From Planctomycetaceae bacterium (GTDB lineage: Bacteria; Planctomycetota; Phycisphaerae; SM23-33): a stretch of DNA of 64,000 bases. The notes under the pieces were generated by a model. That model ran no database searches and had not been told where the DNA came from. It was given only the letters and a program-made list of their open reading frames with translations. Numbering within the stretch: the first letter of the stretch is position 1; the number at the start of each line of letters is the position of its first letter. The position numbers and the translations under genes are program-made. The DNA lies in assembly GCA_039680605.1 (NCBI GenBank), contig JBDKTA010000058.1:1-64000 (forward strand), read 5' to 3'. This document shows, one piece after another, positions 1-64,000 of the stretch.

Positions 1-81
1 CGGCAGCCTTAGCTGCCGCTTTGGAAGTTTCTCGGCGGCCGAACAACTCTAAAAGCGGCAGCTAAGGCTGCCGCACTCCAT
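1..81. repeat. REPIN-like inverted repeat, copy 1 (cut by window start)
   Basis: Arms at 1-22 and 52-73 are perfect reverse complements, and each arm is itself a near-palindrome (CGGCAG-CCTTAG-CTGCCG). The same arm sequence recurs at 4906-5026. It lies just past the stop of the minus-strand gene ending at 83, so it could also act as a terminator. The left flank is missing. Confidence 0.8.
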
Positions 82-82
82 A

Positions 83-2530
83 CTATTTTGGCTTTGTCGC
101 CGGCTGAGGCAGCTTGAGCTTCAGGTCGATCTTCGCGCTGAACATGTACTGAAAATCGCCGCGGGCCTGGAGGGTTTCACAGAGCGTCTTGAGCGAGGGC
201 TTGAGATTGTGTTCGCTGCGAACGCCGTTGGCTGTGATGACGACGGGCTTGGCGAAGTCGATCAGCCGCTCGTCCAGCAACAGTGTGATGTTCGGGGCCT
301 TGTCGCTGGTGAGCGTGACGGCGTTGTTCTCGCACTGGGCGTCGATCTGGGCGGTGGGAACGCCGGTGGCGCCCAGCCAGTTGAAGAACGGACGCTGGTC
401 GCAGACGGTCCAGCTCACGTGCCGCGGCAGCGGATTGCGCACGTGCGGGTACATGTCGGCAGTCGTGTCGCGGTCGGGCAGGCCGCCATGGCCGTGGTTG
501 ATCTCCTCCATCGTCACCGGGTAGATGTCCGTGCGATCGCCGCGGAGTTTCTCGATCTCCTTCTTGAGCCACTTGTTGCGGTCATAGCGGCCGTACGCGG
601 TATCGCGCGTGCCGATCATGTACGTGAAACGCGTGTTGCGCAGGTTGCGCGGCCAATCATTGAAATCATACGGCGCCGCCGCCGAGGCATGCACCGCGGC
701 GAAGCTGTCGGCCATGATCATCCCCTGAAAAAACGCCCCGTACCCGCCGTGGGAATAGCCCATGAGGTAGACCTTGTCGGGGTCGATGTCGGCGTACACG
801 GCCAACTGGCGGATGAGCTTTTCGGTCAGGTGCAGGTTATAGCCGGCGTAGAAGCCGTTCCAGTCGTTATTGGGGGCGCGGATGGCCAGGTACAGGTACC
901 CGCCTTTTTCCGGATGGTCCTTGTAGTAGATCTGCATGACCTGCCACTGCTGGTCATTCAGTTCCTGCGGGGCATTACCGCCGCCGTGCATCGCGATAAA
1001 CAGCGGCCAACCATTGGCGGGCATTGTGCCGACGGGCCGGACGACATATGGGCTGGTGTATTTATCCCACGTAACCTTCGAGCCCTTGACGTCGGCTTCG
1101 TATTCGCTGCGAGCGTGCCCGCTGACGTACGCGGCCCAGGCGGCCTTGCGGACAAACTGCGGATGCCTGGCCAGCAGCTCGTCGGCCGCCGCGTCGAAGG
1201 CGATGGCGCTCCGCTTGTCGGGGGCGGCCTGGAAATATTCCTTAAGCGCCTTGGAGACGGCGGCGCCTTGCGGCGAGGCAAACAGCCCATGCTCTTGCTC
1301 GCTCAGCGTCAAACGCGGGGACACTCGCGGCCGCGCCTGGTCCATCGACAACGTGAGGTCCTGCCCGTCCTCCTCCATCGTCAGGGTGTGCTTGAGCGTG
1401 AAGTTCAGCAGCGAGGCTTCGATGCGGTACTTCTTGCCCAGCGCCAGCGTGAGGACGAGCTTGTCGTTGAGGTCGTGGCGCTCGTCCTTGGCTGTGCCGT
1501 CGAACACCTTCTTGTCTGCCTCGTCGGTGACAACGAGCTTGGCCGGGACTCGCTGCTTTTTGGGACCGGCGACGACTGTCAGCGTCAGCCTCCCTTGCCC
1601 TGCCGGCGGGGGCGGCACCTTGGCGGCGTAATGTGTGGTGACGTTGACGGCGGAGACGTAATCCACATTCGGCGCCCACGCCAGGAGGAATCGGGTGGGC
1701 GTTCGTTTGAAGCTGGCGGCGTAGATCGAGTGGACGGGGTCGTTGGCCATTCCGGCCGACGCGCGGCCGACGAACCAGGCGATGTCGAGCTTGTCACCGG
1801 TGGCTTCGGCGGCGCCGGTGAAGTGCCATCGGCCGTCCCAGACTTCGACCCAGGAGTGGTTGCCGCTGCCGTCGGTCCAGATCGTGCCGACGAACCGCGC
1901 GGGCACGCCGACAGCGCGGCAGGCGTCCACGGCAAGAATCGCCAGGCCGGTACACGAGGCCTTGCCCGAGGCGATCGACTCATACGGGCTCTGGTCGGGC
2001 TTGGCCCGCTCGGTCGAGTAGCGCACCTTCAGCAGCGGAAAGACCTGGGTGTTGATGGCGCCGGCGGCCTGCGTGATGGTTTTGCAGTCTTTGATCAGCG
2101 GCAGGAAGCGGGTGTAGAAATCTTTGCGCCACTGGTCGCGCCGCTCGTTGACGCAGCAGTAGGGGAGGATCTCGTTGAGGAACATCTCCTTGGAGATCGT
2201 CTTGCCCCAGGGGACCTGGTCCATGACCTTGTAGGCATACTCGACGTTCTCAAGCAGAAAGTCGGCCGACAGGCTCGTCAAGTCGCGCGGCGGCATGTTG
2301 GCGATGAGGAACTCCATGCCCTCGCGCTGGGCGGTGGGAACTTTGTCCAGCGCCTTTTGAAGCTGGGGGGCATTGGCGCCGGCGCTCTTGAGCGCCGCGG
2401 CCACAGCCGGGGCGCTGGATGGTTGGATGAGTGGATGGGTGGATGGTTGGGAAGTCTGGGCGCAAGCGGCCTGGATGCTCGCCAGAATCACGATACCAGT
2501 CGCCACGCGTGCCGCAATGAGCGGATTCAT
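83..2530 (-). CDS. Secreted transglutaminase-like and alpha/beta-hydrolase fusion protein
   Basis: An 815-residue protein with an N-terminal signal peptide ending near an ACAQ site, so probably exported. A transglutaminase-core domain lies around residues 140-260: the nucleophile is Cys193 in GKASCTGLA, and the His and Asp partners are visible in GNHSWVEVWDGRW. The C-terminal half holds an esterase/prolyl-oligopeptidase-like hydrolase with nucleophile Ser593 in GYSHGG and a likely catalytic His in EINHGHGG. A beta-rich linker separates the domains. Family knowledge suggests peptide or ester cleavage on an extracellular polymer; the substrate cannot be read from sequence. The gene stands alone, with a REPIN-like repeat immediately downstream. 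The two-enzyme fusion is unusual. Confidence 0.8.
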   Translation of the reverse strand: MNPLIAARVATGIVILASIQAACAQTSQPSTHPLIQPSSAPAVAAALKSAGANAPQLQKALDKVPTAQREGMEFLIANMPPRDLTSLSADFLLENVEYAYKVMDQVPWGKTISKEMFLNEILPYCCVNERRDQWRKDFYTRFLPLIKDCKTITQAAGAINTQVFPLLKVRYSTERAKPDQSPYESIASGKASCTGLAILAVDACRAVGVPARFVGTIWTDGSGNHSWVEVWDGRWHFTGAAEATGDKLDIAWFVGRASAGMANDPVHSIYAASFKRTPTRFLLAWAPNVDYVSAVNVTTHYAAKVPPPPAGQGRLTLTVVAGPKKQRVPAKLVVTDEADKKVFDGTAKDERHDLNDKLVLTLALGKKYRIEASLLNFTLKHTLTMEEDGQDLTLSMDQARPRVSPRLTLSEQEHGLFASPQGAAVSKALKEYFQAAPDKRSAIAFDAAADELLARHPQFVRKAAWAAYVSGHARSEYEADVKGSKVTWDKYTSPYVVRPVGTMPANGWPLFIAMHGGGNAPQELNDQQWQVMQIYYKDHPEKGGYLYLAIRAPNNDWNGFYAGYNLHLTEKLIRQLAVYADIDPDKVYLMGYSHGGYGAFFQGMIMADSFAAVHASAAAPYDFNDWPRNLRNTRFTYMIGTRDTAYGRYDRNKWLKKEIEKLRGDRTDIYPVTMEEINHGHGGLPDRDTTADMYPHVRNPLPRHVSWTVCDQRPFFNWLGATGVPTAQIDAQCENNAVTLTSDKAPNITLLLDERLIDFAKPVVITANGVRSEHNLKPSLKTLCETLQARGDFQYMFSAKIDLKLKLPQPATKPK

Positions 2531-3107
2531 CGTCTATCCTTAGTCTGGAGAAGCCATCTTTTATGGGTGCCATGGCGGCCGTCGTCCAGCGCCATGTCTC
2601 CGTTGCGTGAAGCGGTATTCTATCAGCAGCGGTCCTCGAGCAAAACTCCAGGCCGGCGCGCAGGACTCAAGTCAGGACAATGCGAGGCCGGAACGGCCGG
2701 CAGATGATAGCCGGGTTGTTCCGCCGCGGAACCCCCGGGAACGATCCCTTTTTGATTCAAGCCCTGAAAGGGCGGCACAAAGGCGGGGGAAAGTGCCGCC
2801 CCGCTGGGGCTGGGGATGGGAAAGAGCCCTCGTTCCGGGGCCTCACGCCCCCGGCCACGATATGTCGGCCCTTTGGCCCTGCGGATCGTTCTTCTTTCCT
2901 TAGCACGCTTGAGCGTGCTTGCTGGAAGCACGCTAAAGCGTGCTGACAATAGAAGGATCCCTGCATGCTCACCCCGGCGTAAGACGCCGGGGCTAGGTCC
3001 GCCTTCGGCGGGACAAAACCCGCTGAAGCGGGTTAAGGACCGATCCACTTCTTGCTTATCCTCGGCAGGGGGATATAGTGCGTTCTTTATCCCACAGGAG
3101 TTGGCCG
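2531..3107. repeat. Gene-free stretch packed with short palindromes
   Basis: No convincing gene. It contains a copy of the GGTGCCATGGCGGCC repeat (2565-2601), a GCCCTGAAAGGGC palindrome near 2760 shared with 18506-18554, and five serial hairpins: 2902-2919, 2927-2944, 2972-2992, 2999-3011 and 3017-3034. Each has 5-9 bp arms around a 3-4 nt A/T-rich or TTC centre. The array ends about 70 bp before the fucosidase start. Confidence 0.75.
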
Positions 3108-4889
3108 ATGCCAAAACTATCCACCACACGTTCCGCTTCCCACAGGAAGAATGCCGCCAAATCCCGCTTTGACTGGTTCAACGAGGCCAAGTTCGGCCTC
3201 TTCATCCACTGGGGGCTGATGGCCAAGCTCGGGGCCGCGCTGACGGGCAACACGCACGTGACCGAGATTGAGAACAAGACCTCGATCAACACGTACCGCG
3301 AAATCGCCAGGACGTTCAACCCCGTCGCGTTCGATGCCGACAAGTGGGTCCGCATGGCCAAGGCCGCCGGGATGAAGTACGTCGTCTTTATCTCCAAGCA
3401 CGTCGAAGGCTTCGCCATGTTCAACTCCAAGGCCACCCCGCACAACATCGTGGCCGGCACGCCGTTCAAGCGCGACCCGATGGCCGAGCTTTCCAAGGCC
3501 TGCAAAAAGCACGGCCTGACAATGTGTTTCTATTACTGCCAGGTGCTGGACCTGGAAGACCCCGATGCCGTGGGCAACAGCGTCGACTACCCCGACCAGG
3601 ACGCCAAGGTCCTCCAGCGATTCCTCGACCGCAAGGTCAAGCCCCAGCTCCGCGAACTGCTGACGCAGTACGGGCCCATCGGCCTGATCTGGTTCGACGT
3701 GCCCGTCAAGATCACCAAGGCCCAGAGCCAGGAACTCGTCGACCTGGTGCGGTCGCTCCAGCCTGACACGCTGATCAACAGCCGCATCGGACACGGGCTG
3801 TACGACTACATCTCGGCGATGGACAACGACAACCCCAACGCCGGTTATTCGCTGCCGTGGGAAACGCCGGCGACGATGAACAACAACTGGAACTACGCCG
3901 CCAACGACAACGCGTACAAGAGCCCTCGCGAGATCATCCGCACGCTGGTGGACATCGTCAGTAAGGGCGGCAACTATCTGCTGAACATCGGGCCGACGCC
4001 CGAGGGCACGTTCCCCGGTCCGTCGGTGCGGCGGCTGCAGGATCTGGCCAAGTGGATGGCCCCGCACAGCGACAGCATTCACGGCGCCGGCGCCTCGCCG
4101 CTGCCGCGCCAGTACGTCTATCGCTGGGGCCGCGTGACGACCAAGGGCAGCCGCCTGTTCCTGCACATCTTCGACTGGCCCCTCGACGACACGCTGACCC
4201 TGGCCGGCGTGCGCAACAAGATCCGCAAGGCGTATCTGCTGGCCGACAAGAGCAGGAAGCCCCTCAAGTGCACCCGCAGTGCGGCCGGCGACCTGAGCGT
4301 ATACGTTCCGGCGGAAAAACTGCCCGCGCGGCTGCTGGACGACATCGACACCGTCGTGGTGCTCGAACTGGCCGGGGCGCCGGACATCGACCCGCGCGTC
4401 GTGCTGGGCAACAAGGACAAGACAGTGCTAGCCGCGTACGAAGCCCGCCTGCACGGACCTAACGCCTCGCACGTCGAGTGCGTCTGGGACGCGTGTGTGG
4501 CGATGGCGCCCGACTGGCAAGCCGGGGCCGACATGTGGGCCGCCCTGCCGGGGCAGTTCGCCGGCAAGCGATTGAGCTGCGTGTCCAACTGGCGGGCGGA
4601 AGATTCGCTGAGCTGGGAGATCCGCGTCGACGCCCCCGGCACATACGACCTCGATCTGACCTACGACGCCCCGAAGGACTCCGTCGGCAGCGAGTTCGTG
4701 GTGACCATCGGCAAGCAGACCATCGCCGCCAAAGTCGAATCGCAAGGCTACGGCTTCGAGATGAAGAGCATCAAACTCGGCAGCGTGGCTTTCGACAAAC
4801 CGACAAGCTGCACGGTCTCGATCAAGCCCAGGACGCTGACCGGCACGTGGCTGATGAATCTCGAATCCGTCACGCTGACGCCACATTAA
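3108..4889 (+). CDS. Alpha-L-fucosidase, glycoside hydrolase family 29
   Basis: A 593-residue GH29 enzyme that would release L-fucose from fucosylated glycans. The family opening is clear (WFNEAKFGLFIHWG), as are the nucleophile region GLIWFDVP (Asp197) and the late barrel motif GGNYLLNIGPTPEG. After the barrel come a beta-sandwich domain and a C-terminal jelly-roll-like module (about 450-593). The ATG at 3108 is preceded by AGGAG at 3096-3100; the in-frame GTG at 3078 is less likely. No signal peptide is evident, so it is probably cytoplasmic. The usual KHHDGF substrate motif reads KHVEGF, so one conserved His is replaced and substrate preference may differ. It converges on the RND gene across a REPIN-like repeat. 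Confidence 0.88.
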   Translation: MPKLSTTRSASHRKNAAKSRFDWFNEAKFGLFIHWGLMAKLGAALTGNTHVTEIENKTSINTYREIARTFNPVAFDADKWVRMAKAAGMKYVVFISKHVEGFAMFNSKATPHNIVAGTPFKRDPMAELSKACKKHGLTMCFYYCQVLDLEDPDAVGNSVDYPDQDAKVLQRFLDRKVKPQLRELLTQYGPIGLIWFDVPVKITKAQSQELVDLVRSLQPDTLINSRIGHGLYDYISAMDNDNPNAGYSLPWETPATMNNNWNYAANDNAYKSPREIIRTLVDIVSKGGNYLLNIGPTPEGTFPGPSVRRLQDLAKWMAPHSDSIHGAGASPLPRQYVYRWGRVTTKGSRLFLHIFDWPLDDTLTLAGVRNKIRKAYLLADKSRKPLKCTRSAAGDLSVYVPAEKLPARLLDDIDTVVVLELAGAPDIDPRVVLGNKDKTVLAAYEARLHGPNASHVECVWDACVAMAPDWQAGADMWAALPGQFAGKRLSCVSNWRAEDSLSWEIRVDAPGTYDLDLTYDAPKDSVGSEFVVTIGKQTIAAKVESQGYGFEMKSIKLGSVAFDKPTSCTVSIKPRTLTGTWLMNLESVTLTPH

Positions 4890-4905
4890 TATAAAATGCG
4901 GCCCC

Positions 4906-5026
4906 ATGGAGTGCGGCAGCCTTAGCTGCCGCTTTGGTTGTTTCTACGATGGTGCTGTAGCGCGGCTGCGAGCATTGCCGCGACCGAAAAACATCCAAAG
5001 CGGCAGCTAAGGCTGCCGCACTCCAT
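4906..5026. repeat. REPIN-like inverted repeat, complete copy
   Basis: Perfect 32-bp arms at 4906-4937 and 4995-5026 flank a 57-bp loop. Each arm contains the inner palindrome CGGCAG-CCTTAG-CTGCCG. It sits exactly between two convergent genes (stops at 4889 and 5032), where it may work as a bidirectional terminator. It matches the element at 1-81. Confidence 0.9.
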
Positions 5027-5031
5027 AGATG

Positions 5032-8000
5032 TCAGAAGTCTTCTTTTTCCGGTTCGGCGGTGCTGTCGTCGCCGGCTTTCTTTAGGCCGCCGCCCCAGAA
5101 GAACTTCTGGCTCAGGCGGGCGAAGCTGACGTAAAGCGTGGGCACGACGACCAGCGTCAGCACCGTGGCGATGGCCAGGCCGAAGATGATCGCCACGGCC
5201 ATCGGACGCCAGAACTGGCTGGACTCGCTCTTGGTGGCGAAGGCGAGGTTCTCCAGATCCACGCCCATGCCGATGGCGGTGGGCACCAGGCCCAGCAGCG
5301 TGGTGACGGCAGTGAGGATGACCGGGCGCAGGCGCGTGGCGCCGGCTTCGATGGTCGCCTCGATGAGGTCCTTGCCTCGCTTCTGCAACTGCCGCGTATA
5401 GTCCAGCAGCACGATGGCGTTGTTGACGACGATGCCCGCCAGGCTGATCACGCCGATGCCGGTCATGATGATGCTGAAAGGCGTGGCCGTGGCCATCAAC
5501 CCGATCAACACGCCCTCCAGGCTCAGCAGAACGGTCACCATGATGATCATCGGCACGGAGATCGTGTTGAACTGGATCACCAGAATCAGCGTGATGCTCA
5601 ACAGGGCGAAGATGAAGGCCTTGTTCAGGAATGCCTGGGCCTTCTGCCGCTCTTCCTCTTCGCCGGCGTAGCTGACGCGGTAGCCTTCGTCCACGACCAG
5701 CGTGTCGGGCGGTCCGACCAGGTCCGGATAGGCCGCCGTCAGCGCCTTGCGGTTGAGGCGCAGCACGTCGTCTTTAGACACTTTGCCGCCGGCGATGAGC
5801 TTGCGGTCGACGTCGTCCTGCTCGGTCTTGCCCAAATCTTCGACCTGCACCACGCCCGGGGTAGCCAATGCGTCGTTGACGGCCGAGAGCACCGTCTCGC
5901 GAGCGAAGGCATCGACGGCCTCATTGGTAATAGCGGCCGGTTGGGTCTGGGCGGTCCGGGTGCGGGCGCTCAGACGGCTGGACAGATCGGTTCTGGCGGC
6001 GGCGTCGCTTGTCAGAGCGCGCAGGGCGATGTTGGCGGTGTCGCTGTTCTTGTCTTTGGCGGCGGCGATCAGGCGCGGGCCGAACCCGGAGGGGGCAAGC
6101 ATGGCCTGCGAGAAGGTCTTCCAGTTTCGGATGTCGCTGGAGCGCAGGGTTAGGCGGCCCAGCGGTCCCAGGCGGCGCTGCACTTCGGCGAGCACTTCGG
6201 TGCTCAGGCGTCCGTCGGCGTCGCCGGAGAGGGTGACGACGCGTTTCTGGTCGATGCGACTGATGGTTCCGAACCCGCCGGCGTAGGTGAACTCGCCCAG
6301 CGACGACAGGGGCACGGCCTTTCCACCGCTGGTCGGGACGCGCAGGCGCAGCGTGTCCTGGATGCGGCTGCGCTGCGACTCGGGCAGGCGGATGGTGATG
6401 TCGTACTCGTCGTTGAACTGCCGGTAGATGCCGACCTTGGAGCCGAAGATAGCGGTCTTGAGGAAGTTGCCGATCACGCGGCTGTTGACGCCCAGGCGGG
6501 CGGCGCGGCGGCGGTCGACCTTCATGCGCAGCTCCGGGCGGGCGGCTTCATAGTCGCTGGAGAGGTTCACCAGGCCCGGCACGTCGTTGATCATCGCCTG
6601 CCCGCGTGCGGCCAGGCCGGAGAGCTTCTTGAAGTCCTCGCCGATGAACCGCACGGTGACAGCCGCCCCGGTCGGCGGGCCGTTCTGGGGTTTCTCGACG
6701 ACCAACTCGACGCCGGGAATGTCGTCGAGGTACTGGCGCATGGCGGTCAGGGCCAGGGTCGGGTCCTTCTTGCGATCCTCGAAATCGAGGAATTGCAGCG
6801 TGATGGTCGCCACGTGCGGACCCGAGGCCTCGCCGGTCAGGGCCGCGGAGATGCTGTTTCCGGGCGAGCCGACGTTGCTGATCATGTATTCCAGCTCGTG
6901 CTCGTCCCAGTGCGGGTCGATGCGCGACTCGACCAGCCGCGCGATGCGGTCGGTCTCGTGAATGTTCGTGCCCTGCGGGGCGCGGATCTTCACCAGGGCG
7001 TTGCGGGGCTCGGTGTCGGGGAAGAGCTGCACGCCGTGCCCCAAGATGCCGAAGGCGATGACGGTGACGATCAGGATCAGGAACGAGCCGCCCAGCGTGA
7101 TCGCCCGGTGCGCCAGGGCCTTGGCCAGTGCCCAGCGATACATGCGGATGATCAACGGGTCGCGGGCCGATTCAATCTTGCGCTTCACACCGCCGCCGAA
7201 CATCGAACAGATCGTCGGGTTGATCACCAGCGCCACCAGCAGCGAGCACGTCAGGGTGATGATCAGGCAGATGGGCAGGTACTTCATGAAGCTGCCCATG
7301 ATGCCCGGCCAGAACATCATCGGCGCAAAGGCCGCCAGCGTCGTCAGGGTGCTGGTGACGACTGGCCAGGCGACCTCCGCCGTTCCGCGCCGGGCGGCCT
7401 CGATGCGCTTGTAGCCCATCTGCATGTGGCGGTAGATGTTCTCGACGATGACGATGGCGTTGTCGACGAGCATGCCCAGGGCCATGATCAGCCCGAAGAG
7501 GATCATCATGTTGAGCGTGTAGCCCAGGATCTCGATGACGGCGAAGCTCATCAGCATGCTCAGCGGGATGATCGTCGAAACGATCAGGCTGGTGCGCAGG
7601 CCCATGAACACCATCAGCACGACGACGACCAGCACCAGGCCGGTGAAGATGTTGTTCTCCAGGTCCGACAGCATGCTGCGGACGTGGTCAGACTGGTCCA
7701 TCGTGATCTTGAAGGTCACGCCCATCGGCGCCGCGGCGCGGAAATGCTCGAGCACCACCTTGGCCGTGTCGACGATCGAGAGGATGTTCGCTCCGCTGCG
7801 CTTCTTGACGGCCACCGTGATGCTCTCGTCGCCGTTGAGGCGGGAGTAGGTGTCGCGGTCGCGGAAGGTGTCATGGATGCTCGCGATGTCGGAGAGGTAG
7901 ATCGTGCGCCCGTCGCGGGTGGCCACGGGCAGCAGGTCGACCTCCTCGGGCTTCTGGAACTCGGCGGGCACGCGGATGTTGAACCGCATGCCGGGCGTTT

Positions 8001-8658
8001 CGAGCCCGCCGGCGGAGACGTTGACGTTTTCCGACGGGATCAGTTGCATGACCTCGGGGATGCTCAGGTTGTAGGCGGCGAGGCGGTCGGGGTCGATCTC
8101 GACGCGGATCTCGCGCTCGCGCGCCCCGAGCACCTGGCACTCGAGCACGCCGGGGATCTTCTCCATCTCGTCCTGCAGGCGATCGGCGATCACCTTCAAC
8201 CGCGCCGGCGAGGCGTCCCCGGCGACGTTGATCATCAGGATCGGCATCTCCTGGAGGTTGATCTCGGCGATGGTGGGTTCCTTGCGTTCCTCGACGGTCG
8301 GCAGGTCGGGCTTGGCCTGGTCGATGCGGTCGCGGACGTACTGCAGGGCGTCGTCGATCTTGATCTCGGGGAAAAACTCCAGCGAGATCATGCTCATGCC
8401 TTCGGCGCTGCTGGAACGCATCTCCTTGAGACCCTTGAGACCGGCGAGCTTGTCCTCGAGCTTCATCGTGACGGAGGTCTCGACGTCCTCGGGGCTGACG
8501 CCCTCGTACGTCGTCGTCACCAGCACCTTGGGGATCTGCACGTCGGGAAAGCTCTCCCGGGGAAGGGTGATGTAGCTGTACACCCCGGCCACGATGATCA
8601 GCAGGATCATGACCATGATCGTGGTGCGGTTCTTGATGGCGGCGTCGGTGATAATCAC
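5032..8658 (-). CDS. RND-family efflux transporter, inner-membrane pump
   Basis: A 1208-residue proton-driven resistance-nodulation-division pump. The N-terminal transmembrane helix, the two periplasmic porter loops and the TM4 relay region GMLVDNAIVIVENI are recognisable, as is a C-terminal membrane block (GVISLAGIVVNNAIVLLDY). It is longer than the usual 1030-1080 residues because of a segment of roughly 100 residues, rich in Ala, Asp and Arg, between the second porter region and TM8 (about residues 860-970). It follows the adaptor gene by 6 bp and is presumably controlled by the adjacent TetR. No outer-membrane factor gene is present. The substrate is unknown; the TetR linkage favours organic toxins over metals. 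Confidence 0.92.
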   Translation of the reverse strand: MIITDAAIKNRTTIMVMILLIIVAGVYSYITLPRESFPDVQIPKVLVTTTYEGVSPEDVETSVTMKLEDKLAGLKGLKEMRSSSAEGMSMISLEFFPEIKIDDALQYVRDRIDQAKPDLPTVEERKEPTIAEINLQEMPILMINVAGDASPARLKVIADRLQDEMEKIPGVLECQVLGAREREIRVEIDPDRLAAYNLSIPEVMQLIPSENVNVSAGGLETPGMRFNIRVPAEFQKPEEVDLLPVATRDGRTIYLSDIASIHDTFRDRDTYSRLNGDESITVAVKKRSGANILSIVDTAKVVLEHFRAAAPMGVTFKITMDQSDHVRSMLSDLENNIFTGLVLVVVVLMVFMGLRTSLIVSTIIPLSMLMSFAVIEILGYTLNMMILFGLIMALGMLVDNAIVIVENIYRHMQMGYKRIEAARRGTAEVAWPVVTSTLTTLAAFAPMMFWPGIMGSFMKYLPICLIITLTCSLLVALVINPTICSMFGGGVKRKIESARDPLIIRMYRWALAKALAHRAITLGGSFLILIVTVIAFGILGHGVQLFPDTEPRNALVKIRAPQGTNIHETDRIARLVESRIDPHWDEHELEYMISNVGSPGNSISAALTGEASGPHVATITLQFLDFEDRKKDPTLALTAMRQYLDDIPGVELVVEKPQNGPPTGAAVTVRFIGEDFKKLSGLAARGQAMINDVPGLVNLSSDYEAARPELRMKVDRRRAARLGVNSRVIGNFLKTAIFGSKVGIYRQFNDEYDITIRLPESQRSRIQDTLRLRVPTSGGKAVPLSSLGEFTYAGGFGTISRIDQKRVVTLSGDADGRLSTEVLAEVQRRLGPLGRLTLRSSDIRNWKTFSQAMLAPSGFGPRLIAAAKDKNSDTANIALRALTSDAAARTDLSSRLSARTRTAQTQPAAITNEAVDAFARETVLSAVNDALATPGVVQVEDLGKTEQDDVDRKLIAGGKVSKDDVLRLNRKALTAAYPDLVGPPDTLVVDEGYRVSYAGEEEERQKAQAFLNKAFIFALLSITLILVIQFNTISVPMIIMVTVLLSLEGVLIGLMATATPFSIIMTGIGVISLAGIVVNNAIVLLDYTRQLQKRGKDLIEATIEAGATRLRPVILTAVTTLLGLVPTAIGMGVDLENLAFATKSESSQFWRPMAVAIIFGLAIATVLTLVVVPTLYVSFARLSQKFFWGGGLKKAGDDSTAEPEKEDF

Positions 8659-8664
8659 GGCGGG

Positions 8665-9954
8665 TTACCTGGGGGTCTTCCCCGAAGCGGGTTTGGCTGC
8701 TCCATCGGCGGCGATCGGCGGCGGGCTGTCCAGACCGTTGGGCCGGTATGGCCCCTTGATTCCGCGCACCACGACCTCCTGACCGGGACCGACGTACTGC
8801 TGGCCCTCGACGATCAGACGGTCGCCCGACCGCAGGCCATTGCCCGCCTGGCCGTTGGAAGGCAGCACGCGAATGCGGTCGTCCTTCATCAGCCCCACGC
8901 GCACGAATCGCGGCTGGGCCTTGTCGTTCTCGACCACCCAGACGGTATAGCCTTTTTCCAGCGGCAGGATCGCCCCCAGGGGCACCATGATCGCGTCGCG
9001 CACGACCTGGCGCTGCAGGCGCACGCGCACCATCTGTCCGCTGCGCAAGGCGCGACCCTTGCCCTCGGAACCGGTGCCCTCACCGTTGGGAACCGTCAAT
9101 TCCGTGCGGCTGGTCAGCGACTGGGCGTTGGCCAGTTCGCTGATGTAGCGGATGGTGCCTTGGAGCTTGCGGGGCTGGGTCGCCGACGTTCCGCCCGTCG
9201 AGGCCTGCGACACCGCCGCCTCCTGGTCGTCCGTCGCCGTCAGACCGGTATAGACCGCCACGGCGTCGCCCTTGCGGAGCAAGGCCACGTCGCGCTCGGG
9301 GGCGTCGACAACCACCACCGCCGGATCGAGGTCCACAATTTCGGCGATGCACATGCCAAGCTGAATGTACTCGCCTTCTTCCTTGGGCAGTTGATTGAGC
9401 ACGCCCTCAATGGGCGCCACGATCGTGGCGCGCTCGAATTTGGCCTTGGCCGCGTCAAACAGCGCCTGGTTCACCCCCGCATTGCTGCGGGCTACATCCA
9501 GCTCGCTGTCGGTCGCCAGCGGCGGCGTGCGCTTGTGCAGCGACTCGATGCGCTCCAGCTCACGCTGCGAAATCTTCAACTGGCTGCTCGTGCGGTCGAG
9601 CTCGGCCTTGAGTAGGTCAGTGTTGAGCTCGATGAGCTTGGCGCCCTTTTTGACCACCTCGCCCTCGCGGCCGTGAATCTTCATGATCCGCCCGTCCACC
9701 TCCGCGCAAACCTGCACCACGCGATTGGGCTCGACCACGCCGGGAATGACAAACGTGTCTGGCATCTCCGCCAGGGGCTCGATGACCTCTACGGTCACGT
9801 TGACCGGTTTGCGCTGCGGCAGAGAGGCTTGCGGCCGCGAGCAGCCCGCGGCGATTGTCGCCGCGACCAGCCCGCCCAGAACCAGCAGCGCCATGCGCTG
9901 GCCCCGGCGGGACGGGCATCGCTCGCGCTGTGTTCTTGTGCCATCGTCACGCAT
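8665..9954 (-). CDS. RND efflux periplasmic adaptor (membrane-fusion protein), lipoprotein
   Basis: A 429-residue HlyD/AcrA-type adaptor linking the RND pump to an outer-membrane channel. The N-terminus has a lipobox (AAGC, followed by SRPQ) about 35 residues in, so it is probably lipid-anchored. The biotinyl-lipoyl-like segment (VDGRIMKIHGREGEVVKKG), coiled-coil hairpin (about 120-190) and second lipoyl half (ATIVAPIEGVLNQLPKEEGE) appear in family order. An inserted Thr/Ser/Gln-rich stretch lies near residue 255. It overlaps the end of tetR by 8 bp and is followed 6 bp later by the pump gene, so the three genes form one operon. Confidence 0.9.
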   Translation of the reverse strand: MRDDGTRTQRERCPSRRGQRMALLVLGGLVAATIAAGCSRPQASLPQRKPVNVTVEVIEPLAEMPDTFVIPGVVEPNRVVQVCAEVDGRIMKIHGREGEVVKKGAKLIELNTDLLKAELDRTSSQLKISQRELERIESLHKRTPPLATDSELDVARSNAGVNQALFDAAKAKFERATIVAPIEGVLNQLPKEEGEYIQLGMCIAEIVDLDPAVVVVDAPERDVALLRKGDAVAVYTGLTATDDQEAAVSQASTGGTSATQPRKLQGTIRYISELANAQSLTSRTELTVPNGEGTGSEGKGRALRSGQMVRVRLQRQVVRDAIMVPLGAILPLEKGYTVWVVENDKAQPRFVRVGLMKDDRIRVLPSNGQAGNGLRSGDRLIVEGQQYVGPGQEVVVRGIKGPYRPNGLDSPPPIAADGAAKPASGKTPR

Positions 9955-10684
9955 CGTGGTTTCCCTTTTGTTGTACGTCCGCGCCGTGCGGCGCTCCGGC
10001 GGCCATGCTCGTCACCAGCCCGTTCTTGAGCGCTTCGAGAAAGTCCTCGTCTACCGCGGCCCCGACACCCAGGATGCTCTGGAGCGTCAGGCCGTTGAGC
10101 AGGGCCATCACCGTCGCGCTGGACCATTGTGGGTCCATGTCGCGAAACTCGCCGCTGGCCACGCCTTGGTTCACGATCGCCTCGATGCGCCGGCACTGGT
10201 CTTGGTGAAGCCCGCGCATCGCCTGGATCATCTGGCCCTGAGGGTCTTCCCGCGAGGCCGCCAGCCAGAACTCCAGCACCAACGCGCCCATCGCGCGAAA
10301 ACGCTCGAAGTCGTGATACCACACGTCCAGCAGCCGCCGCAGCTTCTCGCCCGAGCCGATCGGCTCGCCGATCAACTCGTCGGTCTGCTGCTGGGCCGAG
10401 GCGATACTCTCCTTGAACAGCGCCAGGAACAGGTCCTGCTTGCTCTGGAAATAGTTGTACAGGCTGCCCTTGGCGACCCCCGCCTGCGAGGCGATCTGGT
10501 CCATCGTCGTTCCGGCATAGCCGTGGGCGTCGAAGGCCTTGCCCGCCGCGGCCAGAATGTCCGCCCGCCGATTGCCATGATGCCCGTTGGGCGAGGCGCC
10601 CGGCGCGCCGTCCGCTTGGCCCTGAGGCGCGTCGGAGCCGCCGCCAGCCGGGGCGTCTGTCGGTTTGTCGGACGAGTCGTCCAT
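9947..10684 (-). CDS. TetR-family transcriptional regulator of the RND operon
   Basis: A 245-residue regulator. A disordered Gly/Pro/Ala-rich N-terminus of about 40 residues precedes a classical TetR helix-turn-helix domain: RADILAAAGKAF, TTMDQIASQAGVAKGSLYNYF. The C-terminal ligand domain (about 100-230) diverges, as is usual. It is the first gene of an operon with the adaptor and pump, and two matching 16-bp palindromes lie 136-180 bp upstream. An autoregulated repressor released by a pump substrate is the likely role; this is inferred from family behaviour. Confidence 0.92.
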   Translation of the reverse strand: MDDSSDKPTDAPAGGGSDAPQGQADGAPGASPNGHHGNRRADILAAAGKAFDAHGYAGTTMDQIASQAGVAKGSLYNYFQSKQDLFLALFKESIASAQQQTDELIGEPIGSGEKLRRLLDVWYHDFERFRAMGALVLEFWLAASREDPQGQMIQAMRGLHQDQCRRIEAIVNQGVASGEFRDMDPQWSSATVMALLNGLTLQSILGVGAAVDEDFLEALKNGLVTSMAAGAPHGADVQQKGNHDA

Positions 10685-10819
10685 TGTCTTCGTCTCCAGA
10701 GCCGCTCAAATGTCCCAAGCAGGCAAGCCAAGAGTCTCCACCCGCAAGGGCCATCGAAATCGTCGTTCAGTCCGGCCAACAGTAAGGTCATTCACTTAAT
10801 CTATCGCGATTGTGCCTAC

Positions 10820-10835
10820 GACTGACCGGTCAGTC
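10820..10835. promoter_or_regulatory. Predicted TetR operator O1
   Basis: Perfect palindrome GACTGACCGGTCAGTC: half-sites GACTGAC and GTCAGTC with CG between. It is upstream of the tetR-led operon and repeated at 10849. The form is typical of TetR-family operators. Confidence 0.8.
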
Positions 10836-10848
10836 TGCCCTATTTCAT

Positions 10849-10864
10849 GACTGACCAGTCAGTC
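10849..10864. promoter_or_regulatory. Predicted TetR operator O2
   Basis: GACTGACCAGTCAGTC: the same half-sites as O1 with CA in the centre, 29 bp centre to centre from O1 (almost three helical turns). A weak minus-strand promoter (TTGTGA at 10863-10868, 17-bp gap, AAATAG at 10840-10845) would lie over O2 with O1 just downstream, a good arrangement for repression. Confidence 0.75.
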
Positions 10865-10967
10865 ACAACATACTAGCTCCTCTTGCGGCACTTGCAAGAA
10901 AATTATGGAAGGCGCCAGGGCGATCTGGTTGCGCCCGAGCGAAGCGAGCCCGCAGGTTCTTCCGGTT

Positions 10968-11837
10968 CTATTGCGGATCGCCAGCCAATCCCTTGGCGTC
11001 TTTGTCGCCCAACTGCAATTTGGCCGGAGCCTTGGCTATTCGCTTGCGCACTTGTTTGATGTGCTCAGCAGGAGGGATATCCTCCGGGGAGGTACCCCCG
11101 ATTCGCTTGATGGCGTCCCTCACTTCTTTGCCGACCCGCGCATGGGTTTCGATAGCGCGGCCTGGATCATGGATGTTTTCCCGTGCGAGTTTCTCGCGAG
11201 TCTGCGTCATCCGGAACTGATTGGCCGCCAATTCCGTCGTATCCATCCGATCCATCAGTTGTTCTTTGGCGGGAATCCCTTTGCGGGCTTTGATCTGCTC
11301 TCTGCCCAACCCGCCGTATAGCCCTTTGTACCCGGCGTCGTGAAACATCCCGAACATCCGATCCTGGACTCCGGCCGTCCTGGCGGCGCCCGAAAGCGCT
11401 TTGAACTCTTGGGAGGTCTGCTTGCGGATCTCCAATCGCTCCAGATCGGCTGCCGTCGTATCGGATATCTCCTGTCTGCGGGTCTGGACAGCGAAGTATT
11501 TCTGGGCTTCAGCGATTTGAGCGATGCGAGGGTCGCCATTCTGCGCGATCAAATAGCATGCGAAGCGGGAAAGCATGTAGTCGTCAACGTCTCGAACGCC
11601 CCCCTTGCCCAAAGCGATCATTTTGCGCGCGCGCGCAAAGTGATGCGCCGGATCATTGCCTGACTGTTCACAAGAGATTATGCCTTTCTTGATCGCCTTC
11701 TCGAAACTGCGCCATTGCTTATATCCCAACAGTGGCTGCAGTTGCCGGGCTGTCCAGTATTCTGCCCCATGCTGGTTCAGATTCTTCAAACTCTCAAACG
11801 GACTGCGATCAGAAGCCGGCAAATGGTTTTCAGACAT
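10968..11837 (-). CDS. dinD: DinD-like DNA-damage-inducible protein (BRO/antirepressor relative)
   Basis: A 289-residue protein matching the DinD family along its length. Hallmarks are FESLKNLNQHGAEYW, LLGYKQWRSFEKAI, DVDDYMLSRFACYLIAQN and EAQKYFAVQTRRQE. E. coli DinD is SOS-induced and reported to inhibit RecA filament activity, so a DNA-damage role is plausible. AAAGGA precedes the ATG. I see no clear LexA box. It is a single gene between the RND operon region and a divergent secreted-protein gene. It is distantly related in domain type to the BRO gene at 60726. Confidence 0.85.
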   Translation of the reverse strand: MSENHLPASDRSPFESLKNLNQHGAEYWTARQLQPLLGYKQWRSFEKAIKKGIISCEQSGNDPAHHFARARKMIALGKGGVRDVDDYMLSRFACYLIAQNGDPRIAQIAEAQKYFAVQTRRQEISDTTAADLERLEIRKQTSQEFKALSGAARTAGVQDRMFGMFHDAGYKGLYGGLGREQIKARKGIPAKEQLMDRMDTTELAANQFRMTQTREKLARENIHDPGRAIETHARVGKEVRDAIKRIGGTSPEDIPPAEHIKQVRKRIAKAPAKLQLGDKDAKGLAGDPQ

Positions 11838-11993
11838 GAAGATTATCCTTTTCCGCCCGCTATCTTTTGAGGCATGAACAATAGCCTATCCCCGCCCAAC
11901 ATCTCTGTCAAAGAGGAAGCGGGAGGCGATATCCATTGGACCAGTTCGGCGTCCGGCCGTAGAATTGCGGGCAACCAAGATCGGGAGACCAAC

Positions 11994-12815
11994 ATGTACT
12001 ATCTCTATGCGTTGGCGGTGGCGGCGGTTCTGGCGGCCTCGAGCGCTCCGCCGGTCGTGCCGGATGGGGCGCCCACCTTCAAGAGCGGGCAGTACCGCCT
12101 GGCGGTGAAGAAGATCGATCTGCAATCGACGCTGGACTACGCCCAGCCGTCCAAGACGCGGCATCAGATCGAGATCGATGCGGTGATCGCCACGCCCGAG
12201 AAAGTCGACGCCGTGGCCGTAGGCAAGCACCTGGAGGTAGTCTCGGTTATCGGCGCCGGCGGCGAGCAGTTGCTCAAGCCCTCCCGGAGCAAGGCCTCGG
12301 GGACGTACAAGGCCGACGCCTTCAGCATCGTACACGCCAAGACGCTGTCGGCCGAAGCGGTGGTGGACCGGGTGGAGCTGATCGCGCCGGCCACGCAGAT
12401 CAAGACGATGAAGCTGGCGACGCAGGTCATCGTGGCCAAGTCGCGTCAGACCAAACGTCTCGCGGCGGTGGTGATGGAAGATATGGTCGAGGCGGCGCCG
12501 GGTCTGGAGGTTCGCGTCGCGAGCCTGCGGATGAGCGCCAAGCGAGAACTCGAGGTATCCATCGAGTTCAAACGCGGCAAGAACGGCGTGGGGTTTCCGT
12601 TCCTCGAAGCCGTCTACGCTCTCGACGGCGAAGGCAAGACCCTCGGCAGCGGGCGGATAGGCGAAGGGGACCCGATAGGCGCCAGAGGCAAAGTCACCGC
12701 CAAGTTCCCCCTGGCCAGCGACGAAGTACACCGGACGCTCAAGCTTGTGGCCGTCACCGAAGACCGGGTCGAGCCCATCGAGTTCGAGCTGAAGGGCTTG
12801 TTCATGAAACCGTAA
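11994..12815 (+). CDS. Secreted protein of unknown function
   Basis: A 273-residue protein beginning with a signal peptide (MYYLYALAVAAVLAASSAPP). The ATG at 11994 follows GGGAGA with good spacing; longer in-frame starts lack this. A TAGAAT -10 element is at 11960-11965. The mature part is predicted beta-rich with many Lys, Val and Glu residues and no recognised motif. It looks like two repeats of an immunoglobulin-like sandwich, but that is only an impression. It is followed by an MFS gene on the same strand after about 140 bp. Function unknown. Confidence 0.65.
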   Translation: MYYLYALAVAAVLAASSAPPVVPDGAPTFKSGQYRLAVKKIDLQSTLDYAQPSKTRHQIEIDAVIATPEKVDAVAVGKHLEVVSVIGAGGEQLLKPSRSKASGTYKADAFSIVHAKTLSAEAVVDRVELIAPATQIKTMKLATQVIVAKSRQTKRLAAVVMEDMVEAAPGLEVRVASLRMSAKRELEVSIEFKRGKNGVGFPFLEAVYALDGEGKTLGSGRIGEGDPIGARGKVTAKFPLASDEVHRTLKLVAVTEDRVEPIEFELKGLFMKP

Positions 12816-12953
12816 TGTCTCCGTCGGTGGCGAAAAGCCCTTGTCGCGCGGGGGGCGGGCGGGTAGATTTTTCTCAGGCACTTTCCGGGCAGATGCCGCC
12901 GCGGCGGTCCGATGCGCACTTCCCGGAGCACCATCTTGTGGAAAGGACGAACC

Positions 12954-14816
12954 TTGTCAACCGCAGCCCTTGGCGCCCCGCGATCGCTCGAACGCAGCGG
13001 GCATGAGAAGTTCCTGTTCGTGGCGTGCTTCGTTTCGCTGGTGGCGACCTCGGTGGCATTCGTCATCCGCGGGTTTGTCATCGGCGAGCTGGGCAGGACG
13101 TTCAATCTCAGCCCCACGCAGCAGGGCGAGATCATCGGTGCGGGCTTCTGGCCTTTCGGCATCAGCATCGTGCTGTTCAGCCTGATCATCGACCGCGTCG
13201 GCTACGGCAAGAGCATGATCTTCGCCTTCTTGTGCCATGTGGCGTCGGTGGCCCTGACGATCTTTGCGACCTCGTACGAACACCTGTACCTGGGCGCCTG
13301 CCTGTGCGGGCTGGCGGCAGGAACGATCGAGGCCGTCATCAACCCCGCCGTGGCGACGATGTTCCCCAACAGCAAGACCAAGATGCTCAGCGTCCTGCAC
13401 GCGGCGTGGCCGGGCGGCATCGTGCTGGGCGGGATCATCATCCTGTCCATGGGCGAGGCGAAGACTCTGGATATCGGCTCGTGGACGGTGCAGGCCTGGC
13501 AGGCCAAGGTCGCCCTGCTGCTGGCGCCCACGATCGCCTACGGACTGTTGATGCTGCGGGCGAAGTTCCCCGTCAATGAGCGGGTGGCCGCCGGCGTGCC
13601 GTATCGCGACATGCTCAAAGAGGCCGGCGCCCTGGGCGCCCTGATCGTGCTGTACATGATCATGAAGGAGATCGGGCGCGTCGTGTTGACCCACATCGCG
13701 ATCCTGAACCAGAAAGCGTTCCCGGTCTTTTCCATTCCGTTGACGTGGGTCGACGTGATCGTCTACGGCGTGATCATCGTCTCGGTGGTCTCGTACCTGA
13801 TCTACACCCGCTCCCTGGGCCGGGCCATGTATATCTTCCTGCTGCTGGTGATGATCATGCTGGCGATCACTGAACTGGGAACCGATGGCTGGATCTCGGA
13901 GCTCCGCGACCCGGCGATGAGGAAACTGGGCATGAAGGGCGGATGGATCCTCATCTACACCGCCACGCTGATGATGATCCTGCGATTCATCATCGGCCCG
14001 ATCGTCAAGGTGCTCAAACCCCTGGGCGTGCTGCTGGGCGGGTCGCTGTTCGCCGCGGCGGGGCTTTATCTGCTGTCCGACGCCTCGGCCGCCTGGTGGA
14101 TTCTGCTGACAGCCACCATCTATGGAATCGGTCAGGCGTACTTCTGGCCGGTAACGCTGGGCGTGGTGGCCGAGCGTTTTCCCAAGGGTGGAGCGTTGAC
14201 GATCAATGCCATCGGCGGCATGGGCATGCTGGGCGTGGGGATCATCGGCGGACCGCTGCTGGGATGGATCCAGGACTCCAGCATCGAGAAGAATCTCAAG
14301 AACGAAACCGCCATTTACAGCAAGTACATCGACACCCCCAAGACCAGCTTCCTGGGCGAGTACCGCCCGCTCAACGCCGAGCAGGTCAAGCTCCTCAAAG
14401 ACAAAGTCGATCTGGCCGGCCGCCCCGACGCCGGAAAACCGGACAAAGACTACCGCGACCTCGTGGCCCGCAGCTACAAGCCCTTTGCCCAGGCCAAGAA
14501 GATCGAAAACCCGTCGCTGGAACAGATGATCCAGGTGCTTGCCGAAAAAGATATGATCATCTCCGGCGCCGGACTTGACGCGGCCAAGGCCGACCTGGCC
14601 AAGATCACCGAGGCTCAGACCATCGGGAAGCAGGATGCCATGAAACAGATCGCCCTGCTGCCGGTCATCATGGCGCTGTGCTACATCGGCCTGATTATCT
14701 ACTTCCGAACCAAGGGCGGATACAAGGCCGTCGAGTTGACCGCCAATGGGGAAACCGAAGTCGTACCCACGCTCAGGCGCGAATTAGCCGACGAGGCCGC
14801 AACGCCCAGCGAATGA
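12954..14816 (+). CDS. Major facilitator superfamily transporter with large C-terminal loop
   Basis: A 620-residue membrane protein with about 12 helices. MFS hallmarks include LIIDRVGYGKSM after TM2 and a second-half glycine-rich helix near GGMGMLGVGIIGGP. A soluble loop of about 120 residues (roughly 455-575) sits before the final helix, which is not typical of simple sugar carriers. A TTG start at 12954 follows AAAGGA with 7-nt spacing; the in-frame ATG at 12912 would add 14 residues and is the alternative. The substrate is unknown. A strong terminator follows the stop. Confidence 0.8.
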   Translation: MSTAALGAPRSLERSGHEKFLFVACFVSLVATSVAFVIRGFVIGELGRTFNLSPTQQGEIIGAGFWPFGISIVLFSLIIDRVGYGKSMIFAFLCHVASVALTIFATSYEHLYLGACLCGLAAGTIEAVINPAVATMFPNSKTKMLSVLHAAWPGGIVLGGIIILSMGEAKTLDIGSWTVQAWQAKVALLLAPTIAYGLLMLRAKFPVNERVAAGVPYRDMLKEAGALGALIVLYMIMKEIGRVVLTHIAILNQKAFPVFSIPLTWVDVIVYGVIIVSVVSYLIYTRSLGRAMYIFLLLVMIMLAITELGTDGWISELRDPAMRKLGMKGGWILIYTATLMMILRFIIGPIVKVLKPLGVLLGGSLFAAAGLYLLSDASAAWWILLTATIYGIGQAYFWPVTLGVVAERFPKGGALTINAIGGMGMLGVGIIGGPLLGWIQDSSIEKNLKNETAIYSKYIDTPKTSFLGEYRPLNAEQVKLLKDKVDLAGRPDAGKPDKDYRDLVARSYKPFAQAKKIENPSLEQMIQVLAEKDMIISGAGLDAAKADLAKITEAQTIGKQDAMKQIALLPVIMALCYIGLIIYFRTKGGYKAVELTANGETEVVPTLRRELADEAATPSE

Positions 14817-14836
14817 GGTCGGACAGGATGGATCCT

Positions 14837-14873
14837 CAGGCCCCGGCCGCTTCGGCGCCGGGGCCTGTTTATT
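14837..14873 (+). terminator. Rho-independent terminator after the MFS gene
   Basis: Perfect 11-bp arms (14837-14847, 14857-14867), a 9-nt loop and a following TTTATT run, 20 bp past the MFS stop. Confidence 0.85.
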
Positions 14874-14890
14874 GCGCTCAATGGGCTGGG

Positions 14891-15010
14891 TTCACCGCAG
14901 AGGTCGCCGAGAACGCGGAGAAGCAATAATGATCGATCACGCGGATGCAGGAAAGAGCGGCTTATTTCCCATCCTGATTCCCTGCGGCCTCTGCGGCCTC
15001 CGCGGTGAAT
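14891..15010. repeat. Imperfect inverted repeat of the CACCGC(A/G)GAGG family
   Basis: Left half from 14891 (TTCACCGCAGAGGTCGCCGA) and right half to 15010 (GCGGCCTCCGCGGTGAA) are imperfect reverse complements. Related half-copies occur near 37330, and a perfect relative lies at 25032-25113. Confidence 0.65.
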
Positions 15011-15013
15011 CCA

Positions 15014-15574
15014 TCAACGTCCCTGGCGGCGGCGCAGGTCGACGCTGGTGTAGATAGCCGATATCACCGCGGCCAGAAATACTGTCGCCCCTACGACCAG
15101 CACGCCCACTCGGGTCTTCCTGGCCTCGAACCCGGCGATATCCTCTTGGCGCTGCCGCTCGATGGCCGCCAGGCTCTGCTCGATTTCCTGTGACGTGGGA
15201 GGCCGCGTCGACGGCTGCGTTTTCGGGGAAGCCGATCGGCCCGGCGGCGCGTAAGGCGCCGAGGCGCTCTGCGTGTCCGGCTGCGTTGTCGCCACCTTCA
15301 CGTTCAGGATGTGATATTGCTGGCTCACCCAGCCCATGTAGATTCCAAGACCGGCCATCAAACCCAGGAGCGTTCCGTAGAGGACGCCTCGTTTGACGCT
15401 GGTTGAGCGCCTGGCAAGAAAGCCCGCCGCCACGCCCATGATCGCCACGGCAGGATAGGGATTGGAAAAACCGTGAAAGCCGATGTACCCCATCGCCAGG
15501 AAGCCCATGGCGGCAAAGAAGCCGCGCCGGATGCGCCGCAGCGTGTCGGTGTTGTCCTTGTCGGCCATCGTCAC
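15014..15574 (-). CDS. Membrane protein of unknown function, downstream of apbE
   Basis: A 186-residue protein with three predicted helices in the first 90 residues (FFAAMGFLAMGYIGF, VAIMGVAAGFLA, GVLYGTLLGLMAGLGIYMGW), a Pro/Ser/Thr-rich linker, a charged coiled-coil-like stretch (SQEIEQSLAAIERQRQEDI) and a final helix near 160-178. The GTG at 15574 overlaps the apbE stop (GTGA), showing coupled translation; the ATG at 15568 is an alternative. No known domain is recognised. Its position suggests a link with membrane flavoprotein maturation, but nothing in the sequence proves that. Confidence 0.75.
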   Translation of the reverse strand: MTMADKDNTDTLRRIRRGFFAAMGFLAMGYIGFHGFSNPYPAVAIMGVAAGFLARRSTSVKRGVLYGTLLGLMAGLGIYMGWVSQQYHILNVKVATTQPDTQSASAPYAPPGRSASPKTQPSTRPPTSQEIEQSLAAIERQRQEDIAGFEARKTRVGVLVVGATVFLAAVISAIYTSVDLRRRQGR

Positions 15575-16707
15575 GGTCCTTCCGGTCGCGTCGCGGCGGC
15601 GGGCAAGGGGGGCAAGGTGATGGGATCCGCCAACAGCCGGAAGAATCCGCTGGTGGTGACAATCTGCTCCTGGGACGTGCCCGTCACGATCATGGCCTCG
15701 GTGTCCTCTTGGCTTTCCAGAAGCGCCAGGCCCGCCGGACCCAGCACGCTCAGGGCGGTCGACCAGGCGTCGGCCTCGGCGCCGTCGGCGGCTATCACCG
15801 TTACCGAGGGATAGGTATCGACCGGCCGCCCGGTTCGCGGATCGACGATGTGGCTATAGCGTTTGCCCTGGATCTCGACGAAGCGTTCGTAGTTGCCGCT
15901 GGTGGAGACGGCGCCGCCGGTCAATCGCAGAGTTCCGATCGTCTGGGCGTTCTCGTCCATGCCGCGATGCCAGGACGGGTTGCGGATGCCGATGTGCCAG
16001 GGCCCGCCGCCTTTGGACTGACCGAAGCATCGCATGTTGCCCCCGACATTGACCAGGCCGCCGCGCACGCCGTGGGTCTGCATCGCCTTGGCCGCCTGGT
16101 CGGCGGCGTAGCCTTTGGCAATGCCGCCCAGGTCCACCCCGTCGCTGGCAGCGAGCTTGACCGCCCCGCCCGCCTGGAGGGAGATCTTGTCCCAGCCGAC
16201 CTTCTTCATCGCCGCGGCGATCTGCTCGTCGGTGGGCAGGCGTTTCTCCTGGGCGCACTGCTTCCAGAGCGTCACGATCGGGCGGCAGGTCGGGTCGAAG
16301 GCCCCGCCGCTGCGCCGGGTCATCTCGCGCGCAGTGCGCAGCAGGGTCATGATCTCGGGTGAAAGCGGCACCACTTGCCCCACCGGCGCGGCGTTGAACT
16401 GCGACAGTTCCGACTGCGATAGGTAGACGCTCATGAGCGCCTCGACCTGGCGCAGAGCCTTGAGCGCGTCGATCATCGCCTGATTGATCGCTTCCTCGTC
16501 GCCAAAATCGCCCGTGGCGGTGATCTCCGTCACCGTGCCCATGATGCTCTCGTCCCGCGTGGTGCGCGAGATCATCTCGTGCCCTTGCGCGGCACGCCAT
16601 CCCGACCAGATCAGCGCCACAAGAATCACCAGCGTCGAAGCTACAGCCGCAACGCGCCAAAAGGCCCCGCTGCCTTGCCCTGTGCGATACGGTTCAGGAT
16701 AGCTCAT
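15571..16707 (-). CDS. apbE: FAD:protein FMN transferase
   Basis: A 378-residue ApbE-family enzyme that uses FAD to attach FMN covalently to Thr or Ser of target proteins. It has an N-terminal membrane anchor (about 20-38). Family motifs are VDLGGIAKGYAADQ, GLVNVGGNMRCFG, YSHIVDPRTGRPV and a final DAWSTALSVLG segment involved in metal and FAD binding. Its obvious partners are RnfG and RnfD encoded at 52417-54080, both of which carry flavinylation-type Thr motifs. It is not in the rnf operon; it overlaps the end of queF by 14 bp and the next membrane-protein gene by 4 bp. Confidence 0.93.
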   Translation of the reverse strand: MSYPEPYRTGQGSGAFWRVAAVASTLVILVALIWSGWRAAQGHEMISRTTRDESIMGTVTEITATGDFGDEEAINQAMIDALKALRQVEALMSVYLSQSELSQFNAAPVGQVVPLSPEIMTLLRTAREMTRRSGGAFDPTCRPIVTLWKQCAQEKRLPTDEQIAAAMKKVGWDKISLQAGGAVKLAASDGVDLGGIAKGYAADQAAKAMQTHGVRGGLVNVGGNMRCFGQSKGGGPWHIGIRNPSWHRGMDENAQTIGTLRLTGGAVSTSGNYERFVEIQGKRYSHIVDPRTGRPVDTYPSVTVIAADGAEADAWSTALSVLGPAGLALLESQEDTEAMIVTGTSQEQIVTTSGFFRLLADPITLPPLPAAATRPEGP

Positions 16708-17035
16708 GTGTCGCCGTCACGATCGTGTGCATGCCCCCGCGGGGCGTGAATGTGCCTGTCACCGTCATCCGCCGCGGGCGCAGGGCCTCGACCAGGTCGT
16801 CCAGGATGCGGTTGATCACGTCTTCGTAGAACACGCCCTGGTTGCGGAACCCCTGCAGGTACAGCTTGAGGCTCTTGAGCTCGACGCACAGGTCGCCGGG
16901 GGTGTACTCGATCTCGATGGTCCCGAAATCCGGCTGACCGGTCTTGGGACAGACCGACGTGAACTCCGGCGCCACGTGGCGCACAACGTACGCCCGCCCC
17001 GGCCGCGGATTACCGAACGTTTCAAATGTCGCCAT
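16694..17035 (-). CDS. queF: NADPH-dependent 7-cyano-7-deazaguanine (preQ0) reductase, short type
   Basis: A 113-residue unimodular QueF that reduces preQ0 to preQ1 in queuosine synthesis. The catalytic Cys29 lies in EFTSVCPKTGQPDFG, followed by the family motif ELKSLKLYLQGFRNQG and a closing GGMHTIV. ATG at 17035 has GGGAGA upstream and gives the normal length; a longer in-frame start at 17110 encodes residues unlike the family. It heads an overlapping operon with apbE. queC, the enzyme that makes preQ0, is 0.7 kb away on the other strand. Confidence 0.93.
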   Translation of the reverse strand: MATFETFGNPRPGRAYVVRHVAPEFTSVCPKTGQPDFGTIEIEYTPGDLCVELKSLKLYLQGFRNQGVFYEDVINRILDDLVEALRPRRMTVTGTFTPRGGMHTIVTATHELS

Positions 17036-17170
17036 CTTGCTTCTCCCGATAGCGCCCCGCCGCTCCAGCGGCAAGGACCCGGTACATTCACAGCTTACCG
17101 CGTTTGGCAAGGCCCTGCAATGCAGGCGCGCAGGGAAGAAGCGTGTGTCCCGGTGAAGCCTACCGCCCCT

Positions 17171-17392
17171 TTACAATGAAAGGAACTGCTGCAATGTCAG
17201 GTCGCAGTCTCGCAGAATTGCCCGCGTAAGCCCCGGCCCGAGATCTTCGCCGGCATGCACTGGGACAACTGTTGCTCTGCCGTCAGAATGACGCAGAAAA
17301 TGGTGGCTGCCCCGAACTCGAATCACTTCAAACCCCGCCCTTTTCAAGATTCGGATCACTTCCCGCCCACGCAATCGGGGCATCTTGCTCAT
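17171..17392 (-). CDS. hicA: HicA-family mRNA interferase toxin
   Basis: A 73-residue protein with the HicA double-stranded-RNA-binding-like fold pattern: LRGREVIRILKRAGFEV, then the catalytic His30 in RVRGSHHFLRH and the closing VPVHAGEDLGPG. The family cleaves mRNA and is neutralised by HicB. The start overlaps the hicB stop by 4 bp, so the antitoxin is translated first, the reverse of the classical E. coli order. Confidence 0.88.
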   Translation of the reverse strand: MSKMPRLRGREVIRILKRAGFEVIRVRGSHHFLRHSDGRATVVPVHAGEDLGPGLTRAILRDCDLTLQQFLSL

Positions 17393-17607
17393 GATTCCAC
17401 CGCGACCCGCTGCACTCCAACAAATTCATGCACTTCATCTTCGGTATCTTCCTGCGCCTCCAAACAAACCGCAATGGCCTCTCGGACTCGCTCGAGCAGC
17501 TTGTCCATAGACTTCGCCTGCGTGTGGCAGCCTTTGAGCTCCGGCACCGAAGCCACAAGCCAGCCTTTCTCATCCTTCTCGATGATTACGCTAAATTCGC
17601 GTCGCAT
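17389..17607 (-). CDS. hicB: HicB-family antitoxin
   Basis: A 72-residue HicB-like protein: REFSVIIEKDEKGWLVASVPELKGCHTQ followed by an amphipathic helix LLERVREAIAVCLE. The ATG at 17607 has AAGGAG with 6-nt spacing; an extra 5 residues are possible from 17622. A TATAAT -10 element lies at 17628-17633. No separate DNA-binding domain is visible, so if it autoregulates it may do so through another fold. It forms an overlapping pair with hicA. Confidence 0.85.
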   Translation of the reverse strand: MRREFSVIIEKDEKGWLVASVPELKGCHTQAKSMDKLLERVREAIAVCLEAQEDTEDEVHEFVGVQRVAVES

Positions 17608-17681
17608 GGAAAACTCCTTCATGAACCATTATAACAAATCGTGCGCCGTCACGCGGTAGCCCAATCTCGCATCCATGCGGC

Positions 17682-17710
17682 TTGTACCATCAGAAGTGCC
17701 TCGCTATAGT
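17682..17710 (+). promoter_or_regulatory. Predicted promoter of queC
   Basis: TTGTAC (17682-17687), 17-bp spacer, TATAGT (17705-17710). The expected start of transcription is about 17717, only about 5 nt before the queC ATG at 17722. Confidence 0.65.
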
Positions 17711-17721
17711 TCGCACTGACC

Positions 17722-18471
17722 ATGAAACGCACTCAACCACCCAAACCCGCTGTCGTGCTCCTGTCGGGAGGGCTCGACTCGGCCACCACGCTCGCCGTGG
17801 CAGCCGATTCCGGCTTCGCCTGCCACTGCCTGAGCTTCGACTACGGCCAGCGCCACCGCTTTGAGCTCCAGGCGGCTGCACGCGTGGCCGCGGCGCTCAA
17901 GGCCGCCGACCACCGCGTCGTGAAACTGGACCTGACCGCCGCCGGCGGGTTCGGCCACAGCGCCCTGACCGACGCGATCGACGTGCCCAAGGACCGGACC
18001 GGGCCGCAGGTGGAATCCGAAATCCGCAATCCCAAATCCGCAATTCCCGTCACCTACGTTCCGGCCCGCAACACGATTTTCCTGAGCATCGCATTGGGGT
18101 TCGCCGAGGTGACCGGGGCGTTCGATATCTTCATCGGCGTCAACGCCGTCGACTACAGCGGCTACCCCGACTGCCGAAGCGAATTCATCGCCGCCTTCAC
18201 GCGCCTGGCGAACCTGGCCACCGCGGCGGCCGTCGAAGGGCGAGGGCAGTTCGCCATCCACGCCCCGCTGATTCACATGAGCAAGGGACAGATCATCCGC
18301 ACCGGCCTGGCGTTGGGCGTCGATTACTCGCTGACGCATAGCTGCTACGACCCGTCACCCGACGGCGCCGCCTGCGGCCGCTGCGACTCCTGCCGCCTGC
18401 GCCTGGCAGGATTCAAGCAAGCCGGGGTCAGCGACCCACTGACATACGTGACCGCTGAAGATTCCGGATGA
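17722..18471 (+). CDS. queC: 7-cyano-7-deazaguanine (preQ0) synthase
   Basis: A 249-residue QueC that converts 7-carboxy-7-deazaguanine to preQ0 with ATP and ammonia. The PP-loop is [11 protein letters not shown] near residue 13; [10 protein letters not shown] and DYSGYPDCR are conserved substrate motifs; the zinc site is Cys-rich near the C-terminus ([16 protein letters not shown]). Between the variable loop and YVPARN it carries a run [11 protein letters not shown] (about 98-108) encoded by a simple A/C-rich repeat (18013-18047) that resembles non-coding repeat DNA at 18675-18712. It has no ribosome-binding site and a predicted very short leader. Confidence 0.93.
18013..18047. repeat. AATCCGAAATCC-type simple repeat inside queC
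   Basis: About 35 bp built from AATCC(G/C)(A/C)AATCC words, in frame within queC. Similar words, in different order, form the intergenic segment 18675-18712. Confidence 0.7.
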
Positions 18472-18734
18472 CGTTGCGCCCTGGGGAATCTGCCCCAACA
18501 TGTTTTAAGCCCTGAAAGGGCGAAACATCATCGTGTGCCGCCCTTTCAGGGCTGGGACCGGAGGTGCGACCTGACCCAGGGCTGCGTCACTCGCTTCGCT
18601 CGCGACTGCGCCCTGGGCTGACGAATTGCAGGCCTTCGGCCCGCAGGTTGCGAGCGCGGCGGGACATGAAGAAGTAATCCGCAATCCGAAATCTGAGATC
18701 CGCAATGAGATTGGGCGCAGTCCGCGCTGTGACC
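18472..18734. repeat. Repeat-filled gap between queC and the small Cys-rich gene
   Basis: Contains an inverted pair GCCCTGAAAGGGC/GCCCTTTCAGGGC (18506-18554), a hairpin around 18590-18610 (CGCTTCGCTCGCG), CAGGCCTTCGGCCCGCAG near 18630 and the AATCCG-word repeat (18675-18712). No gene seen. Confidence 0.7.
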
Positions 18735-18914
18735 TCAGCGACGGATTTGATCTTCGGAGGCGTTGTTTGGATCTTGCGACTGGTGACTTTCGCGTGGGAA
18801 CACGCGCCGGTCGCACCCACACCCTCCCTTGCCCTTGCCCGCCAGCAGGATGCGATAGATCGCCGCCGCGGCCAACAACACCAGCACGGCGCCGATTGCG
18901 ATATCCTGCCACAT
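18735..18914 (-). CDS. Small Cys-rich single-helix membrane protein (FeoB-associated type)
   Basis: A 59-residue protein starting MWQDIAIGAVLVLLAAAA: one N-terminal helix, then a basic KGKGGCGC motif and a polar tail. This is the pattern of small 'FeoB-associated Cys-rich membrane' proteins. The ATG at 18914 has GGAG upstream and lies 17 bp after the stop of a DtxR-family regulator, so the two are likely co-transcribed. No feoA or feoB is in the window. A role in metal uptake is inferred from shape and neighbour only. Confidence 0.6.
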   Translation of the reverse strand: MWQDIAIGAVLVLLAAAAIYRILLAGKGKGGCGCDRRVFPRESHQSQDPNNASEDQIRR

Positions 18915-18931
18915 GGGTGCAGACTCCGCTG

Positions 18932-19438
18932 CTAAGAGTTTTTGTCGGCCTTACAGTCTTTGCAGTGCTCGGGGTCCTGGCGGCGATTGCAGTACTCCAG
19001 GAACTCCTGGACCCAGTCGGGCCCGGTGCGCGGGCAGTGCTCGATGAACTCGGCGAAGCTGCGCAGGCGCTCGAGCAGCTCGGCGTCGACGGCGTGTTCA
19101 AGGCGACAGGCATTGGCCTCGGCCGAGGCGGCGCTGACCCCCAGCACGCCGATGAGAAACCGCCTCAGGAACGTGTGAGTTCGCGTGATCTGCTGGGCCA
19201 CTTGCTCGCCGGGCCCCGTCAGGGTGACCACCTCGTACGGGTCGTAATTCACCAGCCCGCGGGCGGAGAGGTTCTTCAGGGCCGCAGTCACCGAGGGCAT
19301 GCCGACCTTCATGTGGTCGGCGATGTCCCGCACCCGGGCGACCTTGTTGCGCTGCACGAGCAGGCAGACCGCCTCAAGGTAATCCTCCTGCGAAGCGCTC
19401 AACTCGTGTTCGCCCGCCGATTTGTTCTTGGCATTCAA
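18932..19438 (-). CDS. DtxR/MntR-family metal-dependent transcriptional regulator
   Basis: About 168 residues from a TTG at 19438. The winged-helix domain is clear: LSASQEDYLEAVCLLV, VRDIADHMKVGMPSVTAALKNL, GLVNYDPYEVVTLT. The metal-binding dimerisation domain follows (EANACRLEHAVDAELLERL), and the tail is Cys-rich (EHCPRTGPDW, EYCNRRQDPEHCKDCK), like iron-type members. It lacks the SH3-like third domain. An ATG at 19507 would add 23 residues that do not look like the family, and a possible -10 (TATACT, 19480-19485) lies between, favouring the shorter start. Followed by a Cys-rich membrane protein gene. Likely senses Fe(II) or Mn(II). Confidence 0.85.
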   Translation of the reverse strand: MNAKNKSAGEHELSASQEDYLEAVCLLVQRNKVARVRDIADHMKVGMPSVTAALKNLSARGLVNYDPYEVVTLTGPGEQVAQQITRTHTFLRRFLIGVLGVSAASAEANACRLEHAVDAELLERLRSFAEFIEHCPRTGPDWVQEFLEYCNRRQDPEHCKDCKADKNS

Positions 19439-19606
19439 GGCTGGATGGTCCCATTGCGACGCACAGCGCGCCTGTGCAAAGTATAAGGCAAAACTCCTGA
19501 TCCCCATAGCACTTTTGCAGGGCGACGGCGGCGACTCGCGCGGCGCCAGAGGACGCCAAACGGGCAAGCCGTCAGGCCGAGCCTTTTCATGGATGCGGTC
19601 CGCCGG

Positions 19607-19612
19607 TAGAAT
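19607..19612 (+). promoter_or_regulatory. Predicted -10 element of the cca gene
   Basis: TAGAAT, with a TTTTCA-like -35 17 bp upstream (19584-19589). The ATG at 19623 begins only 10 nt after this element, implying an almost leaderless mRNA. Confidence 0.5.
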
Positions 19613-19622
19613 CCGTGTACAC

Positions 19623-20864
19623 ATGGCGAAACCCGCACCACGAGAAACCGCGATCTGGGTCGTCCAGCGCCTGGTCGAAAGAGGCTTCCAGGCGCTCTTC
19701 GCCGGCGGGTGCGTGCGCGACATGCTGCTGGAACATCCCGTCTTCGACTACGACGTCGCCACCAACGCCACCCCCGACGACGTGCAGAAAATCTTCCCCC
19801 GCGTGCTGCTGGTCGGCGCCAAGTTCGGCGTTGCCATGGTGCTCCACCGCGGCCGCAAGGTCGAAGTCACCACCTTCCGCTCCGATGCGTCCTACAGCGA
19901 CGGTCGCCGGCCTGATGCGGTGACGTTCACCAGCGCCCGCGAAGACGCCCAGCGCCGCGACTTCACGATCAACGGGATGTTCTACGACCCGCTCAAGGAT
20001 GAGCTGATCGACTACGTCGGCGGGCAGGACGACCTGCGGCGGCGGATCATCCGCACCATCGGCCGGCCCGAGCAGCGATTCGGCGAGGATTACCTGCGCA
20101 TGCTGCGGGCGGCGCGGTTCTCCGTGCGATTGGGTTTCGCCATCGAGAGCGAAACAGCACAAGCCATCCGCGTCCTGTCCGACAAGATCACCGCCATCAG
20201 CGGCGAACGCATCTTCGAAGAGCTCAGCAAGATGCTCGTCCGAGCGTCAGCCGCCGAGGCGATGGACCTGCTGATCGACTTGAACCTGGCGCAGCATATC
20301 TTTCCCGACGAGCTGACGGCCGACGAGTCGCGCCTGACGCGAGCGCGGCAGCGGTTGGCGAAAGTCGCGCCAAAGAAAAACGTCACGCTGGCGCTGGCGG
20401 CCCTGCTGGCCGAGACGCCGCCCAAGGCCATCCGCGCCTGCGTGCGCCGCTGGGGCGCTTCGAATGAACTTCGCGATGAATTGAGCTACCTGGCCGCCCG
20501 CGTGGACGGATGGCAAACCGCCGCCGACACGCAATTGGCCGATTTCAAGTTCCTCATGGGCAGCCCCTACTGGCCACACCTTCAGGCCCTCTGGCACGCG
20601 CAGGAAAAACTCGTCACCGGCAGATTCGACCAAGCCAAACGCATCGCCGACCGCGCGACGGCCGTCAAGCCCGAAGCAGTCTGTCCCCCCGCCCTGATCA
20701 CCGGCGCCGACCTGCACGCCCTGGGCGTGACGGACGGCCCCACCATGGGCAAACTCCTCCGCCGCCTCTACGAGGCGCAGCTCAACGAAGAATTTTCAAC
20801 CCGCCAGGCAGCGATGGAACAAGCGCGGCGACTGACGGAGGAAATGCAGGAGAGGGAAAGTTAG
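19623..20864 (+). CDS. CCA tRNA nucleotidyltransferase / poly(A) polymerase family protein
   Basis: A 413-residue class II nucleotidyltransferase. The head domain shows LFAGGCVRDMLLEHPVFDYDVATNA (GGxVRD and the catalytic DxD) and RRDFTINGMFYDP; the RNA/nucleotide-selecting neck shows RFGEDYLRMLRAARF. The C-terminal domain (about 220-410) is divergent and lacks an HD motif. The family either adds CCA to tRNA 3' ends or polyadenylates RNA, and the sequence alone does not decide between them. It is transcribed divergently from the DtxR-family gene. Confidence 0.88.
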   Translation: MAKPAPRETAIWVVQRLVERGFQALFAGGCVRDMLLEHPVFDYDVATNATPDDVQKIFPRVLLVGAKFGVAMVLHRGRKVEVTTFRSDASYSDGRRPDAVTFTSAREDAQRRDFTINGMFYDPLKDELIDYVGGQDDLRRRIIRTIGRPEQRFGEDYLRMLRAARFSVRLGFAIESETAQAIRVLSDKITAISGERIFEELSKMLVRASAAEAMDLLIDLNLAQHIFPDELTADESRLTRARQRLAKVAPKKNVTLALAALLAETPPKAIRACVRRWGASNELRDELSYLAARVDGWQTAADTQLADFKFLMGSPYWPHLQALWHAQEKLVTGRFDQAKRIADRATAVKPEAVCPPALITGADLHALGVTDGPTMGKLLRRLYEAQLNEEFSTRQAAMEQARRLTEEMQERES

Positions 20865-20990
20865 CGGCGGAGCTTGCTCCGCGCGGTTGTTGAAGGGGGA
20901 TAAACACGTTGAACAGTCGTCTTCGCTCTGCGAGCTACGCCGGACAAGAGTTCGACCGCTAATGGAAGAACACTTCTTTCTTCGCGCTGG

Positions 20991-21527
20991 CTACTGGGCT
21001 TGGTAGTCATTGCGGTCTTTGGATTTTTCGGCGAGCTTTTTGACTTTGAAATATCTGCCCATTGCTCCGAGGCCTATAGCGACCAGCACAATCCCAAGCA
21101 CAAGCAAGAAAGCCGGAAACATCGTATCGGACTTTTGTGAATCCACGCGGCTCATCCAATACACGGAGCCAACGATAATAATAATCCCCAAGAACTGGAA
21201 ACCGAGCGCTCTTCTGGCAAAGGCCCGCAAACGTGCAGAACCTTCGGCCGCCATGACTGTGTCAAAATAGGACATTAGCTTCTGGACATCTTCGGTAAGA
21301 GAGTCAAACTCCAGCCTTGTGCTGCCGACCCGAACAAACAGTCTCTTTTGCGGAGCAGAACCTAGCGGGATAATCATATTTTCTGCCAGATTGGGACTAC
21401 ATGTAGCCATGGTCTTTCCTAAAGCGTTGACCAAGACCACTTCCGACTCAGAAATGTCCAGGAACCAAGTTTCCCCTTTATAAACGCCCTTGTCGCAATG
21501 AATAACAATGCGATCCTTCACGCACAT
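20991..21527 (-). CDS. Two-helix membrane protein of unknown function
   Basis: A 178-residue protein with a soluble N-terminal domain (about 1-105) and two helices (about 110-128 and 138-158), ending in a Lys-rich cytoplasmic tail. The soluble part is beta-rich, like a small PH-like or sensor domain, but no family is recognised. Start choice is uncertain: ATG at 21527 or GTG at 21521, the latter better spaced from GAAGGGA. It lies 27 bp past the fabF stop on the same strand and may be read through from that operon. Lower GC than its neighbours. Confidence 0.65.
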   Translation of the reverse strand: MCVKDRIVIHCDKGVYKGETWFLDISESEVVLVNALGKTMATCSPNLAENMIIPLGSAPQKRLFVRVGSTRLEFDSLTEDVQKLMSYFDTVMAAEGSARLRAFARRALGFQFLGIIIIVGSVYWMSRVDSQKSDTMFPAFLLVLGIVLVAIGLGAMGRYFKVKKLAEKSKDRNDYQAQ

Positions 21528-21554
21528 TCCCTTCTGTCCCTACACCCGGTTCCC

Positions 21555-22805
21555 TTACTCAAACCGCTTGATGATCAGGCAGGCGTTGTGGCCGCCGAAG
21601 CCGAAGCTGTTGGACAGCATGTACTGGACCTTCTTCTGGCGGGATTGATTTGGGATATAGTCCAGGTCGCAGCCTTCGCTGGGGTTGTCGAGGTTCCACG
21701 TGCCGGGCAGGACGTTGTCCTGCATCGCCTTGCAGCAGGCCACCAACTCCGCTCCGCCGGAGGCCCCGAGCATGTGGCCGGTGAGGCTCTTGGTCGAGGA
21801 GACCATCAGGCCGTTCCTGGCGTAATCGCCGAAAGCCTTCTTGATCGCGACGGTCTCGGCCATGTCACCGAGTTCTGTGCTGGTGCCGTGGGCGTTGATG
21901 TATCCGACCTGGTCGGGGGCGATGGCGGCGTCTTCCAGCGCCAGGATCATTGCATCGCACGCGCCGGTGCCTTCGGGCGATGGGGCGGTAATGTGGTAGG
22001 CGTCGCACGTGGCGCCGAAGCCCACCAGCTCGGCATAGATCTTCGCCCCGCGGGCCCTGGCGTGATCGAGCGTTTCGAGAATGACCACGCCGGCGCCTTC
22101 GGCCAGCAGGAACCCGTCGCGGTCCTTATCCCACGGGCGCGAGGCGTGGGCGGGGTCGTCATTGCGGGTGGACAGCCCCTTGAGGGCGCAGAAGCTGGCC
22201 AGGCCGATCTCGGTCAGGGCGGCTTCGCTGCCGCCGGTGATGACCACGTCGGCGGCGCCGCGCTGCAGCAGGGCCATCGCCTCGCCGACGGCGTTGGCGG
22301 CCGAGGCGCAGGCGGTGACGGTGGCATAGGACACGCCGGTGAGCCCGTAGAGGATCGAGATCGTTCCGGCGGCGGCGTTGCCCATCATTTTGGGCACCGT
22401 CAGGGGGCTGACGCGGGTGACGCCGCGGGCCATCATGATCTCGTGCTGTTCCTGCAGGGTCATCAGCCCGCCGATGCCGGTTCCGATGATGCAGGCATAG
22501 CGGCGGGCCTTGGCGGGGTCGAAGGCGATACCGCTGTCGCGGACGGCCTCGATGGCCGCGGCGGTGGCGTACTGGGTGAAGGGGTCCATGCGCCGTGCTT
22601 CGCGCGGGTCGACCAAGTCGGTGGGCGGACCGGCCCAATCGACGATCTGCCCGCCGATGCGGGAGGCGAAGGGCGCGGCGTCGAACCGCGAGATCGGGCG
22701 GATGCCGGTTGTTCCCTCCAGCAATCGCGCCCAGAACAGCGGCACGTCATGGGCGACCGGATTGACGGTCCCCAGCCCAGTGATGACTACGCGGCATCTG
22801 GACAT
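21555..22805 (-). CDS. fabF: 3-oxoacyl-[acyl-carrier-protein] synthase II
   Basis: A 416-residue KAS II that elongates acyl-ACP with malonyl-ACP. Catalytic Cys166 lies in VTACASAANAVGEA, the two His residues in YINAHGTSTELGD and KSLTGHMLGASG, and the closing NSFGFGGHNAC is typical. It follows acpP by 21 bp, the normal fatty-acid operon partner. This is the last gene of the fatty-acid set in this cluster. Confidence 0.96.
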   Translation of the reverse strand: MSRCRVVITGLGTVNPVAHDVPLFWARLLEGTTGIRPISRFDAAPFASRIGGQIVDWAGPPTDLVDPREARRMDPFTQYATAAAIEAVRDSGIAFDPAKARRYACIIGTGIGGLMTLQEQHEIMMARGVTRVSPLTVPKMMGNAAAGTISILYGLTGVSYATVTACASAANAVGEAMALLQRGAADVVITGGSEAALTEIGLASFCALKGLSTRNDDPAHASRPWDKDRDGFLLAEGAGVVILETLDHARARGAKIYAELVGFGATCDAYHITAPSPEGTGACDAMILALEDAAIAPDQVGYINAHGTSTELGDMAETVAIKKAFGDYARNGLMVSSTKSLTGHMLGASGGAELVACCKAMQDNVLPGTWNLDNPSEGCDLDYIPNQSRQKKVQYMLSNSFGFGGHNACLIIKRFE

Positions 22806-22826
22806 CGAATGCCTGATCCACAGGCT

Positions 22827-23078
22827 CTAGGCCTTGTTGGAGTTCTCTTTGATGTAGTCGATCGCCTGGCCGACGGTCTGGATCTTCTCGGCTTCTTCGT
22901 CGGGGATGCTCAGTTCGAACTCATCTTCGAACTCCATCACCAGCTCGACGGTATCCAGAGAGTCCGCGTTGAGGTCGTTGACGAACGAGGTTTCGCGCGT
23001 GATTTCGCTCTTGTCCACGCCCATCTGTTCGGCAACGATGTCTATGACCTTATCTTCGATTTCGTCTGGCACTTTCAT
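22827..23078 (-). CDS. acpP: Acyl carrier protein
   Basis: An 83-residue acidic four-helix carrier. Ser40 in [13 protein letters not shown] is the phosphopantetheine site. It lies between fabG and fabF and has its own predicted promoter in the 129-bp gap upstream. Length and composition are normal. Confidence 0.97.
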
Positions 23079-23138
23079 TCTCCTGCAACAACGACCTTAG
23101 GATTCACCCACCGCCGCCAGGGCTGGCGAGGGTGCGGT

Positions 23139-23167
23139 ACTATAGCGTGACGATCAAACTCATGCAA
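23139..23167 (-). promoter_or_regulatory. Predicted promoter of acpP-fabF
   Basis: On the minus strand: TTGCAT (23162-23167), 17-bp spacer, TATAGT (23139-23144), giving a leader of about 55 nt before acpP. An internal promoter here would allow ACP to be made in excess over the upstream enzymes. Confidence 0.65.
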
Positions 23168-23207
23168 TACCAATTCCGGGCGATTACTGTCAAGCCGCAA
23201 CGCGAAT

Positions 23208-23969
23208 TTACGTGTGCATTCCGCCGTCGACGCTGAGCACCTGCCCGGTCATATAAGCGGAATTCTCCGACGCCAGGAACGCCACCGCGCGGGCGATGTC
23301 GCCGGGGGTGCCCATGCGCTCCATCGGAATCATCGCCAGCGCCATGTCCTTGGCCTGCTGGGGAAGCACTTCGGTCATCTCCGTGGCAATGAAGCCCGGA
23401 GCCACCGCGTTGACCCGAACGCTGCGCTTGGCCAGTTCCTTGGCCGCGGACTTCGTCAGGCCGAGCATGCCGGCCTTGCTGGCGGCGTAGTTGCCCTGCC
23501 CGCGGTTGCCTTCCAGCCCGCTGTAGCTGGACATGTTGACGATGCTGCCGCAGCGCTGGCGCATCATGACGCGGGCGGCGGCCCGAGTCCCGTAAAAGGC
23601 GCTGGTGAGGTTGACCTTGAGCACCAGGTCCCACTCCTCGTCAGTCATCATCACCACGATGTTGTCGCGCGTGATCCCGGCGTTGTTGACCATGACGTCG
23701 AGGTGGCCGTACTTCTCAGCCACCGCGTCGACCATCGCCGTCATGCCGGCCGAGTCCGTCACGTCCTGAACGCGGGTTTCGAGTTTGTCGCCGGGGTTGC
23801 CCAGGGCCTCGGGCAGTTGCCCCAGCAGGTCGGCCTTGAGGTCGACGGCCACGACGGTCATGCCCATCTTGAGCAGTTCTCGGGCGATCTCGCGTCCGAT
23901 GCCGCGCGCGGCGCCGGTGACGATGGCGACCTTCTGATTGTCGGGGGTTGCAGCTACGGTTTTTGCCAT
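23208..23969 (-). CDS. fabG: 3-oxoacyl-[acyl-carrier-protein] reductase
   Basis: A 253-residue short-chain dehydrogenase that reduces 3-oxoacyl-ACP with NADPH. Cofactor motif TGAARGIGREIA, NNAGITRDN, the catalytic Ser in NMSSYSG, and Tyr/Lys in NYAASKAGM are all present. The ATG at 23969 has AAGGTG upstream; the GTG three codons earlier is unlikely. It sits between fabD and acpP. Confidence 0.95.
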   Translation of the reverse strand: MAKTVAATPDNQKVAIVTGAARGIGREIARELLKMGMTVVAVDLKADLLGQLPEALGNPGDKLETRVQDVTDSAGMTAMVDAVAEKYGHLDVMVNNAGITRDNIVVMMTDEEWDLVLKVNLTSAFYGTRAAARVMMRQRCGSIVNMSSYSGLEGNRGQGNYAASKAGMLGLTKSAAKELAKRSVRVNAVAPGFIATEMTEVLPQQAKDMALAMIPMERMGTPGDIARAVAFLASENSAYMTGQVLSVDGGMHT

Positions 23970-24042
23970 TATTTTCACCTTGTTTCGTGGTTTCTCCGCT
24001 TGCCCAACACCGGCGACGCCGCAAGCGGCGGAGGAACCATAC

Positions 24043-24987
24043 CTATGCGTTTGCGGTCAATTGTTCTACCGCGTCAGGGGCGTTGACGCAAGTGATGGGC
24101 AGTTTTCTGTCGATTCTCTTTGCCAGCCCGGCCAGCACCCGCCCCGGTCCGATCTCGTAAAACGCTCCGGCGCCCTGGGCGATGAGGTACTCCATGCACT
24201 GCTGCCAGCGAACGGGCTGGACAAGCTGCGCCAGCAGTTTTGCGGGGATCTCTGCCGCCGAGGCGTACGGGCGGGCGTCGACGTTGGACAGCACCACGCA
24301 GGTCGGATCTTTGAACGGCACGTCCAGAAGGGTTTGGGCGAACGTTTCCGCCGCCGTGGCCATCAGCGAGCTGTGAAAGGCGCCCGCCACGTCGAGCGGT
24401 ACGGCCATCTTGGCTCCGGCGGCGGGCGCCATTTCGGCGGCGCGGCGGCAGGCGCCGATCTGACCGGACAGCACGATCTGTCCCGGGCAGTTGAAGTTCG
24501 CGCAGACCAGCACCTCGCCCTGGGACGCCTGGAGGCACAACGACTCGGCCTGGGGCTCGTCCATCCCGATCACGCTGACCATGCCCGAGGGCACAAGCGT
24601 GGCGGCTTGCTGCATCAACCGCCCGCGCTGGGTGACGAGCTTGAGTCCGGTTTCGAAGTCCATCGCGCCGGCGGCATAGAGGGCGGTGTATTCGCCCAGG
24701 CTCAAGCCTGCGGTAAACGTTGGCACGAACGTCGCCGCCTGGGGGCCAAGCTTCTGGGCGATCGCCGCGCTGACGGCCACCGACATGGTGAAGATTGCCG
24801 GTTGGGCCACGTCGGTGCGCGAGAGCTCTTCCTTGGGTCCTTCGAAGCAGAGCTTCATCAGCGGCAGGGCGGAGATCTTCTCGGCCTGCTCGAAGATCGC
24901 ACGGGCGGCGGGGTACTTCTCGCAGAGGTCCTTGCCCATCCCGACATCCTGGGCGCCCTGTCCTGGATATAAAAAGGTTGTATTCAT
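24043..24987 (-). CDS. fabD: Malonyl-CoA:ACP transacylase
   Basis: A 314-residue enzyme loading malonate onto ACP. The opening FLYPGQGAQDVGMG, the nucleophile Ser96 in GLSLGEYTAL, the Arg in LVTQRGRLMQQ and the His in DVAGAFHSSLM match the family. The usual GHSLGE reads GLSLGE here. ATG at 24987 gives the normal N-terminus; a TTG at 24993 is better spaced from AAAGGA and is the alternative. A perfect 30-bp inverted repeat separates it from fabH upstream. Confidence 0.95.
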   Translation of the reverse strand: MNTTFLYPGQGAQDVGMGKDLCEKYPAARAIFEQAEKISALPLMKLCFEGPKEELSRTDVAQPAIFTMSVAVSAAIAQKLGPQAATFVPTFTAGLSLGEYTALYAAGAMDFETGLKLVTQRGRLMQQAATLVPSGMVSVIGMDEPQAESLCLQASQGEVLVCANFNCPGQIVLSGQIGACRRAAEMAPAAGAKMAVPLDVAGAFHSSLMATAAETFAQTLLDVPFKDPTCVVLSNVDARPYASAAEIPAKLLAQLVQPVRWQQCMEYLIAQGAGAFYEIGPGRVLAGLAKRIDRKLPITCVNAPDAVEQLTANA

Positions 24988-25031
24988 ATTCAATCCGGAT
25001 TCCTTTGGTGTCGTAGCTGGGGGTTTGAATA

Positions 25032-25113
25032 AGCCGCTGAGGTCGCCCAGGACGCTGAGGAAGAAGTTATTTTATCTCCTTTATCCTCAGCGTCCTGGGC
25101 GACCTCAGCGGCT
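25032..25113. repeat. Perfect 30-bp inverted repeat between fabH and fabD
   Basis: Arms 25032-25061 and 25084-25113 are exact reverse complements with a 22-bp AT-rich loop. They start AGCCGCTGAGGTCGCCCAGG. Related in wording to repeats at 14891-15010 and near 37330. It lies within the fatty-acid operon and could attenuate or stabilise its mRNA. Confidence 0.9.
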
Positions 25114-25124
25114 CTATTTCATTG

Positions 25125-26117
25125 TCAGAGCCGCACGACGGACCCGCCCCAGGTCAGCCCGGCTCCGAAGGCCACCAGCAGCAGCGTCGAGCCCGGACCG
25201 ATCAGGCCCTTCGACGCCGCCTCGGCCATCGCCAGCGGGATCGACGCCGCCGACGTGTTGCCGTAGCGGTCGATGTTCATGTAGATCTTGTCCATGGGCA
25301 GGTCGAACTTCTCTGCCGCCGAGGCGATGATCCGCGTGTTGACCTGGTGGGGGATGACCATGTCGATGTCGGCGACCTTGAGCCCGCACTGCTGCATGCA
25401 GTCGCCCAGAAGCCACTGCATCTTCTCGACGGCGAACTTGTAGACCTCGCGTCCGCGCATCTTGATGTAGTGCTCGCCGGCGTCGATGGTCTGGTGCGTG
25501 GCGGCCTTGGCCGATCCGCCGGCGGGGATGTGGATGAAATCCCAGCCCGACCCGTCGGTGTGCAGGACGTTGTACATCACGCCCTTGTCGGCGGCGTCGG
25601 AGGCCTCGAGAATCACCGCCCCGGCGCCGTCGCCGAAGAGGATGCAACTGCCGCGGTCTTTATAGTCGGTGTAGCGGCTCAGGCAGTCGGCCCCGATCAC
25701 GAGCACGCGGTGGTAGAGACCGTTCTCGATGAACTGGCAGCCCGTGGTCAGCGCGAAGATGAACCCGCTGCAGGCGGCCGACAGATCGAACGCCGGAACG
25801 TCGGTGGCGCCCAGGGCGTTCTGGATCATGCTGGCGCTGGAGGGCAGGAGCATTTGCGGGCTGACGGTGGCGCAGATGATCAGGTCCAGGTCGGCGCCGG
25901 TTTTTCCGGCGTTGGCCAGGGCCTTGCGGGCGGCGTCGACAGCCAGGTCGGTGGTCGATTCGCCGTCGGAAACGACGTGGCGCTCGCGGATGCCCGTGCG
26001 CTGGATGATCCATTCATCGCTGGTCTCGACCATGCGTTCGAAATCGGCGTTGGTGAGAACCTTGGCAGGAACGGCATAGCCCATGCCTGTCACCACTGCG
26101 CGGCGGGACTTGCCCAT
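25125..26117 (-). CDS. fabH: 3-oxoacyl-[acyl-carrier-protein] synthase III
   Basis: A 330-residue KAS III that starts fatty-acid synthesis from acetyl-CoA (or branched primers) and malonyl-ACP. Catalytic Cys116 in LSAACSGFIFAL, His in VIPHQVNTRI and Asn in RYGNTSAASIP are present, as is DEWIIQRTGIRER. Its ATG overlaps the plsX stop by one base (TAATG). Confidence 0.96.
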   Translation of the reverse strand: MGKSRRAVVTGMGYAVPAKVLTNADFERMVETSDEWIIQRTGIRERHVVSDGESTTDLAVDAARKALANAGKTGADLDLIICATVSPQMLLPSSASMIQNALGATDVPAFDLSAACSGFIFALTTGCQFIENGLYHRVLVIGADCLSRYTDYKDRGSCILFGDGAGAVILEASDAADKGVMYNVLHTDGSGWDFIHIPAGGSAKAATHQTIDAGEHYIKMRGREVYKFAVEKMQWLLGDCMQQCGLKVADIDMVIPHQVNTRIIASAAEKFDLPMDKIYMNIDRYGNTSAASIPLAMAEAASKGLIGPGSTLLLVAFGAGLTWGGSVVRL

Positions 26118-27124
26118 TATGCTTCCTCGGTGCTCTTGCAGAGCTCGGTAATCTGCTCGTTGACCTGGCGTCTGGAAAAATCGCCGGCCACACGCACGGC
26201 GTTCTTGATGGCGCGGAAATCGCTGGCGCCGTGGCAGATGATGCAGATGCCTGCCACGCCCAGCAGGGGCGCGCCGCCGTATTCATTGAAGTCGAACTTC
26301 TTGGCCAGGCCCGCCCCGGCGGCCTTGATTTTGTCCAAGTGGTCGGGCATGACCATGGCGATCTCTTTGAGCACCGACTTGATGACCCCGGCGGCCATGC
26401 CCTCAATCAGCTTGAGCACGACGTTGCCGACGAAGCCCTCGCAGACGACCACGTCGACGGTGCCGCGGAAGACGTCGCGCCCCTCGACGTTGCCGATGAA
26501 GTTGACGCCCCGGTCGGCCTTCATCAGTTGGCGCGTGGCCTTGACCAGCTCGTTGCCCTTGGCGTCTTCCTCGCCGACCGACAGCAGCCCCACGCGGGCG
26601 TTCTTGACCGAGCAGATGGCGTCCATATAGATCGACGCCATGATCCCGTACTGCAGCAGGTGCAGCGGGCGGCACTGGATGTTGGCGCCGACGTCGCAGA
26701 CGGCCACGGGGTTGTGGCTGGTCGGCACGATCACGGCGATGCCCGGGCGGTGTACGCCCGGAAGGCGGCGCAGGTTCATCTGCGCTGCCGCCACGAAGGC
26801 GCCGGTGTTTCCCGCCGAGATGCAGGCCTGCAGCTCGCCGTCGCGGTGCATCTTGGTCATCACGGCCAGCGAGCTGTCGGGTTTGGCCCGCAGCGAGGTG
26901 ACCGGGTGCTCGTTCATGGTGATGAACTGCGAGGCGTGGCGGACGTCGACCCACTGGTCCCAGTCGGCGACGCCCTCGGTCTTGAGCTGGGCGCGGATGG
27001 CGTCTTCCTGCCCGACGAGAACGACGCGGTCGCCCGGCGCGAGCAACTCGCGCGCCGCCAGAGCGCCGCGGACTTCCTCGACCGGGGCATGATCGCCGCC
27101 CATGGCGTCAATACCGATCCGCAT
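26117..27124 (-). CDS. plsX: Phosphate acyltransferase
   Basis: A 335-residue PlsX that makes acyl-phosphate from acyl-ACP for phospholipid synthesis. It opens GIDAMGGDHAPVEEV, with family motifs SAGNTGAFVA, LDVGAN-like VCDVGANIQCRP and VVCEGFVGNV. It is the second gene of the rpmF-plsX-fab operon, 3 bp after rpmF and overlapping fabH. Confidence 0.96.
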   Translation of the reverse strand: MRIGIDAMGGDHAPVEEVRGALAARELLAPGDRVVLVGQEDAIRAQLKTEGVADWDQWVDVRHASQFITMNEHPVTSLRAKPDSSLAVMTKMHRDGELQACISAGNTGAFVAAAQMNLRRLPGVHRPGIAVIVPTSHNPVAVCDVGANIQCRPLHLLQYGIMASIYMDAICSVKNARVGLLSVGEEDAKGNELVKATRQLMKADRGVNFIGNVEGRDVFRGTVDVVVCEGFVGNVVLKLIEGMAAGVIKSVLKEIAMVMPDHLDKIKAAGAGLAKKFDFNEYGGAPLLGVAGICIICHGASDFRAIKNAVRVAGDFSRRQVNEQITELCKSTEEA

Positions 27125-27127
27125 GGG

Positions 27128-27313
27128 CTAGCTCTCCTTTTCTTCGACCTCGAGTTTGAGCCCTGCACGCACGTACCCGCAGTTGCTGCAGGCGGCGTGG
27201 GGCAACTTGGGGGAATTGCACTTGGGGCAATCCGCCAGGTTGATCGGACGAAGGGCGTGGTGGCTGCGGCGCTTGCGCGTCCGCCCTCGGCTGAGTTTAT
27301 ATTTAGGGAGCAT
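27128..27313 (-). CDS. rpmF: 50S ribosomal protein L32
   Basis: A 61-residue L32. N-terminal part SRGRTRKRRSHHA and zinc ribbon CPKCNSPKLPHAACSNCGY are classic, and the protein ends in an acidic tail. ATG at 27313 is preferred over an upstream start at 27328. It is first gene of the fatty-acid operon, a common bacterial arrangement. Confidence 0.95.
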   Translation of the reverse strand: MLPKYKLSRGRTRKRRSHHALRPINLADCPKCNSPKLPHAACSNCGYVRAGLKLEVEEKES

Positions 27314-27384
27314 ATCCTGACCTTCCATCTGCGCAGGACCCGGCCGGTGCGGCCGACTTGCCCGCGCAATTTAAGAAACGCAAG

Positions 27385-27413
27385 AAATTAGTCAGTCCTG
27401 ACCGCTTTGTCAA
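27385..27413 (-). promoter_or_regulatory. Predicted promoter of the rpmF-plsX-fab operon
   Basis: On the minus strand: TTGACA (27408-27413), 17-bp spacer, TAATTT (27385-27390), with a leader of about 65 nt. No FapR-type palindrome was recognised. Confidence 0.6.
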
Positions 27414-27419
27414 GACAAT

Positions 27420-27757
27420 CCTGATTCCCCGCACCTGTTCATTTTTCACAACGCTTCTATTACGCCCGCCCAGGGTGGCATGGCGACACGCGTTTTTGTT
27501 TCTAGCGGGTCGCCATGGTTTCGTGGCATGGGCGTCCCGCCCATGCTCTTGCCGTGTGGCATGGGCGTCCCGCCCATGCTCCCCTCCTTTGCGGTCAGGG
27601 ACACGCACAACGAAGTTGTGCGTGGCACCCGTGCTGCCCGTGCCACAAAGCGGGTGCCGTGGCGGGAGGGCTTTAGCCCGACAGCCACGACTTGCGAATC
27701 TAACGTTCAGGGATCGTGGCTCTCCGGGGCTTCGCCCCTGCGCGCCACGGCACCGGG
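27420..27757. repeat. Gene-free stretch of dispersed repeats between rpmF and alaS
   Basis: Three repeat families lie side by side. 27474-27516 is a GGTGGCATGGCGAC inverted repeat, also present inverted at 43110-43160. 27523-27584 holds two units of CATGGGCGTCCCGCCCATGC. 27602-27624 is a hairpin with CACGCACAAC arms around GAA. The fourth element, 27653-27754, is listed separately. No gene seen. Confidence 0.75.
27653..27754. repeat. GGTGCCGTGGCG palindromic repeat, copy 1
   Basis: A 102-bp element bounded by GGTGCCGTGGCG and CGCCACGGCACC, containing an inner ACAGCCACGA / TCGTGGCT pair and a GGGGCTTCGCCCC hairpin. Near-identical copies are at 33101-33204 and 48977-49097. Confidence 0.85.
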
Positions 27758-30460
<2,703 letters not shown>

Positions 30461-30511
30461 GGGTGCCTGCGCCTGGGGGTCTGCGAATCCGTAGGACAAA
30501 TCGAACCGGTC

Positions 30512-30540
30512 ATTTTAGCGGCACAGGCACACACCGCCAA
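30512..30540 (-). promoter_or_regulatory. Predicted promoter of alaS
   Basis: On the minus strand: TTGGCG (30535-30540), 17-bp spacer, TAAAAT (30512-30517). Leader about 45 nt. Confidence 0.5.
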
Positions 30541-30564
30541 GCAACAATTGACTCCGGACGCGGA

Positions 30565-32124
30565 TTAGAACAACTCTCGCGACTCGGCGGACTCGCCAGA
30601 GGCATCGCTCTTGGCCCAAAGATGCGTCTTGCAGTTGTACGTCCACCCCATGCGGGTAAGGCGGTCGGCAAACTCCCGGCGGTCAAGAGACAGGCACCCC
30701 AACGCTCGACGATTCCATAATTCAATCACCACGCGATTGAACAAAGCTTCGTTTGAAAAACTGGTGCTTCCGTGGTTGAGGCATGCTTCAAATACCTCTG
30801 ACAAGACTTGTTCGAGTTGGCCCGCCGGCCGCACAGGAATTCTTCGCGGCTTCGGACGATTCTCCGGTTTGTAGAAAGTGAGGATCAACTCGCCGGCAAG
30901 CATGCTGGCAGAATTTTTCTTCTTGTGCATGGACCAGATAACATCGCCCGTCTGCGTGATGGCCGTCTTAAGCAATGCACCGCACTCGCTGGCCGTTTCG
31001 AGAATTGTCGCAAAATACGACAGGTCCCAATGTTGAAAGACAATCGAGCACCACCGGTCGCCACGCAAAAGCCTGAAGCACATTCGAATGCTCTGTGCCA
31101 GGCTTTGCCGATAGTGCTCTTCGCTATGTCCGCATTCCCCGCCGACAATAGTCTCATTCTGTCGCGTTTCTTCGGTTACGGGAAAACCCAGCCAGTGGTT
31201 CCAAAGAATCGAAAGGTCGAGATAGCTGATAAAGGCTCCATATGGAGGATCGGTGAAAATGTAGTCCACGCTCCCCGGTGCCAACGTCTGATCGAGCGTG
31301 CCGGCATCTTGCGATAGCACAATGAAGTCGCGCTGACTGTCCAGCACCAGTCTGTCCTTGGTCCTCTGAAGCCAGTAATCCCGCGTTTGCAGAACCTCTT
31401 TCTTGGCCGCAAGAACATTCAGGTAACGCCCCCGGAACGTCTCCCAGATAGGCAGTTCCACGCACTGTGAAGCCAGCTTGTAGCGATAGATGCTGAATAT
31501 GCTGGACCCGCCGCGACTGGCCGCCCGCCCCTTGGCCGACAGGAATGTCTTGTTCAGCTTGGAGACAGCCGCAGACCAGGCGAGCAACAGCAGTTCCCGC
31601 ACCACGCCTGATTCCCTGTCGATGGCACTCTTAAGCAGCGCCAATCCGGCCAACTGGCGCGGCGTGAACAGGTCGTAAAAAAACTCCGCGTCGGACGTTC
31701 GCGGCAAGGGGATGTTTTCGGGTAACGACAACTTCTGCAGCCACTGAGCGGCCGCGGACTCGCTCTGTTCAATCTGGGCAAGGGATTCAACCGTCTCTCG
31801 TTCGATGCGTTCGAATGCTTGCTGCAGCGGTGCGATGGAGGGCAGCGTGGTATCTGCAATGTTCCTCGCCAGGAAATTGGCAAAAGGATTCAGATCGTTG
31901 TGGATGGCTCGCCGCCCCAGCAACATCGCTTCGATGGCGGTGACGCCTGTCCCTCCGAAAGGATCCAGAACAACATCCTCTTGGCGAGAATACCGTTCGA
32001 TATACGCCCGGACCACGTTGGGCGGGCGGCGCGTGAAATAGGGGTGAACGCCATAGTGCCGCGCGTCTTGCTGTCGTGCGGCTGGAATCGCCTCGACGAT
32101 AGGTTGGATGGTGGCACGGGTCAT
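30565..32124 (-). CDS. Type II DNA methyltransferase (amino-methyltransferase class)
   Basis: A 519-residue methylase for adenine-N6 or cytosine-N4. An N-terminal motif X-like region (HYGVHPYFTRRPPNVVRAY) and the AdoMet motif VLDPFGGTGVTAIEA (about 52-66) come first. A long variable region of about 220 residues follows, which may hold target recognition, and then catalytic motif FTDPPYG (DPPY at 292-295). Its ATG directly abuts the stop of a putative restriction endonuclease (TAGATG), so it is the protective half of a restriction-modification pair. Recognition sequence unknown. Confidence 0.85.
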   Translation of the reverse strand: MTRATIQPIVEAIPAARQQDARHYGVHPYFTRRPPNVVRAYIERYSRQEDVVLDPFGGTGVTAIEAMLLGRRAIHNDLNPFANFLARNIADTTLPSIAPLQQAFERIERETVESLAQIEQSESAAAQWLQKLSLPENIPLPRTSDAEFFYDLFTPRQLAGLALLKSAIDRESGVVRELLLLAWSAAVSKLNKTFLSAKGRAASRGGSSIFSIYRYKLASQCVELPIWETFRGRYLNVLAAKKEVLQTRDYWLQRTKDRLVLDSQRDFIVLSQDAGTLDQTLAPGSVDYIFTDPPYGAFISYLDLSILWNHWLGFPVTEETRQNETIVGGECGHSEEHYRQSLAQSIRMCFRLLRGDRWCSIVFQHWDLSYFATILETASECGALLKTAITQTGDVIWSMHKKKNSASMLAGELILTFYKPENRPKPRRIPVRPAGQLEQVLSEVFEACLNHGSTSFSNEALFNRVVIELWNRRALGCLSLDRREFADRLTRMGWTYNCKTHLWAKSDASGESAESRELF

Positions 32125-32988
32125 CTAACGGCTCAGGTAATCCGCCAAAACAGGCAGTTCAACGAAATCAATATGCGCAGGCGGATTGATGATATCGTGT
32201 TTCATGCACAGAACGACAGCCCGCGGAAGACTCGTATATCGAGTCACTTGATACGTAAATCCTGTCGATCGTTTCTTTATTTCAACAGGGCAAGTGTACA
32301 TGGGCAACGAATTGAACTGGAACCGGCTGGTAACGCAATCATAGCCTCTTCCCAGATAGGCGCTCAACTCCAGACCAAGGATAGATAAAGCTCCTCCCGT
32401 TCGGAGCAAATCGGATTCGAGAATGTTCCTGGCTTTCGAATCCCCATGCTCGGCTGCCACGCGGTTGATCTGGGAGGCAGCCCATTCGCTCCATGCAGGG
32501 GAACGTCTTCGGCAGGCGTCGAGTTGCTGTCTCCAGAACTTGCTCTGGTAGTCACGGTGGAAAGAAAGCGGCGCATGCACCTTCTCCAGGGGCCGATCCC
32601 GTTTAGCCCCCTGCATCCGCACGGCGGTGGGAACAAGAATAAAATGCCCGTCCGGATGAATCTCGACATCCAGATCGATTCTCTCAAAATCACGTCCCGC
32701 TTTCAGGCCATACCAATACCGAATCGCTTCGCCGATAGACTGTTCACCGCCTGCTTTCTGGATACGATCATGCCCGACTTTGCCTGAGATGACCTTGTCG
32801 CCGGAAAGCTTATGGTCCCGGTCCACAGCCATGAAAGAACTGCGGGCGATTCCATAAGGAGTCTGCAGCACCACCGGGCAAGCACCTCGCTTGCGAAGAA
32901 ACTCCTTCACCGGCTGCGAGAGCCCGTGGAAGAAATACTGAGGCCCGCCCGATTTCCTGCTCTCGTCTTTGGTTTGCTGAAGGTGCAT
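32125..32988 (-). CDS. Putative type II restriction endonuclease
   Basis: A 287-residue protein without a family I can name. A possible PD-(D/E)xK core is GYDCVTSR (Asp217) followed by CPVEIKKRSTG (Glu236, Lys238), with Glu208 before it; this matches the spacing of such nucleases. It is translated immediately upstream of a DNA methyltransferase with no gap, which is the main argument for the role. An alternative is a modification-linked accessory protein. Upstream lies a copy of the GGTGCCGTGGCG repeat. GC is somewhat lower than the surroundings, suggesting acquisition. Confidence 0.6.
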   Translation of the reverse strand: MHLQQTKDESRKSGGPQYFFHGLSQPVKEFLRKRGACPVVLQTPYGIARSSFMAVDRDHKLSGDKVISGKVGHDRIQKAGGEQSIGEAIRYWYGLKAGRDFERIDLDVEIHPDGHFILVPTAVRMQGAKRDRPLEKVHAPLSFHRDYQSKFWRQQLDACRRRSPAWSEWAASQINRVAAEHGDSKARNILESDLLRTGGALSILGLELSAYLGRGYDCVTSRFQFNSLPMYTCPVEIKKRSTGFTYQVTRYTSLPRAVVLCMKHDIINPPAHIDFVELPVLADYLSR

Positions 32989-33100
32989 CGTTTCTATCCT
33001 TGCCGGCGGCCAATGCGACGACTGGCATTATCCGCTCTTTTGCACCTTCACTCAAGACATGGCGGAATAATACTCTCGATGGAAAAGGCAACCGCCACGG

Positions 33101-33204
33101 TGGGCGCTGTGGCGGGAGGGCTTGGGCGCGACAGCCACGACTGGCGAATCGAACGTTCAGGGATCGTGGCTCTCCGGGGCTTCGCCCCTGCGCGCCACGG
33201 CACC
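33101..33204. repeat. GGTGCCGTGGCG palindromic repeat, copy 2
   Basis: Close copy of 27653-27754: the core from GGCGGGAGGGCTT through TCAGGGATCGTGGCTCTCC to the CGCCACGGCACC end is nearly identical; the left edge is slightly degraded. It separates the restriction-modification pair from a hydrolase gene. Confidence 0.85.
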
Positions 33205-33224
33205 CTGCTCCACAACTTTACGTG

Positions 33225-33926
33225 CTACGCCGCGTGAGCGATCACGAAGTTGACCAGGTCCTGGCACTGGAAGAAGCCTTGCCACATGTTGTGGCCTTGG
33301 CCTTTGGGGATCAGGAGCTTCACCAGGCCGCCGAGCTTCTGGTAACGCTGAGCCAGTTCGCCGCTGTTGGCCTCGAGGGGCACCAGTTCGTCGACGTCGC
33401 CGTGGATGTGGAAGAGCGGCACGCCGGCGGCCGCCAGCGGGGCCAGGCGGTCAATGGGGTTGTGGGCCTTGAGGGCGGCGGCGAGCTGCTTTTCGGTCAA
33501 GGCGTAGGCGCCGCAGGCCTTGTCGAGTCCCGGCCAGCTCGCCAGATTGCAGACGGGGTAGATGCCCGCGATGGCGCCGACGCAGTCGGGATTTTCCGCC
33601 GCCCAGTTGTAGAGCATGAGCCCGCCGCGGCTTCGCCCGAGCAGGCAGGGCTTCTTGGAGAACCCTGGTCCGCGGGTGAGTTCTTTGTAGAGGGCGCTGT
33701 AGAGCGTGCGGCCGGCGGGGCTGCCGTACGATTCGCCCACGTCGATTCCGGCCACGGCGATGCCGGCCTTGCCGAACTGGTCGATCATCCATTGTTCTTC
33801 CGGTCCGGGCAGTCCCTTCAACGTCGGGGCGTACCAGACCCAGGGCGTGGCGCGGGTGGCGCTCCAGTTGGTCGGCGGAATCACAAACGCGTCGCGGCCT
33901 TCAATGATGAATGTCTCGGTCGGCAT
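33225..33926 (-). CDS. Alpha/beta-hydrolase, probable esterase
   Basis: A 233-residue hydrolase with nucleophile Ser99 in LLGRSRGGLM, acid in HIHGDVDELVP and His in PKGQGHNMWQG, the typical Ser-Asp-His order. No signal peptide. Such small planctomycete hydrolases often resemble acetyl-xylan or other carbohydrate esterases, but the substrate is not evident. It is 37 bp past the start side of the asparagine synthetase gene's stop, on the same strand, so the two may not share a promoter. Confidence 0.8.
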   Translation of the reverse strand: MPTETFIIEGRDAFVIPPTNWSATRATPWVWYAPTLKGLPGPEEQWMIDQFGKAGIAVAGIDVGESYGSPAGRTLYSALYKELTRGPGFSKKPCLLGRSRGGLMLYNWAAENPDCVGAIAGIYPVCNLASWPGLDKACGAYALTEKQLAAALKAHNPIDRLAPLAAAGVPLFHIHGDVDELVPLEANSGELAQRYQKLGGLVKLLIPKGQGHNMWQGFFQCQDLVNFVIAHAA

Positions 33927-33962
33927 GTGTTTGCTCCAGCGGTTTGTACCGGCGGGTTCGAG

Positions 33963-35993
33963 TCAATTGGCCGGCGCGGGCGCGGCGTATGCGTGGTCGC
34001 GGCCGGTGGCGGCGTACCCTCCGGCGCGGGGTGCGTATTCGCCGCGGTCGACCTTGTCGGCCAGCACCTGCGTCGAGACCACCATCGTCAGGGCCATTCC
34101 CATCATGGTCCGCTCGATGGCGGCTCGGCCGAGGCGCAGGGGCTCCTGGCGTTCGGCGGCGATGCCGGCCTTGCACTGCTCGAGGCGCGAGACGATCCGC
34201 GCGACGGAGGCGGGGTCGAAGTATCCGAACCGCCTCAGGGTTCGTTCTTCGAGCAGGTGGCGGACGTAGTCGGTGGCGTCGTCGCCGACAAAGGGGGTGC
34301 CGAAGGGCGCCAGGAACGGTTTCTTGACTCGCTGGAGCACTTCCTGGGGCAGGCGTCCGGCCATGGCGCGGCGGAGCAGATATTTCTGCGACGTCCATCG
34401 CGTTTTGATCAGCGGCGGGACGCGGGCGAGGAACTCCTGCACCGTGCGGTCGAGGAAGGGGTATCGCCCCTCGACGCTGTTGGCCATCAGCGCCCGGTCG
34501 CCGTGGGAGCCCAGCAGGTGGTTAGTCATGAACACGCGGCTGGAGACGTACATCGAGCGGTTGAGCTGGTCCCAGCGGTTCATCGTTTCTCGGGGCAGGT
34601 TGACCAGTTCGCTGTCGTCGCAGGCGGCCGAGCGGGCGAGCATCTCGGGGGTGTAGATCATCTCGCGGACGGCGCGGAAGTACAGGAACGTGATCATGAC
34701 CGACGGGAAGAATCCAAACAGCGAGTGGGCGTAGCGCGTGTCGTCGGCCTGGGGGATGAACGGGTTGCGCCGCCCGCTGGAGTAGGCGAACAGCGGCTTC
34801 ATGAACAGATTCAGCAGCACGCTCAGGGGCGCTCCGCAGCGCTGGCGCATGGCTTCCCAGCGGAAATACTCGTAGCCGCCCAGGGCCTCGTCGCTGCCTT
34901 CGCCGGTGAGGACGACCTTGACGTGCCGGCTGGCCAGTTCCGACAGCGACATCAGCGGGACCGATTCGGTGCTGAGCATCGGCGCCTCGCCGTGGTAGAT
35001 CAGCTTGGGCAAGTCGGCAGCGAGGTCCTGCTGGCGGTACAAGCGGCGGTGTACCTCGATGTCCAGCGCCTCGGCCAGCCGCTGCGTGCGGTGGCTCTCG
35101 TCGTAGCTGGGCTCGGGAAAGCCGATGGTGAAGACGCGCTTTCGCACGTCGTCGCGCCCGTTGGCCATGGCGGCGACCGACGCCGAGTCGATGCCGCCCG
35201 AGAGGTACAGGCCCACCGGAACGTCGGCCTTGAGGCGCCGGCAGGTGGCGGCCTGGAAGATATCGTGAAACTCCGACGCCCACACGTCGGCGGGGCGGTC
35301 TTCGTACTGGCCCGCGTCGGGGTAGGGGATGTCCCAGTAGACGCCCTCGCGCAGTCGCCCGTCGACGATCTCGAGATAGCGCCCGGGCCCGAGGCTGCGG
35401 ATGCCCTCGAACATCGCCCGCGGCGCGGCGGCGCAGCCCAACGCCATCACCGAGTCGATGCTCCGCACGTCGATGCGCGGTTTCACCAGACCGGTGGCGA
35501 AGATCGCTTTCATCTCCGAACCGAAGACCAGGCAGTCGCCGGCGACGGCGTAGAACAGCGGGCAGATGCCCATCCGGTCGCGCGCCAGCAGACCGCGGCG
35601 ACGGGCCGAGTCCCACAGGGCGATGGCGTATTGGCCGTCGATGACCTCCAGCGCGTCGAGCCATTTCTCCTCGAACAGATGCACCGCCACCTCGGTGTCG
35701 CAGTGCGATTTCACCACGTGCCCGCGGGCGACCAGGCCCGAGCGGATCTGGTCGTAGTCGTAGATCTCGCCGTTCATCACCAGGTGGTGGCGGCCGCTCT
35801 CGTCCTGCACCGGCTGCCTGCCGTGGGCGGGGTCGATGATCGCCAGTCGCGTGGCGCCGAGGAAGACGCTGCCATCGCGAAAGAAGTCGCGGTCGTCGGG
35901 TCCGCGATGGTGAATGACCGAAAGCACCGCCCGCGGGTCAAACGCCGGCAGCGGGCCGCCCGCCAGATTGATGATGCCTGCGATTCCACACAT
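33963..35993 (-). CDS. asnB: Asparagine synthetase, glutamine-hydrolysing
   Basis: A 676-residue AsnB. Met is followed by the nucleophile Cys2 (MCGIAGI) of the glutamine amidotransferase domain, with HRGPDDRDF and VMNGEIYDY. The synthetase domain has the pyrophosphatase loop YLSGGIDSASVAA and the GEGSDEALGGYEYF motif. The length and C-terminal extension resemble AsnB paralogues used for amide formation in cell-surface or secondary products, so the product may not be free asparagine. Monocistronic by spacing. Confidence 0.9.
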   Translation of the reverse strand: MCGIAGIINLAGGPLPAFDPRAVLSVIHHRGPDDRDFFRDGSVFLGATRLAIIDPAHGRQPVQDESGRHHLVMNGEIYDYDQIRSGLVARGHVVKSHCDTEVAVHLFEEKWLDALEVIDGQYAIALWDSARRRGLLARDRMGICPLFYAVAGDCLVFGSEMKAIFATGLVKPRIDVRSIDSVMALGCAAAPRAMFEGIRSLGPGRYLEIVDGRLREGVYWDIPYPDAGQYEDRPADVWASEFHDIFQAATCRRLKADVPVGLYLSGGIDSASVAAMANGRDDVRKRVFTIGFPEPSYDESHRTQRLAEALDIEVHRRLYRQQDLAADLPKLIYHGEAPMLSTESVPLMSLSELASRHVKVVLTGEGSDEALGGYEYFRWEAMRQRCGAPLSVLLNLFMKPLFAYSSGRRNPFIPQADDTRYAHSLFGFFPSVMITFLYFRAVREMIYTPEMLARSAACDDSELVNLPRETMNRWDQLNRSMYVSSRVFMTNHLLGSHGDRALMANSVEGRYPFLDRTVQEFLARVPPLIKTRWTSQKYLLRRAMAGRLPQEVLQRVKKPFLAPFGTPFVGDDATDYVRHLLEERTLRRFGYFDPASVARIVSRLEQCKAGIAAERQEPLRLGRAAIERTMMGMALTMVVSTQVLADKVDRGEYAPRAGGYAATGRDHAYAAPAPAN

Positions 35994-36230
35994 TGACTAT
36001 CTCCATGAGGCGCCCCCAGAACGGCAAGGCGGTTAATCATAGCCTCTTCTACGCTTGAGCACAAGGCCAAGACGCGGGCTGGGCAGGGCGATCGCATCCA
36101 AATAGTCGAGGGCACGACACGGGACGGTTTGAATCCAGAGGCGATTGGCCTGCCCCGCCCGGGTTCCCTGTTCACAAAAGCACTTCGGGGCGGTAGAGTG
36201 CTATGTGCCTTTTTCGTGGGATTAGATTAC

Positions 36231-37004
36231 ATGAGTGGCGTTGGAATTGGATTTACTGTCGCGGGGGTGGCGTTGGGCGTGCATGTCTTCGCCGGCGTGC
36301 TGCAGCACCTCTTTGCGCGCCGCGACCGTGCGGGCAACCAGGACAAGGCTCTGGTCATCTTCGTCGAGTCGATCCGCTGGCTGGGCGTGGCCTGGGGCAA
36401 GCGCACCGTCGCCGCGGGCCTGCGCGACGCGGGCTTCGGCGGCGAGTTCCTCTACTGGCCATGGCACAGCACCTGGCGGGGATGGCTCGTGCTGCCGGCC
36501 ATCATGGACCGCCGCATGCTCGAGAAACGCTCGACCGAGCTCTCTGAGTTTATCGCCGCATGCAAACGCAGCAAACCCGACCGCCCCATCTACGTCATCG
36601 GGTATTCCTGCGGGGCCTTCGTGGCCCTGAGAGCGCTGGAACTGCTCAAGGGCGGCGTCACCGTCGAGGGCGCCGCTTTCCTCGCCGGGGCCATCAGCCC
36701 CAACCACGACCTGACAACCGCCGCGGCCGCCGTGCGCGGTCCGATGGTCTCCAGCTCCTCGGTGGCCGACTGGCTCATCGCCGGGATCGGCACCTGCATC
36801 TTTGGAACTGCCGATCGCAAACACGCTCCCGCCGCCGGGATGGTAGGCCTCCACGGGCCCGGCAGCGAAATCCTCACCCACGTATCCTGGCACCCGCTGT
36901 ACGCCCGGTTCGGGCACTGGGGCGGACACTTCGCCGCCTCCGGACGCGGCTACGTCGCCAACATCATCGCTCCGGCCCTGGGACTCGCACAACAGGCTCA
37001 TTAG
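36231..37004 (+). CDS. Alpha/beta-hydrolase-like protein of unknown function
   Basis: A 257-residue protein with an N-terminal hydrophobic helix (about 4-25), then LVIFVESIRWLG and a GxSxG elbow GYSCGAF (Ser126). A late Gly-His-rich region (FGHWGGHFAASGRG) may supply the His. The acid residue is not obvious. The start at 36231 (MSGVGIGF) lacks a ribosome-binding site; an upstream in-frame start at 36129 is possible but reads poorly. Probably a membrane-anchored hydrolase. Confidence 0.65.
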   Translation: MSGVGIGFTVAGVALGVHVFAGVLQHLFARRDRAGNQDKALVIFVESIRWLGVAWGKRTVAAGLRDAGFGGEFLYWPWHSTWRGWLVLPAIMDRRMLEKRSTELSEFIAACKRSKPDRPIYVIGYSCGAFVALRALELLKGGVTVEGAAFLAGAISPNHDLTTAAAAVRGPMVSSSSVADWLIAGIGTCIFGTADRKHAPAAGMVGLHGPGSEILTHVSWHPLYARFGHWGGHFAASGRGYVANIIAPALGLAQQAH

Positions 37005-37092
37005 TTCGTTGAACTCGTCAGACTGGCTACTCTAACCAATTAACCAGTCAACCAATCCACGGCCTATAATTTGCTGAAAGGGGGGTACCCGA

Positions 37093-37314
37093 ATGGTGCT
37101 GCGAATCATCGGATTGGCCCTGCTTGCCGGGGGCATCGTGTTTCTGATATTAGGTCTTAACGCCACCGAGACCACCGGCGAGACCTTGCGAAAAGAGTTC
37201 GCCGGCCAGTACAGCGACGAGACGACCTGGTACATCATCCTGGGAGTCGTCGGCATTGTCGTCGGCGGCGCCCTGGCGATCTTCGGCCCGCGCCTGGGCA
37301 AGAAGGGTCCCTGA
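37093..37314 (+). CDS. Small two-helix membrane protein, DUF3185-like
   Basis: A 73-residue protein: helix 1 IIGLALLAGGIVFLILGL, a short polar segment with NATETTGE and a Trp-Tyr pair, helix 2 IILGVVGIVVGGALAIFG and a basic end. This matches the small DUF3185 family. AAAGGGGGG precedes the ATG. Role unknown. Confidence 0.75.
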   Translation: MVLRIIGLALLAGGIVFLILGLNATETTGETLRKEFAGQYSDETTWYIILGVVGIVVGGALAIFGPRLGKKGP

Positions 37315-37483
37315 ACGCGGATATTTCACCGCGGAGATCGCAGAGACGGGAAGTTCGCGCAGGAATTCACATTCCCGCCCCCGCGCACGCGCGGTAGCAT
37401 CAGGCAGATGAACCGGGCGGACAACGCCGCACCGCCAAGCGCCCCCCGCGCGAACAGGCCCGGGCTTGCTGAGAAAGGACCCC

Positions 37484-38071
37484 ATGCAGATTCTCGCCGG
37501 CCGATACAAGCACCGACACCTCCTGCCCCCGCCGCCGCAGGCCAAGACGCGACCCATCACGTCGCTGGCCAAGAAGTCCGTCATGGACACGCTGGGCGGC
37601 CTCATCGACGACGGCGTGGTGCTCGACCTGTACTGCGGCACCGGAACGCTCGGGATCGAGGCCCTCTCGCGCGGGGCGCGCCGGTGCTTCTTCGCCGACA
37701 ACAACGCCGACGTCATCGACTGCCTGCGCCGCAATATCGATGCCCTCGAAGGCGCCGCCGAAAGAAGCGTCGTCTGGCAGGGCAACGTGCCCCTGCGAAT
37801 CGGGCAATGGCTCACCGACGTCAGCGACGCCGTCGACGTGGCCTTTGTCGACCCGCCCTACGACACCGTCCGGGCCTGGGACTGGAACGACATCGCCCGA
37901 GACCTGCTGACCCCGCTGGCCGCACGCCTGAGCCCCAACGGCCTGATCGTCCTGCGAACCCCCGGAAAGATCACCGTCCCGCCGGGCCTGGGCGGCCTGT
38001 CCACCTGGCGCCAGCGCCGCTACGGCGACATGCGCGTCACCATGCTCGAATTGCCCAGACCGGAACCATAA
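37484..38071 (+). CDS. rsmD: 16S rRNA (guanine(966)-N(2))-methyltransferase
   Basis: A 195-residue RsmD that methylates G966 of 16S rRNA. It opens MQILAGRYKHRHL, with the RPITSLAKKSV segment, AdoMet motif VLDLYCGTGTLGIEALSRGA and catalytic FVDPPYD. ATG at 37484 has GAAAGGA upstream. A hairpin follows the stop directly and is shared with the convergent fasciclin gene. Confidence 0.9.
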   Translation: MQILAGRYKHRHLLPPPPQAKTRPITSLAKKSVMDTLGGLIDDGVVLDLYCGTGTLGIEALSRGARRCFFADNNADVIDCLRRNIDALEGAAERSVVWQGNVPLRIGQWLTDVSDAVDVAFVDPPYDTVRAWDWNDIARDLLTPLAARLSPNGLIVLRTPGKITVPPGLGGLSTWRQRRYGDMRVTMLELPRPEP

Positions 38072-38076
38072 AAAAC

Positions 38077-38100
38077 GCCGGTCCCGTTTCGGGGACCGGC
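38077..38100. terminator. Bidirectional terminator between rsmD and the fasciclin gene
   Basis: GCCGGTCCC (38077-38085) pairs with GGGACCGGC (38092-38100) around a 6-nt loop. An A-run on its left gives a U-run for minus-strand transcripts; on the plus strand the U-run is weak. Confidence 0.75.
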
Positions 38101-38129
38101 TTGAAGTTCGCGCAGCTCAGCCTGAAACT

Positions 38130-38630
38130 CTACTTGGGCATCAGCACCGTGTCGATCAGGTGGACCACGCCGTTGGAGGCCTCAACGTCGGCCGTCGTCA
38201 CCGTCGCGTCGTTCACCATCGTCTTGCCGTCTTTGGTGCTGATCTTGAGTTCCTCTCCGCTCAAGGACTTCAGCGTTTCCTTGCCCGCAAGGTCCTTGGC
38301 TGTCAGCTTGCCCTCCACCACGTGGCACTTGAGGACCTTCTGAAGCTCGGCCTTGTTCTCGGGCTTGAGCAGTTCGTCCAGCTTGCCTGCCGGCAGCTTG
38401 TCGAAGGCCGCATTCGTCGGGGCAAAGACCGTGTACGGCCCGGCGCCCTTGAGGGTCTCGACCAGATCGGCGGCCGCCAACGCCTTGACCAGCGTCGTGA
38501 GGTTTTCGTTGGCCTTGGCGGTTTCGACGATGTCTTTGGCCGCGGCGTCGGCCTGCGCCCAGGCCATTCCTGCAACACCGATCATCGCCAGCGTGGCGAA
38601 CCCCAGAGATATCCACTTAACGTGCGTCAT
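38130..38630 (-). CDS. Secreted fasciclin (FAS1) domain protein
   Basis: A 166-residue exported protein: signal peptide ending MAWAQA, then one FAS1 domain with the two family boxes GPYTVFAPTNAAFDKLP and VEASNGVVHLIDTVLMP. FAS1 domains mediate adhesion or bind surface polymers. ATG at 38630 has AAAGGAT upstream; an in-frame start at 38657 is possible. Terminated by the shared hairpin at 38077-38100. Confidence 0.88.
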   Translation of the reverse strand: MTHVKWISLGFATLAMIGVAGMAWAQADAAAKDIVETAKANENLTTLVKALAAADLVETLKGAGPYTVFAPTNAAFDKLPAGKLDELLKPENKAELQKVLKCHVVEGKLTAKDLAGKETLKSLSGEELKISTKDGKTMVNDATVTTADVEASNGVVHLIDTVLMPK

Positions 38631-38759
38631 TTGTACACCGATCCTTTCTGGCCACATGGGCCTTGGTATGCGTTCCCCCGTGAATCGCCGAATTCTATTC
38701 GCCCACCGGTCCGGAATTAGAGCCGGCAGCGAATTTCGGGAAGCAAGCGGAGTAGAGCG

Positions 38760-38981
38760 TCAGTGCGCGGTCTTATGAAAAGGCCAATCGTCATAGCTCG
38801 TGACGAATCCCCATTTCTGAGCGGGCAGATTGTGTTTCTCGGGGTTGGACTCGATGTATCGGATGCAGGTGCGCATGGACTCGATGCTGTCCTTGTAGAC
38901 GCTGCGCGAGAGACTTCCGCGCGGATCGTTGGGTAACCAGTGACCGTACCCTGTGAGAATGATGTGATGGGCGATGATCAT
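38760..38981 (-). pseudogene. Internally deleted IS200-type (Y1/REP-associated) transposase remnant
   Basis: A 73-codon ORF whose first 27 residues (MIIAHHIILTGYGHWLPNDP, then RGSLSR) match the start of Y1-type transposase-like proteins. Its last 40 (CIRYIESNPEKHNLP, YDDWPF) match the end. The catalytic middle with the HUH motif and tyrosine is gone, the junction falling near VYKDSIESM, and the frame is kept. It borders a 23-bp perfect inverted repeat at 39001-39128. Confidence 0.7.
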
Positions 38982-39243
38982 GGTGCGGTATTCTCAAAGA
39001 AACGAACGCCGCACCGCAAGCGGATTCTTCGCGTTTGTACCCATCTCATGACGCTTCCGCGAAGAGCAAACGCCCCACCGCAAGCGGCGAGGGTGCTCAC
39101 TGCACCCGCTTGCGGTGCGGCGTTCGTTAATTCGCCCGTCGACCGGACATTGCACATTCCTTGCAGTTTGTTGTACTTTTCACAGCGAATTGCGGGAAGC
39201 AGCAGGACTCGCTACTCGGTCTATGGTAATGACGGAAACCATC
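38982..39243. repeat. Inverted-repeat region beside the transposase remnant
   Basis: Perfect 23-bp arms at 39001-39023 and 39106-39128 (AACGAACGCCGCACCGCAAG and complement) flank 82 bp that contain a further partial copy (CCCCACCGCAAGCGGCGAGG near 39073). No gene seen here. Confidence 0.8.
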
Positions 39244-39271
39244 TTGACGCCCCGGTGATCTATGCTACGAT
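39244..39271 (+). promoter_or_regulatory. Predicted promoter of the PEP-CTERM gene
   Basis: TTGACG (39244-39249), 16-bp spacer, TACGAT (39266-39271), 36 bp before the ATG at 39307. Confidence 0.55.
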
Positions 39272-39306
39272 GACACTCTGGACCCGCAAAAAGGAAGGAA
39301 GCCTCA

Positions 39307-40041
39307 ATGTCAAACCGCTACGCATGTGCTATCGCTGCATCTTTAGTGATCGCCGCAGTGTCTCTTTCGGCTCGCGCCGCCACGTACCAGGGCAGTCTCA
39401 CGTATACCCCCGGATACCCGGCGGATTCCAGCGACGGTTTGGCCGTGGGCCCGTCGAATCTGCAGTGGGTCAACTACACCGTCAGCATGTCGTGGACCGT
39501 CACCAATGAAGACGCGTCCTATGCGACGCATCCGTGGAAGTACACCTACACCTTCGGCCACAACGGCACGCAGGCGGCGATCAGCCACCTGATCATCGAG
39601 GCCTCCGAGGGCATCAGCGCCGCCAACATTACCGGCCTCACTGGCGCCACTCTTGATTCAGCCGGCATGCAGACCGTGCAGTCGGGCAATCCCGACATGC
39701 CCGAAGGGCTGGTGGGTCTGAAGTTTGCCCCTGCCGCAGATGCGTTTTCGATGACCTGGACGTTCTACAGTGATCGCGCGCCGGTCTGGGGAGACTTCTA
39801 CGCCAAGTGCGGCGGCAAACTGGGCGGCTTCAATCACGCCTATAACTACAACCTGACCGGCTTGGTCGAAAGCGGCTTCCTCACCGGCGACGTCGACCCG
39901 ACAGCCGCGCCCAGCAACGGTTCGGTCGCCTTCCACATCCTGCGCCCCGACACCGTCTCGATCCCCGAGCCGGCGACAATGTCGGTCCTGGCCGCCGGCG
40001 CCCTCGCCGCCCTGATCCGCCGGCGCAGAACCCGCGCATAG
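39307..40041 (+). CDS. PEP-CTERM sorting domain protein, secreted
   Basis: A 244-residue exported protein: signal peptide (about 1-25), a beta-rich passenger with many Thr, Ser, Gly and Trp residues, and a C-terminal sorting tag. The tag has PEP (SIPEPATMSVLAAG), a hydrophobic helix and a basic RRRRTRA end. PEP-CTERM proteins are cleaved by exosortase and usually go to the cell surface or matrix; no exosortase gene is in the window. AAGGAAGGA precedes the ATG. The passenger domain is not recognised. Confidence 0.88.
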   Translation: MSNRYACAIAASLVIAAVSLSARAATYQGSLTYTPGYPADSSDGLAVGPSNLQWVNYTVSMSWTVTNEDASYATHPWKYTYTFGHNGTQAAISHLIIEASEGISAANITGLTGATLDSAGMQTVQSGNPDMPEGLVGLKFAPAADAFSMTWTFYSDRAPVWGDFYAKCGGKLGGFNHAYNYNLTGLVESGFLTGDVDPTAAPSNGSVAFHILRPDTVSIPEPATMSVLAAGALAALIRRRRTRA

Positions 40042-40107
40042 CGATGCCGGTGGATTCGGGTTTCAGGTCCATAAGCTTGCGGCCGCCTTGAGCCGCTCAC
40101 CGCACCG

Positions 40108-40650
40108 CTATGCCGAGAGCCAATCCAGCAGCAACATTGGCAGGCCGATCCCGACAGCGGCGCCGTAGATAGCGTCGAGCCAGACCACTCGCCCGACGTT
40201 CAAAACGGCGATCAGGCCTGCCAGCGGCAGGCTCAGGATGCCCAGTGGATTACCCCGTCGGGCCGCGGCCCATCCCTCGCGCCACAACGTGCTCACGTCG
40301 CCGGTGGAAGGAATCGCGTGCATCCCGATCGAAATGCCCAGCCAGAGCATCAGCAAGCTCTTGCCATTATGGATGCCGAACACCTCTCGCGGCAGCATGA
40401 CCGGAAAACAGATCGCCACGCACAGCAGGGTGTTGAGCAGGAAGGGACCCATGCAGATCAGCAGCGTCGAGGTGAAATTCCCGGGCTGCTCGTGGATGAC
40501 GTAGCCTGCTGGATTGCCAAAGCGGAAAAAACAGGCGTCAAACACCGCCACCTTGCGCAGGCGGCAAAACAAAAGGTGGGCCGCCTCGTGAACGATCACT
40601 CCGGGAAACGTCAGGGCAGCGATTACCGGACCGGGAATAATGAAGAACAT
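40108..40650 (-). CDS. Membrane protein with HExxH motif, M50-like (DUF3267-like)
   Basis: A 180-residue protein with about five helices. HEAAH (His21-His25) sits in the first helix as in site-2-protease-like and DUF3267 proteins, and a glycine-free ND-type third ligand motif is not obvious; the later WLDAIYG could supply Asp. It may be an active intramembrane metalloprotease or a degenerate one. It starts 2 bp after the stop of the Zn-ribbon/TPR gene and is surely co-transcribed with it. Confidence 0.7.
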   Translation of the reverse strand: MFFIIPGPVIAALTFPGVIVHEAAHLLFCRLRKVAVFDACFFRFGNPAGYVIHEQPGNFTSTLLICMGPFLLNTLLCVAICFPVMLPREVFGIHNGKSLLMLWLGISIGMHAIPSTGDVSTLWREGWAAARRGNPLGILSLPLAGLIAVLNVGRVVWLDAIYGAAVGIGLPMLLLDWLSA

Positions 40651-40652
40651 GA

Positions 40653-41717
40653 TTACTCCTTGCTCGATGCCGGCCTCGAAGCGGCGCCGACGGTGGCCAG
40701 ATACTGCTTGCGGCTGATGATCGTCCGCGTGTTGATGCGGTGAAGGATCCGCTGGCGATACTCGTCGGGGTGGGGATCATCGCTGCCGGCAGGCAGCGCA
40801 TTGAGAATCGCAAGGGCCTGCGCCTTGTAGCTGTCCTGTCCGCTCTGGGCGTACATGCACGCCAAGGCCGAGGCCACCTGGGCGCGGCTGGCGTCATCGC
40901 CCTGGAGTTGCTCCAGGGCGCGAGCCTTGTCCAGAAATGCCGGGTAGTCCTTAGCATCGAAGGCCGCCCCGCCCTCGGCTCGCAGAATCAGCGCGTCAAG
41001 CGCCTTGACGGGGATGTTCGAGTCGCCGCGCGCTTTGCGGAAGCACTCCACGGCAGCGGCAGAGCGGTCTTCCTGCATCGCGTCAATTCCCCTGTAGATC
41101 AAGGCGTCGGCCCGAAGGCGGGAATCTTGCGGCAGGGCCTGGGAGGCTTGGTCTGTCAGCTCCGCTGCAAGTTTGAAATCCCCTTTTTCAGCGGCTTGCA
41201 CGCCGCGGGAATACGCCAGATGGGCTTGGGCGGCCACCGCCAGGCCCCTCACTTCGGCGCTCTCGGGAACATGCCCTGCCGCCGCCTTCGCCATCGAGTC
41301 TGCCTTGACGTAATCGGGCTGGGGCGACTTGAGGCATTTGATTGCCGCCCGGGCCTCAAAGAATCCTTGGAAGAATCGCCAGTTCGTCGCCAGTGAAAAG
41401 ACGATCAGCCCAGCCACCACCAGTGAGGCGGCCTTGACCCACAAGGGCAGCGGATAATGGAGCAACCGCTGCGAACAGCTATCGCAAACCGGATGCCCGG
41501 CCACGCTTTGCAGCTCCAGCGATCCGAAATCTGCGCCGCACACGGCGCAGACGGTGGTATCCACAACCGGCTGGACCAGCCCCTGGGGAACTTCGCCGGC
41601 AGGGTAACTCTCCACCTCGCTAGTGCAACAGGCCTCGCAGAATATCTTGCCGCCCACGTCAAACATGGTGGCCGCCGGAGCAGTGATCCCGCACCCGTCA
41701 CATCGCAATTGCTTCAT
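40653..41717 (-). CDS. Zn-ribbon, single-helix, TPR-repeat membrane protein
   Basis: A 354-residue protein. Two N-terminal CxxC zinc knuckle pairs (LRCDGCGI, FCEACC; then VCAVCGADF, VCDSCSQ) are followed by one helix (about 92-110) and a helical TPR-like region of four or more repeats (about 140-330), for example AYSRGVQAAEKGDFKLAAEL. This is a planctomycete-style membrane scaffold with a cytoplasmic Zn ribbon. Together with the HExxH membrane protein translated right after it, it might form a proteolysis or protein-sorting unit. That role is inferred from adjacency only. Confidence 0.7.
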   Translation of the reverse strand: MKQLRCDGCGITAPAATMFDVGGKIFCEACCTSEVESYPAGEVPQGLVQPVVDTTVCAVCGADFGSLELQSVAGHPVCDSCSQRLLHYPLPLWVKAASLVVAGLIVFSLATNWRFFQGFFEARAAIKCLKSPQPDYVKADSMAKAAAGHVPESAEVRGLAVAAQAHLAYSRGVQAAEKGDFKLAAELTDQASQALPQDSRLRADALIYRGIDAMQEDRSAAAVECFRKARGDSNIPVKALDALILRAEGGAAFDAKDYPAFLDKARALEQLQGDDASRAQVASALACMYAQSGQDSYKAQALAILNALPAGSDDPHPDEYRQRILHRINTRTIISRKQYLATVGAASRPASSKE

Positions 41718-41861
41718 TGATGCCCCTCATACTGCGCTCTTGATCAACCGTTATTCCAAACGCTGCCGGTATTCTGCCCCCAGCGCAGCCCCTGGGCAAG
41801 AGCCTGCTTGTCTTTCTGGGGACGTGGCAGCCAGCGCAGCCTCCCGTCCAGGGCAACGTCC

Positions 41862-43022
41862 TCAATCCGGCAGGGAATACTGCGGAATCTTCATCCACTG
41901 GCCGTCCTTCATCGCCGACTGGTGGGCGACGATCCCGCAGACGGTCATGTTCAACGCCTGCGCCACGTCCACCAGCGGGCGGCGGTTGGTGAGAATCGCC
42001 TCGACGAACTCGTTGGTAAGGTATCCGTGCGAGCCGCCGTGCCCGCCGGCGGCGAGCCCGGGCGGCAGCGGCGGCCGCGCGATCAGCGGCGCAGGCTCGC
42101 CGGCGCCCTCGGCATAGAAGCTGCCGTCGTATGATCCTTTTTCCGCGCGGAGGCGCCCCTGCTCTCCGCCGCGGCCGGGCGTGTCCCAACTCACGGCCAT
42201 CCGCGCCATGCCGCCCTCGCTCGTTCGCAACAACGCCACCTCCGTGCCGAAGGGATTGCCGAAGGCGTTATTCTCCGCCTTGAGGTGCTCGATGGAACTG
42301 CGTGCGCCCAGGCAGGAGACTTCGGTGAAGCTGCCGCCGGTGATGCCCACATAGTACGCCGACGAGTGCGTGACATACCACTGCGGGGGCAGACCCGTCC
42401 GCCACGCCCCGTGGGCCGCCAGCGGCGTGGGAAAATAGTGCCAGTACTCCCCCTCGGTGTAGATCACGCGACCCAGATCCCCGCGCCGGTACATCTCCCG
42501 CGCCGAATGAACGTCCTGGTGGTAGCAGGAGGTCTCGAACATCATGTACGTGCATCCGGAAGCCTTGACCGCTTCGAAAAGCGCGTCGGCGTCGTCAAGC
42601 GACCCGAAGACCGCCGGCACGGCCGAGGCCACGTGCTTGCCCGCCTTGAGCGCCGCGATGGCCAGCCGCGCGTGGCTGGGCGCGTCGGTGGCGATGAAGA
42701 CAGCCTCGATCGCATCGTCCTCGATCAGCTCTTCGCACGAGGCGTAAGTTTTTTCGCAGCGGCAGGCGCTGGCCAACGCCGCCCGCTGGCCGGCGTCCAG
42801 GTCGGCCACCGCCGCGACGCTCACGTTGGGATGGTCCTGGAACCCGAAGGCCGCCCCGAAGGCGCAGACGCCGTACCCGGCAATGCCGACGCGGAGCCTT
42901 CGGTCGCTGACGGGTTGCCATTCCCTGGCGGCCTGTACGTCCGTCGGCGCCTGCTCAAATCCCTGGATCGCGGGGGTCTGGGGTGCTCCCCTACGGTTCG
43001 CCTTCGCCTTTTGTGCGCTCAT
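41862..43022 (-). CDS. Gfo/Idh/MocA-family oxidoreductase
   Basis: A 386-residue NAD(P)-dependent dehydrogenase-type protein. The Rossmann motif LRVGIAGYGVCAFGAAFG (about 42-60) replaces the usual GxGxxG with GYGVCA. AVFIATDAPSHARLAIAALKAGKHV and the active-site region (the EKP motif is read AVPA) follow. The later domain has FETSCYHQDVHSAREMYRRG and EGEYWHYF. ATG at 43022 follows AGAGGAC. Loss of the usual catalytic Lys in EKP suggests a non-standard activity. Sugars or inositols are the usual substrates; here unknown. Confidence 0.82.
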   Translation of the reverse strand: MSAQKAKANRRGAPQTPAIQGFEQAPTDVQAAREWQPVSDRRLRVGIAGYGVCAFGAAFGFQDHPNVSVAAVADLDAGQRAALASACRCEKTYASCEELIEDDAIEAVFIATDAPSHARLAIAALKAGKHVASAVPAVFGSLDDADALFEAVKASGCTYMMFETSCYHQDVHSAREMYRRGDLGRVIYTEGEYWHYFPTPLAAHGAWRTGLPPQWYVTHSSAYYVGITGGSFTEVSCLGARSSIEHLKAENNAFGNPFGTEVALLRTSEGGMARMAVSWDTPGRGGEQGRLRAEKGSYDGSFYAEGAGEPAPLIARPPLPPGLAAGGHGGSHGYLTNEFVEAILTNRRPLVDVAQALNMTVCGIVAHQSAMKDGQWMKIPQYSLPD

Positions 43023-43109
43023 GGTAGTCCTCTTATAGGGGCTTTGACAAAATGTAGCATGAGCATCTTGGCTCATATCGAACGTCGTGTCCATGTATTC
43101 CGTCGCCCG

Positions 43110-43160
43110 GGGTGGCATGGCGACCCAGGAGAAACAAAAACGTGTGTCGCCATGCCACCC
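43110..43160. repeat. GGTGGCATGGCGAC inverted repeat, copy 2
   Basis: GGTGGCATGGCGA and TCGCCATGCCACC flank a GAAACAAAAACG loop. The element at 27474-27516 is the same sequence in the opposite orientation. Confidence 0.8.
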
Positions 43161-43220
43161 GTTTCCAATCGTGCGCTTATTAAGAATAGCTGTGATTCTG
43201 ACGGAATTGCGGTTCAGGCC

Positions 43221-44594
43221 TTACAGGCGGTGCTGGAGCGGTTGGGTTCCTGGCCCGTCGGGGGCGATGAGGCCTTTCTGGATGTAGATGGGGTGGGTGG
43301 CGCGGCCGAGGGCGGGCAGGCGCAGGGCGAAGGCGATACCGGCCGCGGCGCAGCCGCCGGCCCCGACGAGCACCGCTCCCGGGGCGCCGAGCCAATGGGC
43401 CAGCCAACCGCTGAGCAGGCTGCCGAAAGGCATCATCCCCATGAAGCAGACGGTGTAGAGGCTCATGACGCGGCCTCGCTTGTCGTCGTCGACGATGGTC
43501 TGCAGCAGTGTGTTGCTGGCGACCATCTGGATCATGAAGGCAAAGCCCACCACCACCAGCAGTGACAGGGAGAGGTACAGGTTCGCCGAGAGGGCAAAGA
43601 GCGCCAAGGCCGCGGCGAACAGCACCGACGCGGCGGCCATGATTCTGCCCAGGCCTCGGGCGCTGGTTCGCCAGGCCAGGAGCACGCCGCCGGCCAGCGC
43701 GCCCAGTCCCGTGGCGGCGGTGAGGAAACCCAGGGTGGCCGGTCCGCCGTGGAAGATATCCTTGGCGAAGACCGGCAGCAGCACGGTGTAGGGCGTTCCG
43801 AGCAGGCTTGTCAGGGCCAGCAGCAGCAGGATGGCCCGGATGGGCGCGAAGCCCATCGAGTAGTTAAGCCCCTCGCGCAGGGTGTGCAGGATGCCCCGTC
43901 GCGGAGGGCGCGGCGGCCCGGGGCGCACGCGCATCGCCAGCAGCGCCGCCACGACGGCCAGGAACGTTGCGCCGTTGATCAGGAAGGCCCGCCCCTCGCC
44001 CAGGGCACGGTAGTTTTCACTGGCGGCGGCAGTCTGGGCGGGGCTCAGGACGTAGATCAGCCACCCGGCCAGCACCGGCCCGACCAGCTTGGCGGCGTTG
44101 ACCAGAAACGAATTGAGGGCGATGGCGTTGGGGAGGTCGTCCTTCTTCTCGAGCATCTCGACGACGAACGACTGGCGGATCGGAATGTCGAAAGCGTTGA
44201 TCAGCCCCATGACGGCCGCCAGGGCGATGATGTGCCAGACCTCGATGGCGCCGCTCAGGGCCAGGGCGCCCAGGGCGAAGGCCTGCACCATCGCCAGCAC
44301 CTGCGTCAGGATCAGCGCGCCGCGTCGGTTGACGCGGTCGGCCAGCACGCCGGCAAACGGGGCCACCAGGAACGTGAGGATCGAGCCGGCAAAACCCACC
44401 ACGCCCAGCAGCCATTCCGAGCCGGTCATGCGATACACCAGCCACGCCAGCGCCGTCCGCTGCACCCACGTGCCGATCAGGCTGGTGCCCTGGCCCAGGA
44501 AGAACAGCTTGTAGTTGCGGTGCCCCAGCGCGCGCACCAGCGTGCGCCAGCGGGGAAGGCTCTGGGAGGGAATGGGCGGCTCAACCGACGACAT
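43221..44594 (-). CDS. MFS efflux transporter (MFS_3/EntS-like)
   Basis: A 457-residue 12-helix exporter. It begins LFFLGQGTSLIGTWVQRTALAW, with motif A GVLADRVNRRGALI after TM2 and a second-half NTLLQTIVDDDKRGRVMSLY, a signature of the enterobactin-exporter-like MFS_3 family. ATG at 44594 has AGGA 7 nt upstream; a TTG at 44609 would add 5 residues. Substrate unknown, siderophore-like or drug export possible. Upstream is the nested palindrome 44660-44816. Confidence 0.88.
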   Translation of the reverse strand: MSSVEPPIPSQSLPRWRTLVRALGHRNYKLFFLGQGTSLIGTWVQRTALAWLVYRMTGSEWLLGVVGFAGSILTFLVAPFAGVLADRVNRRGALILTQVLAMVQAFALGALALSGAIEVWHIIALAAVMGLINAFDIPIRQSFVVEMLEKKDDLPNAIALNSFLVNAAKLVGPVLAGWLIYVLSPAQTAAASENYRALGEGRAFLINGATFLAVVAALLAMRVRPGPPRPPRRGILHTLREGLNYSMGFAPIRAILLLLALTSLLGTPYTVLLPVFAKDIFHGGPATLGFLTAATGLGALAGGVLLAWRTSARGLGRIMAAASVLFAAALALFALSANLYLSLSLLVVVGFAFMIQMVASNTLLQTIVDDDKRGRVMSLYTVCFMGMMPFGSLLSGWLAHWLGAPGAVLVGAGGCAAAGIAFALRLPALGRATHPIYIQKGLIAPDGPGTQPLQHRL

Positions 44595-44659
44595 CAGCTC
44601 ATCCTGCAAAAAGGTAATGATACTCTCCGCCGGCGGCGATCACAATGCGGGCGCGGGGA

Positions 44660-44816
44660 GGGGAAAAGTCGCGGCGGAGGCACTAAATGAAGAAGTAATT
44701 CGTTGTGTGAATTACTTCTTCATTTGGGGCCGTGTATCCTGGCTCAGCGCAAGTATCTATCAAAGCCAAACAACGGCTTTGATAAATACTTGGTGCCTCC
44801 GCCGCGACTTTTCCCC
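44660..44816. repeat. Nested T-shaped palindrome with two inner hairpins
   Basis: Outer arms, GC-rich, perfect over 24 bp (44660-44683 with 44793-44816). Inside lie two AT-rich hairpins of identical geometry, 17-bp stem and 7-nt loop: 44685-44701/44709-44725 (perfect) and 44751-44767/44775-44791 (one mismatch). The loops GTTGTGT and AAACAAC are complementary at 6 of 7 positions. A 25-bp segment joins the two hairpins. It lies between divergent genes, within a 336-bp gene-free gap. Confidence 0.9.
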
Positions 44817-44857
44817 GCCCGGCGAACCCGCGGCGGGTTAGATCAACCGTGCCGATC

Positions 44858-44898
44858 GGGTGCCATGGCGGCCGTTGTCTCAGCCGCCATGTCCCTGA
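44858..44898. repeat. GGTGCCATGGCGGCC repeat, copy 2
   Basis: Starts GGGTGCCATGGCGGCCGT and ends with GCCGCCATGTCC, an imperfect palindrome sharing its first half with 2565-2601. It ends about 35 bp before the start codon of the next gene. Confidence 0.65.
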
Positions 44899-44930
44899 CC
44901 GTTCCACAGCGCCTTTATCCGGAGAACCCC

Positions 44931-46556
44931 ATGCGAACAATCCATATGGCCCTGGCGGTAATGCTGGCGGCGGCGATGGCGCGAGCGGCCGAAGGACCGG
45001 ATCAGCAGCAAGCCGAAACCGGCGGCGTCAAGACCGCGCCCGTCGCGGCCAAAATCGAATACAGCCTCGACGGCGGCGCGACATACTCCGCCGCCCTGCC
45101 GGCGACGGTCGAGCCGGGACAGATCAAGCTCCAGGCGCGGGTGACGTTCAACGTCGACGACGCCGCGGCCGTGGCGATGCTGTTCCTGGCGTTTGAAGAC
45201 CAGAGCACGCGTTCGGCCTTCTGCCTGGGCAGCCTGCAAGACGCCCGCGGCAAATACTGCGGCGCCCTGCCGCTGTGGACGCACGTGGCCGGCACGCTCA
45301 ACGGCAAGGCGATAACCGGGCCTTTGCATCCGATGATGTACCACTACCTGCCCATCGACAGCGCAGCGCTGGTCAGGGGGCCCAACACGCTGATCGTCAC
45401 CGGCGGCCTGGCCGCGGCGGGCTACTCGCGCGGCGTGCCCACCAAGGCCCTGGCGCTGCTGGCCGCGGGGCCGCAGAAACCTGCCATCCGCAGCGGACCC
45501 ACCCTGGGCATGATCGGCGAGGACTTCTTCACCGTCACCTGCCGCACGAGCCTGCCCGCGGCCGTCACCGTCACGGCAACGCCCCTCGAACCGGCCGGCG
45601 CCGCCTCGACGGAGACATCAGCACCCGCCCTCTACCACCGCCTGAAAGTGATGCTGCCCAAGGGCACGCGCAAGTTCAAGTACACCATCGCCGGCAAGGC
45701 CGGCGCGTTCGAAGACGCCAAGGGACCGTTCGAGGTCACGCTACCGGATCCGCAGAACTTCCGATTCCTGGCCGTGGGCAACACGCGAAACAGCTCGAAC
45801 AACATCACGCTCTGCCCGGCGTTGATCGCCCAGATGCTCAAGACGCGGCCGCAGTTGTTCATGCACGCCGGGCAGGTGGTCGAGCTGGGGACGTGGGACT
45901 TTCACTGGGACCCGTACTACTTCACGCCGTATGCGCAGGTGCTGGCGACGGTGCCGACGTACCTGGCGCCCGACGGCGGCGACCACACGGGCATGGTCTA
46001 CAAGACGTTCTGGACGCCGGCCGGCGATAGCGAAGTGCTCAACTGGACGCAGGTCATCGGCAACGCGCGATTCATCGGCCTCGACGGCGCACAAGACTGG
46101 GCGGCCGGTTCGCCCAATGCGGCGTGGCTCGAAGGCGTGCTCAAGAACTCGCGCGAGAAGTTCGTTTTTGTCTTCAACCACTTTCCCGGTTACGCCTCGG
46201 GCATGATGGGCAAGATGAAGTTGCCGCCGCTGGTTCAGTGCCGCGAGGTAATTCTGCCGCTGCTGGCCAAGTACAACGCCACGGCGTTGATCTCGGCGTT
46301 CGATTACGACTACGAGCGATGCGAGGCCACGCCGCCCAAGGGCGTCACGTGCATCATCGTCGGGGCTGGCGGGTCCAAACGCCTCAACCAGAGCCCCACA
46401 GCCACGCGAAATAATCCCTTTGCCGGAACGGGCCCGTTCGTGTATGAGCATTCGTTCGCGGTCTTCGACGTCAAGGCCGACGCCTGCGTGATGACGGCCA
46501 TCGACATCGCGGGCAAGGAAATCGACAGCAAAACCTTCAAGCCCCGCCCGCGATGA
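44931..46556 (+). CDS. Secreted calcineurin-like phosphoesterase relative lacking metal ligands
   Basis: A 541-residue exported protein: signal peptide to about residue 20, two beta-sandwich domains, then a C-terminal domain with the order and spacing of purple acid phosphatase-type phosphoesterases. The ligand motifs are altered: the first GD box reads AVGNTRN, the second HAGQVVE, the GNHE box PDGGDHT, and the final GHxHxYER reads SAFDYDYER. Only the FNHFPG His survives. It is therefore likely a non-catalytic binding protein. ATG at 44931 has GGAGA upstream. It overlaps the following URO-D-like gene by 4 bp. Confidence 0.75.
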   Translation: MRTIHMALAVMLAAAMARAAEGPDQQQAETGGVKTAPVAAKIEYSLDGGATYSAALPATVEPGQIKLQARVTFNVDDAAAVAMLFLAFEDQSTRSAFCLGSLQDARGKYCGALPLWTHVAGTLNGKAITGPLHPMMYHYLPIDSAALVRGPNTLIVTGGLAAAGYSRGVPTKALALLAAGPQKPAIRSGPTLGMIGEDFFTVTCRTSLPAAVTVTATPLEPAGAASTETSAPALYHRLKVMLPKGTRKFKYTIAGKAGAFEDAKGPFEVTLPDPQNFRFLAVGNTRNSSNNITLCPALIAQMLKTRPQLFMHAGQVVELGTWDFHWDPYYFTPYAQVLATVPTYLAPDGGDHTGMVYKTFWTPAGDSEVLNWTQVIGNARFIGLDGAQDWAAGSPNAAWLEGVLKNSREKFVFVFNHFPGYASGMMGKMKLPPLVQCREVILPLLAKYNATALISAFDYDYERCEATPPKGVTCIIVGAGGSKRLNQSPTATRNNPFAGTGPFVYEHSFAVFDVKADACVMTAIDIAGKEIDSKTFKPRPR

Positions 46557-47797
46557 ACTGCTCTATGACTCCACGACAACGCATGCGAGAGTTTTTCGCC
46601 GGACGGGCGGTCGACCGGATCCCCAACGGCCTGGGCGGCTGCGAGACGGCCGGCATGCACCTGCTGGCATACGATAACCTCAAGGGCATCCTGGGCGTGG
46701 CGGACCCGCTCAACCGCATGTACACCTTCATGACCAACGCGGTCTTCGAGCCTTCGGTTCTTGCGGCGATGGAAGGCGACATGATCGTGCTCAACAGCCG
46801 CATGAGCGCCTCGCCGCTGTGGGGCCCGCCGGCCCGCGGGCGATGGAAGGACCAGGTCTTCTGGGGCAAGACGTTCCAGGTTCCCGCGGCATGGCAGTTC
46901 GAAACGCACCGGGACGGGACGATCTGGTGGGACAAGGCTCTCAAGTGCCCCCCCGGAGGCATCTACTTCGACTGGCCCAGCGGCCCGCCGAAGGTGCTCG
47001 AACTGCCCGACATGGATGCCCAGCCGTCTCCGGCAGACTTCAACCCCTCGCACGACCTGCCGCAGGAAATGCTCGCCGACATGGAAGCCGCGGCGCGATT
47101 CCTCCACGAGACGACGGACTACTCGATCGTGGTCGGCGAGTCGATCCATGACCTGCAGCTCAAGCCCGGCGGCATGCACGCGTGGTGGATGCGCATGCGC
47201 ATCGAACCCCAGGCCTGCCACGAGTACCTCGCCAAGGCCGTTGACGCGGGGCTGGCGCACCTACGGCAGGTGCATCAGGCCGTCGGCAAATACGCCGACG
47301 CGATGATCATCGCCGACGACATCGGCGATACCCGCGGCGTGACCTGCGGACCGGACCTGTGGCGCGAGATCTACAAACCCCACTACAAGCGGCTGTGGAA
47401 CGGCTGGAAGACGATCACGCACATGAAGTCGCTGCTGCACTGCTGCGGCAGCGTGGTGGACATCATGGACGACTTCATCGATTGCGGCCTGGATATCTTC
47501 AACCCCATCCAGGTCTCCGCGCGGGGGATGGACGTCGCGACGCTGGCGGCGCGGTTCGGCGGGCGGATCATCTTCTACGGCGGGGCTCTCGACGCGGTGG
47601 TTACGCCGCCGCCCACGCCCGACGAGCTTGTCTATGAGCAGGCGAGCAAGGTCATCGAGACTCTCGCGCAGGCCGGGCGGTATATCTTCGCCGGGACGCA
47701 CAATATCCCCGGCGACACCCCGCCGGGCCATCTTCGCGCAATTCTCGACGCGTACAACAGCGTCAAGTATACTGCTGCGCCTTGGATACGGAACTGA
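46553..47797 (+). CDS. Uroporphyrinogen decarboxylase (URO-D)-like protein 1
   Basis: A 414-residue TIM-barrel protein of the URO-D superfamily, which includes haem-pathway decarboxylases and cobalamin/zinc methyltransferases of the MtaA/CmuA type. Visible marks: MTPRQRMREFFAGRAVDRIP at the start, DDIGDTRG, HCCGSVVDIMDDFID (His-Cys, a candidate zinc site) and AGTHNIPGDTPPGH near the end. The arginine motif of true HemE is absent, so haem synthesis is unlikely. Its ATG overlaps the upstream stop (ATGA); the ATG at 46565 is an alternative. A second paralogue follows after 13 bp. Confidence 0.82.
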   Translation: MNCSMTPRQRMREFFAGRAVDRIPNGLGGCETAGMHLLAYDNLKGILGVADPLNRMYTFMTNAVFEPSVLAAMEGDMIVLNSRMSASPLWGPPARGRWKDQVFWGKTFQVPAAWQFETHRDGTIWWDKALKCPPGGIYFDWPSGPPKVLELPDMDAQPSPADFNPSHDLPQEMLADMEAAARFLHETTDYSIVVGESIHDLQLKPGGMHAWWMRMRIEPQACHEYLAKAVDAGLAHLRQVHQAVGKYADAMIIADDIGDTRGVTCGPDLWREIYKPHYKRLWNGWKTITHMKSLLHCCGSVVDIMDDFIDCGLDIFNPIQVSARGMDVATLAARFGGRIIFYGGALDAVVTPPPTPDELVYEQASKVIETLAQAGRYIFAGTHNIPGDTPPGHLRAILDAYNSVKYTAAPWIRN

Positions 47798-47810
47798 ACA
47801 GGAGCTTGCG

Positions 47811-48965
47811 ATGAACGAACGACAAAGGACGATGGCCGTCCTGCATTATGAACCGTACGACCGCCTGCCCATCGTGCATTTCGGGTACTGGGGCGAGACG
47901 CTCTGGAAGTGGGTGCAGGAGGGGCACCTGACCGAGGATGAGGCCCGCGGCTGGTACGACGGCGGCGGGACCGACCCGGCGATCTGCAAGAAGCTGGGCT
48001 TCGACTTCGATTACTACGCGTGCTTCCACACCAGCACGGGGATGAACCCCGGCTTCGAGTACAAGGTGATCGCCGAGTTTCCCGACGGCGCCAAGCACGT
48101 GCAGACCGGCGAGGGCGTCGTCGTGCTCCAGCGCCCCGGCGCCACGGGAATCCCCTCCGAGATCGACCATATCTTCAAGGGCCGCAAGGAGTGGGACGAG
48201 CAGTACAAGCACCGCTTCAATTTCTTTCCCGAGCGCGTCACCAAGTGCCACGTGCGGACCAACGACGGCACGCTGCCGCTGGAGGCCGGCGGGGCGGAGT
48301 TCCTCAAGGCCGACACGCGCGAGTTCCTCTACGGCCTGCACTGCGGCAGCCTGTACGGCAGCATCCGCAATTTCATAGGCGTGGAGAACTCGGCGTACCT
48401 GGTCGTCGACGATGAGCCGCTGTTCGACGAGATCATCGCCACCGTCGGCGAGCTGTGCTACCGCTGCACCAAGCAGGCCCTGGAGAGCGGAGCCAAGTTC
48501 GACTTCGCCCACTTCTGGGAAGACATCTGCTTCAAGAACGGCCCGCTCATTTCGCCGCGGGTGTTCATGGAGAAGGTGGGCCCGCAGTACAAGCGGATCA
48601 CGCAACTGGTCAACAGCTACGGCATCGACATCGTGAGCCTGGACTGCGACGGGATGATCGACGCGCTGATCCCGACGTGGATCGAGAACGGCGTCAACAC
48701 GATGTTCCCCATCGAGGTCGGCACGTGGAACGCCAGCATCGCCCCGTGGCGGGCCCAGTACGGCAAGGAGCTTCGCGGCGTCGGCGGGATGGACAAGAAA
48801 GTCTTCGCCCGCGACCGCGCTGCCGTCGATGCCGAAGTCGAACGCCTCCGCCCGCTGGTGGCCCTGGGGGGATTCATCCCCTGCCCCGACCACCGCATTC
48901 CCCCCGACGCCCAGTGGGACAACGTCCGCTACTACTGCGACCGGATGCACAAGGTCTTCGGATAG
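47811..48965 (+). CDS. Uroporphyrinogen decarboxylase (URO-D)-like protein 2
   Basis: A 384-residue member of the same superfamily: MNERQRTMAVLHYEPYDRLPIVHFGYW, FWEDICFKNGPLISP, VSLDCDGMIDALIPTWIENG and a C-terminal GGFIPCPDHRIPPDAQW (Cys and His typical of the methyltransferase-like branch). AGGAG precedes ATG at 47811. With protein 1 it forms a pair, as often seen in planctomycetes; they may act on related methylated or carboxylated compounds. Substrate unknown. Confidence 0.82.
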   Translation: MNERQRTMAVLHYEPYDRLPIVHFGYWGETLWKWVQEGHLTEDEARGWYDGGGTDPAICKKLGFDFDYYACFHTSTGMNPGFEYKVIAEFPDGAKHVQTGEGVVVLQRPGATGIPSEIDHIFKGRKEWDEQYKHRFNFFPERVTKCHVRTNDGTLPLEAGGAEFLKADTREFLYGLHCGSLYGSIRNFIGVENSAYLVVDDEPLFDEIIATVGELCYRCTKQALESGAKFDFAHFWEDICFKNGPLISPRVFMEKVGPQYKRITQLVNSYGIDIVSLDCDGMIDALIPTWIENGVNTMFPIEVGTWNASIAPWRAQYGKELRGVGGMDKKVFARDRAAVDAEVERLRPLVALGGFIPCPDHRIPPDAQWDNVRYYCDRMHKVFG

Positions 48966-48976
48966 CGGGTCGCCCG

Positions 48977-49097
48977 GGTGCCGTGGCGGGAGGGCGCAGC
49001 CCGACAGCCACGACCAGCCGCTACTGAGCTGGCACGCGCTCCAGTAAGGTCAGGGATCGTGGCTCTCTGGGCCTTCGGCCCTGCGCGCCACGGCACC
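48977..49097. repeat. GGTGCCGTGGCG palindromic repeat, copy 3
   Basis: Same ends as 27653-27754 but with a 20-bp longer middle and a GGGCCTTCGGCCC hairpin. It lies between the convergent URO-D-like and hydrolase genes, where it may also serve as a terminator. Confidence 0.8.
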
Positions 49098-49102
49098 CGC
49101 CT

Positions 49103-49927
49103 CTAATTGTTCTGGCACGATTTCAGAAACGACGACAGACCTTCGGTGTAGATGCTGCCTGACGCGTCGCAACCGTCGTTGTGCCCGCCGTGAATCTCCA
49201 GGAACGCCTTGGGCTCGTGGGCGGCTTCGAAGAGCTTGCGGCCGAACTTGTAGGGCACGATCTCGTCTTCGGGGCTGTGGATGACCAGCACCGGGCAGGT
49301 GACCTTCTGCGCGTGCTCGGCTGAGGGATAGCGAAATCGCAGCAGCCAGCGCACCGGCAGGTACCAGTAATGATGGGCGGCCACGTCGGTCAGCGAGCTG
49401 AAGGTGGACTGCAGGACCAGGGCCCGGCACGATCCGACGCCGGCCGCCAGGTGCGCCGCCACGCCCCCGCCGAGGCTCTCGCCGTAGATGACGATGTCGG
49501 CGGCCTTGGTGTCGCCGCGCGTGAGCAGGTAGTCCCACGCCGCCCGCGCGTCGGCGTAGGTGCCTTGCTCATCCGGCGAACCCTCGCTGTGGCCGTACCC
49601 GCGATAGTCAAAACACATCGCGCTGTAGCCCAGGCGATTGAACGTCAGCATCATCTCCGCGCGGTGTGAAACGTTCCCGCCGTTGCCGTGGCAGATCAGG
49701 ATGACCCCCCGCGCCTGTGGCGCCGGCGAAAACCACGCCGAAAGCTTCACGCCGTCGGCGGCCGCAAAGTTCAACTCTTCAAAGCCCAGCGCTGCCGGCG
49801 CTATCCGCCAGGTTTTCGTCGGAAAGTACACCAGCCGCGACTGGACCAGCCAGGCGACCGTGAAGAGGATCAGGTACGAGCCGACGAGCAGGATGATGAT
49901 TCGCAGGATCATGCGGGAGGTTCTCAT
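49103..49927 (-). CDS. Membrane-anchored alpha/beta-hydrolase
   Basis: A 274-residue hydrolase: N-terminal helix (about 6-25), then an oxyanion-type CHGNGGNVS, nucleophile in IYGESLGGGVAAH, Asp in HSPEDEIVPY and His in IHGGHNDG. This is the widespread bacterial ABHD13/17-like or serine aminopeptidase S33 group. The start at 49927 (MRTSRMIL) or 49912 is unclear. It follows rnfB after 98 bp containing an inverted repeat. Not an obvious Rnf component. Confidence 0.82.
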   Translation of the reverse strand: MRTSRMILRIIILLVGSYLILFTVAWLVQSRLVYFPTKTWRIAPAALGFEELNFAAADGVKLSAWFSPAPQARGVILICHGNGGNVSHRAEMMLTFNRLGYSAMCFDYRGYGHSEGSPDEQGTYADARAAWDYLLTRGDTKAADIVIYGESLGGGVAAHLAAGVGSCRALVLQSTFSSLTDVAAHHYWYLPVRWLLRFRYPSAEHAQKVTCPVLVIHSPEDEIVPYKFGRKLFEAAHEPKAFLEIHGGHNDGCDASGSIYTEGLSSFLKSCQNN

Positions 49928-50022
49928 TTCCAATTTCCAATTTGGAATTTCCAATTCAACAACAGAACAGCGGGAGGGCGAGCCCGTTTTGTTGTTCAAT
50001 TGGAAATTGGAAATTGGAAATT
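49926..50022. repeat. TTTCCAATT-word inverted repeat downstream of rnfB
   Basis: ATTTCCAATTTCCAATTTGG...CAACAACAGAAC at 49926-49967 and GTTTTGTTGTTCAATTGG...GGAAATT at 49986-50022 are imperfect reverse complements. Low-complexity, AT-rich against the local GC-rich background. Confidence 0.75.
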
Positions 50023-50025
50023 GCC

Positions 50026-50943
50026 TCACCCGCGCCATTCGGTCTTGTCGGCGGTGGTCTCGAACTTGTCGACGATCAGGTCCGGCGGCGTCTTTTCGTC
50101 GGCGACGCCCGCGAGATCTTGTTCGGTTGGCTTGCCGATCGACAGCAGGCGTTTCATGGGGCACTTGCCCATGACCAGTTCGAGCTCCTGGGCGGCGGTC
50201 TCCGGATCGTACTTTTCGTAGTCGATGCGGGGGAGGTTCTTTTCCATCGAGAACAGGGCGCTGGTTCGGGCGCAGGCGCCGCAGCCGATGCAGCCGACCT
50301 TGCAGACGGCCTTGACCGCCTTGCCGAAGTCGTGGTTGCAGCAGGTGACGGCCAGCATCTTCTCGCGCTTGAAGGGCACCATCGAGATGATGTGCCTCGG
50401 GCAGGCCCGCTCGCAGGCGCCGCAGCCGGTGCATTTGTGGTAGTCGACCGTCGCGAGGCCGTCGATGACGTGGATGGCGTCGAAATTGCACGACCGCTCG
50501 CAGTCGCCAAAGGCCAGGCACCCGTACGTACACCCTTGCACGCCGGCCACGCCGTTGGCGCCCGAGCAGGTGCCTTCGCCCTGGTAGAGGTGTCGGCCGA
50601 ACTTGTCGCCGGTGTGGGCGCCGCAGTGGACGACGGGTCGGTACGGCCAGCTCTCGGTGACGTCGACGCCGAGGATGTTGGCGATCATCTTCTTGCAGCT
50701 TTCGCCGCCGACGGAGCACTTGTTGATGGCGGCGCCGTCCTTGACGAGGGCCTCGGCATAGTCGGCGCAACCGATGAACTCGCATCCGCCGCAGTTGGCG
50801 CCGGGCAGGATGGCCAGGATCGACTCCACGCGCGGGTCGGCTTTGACGTGCAAGGCCTTGTTGGCCCAGCCCAGGACGAATCCGGCAGCCAGCGCCAGGA
50901 TCAGCATCGTCCCGGCCGCCAGAAGTATCATGATGATTGCCAT
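50026..50943 (-). CDS. rnfB: Rnf complex subunit B, iron-sulfur protein
   Basis: A 305-residue RnfB, the ferredoxin-type electron entry protein of the ferredoxin:NAD oxidoreductase. It has an N-terminal helix (about 3-25), the CGGCEFIGC cluster site of the RnfB family, then CTYGCLAFGDCERSC with CTGCGACERACP, which supply two [4Fe-4S] clusters. The C-terminal module keeps CIGCGAC and KCP but has Ser for the fourth Cys (ARTS) and no CxxCxxC in the second motif (IDYEKYDPE). One of the two expected C-terminal clusters therefore appears lost. Last gene of the rnf operon, 8 bp after rnfA. Confidence 0.92.
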   Translation of the reverse strand: MAIIMILLAAGTMLILALAAGFVLGWANKALHVKADPRVESILAILPGANCGGCEFIGCADYAEALVKDGAAINKCSVGGESCKKMIANILGVDVTESWPYRPVVHCGAHTGDKFGRHLYQGEGTCSGANGVAGVQGCTYGCLAFGDCERSCNFDAIHVIDGLATVDYHKCTGCGACERACPRHIISMVPFKREKMLAVTCCNHDFGKAVKAVCKVGCIGCGACARTSALFSMEKNLPRIDYEKYDPETAAQELELVMGKCPMKRLLSIGKPTEQDLAGVADEKTPPDLIVDKFETTADKTEWRG

Positions 50944-50951
50944 GGTTGTTC

Positions 50952-51767
50952 CTATTGTCTGGGGGCGCCCGCGCTGGTGGGAGCCTGCCCCTGTGGGCCC
51001 TGTGCCGGCTGTGTCGTCGGCAGAGCGACGATCCACGCGGTCTCCTTGGCGGGCGGATGCAGTGCCTTCTCCAGGCCACGGTCCACGCCCGCAAAGCCCA
51101 TGAACGCCATCGAGAGAATACCGGCCAACACCATCGTGATTCCCGGTCCGCGCAGCGCCTTGGGGATGTCGGCCTTGTCCAATTCCTCGCGGATACCGGC
51201 CATGATCACGATGGCGATCAGGAATCCCACTCCGGCGAAGAAGGCGAAAATCAGCGTCTTGTCCAGACCCCATTGCTCGGCCCCGCTGGTGGCCGAGGCG
51301 TGGCGCATGATCTCGAGGCACGTGAAGAGGATCACGCAGTTGGTCGTGATCAGCGGCAGGTAAACGCCGAAGGCCTTGTACAGCGGCGGGAAGAACTTCC
51401 GGATGTACATCTCGACCAGTTGCACCGCCCAGGCAATCAGGAAGATGTAGACGGCATAGCTGAGGATGCTCAGGTCGACCACGCCGTCATAGCCGGGCCT
51501 GAAAAGCTGCACGACCGCATGCGTCAGCGGCGCACTGAGCACTTGCCCGCCGATCTTGTTGGGCGCCAGGATGTAGTAGGTCACCGCCCAGCTCAACAGT
51601 CCCGCCACGGTCGTCACCGCCGTCACGGCCGCACCCATGCCAAAGGCCGCGTCCAGTCTTCGCGAGACGCCGATGAACGGGCAGTTTCCCACGAAGAAGT
51701 GGAAGACCATGTTGTTGATCAAGGCCGTGGTGATGGCCATCAGCAGGATGGTGGTTAAGTAATCCAT
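50952..51767 (-). CDS. rnfA: Rnf complex subunit A, membrane protein
   Basis: A 271-residue RnfA with six helices. The two Cys-containing half-helix motifs FFVGNCPFIG and LPLITTNCVILF are the sites that with RnfE hold an intramembrane iron-sulfur cluster in the related NQR complex. RnfA is usually about 190 residues; this one has a longer loop near residues 70-95 and a C-terminal extension of about 45 residues, rich in Pro, Gln and Thr, after GFAGVDRGLE. Confidence 0.93.
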   Translation of the reverse strand: MDYLTTILLMAITTALINNMVFHFFVGNCPFIGVSRRLDAAFGMGAAVTAVTTVAGLLSWAVTYYILAPNKIGGQVLSAPLTHAVVQLFRPGYDGVVDLSILSYAVYIFLIAWAVQLVEMYIRKFFPPLYKAFGVYLPLITTNCVILFTCLEIMRHASATSGAEQWGLDKTLIFAFFAGVGFLIAIVIMAGIREELDKADIPKALRGPGITMVLAGILSMAFMGFAGVDRGLEKALHPPAKETAWIVALPTTQPAQGPQGQAPTSAGAPRQ

Positions 51768-51776
51768 GGCGCCTCG

Positions 51777-52427
51777 CTAAGCGGCCTTTCTTTTAGCCAC
51801 GGCCCAGTTCACCAGGCCCAGGAGCAGCCCCAGAGTGAGGAACGCCCCGGGCGGCAGGATCATGATCGACCACGATTCCCAGAATGGCGTTCCTTGCCCG
51901 AGCCAGGAAATATGCACCGGGGACTGGTACAGGGTGAAGCCGAACCACTTTCCGCTGCCGAGGATTTCCCTGACGGAAGAGATCGCCAGCAACGCCGCGG
52001 CATTGCCGGTGGCCTGGCCGATGGCGTCGCCCAGGGCCGGCATCAGCCCCTGCTTGGCCGCGCAGACTTCGCAGCGGGCGATGATGATGCAGTTGACGAT
52101 AATCAGCGGGACATAAGGCCCCAACAGGCGGCTCATCGAGTACAGGTACGCCGCCAGCACCCGGTCGGCGATGGTCACAAACGCCGCAATCGTAAGCGTG
52201 AAGACCAGAATCCGCAGGTGCGGCTTGAGCTGCAGACGAAGCAGGCTGATGAGAACGTTGGAGCAGATCAGCACAAACGCCACAGCCGCGGCCATGGTCA
52301 ACGCGCCCGAGACGGTATTCGTCACCGCCAGGGTGGGGCACAGGCCCAGGATCTGGCGGAAGACCGGGTTCTCGGGACCGATCCCGTTATTGAATCGTTG
52401 TAAGGCGGAGGGGCCATTATCGGCCAT
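51777..52427 (-). CDS. rnfE: Rnf complex subunit E, membrane protein
   Basis: A 216-residue RnfE, partner of RnfA in the ion-pumping core. Cys motifs LGLCPTLAVTN and IIVNCIIIARCE are conserved, and six helices are predicted. It overlaps the rnfG end by 11 bp and precedes rnfA by 9 bp. Normal length. Confidence 0.95.
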   Translation of the reverse strand: MADNGPSALQRFNNGIGPENPVFRQILGLCPTLAVTNTVSGALTMAAAVAFVLICSNVLISLLRLQLKPHLRILVFTLTIAAFVTIADRVLAAYLYSMSRLLGPYVPLIIVNCIIIARCEVCAAKQGLMPALGDAIGQATGNAAALLAISSVREILGSGKWFGFTLYQSPVHISWLGQGTPFWESWSIMILPPGAFLTLGLLLGLVNWAVAKRKAA

Positions 52428-52992
52428 GGCGCACCGGTTCTTTCTGGGACATCGCCTTGAAAAAGGACTGAACGGTCTTGTTGACGATGTCGGCGACGCC
52501 CTCGGAGGAGATAGTCGCTCCGGAAAGGGGGGTAATGTTGCTGGGCCCCGAGGCCTTGGAAATGACCAGCGGCTTGCTCAGGCTCTTGTCTCTGAACTGG
52601 TAGAGGAATTCTTCGCCAGTGATCCTGTTGCCCAAGCCGGGAGTCTCCTTCTGGTCGAGCACATAAAGACCCGTGATGGTCTTTCCGTCGGCGGTCAGCC
52701 CCACCAGCACCTCGATGACGTCCGCAAAGCCAAGCCCGCTGCCCTTGACGACCCAGCCGACCTGCCGGCCGTCTTTGTCATTGGCTACGAACGCCGTCTG
52801 TCCGTTGGCGAGGGTCACCTGCTCGCTCTTGGCCGCTTCGGCGCCGGGAACCAGGGAGGGGATTTGCTCCAGCGTCAGGTCGAGCTTGTTCTTTTCGATC
52901 GCGGGGCTGAGGCTGGTTTGCACGAACGCCAGCGCCACGCCGAAGCCCAGCGCCAGCACGATCACCAGCCAACTCTGTTTGAGATAGTTCAT
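52417..52992 (-). CDS. rnfG: Rnf complex subunit G, FMN-binding
   Basis: A 191-residue RnfG: N-terminal helix (about 8-27), then an FMN-binding domain ending in LSGATISSEGV. Thr160 in SGATISS matches the (S/T)GAT(S/T)S-type motif where ApbE attaches FMN. The ATG at 52992 lies 11 bp after rnfD. It relays electrons inside the periplasm-facing half of the complex. Confidence 0.95.
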   Translation of the reverse strand: MNYLKQSWLVIVLALGFGVALAFVQTSLSPAIEKNKLDLTLEQIPSLVPGAEAAKSEQVTLANGQTAFVANDKDGRQVGWVVKGSGLGFADVIEVLVGLTADGKTITGLYVLDQKETPGLGNRITGEEFLYQFRDKSLSKPLVISKASGPSNITPLSGATISSEGVADIVNKTVQSFFKAMSQKEPVRHGR

Positions 52993-53003
52993 AGCGTTCT
53001 CGC

Positions 53004-54080
53004 TCAGGCCTTGACCGGCGCCGGTCCGCCGATGGGCGTGGGGATGGTCCAGCGGTTGATCAGCGGCACGACCGAGTTCATCAGCAGCACCGCGAACATC
53101 ACGCCCTCGGGATATCCGCTGAAGACCCGCAGCAGCATCACCAGCGCCCCGCACCCGGCGCCGAAGATCAGCTTGCCCCTGGGCGTCAGCGGGCTGGTCA
53201 CCGGATCGGTCGCGATATACACCGCCCCGAACAGCAGCGCCCCGCCGAACAGGTGATGCAGCAGCAGCTCCGGTCCCCCGCCCTGGGCGAGGTTCATCAG
53301 ACCGGCGATCACCGCCGCCGTGCCCACCATCCCCAGCGGAATCTCCCAACTGGCCGTCCGCCGGATCAGCAGGTACACCGCCCCGAGGATGCAGGCGGCC
53401 GCACTCGTCTCGCCCAGCGAGCCGTTGACGTTGCCCCAGAACAATCGCTTGACGTAATTCCAGTCGGTTGCCGGTTGCGTTGCCGCCGCGGCCGGCGCGG
53501 TCGCGACGGCGGGTTTGCGGGCGGCTTCGCGCCGGGCGGTCATCGGGGTAGCCTGCGTCACGGCGTGGGGCGCGTCGGTTCGCGACGCCGGGGCCACGTA
53601 CGCGCTGGCGCCCATGACGCCGGCGAAGGCGATCATGACGAACGCGCGGCCGACCATCGCCGGGTTGAACAGATTCTGCCCCAGGCCTCCGAAGATGATC
53701 TTGGCGATTCCGATGGCGATCAGCGAGCCGACGACGCCGACGTACCACGGCGCCGACCAGGGCAGCGACAACGCCAGGATCGCTCCGGTGACGGCCGCCG
53801 AACCGTCGATGATGGTCAGCCCCTTTCCGCGGAGCATCGAGAACATCGCCTCGAAGGCCATGCATGCCAGCATGCACAGGGCGATCTGCTGGATGGCGTA
53901 GAGCCCGAAGACGGCCATCGACGCCACGATCACCGGCACCAGCGCCAGCAGCACGTCGAGCATCATGCGGCGCGTGGTCTGGGCGATGTTGCCCATGTGC
54001 GGCGACGGCGCGACGATCAGGACCGGTTCGGCGGGTGGCTGGCTACCGGCGGCAGGGGCGGGTTGTTGGGCTTGACTCAT
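53004..54080 (-). CDS. rnfD: Rnf complex subunit D, membrane flavoprotein
   Basis: A 358-residue RnfD with nine to ten helices. The motif LFNPAMVGRAF and the C-terminal GYPEGVMFAVLLMN are conserved. The likely flavinylation site is Thr178 in HAVTQATPM. About 20 extra residues rich in Ala, Pro and Arg follow that site (about 182-205). An N-terminal Gln/Pro/Ala-rich stretch precedes HMGNIAQTTRRMM. Confidence 0.95.
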   Translation of the reverse strand: MSQAQQPAPAAGSQPPAEPVLIVAPSPHMGNIAQTTRRMMLDVLLALVPVIVASMAVFGLYAIQQIALCMLACMAFEAMFSMLRGKGLTIIDGSAAVTGAILALSLPWSAPWYVGVVGSLIAIGIAKIIFGGLGQNLFNPAMVGRAFVMIAFAGVMGASAYVAPASRTDAPHAVTQATPMTARREAARKPAVATAPAAAATQPATDWNYVKRLFWGNVNGSLGETSAAACILGAVYLLIRRTASWEIPLGMVGTAAVIAGLMNLAQGGGPELLLHHLFGGALLFGAVYIATDPVTSPLTPRGKLIFGAGCGALVMLLRVFSGYPEGVMFAVLLMNSVVPLINRWTIPTPIGGPAPVKA

Positions 54081-54087
54081 CGGCGGC

Positions 54088-55434
54088 TCATTTCTTCTTG
54101 CGGGGGATTTCGGCCTTGCCCATGCGCATCAACTGCACCAGCGGGATTCCCGAGGGGCAGATGTACGCGCAGCAGCCGCACTCGATACAGGCGTCGAGAT
54201 GGTATCGCCGGGCGAGGTCCCAGTCCTTGAATCGGCACGCCAGGGCGATCTTGGTGGGCACCAGCCCCACCGGGCAGACGTCGACGCACCGCCCGCAGCG
54301 GATGCACTGGAGTTCTTCGGCCTTGCGGGCCTCCTGGCTGGTCAGCACCGTGATGCCGCTGGTGCCCTTGGTCACCGGCGTGTCGAGGTTGCCGATGGCC
54401 AGGCCCATCATCGGTCCGCCGGAGAGCACCCGGGCCGCCTGGTCGGTCAGCCCGCCGCAGTGCTCGATCAGCGTTTTGTAACTGACGCCGATGGGCGCCA
54501 GCAGGTTCCGCGGACGCGCCACGCCCGAGCCCGTCACCGTCACCACGCGGTGAGTCAGCGGCTTGCCCCGCAGCACCGCGCGTGCAATCGCCGCGGCCGT
54601 GCCGACGTTGATCACCACCACGCCCACGTCCAGCGGCAGCCCGCCGGTGGGCACCACGCGCCCCAGGGCGGCGCGGATGGTCATCTTCTCGCCGCCCATG
54701 GGATAATGCGTCGGCAGCACCACCACCTGTATCTTCGTCCCGCGCACCGCCCGGCGCAGATTGTCGATCGCCACGGGCTTGTTGTCTTCGATGGCGATGA
54801 TGATCTGCTTGGCGTCGGCCGCCTGCGCCGCCAGCAACGCCCCGGAGATGATCGGTCCGGGAAGCTGGATCATCATGCGATGGTCCGCCGTCAGGTACGG
54901 TTCGCACTCGCAGCCGTTGACCAGCAGCGTGTCGATGGGCTTGGTTTCGTTGCGCACGAGTTTGACGTGCGTGGGAAAGGCCGCCCCGCCCTGGCCGACG
55001 ATGCCAGCCGCCTGGATCGCCTCGACGATCTGCTGGGGGGCGTGGTCTTCCAGGTGCCGTGTGGGCCACTCGCCGCCGAAGATCGCGTCCCACAGACCCT
55101 GACCGCTGAGGGTCTGCGGACCGGCCGTGATCGGGATCACCGCCACGTGGCGGGCGTTGGGCAGCGTCGTCACGTCCGCCATGCCGCACGTGCCGTCGAT
55201 CGACGCGTGGACCGGCGCCGAGACGAACCCGCCGGCCTTGCCGATCATCTCGCCCATCGCCACCGGCGTCTTGGGCTTGACCAGGCTCTCGCACGGGGCG
55301 CCGATGTGCTGCACCAGCGGAATCCGAACCTCCGGCGGCGTCGGAAGCACCTCGATCGCCGCGTCGGCCGACAGGCTCTTACGCTCGGGCGGGTGAACCC
55401 CGCCGCGAAAGTCCATTCTGCCGGTGGCTGTCAT
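54088..55434 (-). CDS. rnfC: Rnf complex subunit C, NADH/ferredoxin-side iron-sulfur flavoprotein
   Basis: A 448-residue RnfC, the NAD-interacting subunit. It has the Nqo1-like NAD/FMN region (GIVGQGGAAFPTHVKL, VNGCECEPYLTADHR) and C-terminal two-cluster ferredoxin motif CIRCGRCVDVCP and CIECGCCAYICP. ATG at 55434 overlaps the stop of the upstream small gene (ATGA). The usual long repetitive C-terminal tail of gamma-proteobacterial RnfC is absent. Confidence 0.95.
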   Translation of the reverse strand: MTATGRMDFRGGVHPPERKSLSADAAIEVLPTPPEVRIPLVQHIGAPCESLVKPKTPVAMGEMIGKAGGFVSAPVHASIDGTCGMADVTTLPNARHVAVIPITAGPQTLSGQGLWDAIFGGEWPTRHLEDHAPQQIVEAIQAAGIVGQGGAAFPTHVKLVRNETKPIDTLLVNGCECEPYLTADHRMMIQLPGPIISGALLAAQAADAKQIIIAIEDNKPVAIDNLRRAVRGTKIQVVVLPTHYPMGGEKMTIRAALGRVVPTGGLPLDVGVVVINVGTAAAIARAVLRGKPLTHRVVTVTGSGVARPRNLLAPIGVSYKTLIEHCGGLTDQAARVLSGGPMMGLAIGNLDTPVTKGTSGITVLTSQEARKAEELQCIRCGRCVDVCPVGLVPTKIALACRFKDWDLARRYHLDACIECGCCAYICPSGIPLVQLMRMGKAEIPRKKK

Positions 55435-55730
55435 GAACGCTCCTTGAGGCCGCCGATGAGGCGGACGGCGCCAATGGCCAAAGCAATGCCCCCGACCAGT
55501 CCGACCAGGCACCCGATCAGTTGACCGCCCTGGGCCGGTCCGCCGATCACCGCCCCGCCCGCCGCCATCGCCAGCGGAAGCAGAAACACCTCTGCCGCGC
55601 AAAGCGTCATCCGCCACGACGACAGAGGCGAGGCCTCCATCCCCGCGTCGGCGAACTTGCACGCGCGCCCGCACGCCTGACAGCCCCCGCCCGCCGGCGA
55701 ACCGGTTTGATCCTGAGGTTGCTCAGACAC
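55431..55730 (-). CDS. Small Cys-containing membrane protein heading the rnf operon (RseC-like)
   Basis: A 99-residue protein from a GTG at 55730. An N-terminal CQACGRAC (Cys17, 20, 24) is followed by two helices (about 40-62 and 70-92), a layout like the membrane half of RseC/MucC proteins that often accompany rnf genes. It overlaps rnfC by 4 bp. The start is supported by a predicted promoter at 55758-55786; the same frame stays open upstream, but only through repeat DNA. Identity as RseC is tentative. Confidence 0.65.
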   Translation of the reverse strand: MSEQPQDQTGSPAGGGCQACGRACKFADAGMEASPLSSWRMTLCAAEVFLLPLAMAAGGAVIGGPAQGGQLIGCLVGLVGGIALAIGAVRLIGGLKERS

Positions 55731-55757
55731 GATCCTGACCTCAAAACGAAAAGAATG

Positions 55758-55786
55758 ACTGTACTGATGACCGTTGTGAAAATCAA
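55758..55786 (-). promoter_or_regulatory. Predicted promoter of the rnf operon
   Basis: On the minus strand: TTGATT (55781-55786), 17-bp spacer, TACAGT (55758-55763), about 28 bp before the GTG of the first gene. Confidence 0.6.
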
Positions 55787-56377
55787 ACAGAATCCCCCCG
55801 TGGCAAGCCCGTCCCCCGTAGCACGGGCGTCCCGCCCATGCTCTTGCTGTGTGGCATGGGCGTCCCGCCCATGCTCCCGCTGTGTTGCATGGGCGTCTCG
55901 CCCATGCTCCCGCCGTGTTGCATGGGCGTCTCGCCCATGCTCCCCGCCGGGCCCCCACCTCTGGTACGCATGTCGAAGGCATGGAGGACACCATTCCATG
56001 GAGCTTTTCATGCGAACCTGAAACTCGCACCACCTGTCCAACAATTGTCCATTCGTTGTCTATTCTTGTCTGTTTCGAGCGATCAACACTTTGAGTGGCA
56101 CCACAAACCGTTGGCCTTAAATGGTTTATATAACTTCGCCGCCTCGCCCAACGTGCAAGCAGACAATCGTGCCCCCGCGCCCAAATTCTCGATCAAACAT
56201 CCTCAAGCCCCCATCAACCACCTGCAAACGCCACAGCATGGTACTCCCATGGCGCACCACCGGTTGAGGCGCCATGGATCAAGCGGACGGTTGCAGCCCT
56301 GGCCAGGACCACACCCTCCACCCCCGAGGCATTCCCAGAACAAGAGGGCTGGATCCAAAGCCGTCTGCCGAGAGGAT
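55787..56377. repeat. Gene-free stretch with a CATGGGCGTC(C/T)CGCCCATGC array
   Basis: Four units at about 55818-55943, each a palindrome of GGGCG around TCCC or TCTC, spaced about 32 bp; the first reads CACGGGCGTCCCG. The same unit occurs at 27523-27584, and a looser relative near 57221-57262. From 55945 to 56377 I see no gene; it contains a GGCGCCATGGATC palindrome-like patch near 56265. Confidence 0.8.
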
Positions 56378-57004
56378 TCACTTCCCAGAAAGCACTTCTT
56401 TCACATTTGCGTTGGTGACGGTTCCTCTTTTCACGCCCTCAGATATACGGTCGACCTCTTGGTTAGCTTCGGTCAACATTAGACGATAGCGATCTAGATA
56501 ATGCCCTGCCATGCGTTCGGGGGAAAAGTATATCGCCCATTTGCCATCGATCCGCGCGGCCTCAATGCCTATGCTGCTCCCATCTACTACCAGACGGGCA
56601 AGATGAGGACTTCCGTCAATTGTTATCTCACGCCCTATGCGCGCACTGCAGTCGCTCCATAGAAGAACACCCTGATATTGCTGACTTACGGGGTCAAACA
56701 GGTGCTCACGAAAATACTCACCTGCTTCCCTGCCAAATCTCTCAGAAAGCAACTCTTGCAGGCCATCTGATTGTGCTGAAAACTCTGCGTACGCCGCCAA
56801 CATTTTGGCGGCTTCCTTTCTTAAGGCCGGTTCCAGACAGTCAAGAACAGCCCGACCATCATGGTCACAAACTGCCTTCTGATATGAGTAGAACAGATCG
56901 CGCACACTGCCAGTCATTGCCGTGGCAAACTTCGAGTTAGAGCTGCATCCCGTCAGACATATGAACGTCAACGCAATTGCGGGGACAAGCCGATGTTGTG
57001 GCAT
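56378..57004 (-). CDS. Putative lipoprotein of unknown function
   Basis: A 208-residue protein with a lipoprotein signal: AIALTFICLTGC (lipobox LTGC, Cys20). The mature part is mixed helix and strand, with Tyr/Gln-rich start (LFYSYQKAVCDHDGRAVLDC), and looks like a NTF2-like or DUF-type fold; no family is recognised. ATG at 57004 gives a proper signal; a longer start at 57058 does not. Low GC relative to its neighbours. Stands alone between repeat regions. Confidence 0.7.
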   Translation of the reverse strand: MPQHRLVPAIALTFICLTGCSSNSKFATAMTGSVRDLFYSYQKAVCDHDGRAVLDCLEPALRKEAAKMLAAYAEFSAQSDGLQELLSERFGREAGEYFREHLFDPVSQQYQGVLLWSDCSARIGREITIDGSPHLARLVVDGSSIGIEAARIDGKWAIYFSPERMAGHYLDRYRLMLTEANQEVDRISEGVKRGTVTNANVKEVLSGK

Positions 57005-57214
57005 TCTGGCTACCTCAGGGAAGAAACGGGTCAGGAAGTCAGGAACCGTTGTTTGCACACGCCATATTGTTCGGTCTCATCTCGCCATTTCGGGCGGCTT
57101 CAGCAGTGACGAGAGAACCGCCGACCGCGATTCCGATCTGTTAGACGCACGAGTGGGCCGGGTTCTTTTGGAAAAGTGAAGAATCTTTCACGTATTCGGA
57201 AGAGGGGCGGGAAC

Positions 57215-57262
57215 GTGCCCGGGCAAGATGCCCGTGGGACTCACGGGCGGGACGCCCGTGCT
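57215..57262. repeat. GGGCAAGATGCCC / ACGGGCGGGACGCCCGT repeat
   Basis: Two adjacent short palindromes just past the mscS stop, similar in wording to the CATGGGCGTCC array; may serve as a terminator. Confidence 0.55.
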
Positions 57263-58250
57263 ACTGGGGGCCCTGCTGGGGGCTCGTGCTGCTGACGACG
57301 CTTAGGTTCTGCCGCTCAGCCGGGCTCGTCGGCGGCGGGGGGGCGGGGGGCGGTTGCAGGCCGCTCTTGCCTTCGACGAAGTTCGTGAAGACGCGCTGGG
57401 TGGGATAGGCAATGTCGATGGCGTCCTGGCCTTCGAAGGCCTCGAGGATCGCCTCGACGAGCTCGGTGGACACCACCCGCCGACGGCGGGCGTTGGTGAG
57501 GTACCGCAGCGTCAACGTCGTGCCCTCCGGGGCCAGGGCCGTCCAGACCGACGGCTGGACCTGCTCCTGGCGAAGGGCGATGGCCATGCCGGCGTGGTGG
57601 ATGGTCTGGGTGACTTCGTCCTGGTCGACGGGGCAGACGCGGTTGACGATCTCGGTCAGCAGGCTCTTGGCTTTTCGCCAGTCGCTCTCAGCGGTGATCG
57701 TCAGGGGCAGTTCGTTCCAGACGTACTCGAAGTCCTGGACATAGTTGCAGGTGACCTTCTCGAAGACCCACCCGTTGGGGATGTGCAGGATTCGCCCGGT
57801 GGCCTGGTCGGCTTGCACCCACTGGCGGATCTCGGTGACGGTGAAGGTGAACAGGCGGATGTCGATGACGTCGCCGGCGTGGTCGCCGATCTGGACGCGG
57901 TCGCCGAGGCCGAAGGGCTTGCGCCACAGGATGTAGATCCATCCGGCGATATTGGTCAGCGGTTTCTGCAGCGCCACGGCCAAGCCCGCCGAGAACACGC
58001 CCAGGTAGACGATGATGCCCACGAAGCGTTCGAACCAGATCCGCAGCAGCACGATCACCAGCACGATGCCCAGCACGCCTTCGAGAAACTTCCGCGCGAC
58101 GAACCGCTTGGCCGGATCGTCCAGCGTGCGGCGGAAGGTCCACCGCCCCAGCCATCGCAGCGCCAGGTACACGCCCAGGGCGATCAGGATCGCCACCAGC
58201 TTCTCAACTATCCCCGAGGGCAGACCCAGCGTGTGTTCGATCCAGTCCAT
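57261..58250 (-). CDS. Mechanosensitive ion channel, MscS family
   Basis: A 329-residue MscS-type channel that releases solutes on hypo-osmotic shock. Three N-terminal helices are followed by the pore helix region GVFSAGLAVALQKPLTNIAGWIYI and the beta domain WRKPFGLGDRVQIGDHAGDV, then the alpha/beta C-terminal domain. An extra Pro-rich tail (about 300-329) is present. The start lies 1 bp after the DUF2254 stop, so the two are one operon. Confidence 0.9.
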   Translation of the reverse strand: MDWIEHTLGLPSGIVEKLVAILIALGVYLALRWLGRWTFRRTLDDPAKRFVARKFLEGVLGIVLVIVLLRIWFERFVGIIVYLGVFSAGLAVALQKPLTNIAGWIYILWRKPFGLGDRVQIGDHAGDVIDIRLFTFTVTEIRQWVQADQATGRILHIPNGWVFEKVTCNYVQDFEYVWNELPLTITAESDWRKAKSLLTEIVNRVCPVDQDEVTQTIHHAGMAIALRQEQVQPSVWTALAPEGTTLTLRYLTNARRRRVVSTELVEAILEAFEGQDAIDIAYPTQRVFTNFVEGKSGLQPPPAPPPPTSPAERQNLSVVSSTSPQQGPQ

Positions 58251-58251
58251 G

Positions 58252-59577
58252 TCAGGCGTCTTTCTGCCGCTGGGGCGGGGGCTGCCTCGAGGCCTCCAGA
58301 ACGCCCTGGTAGCGCTGGCGGATCTTCTGCAGGTCCGGTCCGTCGCTGAGGACTTCCTGGGCGCCGCTGAGAAGGGACCGGGCGTGGCTGGCGATGGCCG
58401 CGAGGTCTTCCGGGCGATGGGCGCGGGTCGCCAGTTCGCCCAGCGCTTCGAGCAGGCGGATCGACGCCAGCACGTCGGTACGCACCGAGCGGCGGATGGG
58501 GCTGATGCTCATGTCGAGCATCTGCACGAACGTGACGGGATTGAGGATCAACCGCACCTTGCCCTGCCGGTCGCAGCGGCAGCGGCTGGGCGGCTCCTCC
58601 ACCACCAGCTTGCACAGGGCCGGCAGCAACCGGTCGATCGAGGCGATGGCGGTATACGAGTCGTTGAGGCTCGGCGAAAGGGCGCGCATCGCCGCCTCGA
58701 TCAACTGCCGCACGGCGAACGTCGTGTCCTGCGCCGGCGACTGGTGCGGGCCCATCAAGAAGGCTTGCGTGATCTTGCCGACAAGGCCGTCGTCCAGCCG
58801 ATCCGGCGGAACAACCACCGCCAGGGGGCTGCCGACCAAAGCGAACTGCCCGGGCTGAACCTCCACGCCGATCAGCAGGTCGTGACGCGTCGCCAGGCGC
58901 ATCAGCTCGTCCGAGTCCACGCCGTGAATGTACCCGTCGACGCGGCTGGTGATGGTTCGGCCGCCGTCCAGGGGCGGCGGCGCCGGCTGCCCGTCGCGGC
59001 CTGTCTTTTCCGGGCGCGAGCCCTCCATCGACTCCAGGAGCTCCTTGCCGATCGAGGCCAGGATGCGGTCGGCCTGAATGTCTGACGCCACGTGATGGAT
59101 GAAGAAGATCAGGATCGCGAAGCTGAAGATAGCCGCGGCGATGGCCACCGTCACGCTCAGGCGGGGCGTGCTGGGTGTTCCGGAGTCGCCGGGGCCGAAA
59201 CTGCTGAGCACCGCCACGCAGTAGATGAACGTTCCGATAAAGACGCCGAAACTCATCTGCAGCGCCCGATCGCGAAGAAAGTTCAGCAGCACCCACGAGC
59301 CGTACTGGTTTGACGTCAGCGACAAAACCACGATCGTGATCGAGAACAGAACACCCGCCACCGTGATGATGCTTCCCGACAATGTGCTCAGCAGCGACCG
59401 CGCCGCCGCAGGGTCGCCACTGTAAACCCACGGAAGGTCTTTGACCCACTGGCCATAAATCGAATCCACCCAAAGCAGCACGACCGCGGCCGCGAGTCCT
59501 GCAATGCCCATCACGCCCGGCACGAACCAGTAGCTGGCGCGGATCTCCGACATCACGTCGAGCACGCGGACTCTCAT
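58252..59577 (-). CDS. DUF2254 family membrane protein
   Basis: A 441-residue protein with four helices in the first 170 residues and a large soluble C-terminal part, matching DUF2254. Family-like segments include FSITIVVLSLTSNQYGSWVL, FIHHVASDIQ and AMRALSPSLNDSYTAI. Role unknown; its overlap-type linkage to mscS hints at envelope stress or osmotic response. A TATAAT at 59608-59613 lies 30 bp upstream. Confidence 0.88.
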   Translation of the reverse strand: MRVRVLDVMSEIRASYWFVPGVMGIAGLAAAVVLLWVDSIYGQWVKDLPWVYSGDPAAARSLLSTLSGSIITVAGVLFSITIVVLSLTSNQYGSWVLLNFLRDRALQMSFGVFIGTFIYCVAVLSSFGPGDSGTPSTPRLSVTVAIAAAIFSFAILIFFIHHVASDIQADRILASIGKELLESMEGSRPEKTGRDGQPAPPPLDGGRTITSRVDGYIHGVDSDELMRLATRHDLLIGVEVQPGQFALVGSPLAVVVPPDRLDDGLVGKITQAFLMGPHQSPAQDTTFAVRQLIEAAMRALSPSLNDSYTAIASIDRLLPALCKLVVEEPPSRCRCDRQGKVRLILNPVTFVQMLDMSISPIRRSVRTDVLASIRLLEALGELATRAHRPEDLAAIASHARSLLSGAQEVLSDGPDLQKIRQRYQGVLEASRQPPPQRQKDA

Positions 59578-59607
59578 GTGGTTGCCCCCCAAAGCCGATG
59601 GCGAGAA

Positions 59608-59613
59608 ATTATA
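59608..59613 (-). promoter_or_regulatory. Predicted -10 element of the DUF2254-mscS operon
   Basis: TATAAT on the minus strand, 30 bp before the ATG. The matching -35 would fall at the edge of the adjacent repeat unit and is poor. Confidence 0.5.
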
Positions 59614-59621
59614 GTGGCTCG

Positions 59622-59900
59622 TCCCAATCCCGCACTCCCCGTCCCCGGCATTGAACAGCAACAACCGACGACGAGGACGAGGACGAGGACGATAAGAAGA
59701 TACTCCCCGTCCCCGTCTTCGTTTCAATCCTCTTAATCCTCTCAATCCCCTCAATCCCGCACTCCCCGTCCCCGGGCTGAAAAGAAAAAACCGACGACGA
59801 GGACGAGGACGAGGACGATCCCCACCGATCTGCCCCGTCCCTGTCTTTGTCTTAATCCTCTTAATCCTCTCAATCCCGTAAATCCCGCACTCCCCTCCCC
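59622..59900 (-). repeat. About 125-bp repeat array, minus orientation, two units
   Basis: Two units read on the minus strand: GGGACGGGGAGTGCGGGATT, then (GA)GGATTAAGAGGATTAAGAC, AAAGACGGGGACGGGG, a gap, then TCGTCCTCGTCCTCGTCGTC and GGTTGTTGCTGTTCAATGCC. The same unit occurs in plus orientation at 60386-60625 and 61630-62040. It fills most of the 367-bp gene-free gap before arfB. Confidence 0.85.
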
Positions 59901-59944
59901 GACGACTGTTGCCCCGGCGAGCGGGCGCGGGCACAATGGAGAGG

Positions 59945-60373
59945 ATGATTCAGATTACCCCGGCCATCTCGATCGACGAACGCGACCTGCACGTGGACTT
60001 CATCCGCAGCGCCGGTCCGGGCGGGCAGAACGTCAACAAGGTCTCGACGGCAGTGCAGCTTCGCTTCAACCTCGCCGCAACCCAGACGCTCAGCGAGGGC
60101 GTGCGCAGCCGGTTGAAGGCGCTGGCCGGTCGGCGCGTCAACGCGGCTGGGGAACTGATCATCGAGGCGCGGCGGTTCCGCACGCAGGGCGCCAACCGCC
60201 AGGACGCCATCGAGCGCCTCGCGGCGCTGATCCGGGCGGCCGCCCGCCCGCCGCGCCGGCGCAAGGCCACCAAACCCTCGGCGGCCTCGAAACGCAAACG
60301 CCTGGAATCGAAGCGCCGCCGCGCGGCGACGAAGTCCACCCGCGGGCGGGCAGTGCGCGATTACGAGGAGTGA
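59945..60373 (+). CDS. arfB: Alternative ribosome-rescue factor / peptidyl-tRNA hydrolase
   Basis: A 142-residue ArfB (YaeJ) that frees stalled ribosomes by hydrolysing peptidyl-tRNA. GGQ (26-28) lies in SAGPGGQNVNKVSTAVQLRF, and the basic C-terminal tail (RKRLESKRRRAATK) fits the mRNA-channel anchor. ATG at 59945 matches the family N-terminus; ATG at 59936 adds three residues. The flanks on both sides are repeat arrays. Confidence 0.9.
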   Translation: MIQITPAISIDERDLHVDFIRSAGPGGQNVNKVSTAVQLRFNLAATQTLSEGVRSRLKALAGRRVNAAGELIIEARRFRTQGANRQDAIERLAALIRAAARPPRRRKATKPSAASKRKRLESKRRRAATKSTRGRAVRDYEE

Positions 60374-60385
60374 GCGGATTCAAGA

Positions 60386-60658
60386 ACGGGGACGGGGAGT
60401 GCGGGATTGAGGGGATTGAGAGGATTAAGAGGATTAAGACAAAGACGGGGACGGGGATCGGTTTTTTCGTCCTCGTCCTCGTCGTCGGTTGTTGCTGTTC
60501 AATGCCGGGGACGGGGAGTGCGGGATTGGGATGGGATTGAGAGGATTAAGAGGATTAAGACAAAGACGGGGACGGGGCAGATGGACGGGGATTGGTTTTT
60601 TCGTCCTCGTCCTCGTCCCGCGCGTCCGTCACCACCCTCGGCCCCGCCATGGCCCAAC
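60386..60658 (+). repeat. About 125-bp repeat array, plus orientation, two units
   Basis: Two units: 60386-60504 and about 60505-60625, each with the GGATTAAGAGGATTAAGAC core and TCGTCCTCGTCCTCGTC tail. The array is followed by the BRO-gene promoter and fills most of a 352-bp gene-free gap. Confidence 0.85.
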
Positions 60659-60687
60659 TTGACAGCATCACTGTGGTGATCTAGATT
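60659..60687 (+). promoter_or_regulatory. Predicted promoter of the BRO gene, with a dyad in the spacer
   Basis: TTGACA (60659-60664), 17-bp spacer, TAGATT (60682-60687). The spacer holds ATCAC-TGTG-GTGAT, a likely repressor site. Confidence 0.7.
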
Positions 60688-60725
60688 GTGCCACAGAAAC
60701 GGGATCGAGACAGGGAGACCCAATC

Positions 60726-61598
60726 ATGGCTGACATGAGCGAAGAACACCCCTCCGACGCGCAGGGAAAGATCGTTGTCTTCGGGGCCAGAAAGATTCGC
60801 CGCATCTGGCATCAGGAGCAATGGTTCTTCTCGGTGGTGGATATCATTGCGGCCTTGACCGACAGCGAGAATCCGCGCAACTACTGGAATATGTTGAAGG
60901 CCCGCGAGAAGAAACAGAGCCAGGTTCAGTTGTCCACATTTTGTGTACAACTGAAACTAACTTCGGCTGACGGAAAGGCTTACAAGACCGACTGCGTCAA
61001 CACCGAGGCCGCCTTCCGCGTCATTCAATCCATCCCCAGCCCCAAGGCCGAGCCCTTCAAGCAGTGGCTGGCCAAGGTCGGCTATCAGCGCGTCCAGGAA
61101 ATCGAGAACCCAGAACTGGCCCAGCAGCGGATGCGGGAACTCTACCGGCAAAAGGGGTATCCCAATGACTGGATCGAAAAACGCGTCCGGGGCATTGCCG
61201 TCCGCGACGAACTGACCGATGAGTGGCGCCAGCGAGGCATCGCCGACTCCAACGACTTTGCCATTCTGACGGCCGAGATCTCCAAAGCGACCTTCGGTCT
61301 GACCCCGGCGGACTACAAGAAGCTCAAGGGCCTGCGCCGCGAAAACCTGCGCGACCACATGACCGACCTGGAACTCATATTCACCATGCTGGGCGAGGCC
61401 GCTACCACCGAAATCGCCCGCAATACCGACGCTCAGGGATTCGTCCCGAATAAAGACGCCGCCCGCGAAGGCGGAACGGTGGCCGGCAACGCCCGCAGGC
61501 AACTCGAGGCAAAATCAGGCCGAAGAGTCGTCACCCGGCGCAATTACCTTGAGCAAAAGCCCAGCCACAAAGCGTTGCCCAAACAGCGCCGGGAATAA
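60726..61598 (+). CDS. BRO-family / antirepressor-like protein
   Basis: A 290-residue protein with an N-terminal Bro-N domain (about 15-110): KIRRIWHQEQWFFSVVDIIAAL, DSENPRNYWNMLKARE and FRVIQSIPSPKAEPFKQWLAKVGYQR. A C-terminal region with RGIAVRDELTDEWRQRGI and ILTAEISKATFGLTP follows. BRO-type proteins are found on prophages and mobile islands and bind DNA as antirepressors. AGGGAGA precedes the ATG. Flanked on both sides by the roughly 125-bp repeat arrays. Distantly related to dinD at 10968. Confidence 0.85.
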   Translation: MADMSEEHPSDAQGKIVVFGARKIRRIWHQEQWFFSVVDIIAALTDSENPRNYWNMLKAREKKQSQVQLSTFCVQLKLTSADGKAYKTDCVNTEAAFRVIQSIPSPKAEPFKQWLAKVGYQRVQEIENPELAQQRMRELYRQKGYPNDWIEKRVRGIAVRDELTDEWRQRGIADSNDFAILTAEISKATFGLTPADYKKLKGLRRENLRDHMTDLELIFTMLGEAATTEIARNTDAQGFVPNKDAAREGGTVAGNARRQLEAKSGRRVVTRRNYLEQKPSHKALPKQRRE

Positions 61599-61629
61599 GA
61601 CAGGCAGACTCAATCATTCTCCCAGCCCG

Positions 61630-62040
61630 GGGACAGGGAGTGCGGGATTTAGGGGATTGAGAGGATTAAGAGGATTAAAACAAAGACGGGGACGGGGCAG
61701 ATTGACGGGGATCGGTTTTTTTCGTCCTCGTCCTCGTCCTCGTCGTCGGTTGTTGCTGTTCAATGCCTGGGACGGGGAGTGCGGGATTGGGACCTGATTG
61801 AGAGGATTAAGAGGATTAAGACAAAGACCGGGACGGGGCAGATCGACGGGGATCGGTTTTTTTCGTCCTCGTCCTCGTCCTCGTCGTCGGTTGTTGCTGT
61901 TCAATGCCGGGGACGGGGAGTGCGGGATTGGGATGGGATTGAGAGGATTAAGAGGATTAAGACAAAGACCGGGACGGGGCAGATGGACGGGGATCGGTTT
62001 TTTTCGTCCTCGTCCTTCGTCGTCGGTTGTTTCTTTTCGA
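61630..62040 (+). repeat. About 125-bp repeat array, plus orientation, three units
   Basis: Units at about 61630-61769, 61770-61917 and 61918-62040, with the same core as at 60386-60658. Differences are mainly point changes and the number of TCGTCC triplets. Fills most of the 498-bp gene-free gap after the BRO gene. Confidence 0.85.
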
Positions 62041-62054
62041 AGACCGCTGCGAAC

Positions 62055-62060
62055 TATAAT
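62055..62060 (+). promoter_or_regulatory. Predicted -10 element of the 62097 gene
   Basis: Perfect TATAAT 36 bp before the ATG at 62097. The -35 would fall just outside the repeat array and is weak. Confidence 0.5.
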
Positions 62061-62096
62061 ACTCCTGTCGGGCACACACCAAGAGGGGAGACAGTC

Positions 62097-62423
62097 ATGA
62101 AAGCCAGCAGGTACTATGTCGTGGCCACCTATCGCGTCGGCGACTTCAACCAGTTCAAGGACGAGTTCGACCAGGCGCAGGACATGCTCCAGTCGATGGG
62201 CGGGTTCAAGAAGACTTACCTCAATCGCGGACTGGACGATCCCAACCTGATCGTCATCGTCCACGAGTGCGGCAGTCTGCAGAAGGCCCGCGACTTCTAT
62301 GACTCGCAGGAATTCAAGCAGTGCCTGGACAAGGCCGGCATCGTCGAAAAACCCCAGGTGTCCTTCGTCGAAGAACTCTGGCGAACGCCGCAACTGGCCA
62401 TGGCAGACGCCCGGCCGGAATAG
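62097..62423 (+). CDS. Small protein of unknown function, dimeric alpha/beta-barrel-like
   Basis: A 108-residue protein: YYVVATYRVGDFNQFKDEF, LIVIVHECGSLQKARDFYD and LDKAGIVEKPQVSFVEEL, with alternating strands and helices that recall ferredoxin-like stress or monooxygenase-type domains (ABM/DUF1330). GAGGGGAGA precedes the ATG. It is followed 20 bp later by a glutaredoxin-like gene on the same strand. Function not determined. Confidence 0.7.
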   Translation: MKASRYYVVATYRVGDFNQFKDEFDQAQDMLQSMGGFKKTYLNRGLDDPNLIVIVHECGSLQKARDFYDSQEFKQCLDKAGIVEKPQVSFVEELWRTPQLAMADARPE

Positions 62424-62443
62424 TCGGCCAGGGGGGGGCGATC

Positions 62444-62683
62444 ATGCTTGTGCTGTTTCAATTTGAAGAGTGCGAGAACTCGCAACCGGTTCGGCGGCGG
62501 CTGACGGAACTGGGGGTTGACTTCGTCAGCATCAACGCCCCGCAGGGACACCCGGAGAAAGACCAGGTCATGACGCGGCTCTTCGGCAGCGCCAAGACGC
62601 CGGCCTTGTGGGACACGCGGACCGGGGCGCTGGTCCAGGGCGAGCAGAGTTGTCTTGAATATGTCAATGAGCATTGGCGGTGA
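62444..62683 (+). CDS. Glutaredoxin-like small protein, monothiol
   Basis: A 79-residue protein with a thioredoxin-like beta-alpha-beta start, LVLFQFEECENSQPVRRRLTELGVDFVSI, and the cis-proline segment KTPALWD. The redox motif is CENS instead of CPYC, leaving a single Cys. GGGGGGCG lies upstream. It forms a small operon with the 62097 gene. It may be a redox sensor or GST-like scaffold rather than an active glutaredoxin. Confidence 0.7.
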   Translation: MLVLFQFEECENSQPVRRRLTELGVDFVSINAPQGHPEKDQVMTRLFGSAKTPALWDTRTGALVQGEQSCLEYVNEHWR

Positions 62684-62803
62684 AACTCTTCTTAAGAAGA
62701 TGCTAAGCCGCAAGCGGCTCGGTCGCTTGGGGCCTGGCGTCTTGTGAGCTTAAAGCCCGCGCGGTTTCGCAATCGGCGCGGCGTTTTGCTATGCTTGCAC
62801 CTC

Positions 62804-64000
62804 ATGACGGTGCGGGCGATTATTCTGGCGGCGTTTGGAGCGGCGTTTATCGCCACGGTCGGCTATTTCAACGACCAGGTCCCGCGCCTGAACCATTTCG
62901 TGGGCAATCAGTTCCCGATCGTGGTGTTCTTTCCGCTGATCATTTTTGCGCTGCTGATCAACCCGCTGCTGCGCCGCGTCAAGGCGCGGTGGATGCTTTC
63001 GGGGGCCGAAATCGCCGTGGTGACCGCTCTGCTGCTGGCGGCATGCAACATCCCCGGCTCGGGATTCATGCGCTGGTGGAGCCGCCAGGCGGCGCTGCCG
63101 GCGGTCAGCAACCTCAAGGAACTCAGTTGGCGCAAGAGCGAAGCCCTGAGCTACGTCCCGGCGGCGCTGCTGCTCAATGGCGGGCGCTACGAGGCGTCGA
63201 TCAACGACAGCTTCGTCAGCGGCAGCGGGGGGGCGAGGGTCTCGCTGGAGCAGTTGCCCTGGCGGGCGTGGACCGGGCCCATCGCAAGCTGGGTGCCGGT
63301 GGCGCTGCTTTTTGCCGGCGCGTCGATCTGCCTGGCGCTGATCGTACACCGCCCCTGGTCGACGCAGGAGCGCCTGCCGTACCCGGTAGCGCAGTTCGCC
63401 GGCGCGTTCATCAACTCGCCGCGCGCGATCTTCACCAACCGCCTGTTCTGGGTCGCGGCGGCGTCGATCTTTGTGCTGCACGTGGCCAACGGTTCGTACC
63501 TGTGGGCGATGGGCCAAAGCCCGCGCGACGTGCTGGCGTGGGATTTCTCAGCGCCGTTCGCCCAGACGTTCCCGGCGTTCTGGGACATGATCTCGACGGT
63601 CCCCTGGGGCGGCAACTCGGTGCTGTACTTCCCCATTTATCCGACGCTGGTGGCGTTCGCGTGCTTTGTGGCCGCCGATGTGAGCCTGTCGATCGGCCTG
63701 AGCGTGGCGGCCTGGTCGCTGGCGGGATACGTGCTGGTGCTGACGGGGGTGAAGTTCGAGTGGGTGGCGCTCGAAGGGGGCGTGGGACCCTGGCAGAGCG
63801 CCGGCTCGTGCATCGCGTTGGCGATGGCGATGGCGTACTTCGGGCGCCGGCACTACTGGAACCTGCTGCGCCGGGCGTTCTGCGCCGGCGGCAAGAACGT
63901 CCTGGGGCATGAAGTCTGGGCGGCACGCGTGCTGCTGCTATGCACGGCCGGCCTGACCGCCATCCTGGCGGCGTGGGGCGTGGCGTGGCCGGTGGCGCTG
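62804..64000 (+). CDS. Multispanning membrane protein, DUF6785-like, cut by window end
   Basis: 399 codons open to the window end. ATG at 62804: MTVRAIILAAFGAAFIATVG, then NQFPIVVFFPLIIFALLINP, ACNIPGSGFMRWWSRQAALP and GGNSVLYFPIYPTLVAFACF. At least eight helices are visible. The NIPGSG and GGNSVLYFPIYP segments fit the planctomycete DUF6785/oligopeptide-transporter-like group. Substrate unknown. C-terminus not seen. Confidence 0.75.
   Translation, partial: MTVRAIILAAFGAAFIATVGYFNDQVPRLNHFVGNQFPIVVFFPLIIFALLINPLLRRVKARWMLSGAEIAVVTALLLAACNIPGSGFMRWWSRQAALPAVSNLKELSWRKSEALSYVPAALLLNGGRYEASINDSFVSGSGGARVSLEQLPWRAWTGPIASWVPVALLFAGASICLALIVHRPWSTQERLPYPVAQFAGAFINSPRAIFTNRLFWVAAASIFVLHVANGSYLWAMGQSPRDVLAWDFSAPFAQTFPAFWDMISTVPWGGNSVLYFPIYPTLVAFACFVAADVSLSIGLSVAAWSLAGYVLVLTGVKFEWVALEGGVGPWQSAGSCIALAMAMAYFGRRHYWNLLRRAFCAGGKNVLGHEVWAARVLLLCTAGLTAILAAWGVAWPVAL

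Follow-up and report, generated by a model that had tools for sequence, protein, structure and literature searches.

Structure of the element

The window, the whole stretch of 64,000 nucleotides that was analyzed, carries a T-shaped nested palindrome in the gap between two divergent genes, and the features of this region are listed in Table 1. The divergent arrangement and the MFS neighbor given in the preliminary description were both confirmed, and its phosphoesterase-like label for the gene on the other side was not. Further downstream (window 46553-48965), two tandem genes resemble each other; by eye they are presumably uroporphyrinogen-decarboxylase-like.

Table 1. Positions of the element and of the neighboring genes in the window.
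Feature	Position	Strand	Description
MFS transporter gene (outside the element)	43221-44594	-	PF05977, 6e-50
Left-tip site	44640-44659	+	GTATCCCCTCAGTTAC or GTAATGCCTCAGTCAC type in intact copies; unrecognizable in the window copy
Outer arm, left	44660-44683	+	GGGGAAAAGTCGCGGCGGAGGCAC; inner portion of the terminal inverted repeat; 24/24 complementary to 44793-44816
Hairpin 1	44685-44725	+	Stem AAATGAAGAAGTAATTC / GAATTACTTCTTCATTT (44685-44701 / 44709-44725), 17/17 pairs; loop GTTGTGT (44702-44708)
Linker	44726-44749	+	Joins the two hairpins; unconstrained (55% mean pairwise identity vs 93-95% in the stems)
Hairpin 2	44750-44792	+	Stem CAAGTATCTATCAAAGCC / GGCTTTGATAAATACTTG (44750-44767 / 44775-44792), 17/18 pairs; loop AAACAAC (44768-44774)
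Outer arm, right	44793-44816	+	GTGCCTCCGCCGCGACTTTTCCCC; 24/24 complementary to 44660-44683
Right-tip site	44817-44836	+	Tip in intact copies; unrecognizable in the window copy, target-site duplication gone
541-aa ORF (outside the element)	44931-46556	+	No Pfam family matched

The outer arms were found to be perfectly paired and GC-rich around two AT-rich hairpins with 7-nt loops, as first described, and the reported sharp switch in composition was also seen: the GC content was 71% in the arms, 27% and 35% in the hairpins and 71% in the linker, with 64% for the whole window. The 17-bp length given for both stems was correct for hairpin 1, but hairpin 2 contains one C-A mismatch among its 18 positions. 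The fold of the window copy was compared with that of shuffled sequence, which gave z = -14.2 for RNA and z = -15.4 for DNA, and none of 200 shuffles folded equally well. A 12-nt match in the linker to ATCCTGGCTCAG, which we take to be the 5' end of the 16S rRNA, was limited to the window copy and was judged to be due to chance.

A kissing contact between the two loops had also been suggested. The loops of the window copy could indeed pair at 6 of 7 positions. However, full complementarity was present in only about a third of 32 copies from the same genome, a level barely above shuffled pairing (23 of 500 within-genome shuffles reached it), and the sister genus G023 has not retained it. Kissing loops are thus a local property, weak in this genome and unsupported outside it.

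Copies in the genome of the window

The assembly that contains the window (G000; 5.23 Mb, 72 contigs, 95% complete) was searched by BLAST, which gave about 33 full-length copies with 82-100% identity and several partial copies, and a covariance model retrieved approximately the same set. The left-arm sequence was found again in the full copies, and an arm scan added solo arms. About 10 copies were damaged, with hairpin 1, hairpin 2, or one of the arms missing. Genes predicted by a simple codon-usage caller place nearly all copies in intergenic positions, often at 20-150 nt from a start codon, and about half of the copies in divergent gaps.

Among the solo arms, L089-L093 carry one tip and have no partner arm, and are apparently deletion remnants; at L089 the break fuses GAGGCA of the inner arm to the tip-like sequence GAGGCATTA. 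In L037 and L030:5892-6048 the two tip types have changed places with respect to the core, which suggests an inversion of the core between the arms.

Distribution in Planctomycetota

The 157-nt T-shaped core (T-core) was looked for with covariance models. The first model, built from the G000 copies and one copy of G023 (Planctomycetales MAG CSMAG_1105), was run against 397 genomes of the class and matched only G000, G023 (about 20 copies), and G005 (about 28 copies). When a three-genus model was applied across the phylum, G533 and G547 of a different class were also matched, and a model built from these two retrieved a single copy in G547 and about 20 in G533. They are the 2 carriers of the T-core among 9 genomes of that class. 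Besides G000, the core is therefore present in four genera at 1 to about 28 copies per genome; two of them belong to the same family and two to the other class. Matches in G505 and G430 were rejected as a simple-repeat hairpin and an unstructured stretch.

All carriers have in common a linker, a hairpin 1 whose 5' strand is rich in A, and an outer stem whose junction end reads G-rich ...CAC. Only in G005 is hairpin 2 degenerate; the other carrier genomes have it in clear form. The arms and hairpins of the relatives differ in sequence and are still paired. The arms and hairpins had been proposed as queries against this genome and related ones, with a unique sequence, unpaired or scrambled in relatives, as the outcome that would speak against selection on the structure. 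The searches gave the opposite on both counts: the element has about 33 full copies in its own genome, and in the four other genera the sequence has changed but the pairing persists.

Some relatives carry additional features. In G023, ten copies (L076, L078, L079, L080, L082, L083, L100, L101, L104, and L115) contain another short palindrome within loop 1 (ACCTGCCTGCCGGCAGGCAGGT or its variants); L099 and L102 have a longer insert in loop 1, and L115-L117 have one in the linker. At the contig start, the host DNA next to L078 and L083 (C161, C740) is itself a perfect inverted repeat, which is probably an artefact of fold-back in the assembly of the MAG. In G533, copies L144-L151 of subfamily I share conserved sequence outside the arms (GGCCGCAACCAAA upstream and GACCCCAACRTGCGCGC downstream) with a small further hairpin on each side.

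Tips, target-site duplications, and mobility

The preliminary description had left a mobile palindromic element among its options, and the many dispersed copies together with exact target-site duplications bear this out. Boundaries and duplications in G000 were set by reading the sequences. The better-preserved copies reach past the arms to GTA(A/T)-type tips, and exact 8-bp direct repeats were present at L015 (GCGTCTGC), L030 (CGTTTGGC), L025 (GTCAGGGG), and L037 (GCCACGGG). Around the G023 tips, GTAACTATTCAC and GTAAGAGTTYAG (GTAAC/GTAAG), five 8-bp repeats are exact (TCCTAAAT, GCTACTGA, GAAACTTT, TCTCCGGC, and CTGTATTC) and several others match at 7 of 8 positions. The duplications in G533 are 9 bp long (CTTCGTGAC, CCCTCGCGG, and CCTGGCCCG) and lie at GGGTGCAG-type tips; its subfamily II has GGGTGCAGTAA...TTACTGCACCC tips, with exact 9-bp duplications in 3 of 12 copies, all at one offset pair. 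No target-site duplication was found at the T-elements of G005. Exact duplications of 8 or 9 bp were thus seen in three genomes and in a minority of copies; most copies, including the window copy, are without them.

The copies are short, dispersed, and without genes, they have terminal inverted repeats consisting of tips and arms, and some of them have tips with exact 8-bp target duplications. Therefore, the element satisfies all the tests that were applied for a miniature non-autonomous transposon (MITE). As for the window feature itself, its arms are identical to the consensus (100%) and its tip score is at background level. Taken as a whole, the explanation that we favor is probably correct: the MITE, about 190 bp long, has spread to about 33 intergenic sites of this genome, and the window contains one of its old copies, now without tips.

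Two other kinds of element were considered. An integrated terminal hairpin or replication origin of a single-stranded DNA virus, an analogy raised at the outset, shares with the element its T-shape and nothing else; the copies are dispersed by the dozen over intergenic sites of the chromosome with insertion duplications, searches of phage, plasmid, and viral collections gave no match beyond chance, and this origin is hardly credible. One match to a Mycobacterium phage was at chance level. A REP-like element moved as folded single-stranded DNA by a Y1 enzyme (TnpA-REP/RAYT) would also be a folded palindromic intergenic repeat, and REPs are known in Planctomycetes (PMC3733652). However, REPs are 20-40 bp long with a GTAG or CGTC tag, the element has a 157-nt core and other tips, and its 8- or 9-bp target duplications point to DDE enzymes, which makes a REP-like origin very improbable.

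The tips and the 8-bp duplication in G000 and G023 resemble those reported for the IS66 family, most closely those of ISDge4 of the ISBst12 group. The terminal inverted repeats of ISDge4 are GTGACTACTCAGCA / GTAACTGCTCAGCA with an 8-bp direct repeat (PMC12898284), and those of IS66 begin with GTAAGCG, also with 8-bp direct repeats (PMC11946415). The element shares the imperfect GTAA...TCAG tips and the 8-bp duplication with the ISBst12 group, but it has no transposase gene, and in G533, where the GTAA-type tips with 8-bp duplication are absent, the same core comes with 9-bp duplications at GGGTGCAG-type tips. No IS66 DDE transposase (PF03050) was found in G000 or G023, a weak absence in draft genomes. 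The tip sites of G023 are nearly all attached to a T-core and not to a transposase, and no autonomous partner element was found in either genome. G005 has three IS66 transposases without an established tie to its T-elements, and no matching terminal repeats were found at its IS66 copy L085/L088. Since neither G000 nor G023 yielded a parent IS with the same tips, we do not class the element as a proven IS66 derivative.

Intact copies would be mobilized in trans by DDE transposases, in G000 and its sister genus by an enzyme of the ISBst12/IS66 type. A different enzyme would act in G533, where both the tip sequence and the duplication length differ. A second MITE in G000 (L094:3001-3150, G000:C25:94097) has the same tips (CTAACGCCTCAGTTATGG ... 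ACTGAGGCATTGC) around an interior that is GC-rich and unrelated, and CCTGACRA, with one mismatch, is probably its 8-bp duplication; such an element is expected if a tip-recognizing enzyme acted in trans. To judge from the sequences, the core appears with at least two tip types, GTAA with 8 bp and that of G533 with 9 bp, which may reflect an exchange of tips or origins in parallel, and the T-fold does not look tied to one transposase.

Conservation of the fold

Compensatory changes between copies, which had been put forward as a check on the structure, were found. Among the G000 copies and one G023 copy, 19 pairs had changed on both sides, compared with 5.0 in shuffles. Hairpin 1 shows compensatory changes across other copies and genera; its covariation was quantified from G005 alone, because automatic detection mis-registered several G000 and G023 copies. 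When the G005 hairpins were aligned by counting from the loop, 41 both-side cells were obtained, in comparison with 10.7 in shuffles, and one position occurs as AT, CG, GC, and TA. Hairpin 2 is kept with altered stem sequence in G023, and family f97 has an equivalent of it. The arms of two G533 subfamilies are unrelated in their outer halves (GGGAAAACCCAGG and CGGATTTGTGCGG), each almost perfectly paired, and 94 both-side cells were counted in G533 against 33.9 in shuffles, a value reached in 0 of 500 shuffles; the A7 alignment was fitted to the model structure and leans towards it, with a small bias given that the arm columns are gap-free.

Sequence drift was unequal along the element. The loops of the G000 copies had 72-74% pairwise identity, between the values of the stems and the linker (Table 1). 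In 12 disjoint pairs of closely related copies, the stems differed at 3.1% and the linkers at 19.4% of sites, a 6-fold difference (P = 5e-20, an indicative value because of some dependence among the sites of a pair). Many copies, including the window copy, have tips near background while their arms are at 96% of the consensus. Mispairs were slightly more frequent in copies with worse tips (rho = -0.38, P = 0.03), so some erosion follows. The data showed that the pairing and stem sequence of the T-core are conserved while the linker, loops, and tips drift.

These data bear on two explanations without selection. In the first, the element is a plain MITE whose arms pair as terminal repeats and whose inner hairpins are historical accidents without function. 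Complementary terminal repeats are indeed expected in any MITE, the duplications show mobility, and pairing of the arms alone could reflect the symmetry of DNA ends, because the arms belong to the terminal repeats. However, the inner hairpins covary, which no transposase end explains, and pairing there cannot be accounted for by DNA-end symmetry; moreover, the stems drift 6-fold less than the linker and copies that have lost their tips retain the core. In the second, one arm is rewritten from the other by template switching in quasi-palindromes, which would fit the near-perfect pairing and the few G-T or A-C intermediates. Such symmetric correction equalizes the arms without slowing their drift, yet the stems drift far less than the linker. 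Both explanations are improbable, to about the same degree. The fold itself appears, from these comparisons, to be preserved by selection, although part of the stem/linker difference may predate insertion and have arisen in source copies.

DNA or RNA as the folded strand

We analyzed the mispairs for a strand preference. G-T and A-C mispairs were about equally frequent in the G000 copies (20 and 28) and in the copies of family f97 (21 and 29), while G005 leaned to G-T, about 12 to 4 as read from the tables. The balance in two of the three genomes argues against a one-strand RNA, which should prefer one of them, and favors, with modest confidence, a role that is DNA-level or independent of orientation.

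The structured RNA among the initial proposals is possible but not favored. By analogy with NEMIS/Correia of Neisseria and enterobacterial ERIC, the MITE would be read through in transcripts of neighboring genes in either orientation, and its perfect duplexes would be processed, for example by RNase III, or would stabilize or destabilize messages. Its intergenic placement close to start codons, often in divergent gaps, fits such a role, and transcripts of bacterial MITEs have been described as highly paired, and NEMIS as RNase III substrates (PMC2229807). One position of hairpin 2, C-A in 19 of 32 G000 copies, corresponds to a G-U pair on the minus strand and is consistent on that strand only. 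Against this stand the balanced mispairs and the almost wobble-free stems, and no credible Rfam match was obtained at gathering or permissive thresholds. We regard the RNA-level role as a minority possibility.

The DNA-level mechanism is preferred, at about an even chance. Here selection would maintain the T-core for a function that depends on the strand being folded, whichever transposase moves the element. The strand would become single at the replication fork, in a transposition intermediate, or through supercoil-driven extrusion; its arms and hairpins would then fold into a three-way junction, and a structure-reading protein would bind this junction, to the benefit of element upkeep or of host chromosome handling.

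Comparison with known systems

Bacterial MITEs are usually seen as relics with one end-to-end stem. The T-element has an internal three-branched fold kept by compensatory change in several genera, in two classes, and with two kinds of tip, even in tip-less copies. Whether the fold of a bacterial MITE is a by-product or a function becomes a question that can be tested in sequence data, and covariance models are now at hand for seeking such elements elsewhere. In a broader, tentative reading, the T-core could be a structured nucleic-acid module that is ancient in Planctomycetota and selected for a function of its own. It would ride on unrelated transposon ends and survive their exchange, so that one three-branched fold would recur in classes that differ in tips and in the length of the duplication.

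No earlier description of the element was found in the open-licence literature. REP/BIME palindromes are also intergenic and present in many copies, but they are much shorter, GTAG/CGTC-tagged, and without target duplication (PMC3733652). The Correia/NEMIS and ERIC/IRU MITEs are intergenic, 100-200 bp long, and have terminal repeats and a stable long stem; this stem runs end to end without arms or linker (PMC2229807), in contrast to the T-element, which is three-branched across genera and tip types. The CcrM-associated intergenic repeats of Caulobacter (CIRs; PMC2229807) are likewise dispersed and intergenic, with two hairpin arms, a linker, and a phylogenetically conserved structure. However, CIRs have no pairing between their 5' and 3' ends (PMC2229807), whereas the T-element has an outer stem of 24-27 bp, and the GANTC motif that CIRs expose in the terminal loop was not seen, by reading, in the stems or loops of the window copy. 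The end-to-end stem of Correia/ERIC and the two arms with linker of CIR have been described as separate designs (PMC2229807). Judged by its sequence, the T-element unites the two and would represent a new MITE architecture, closest to both.
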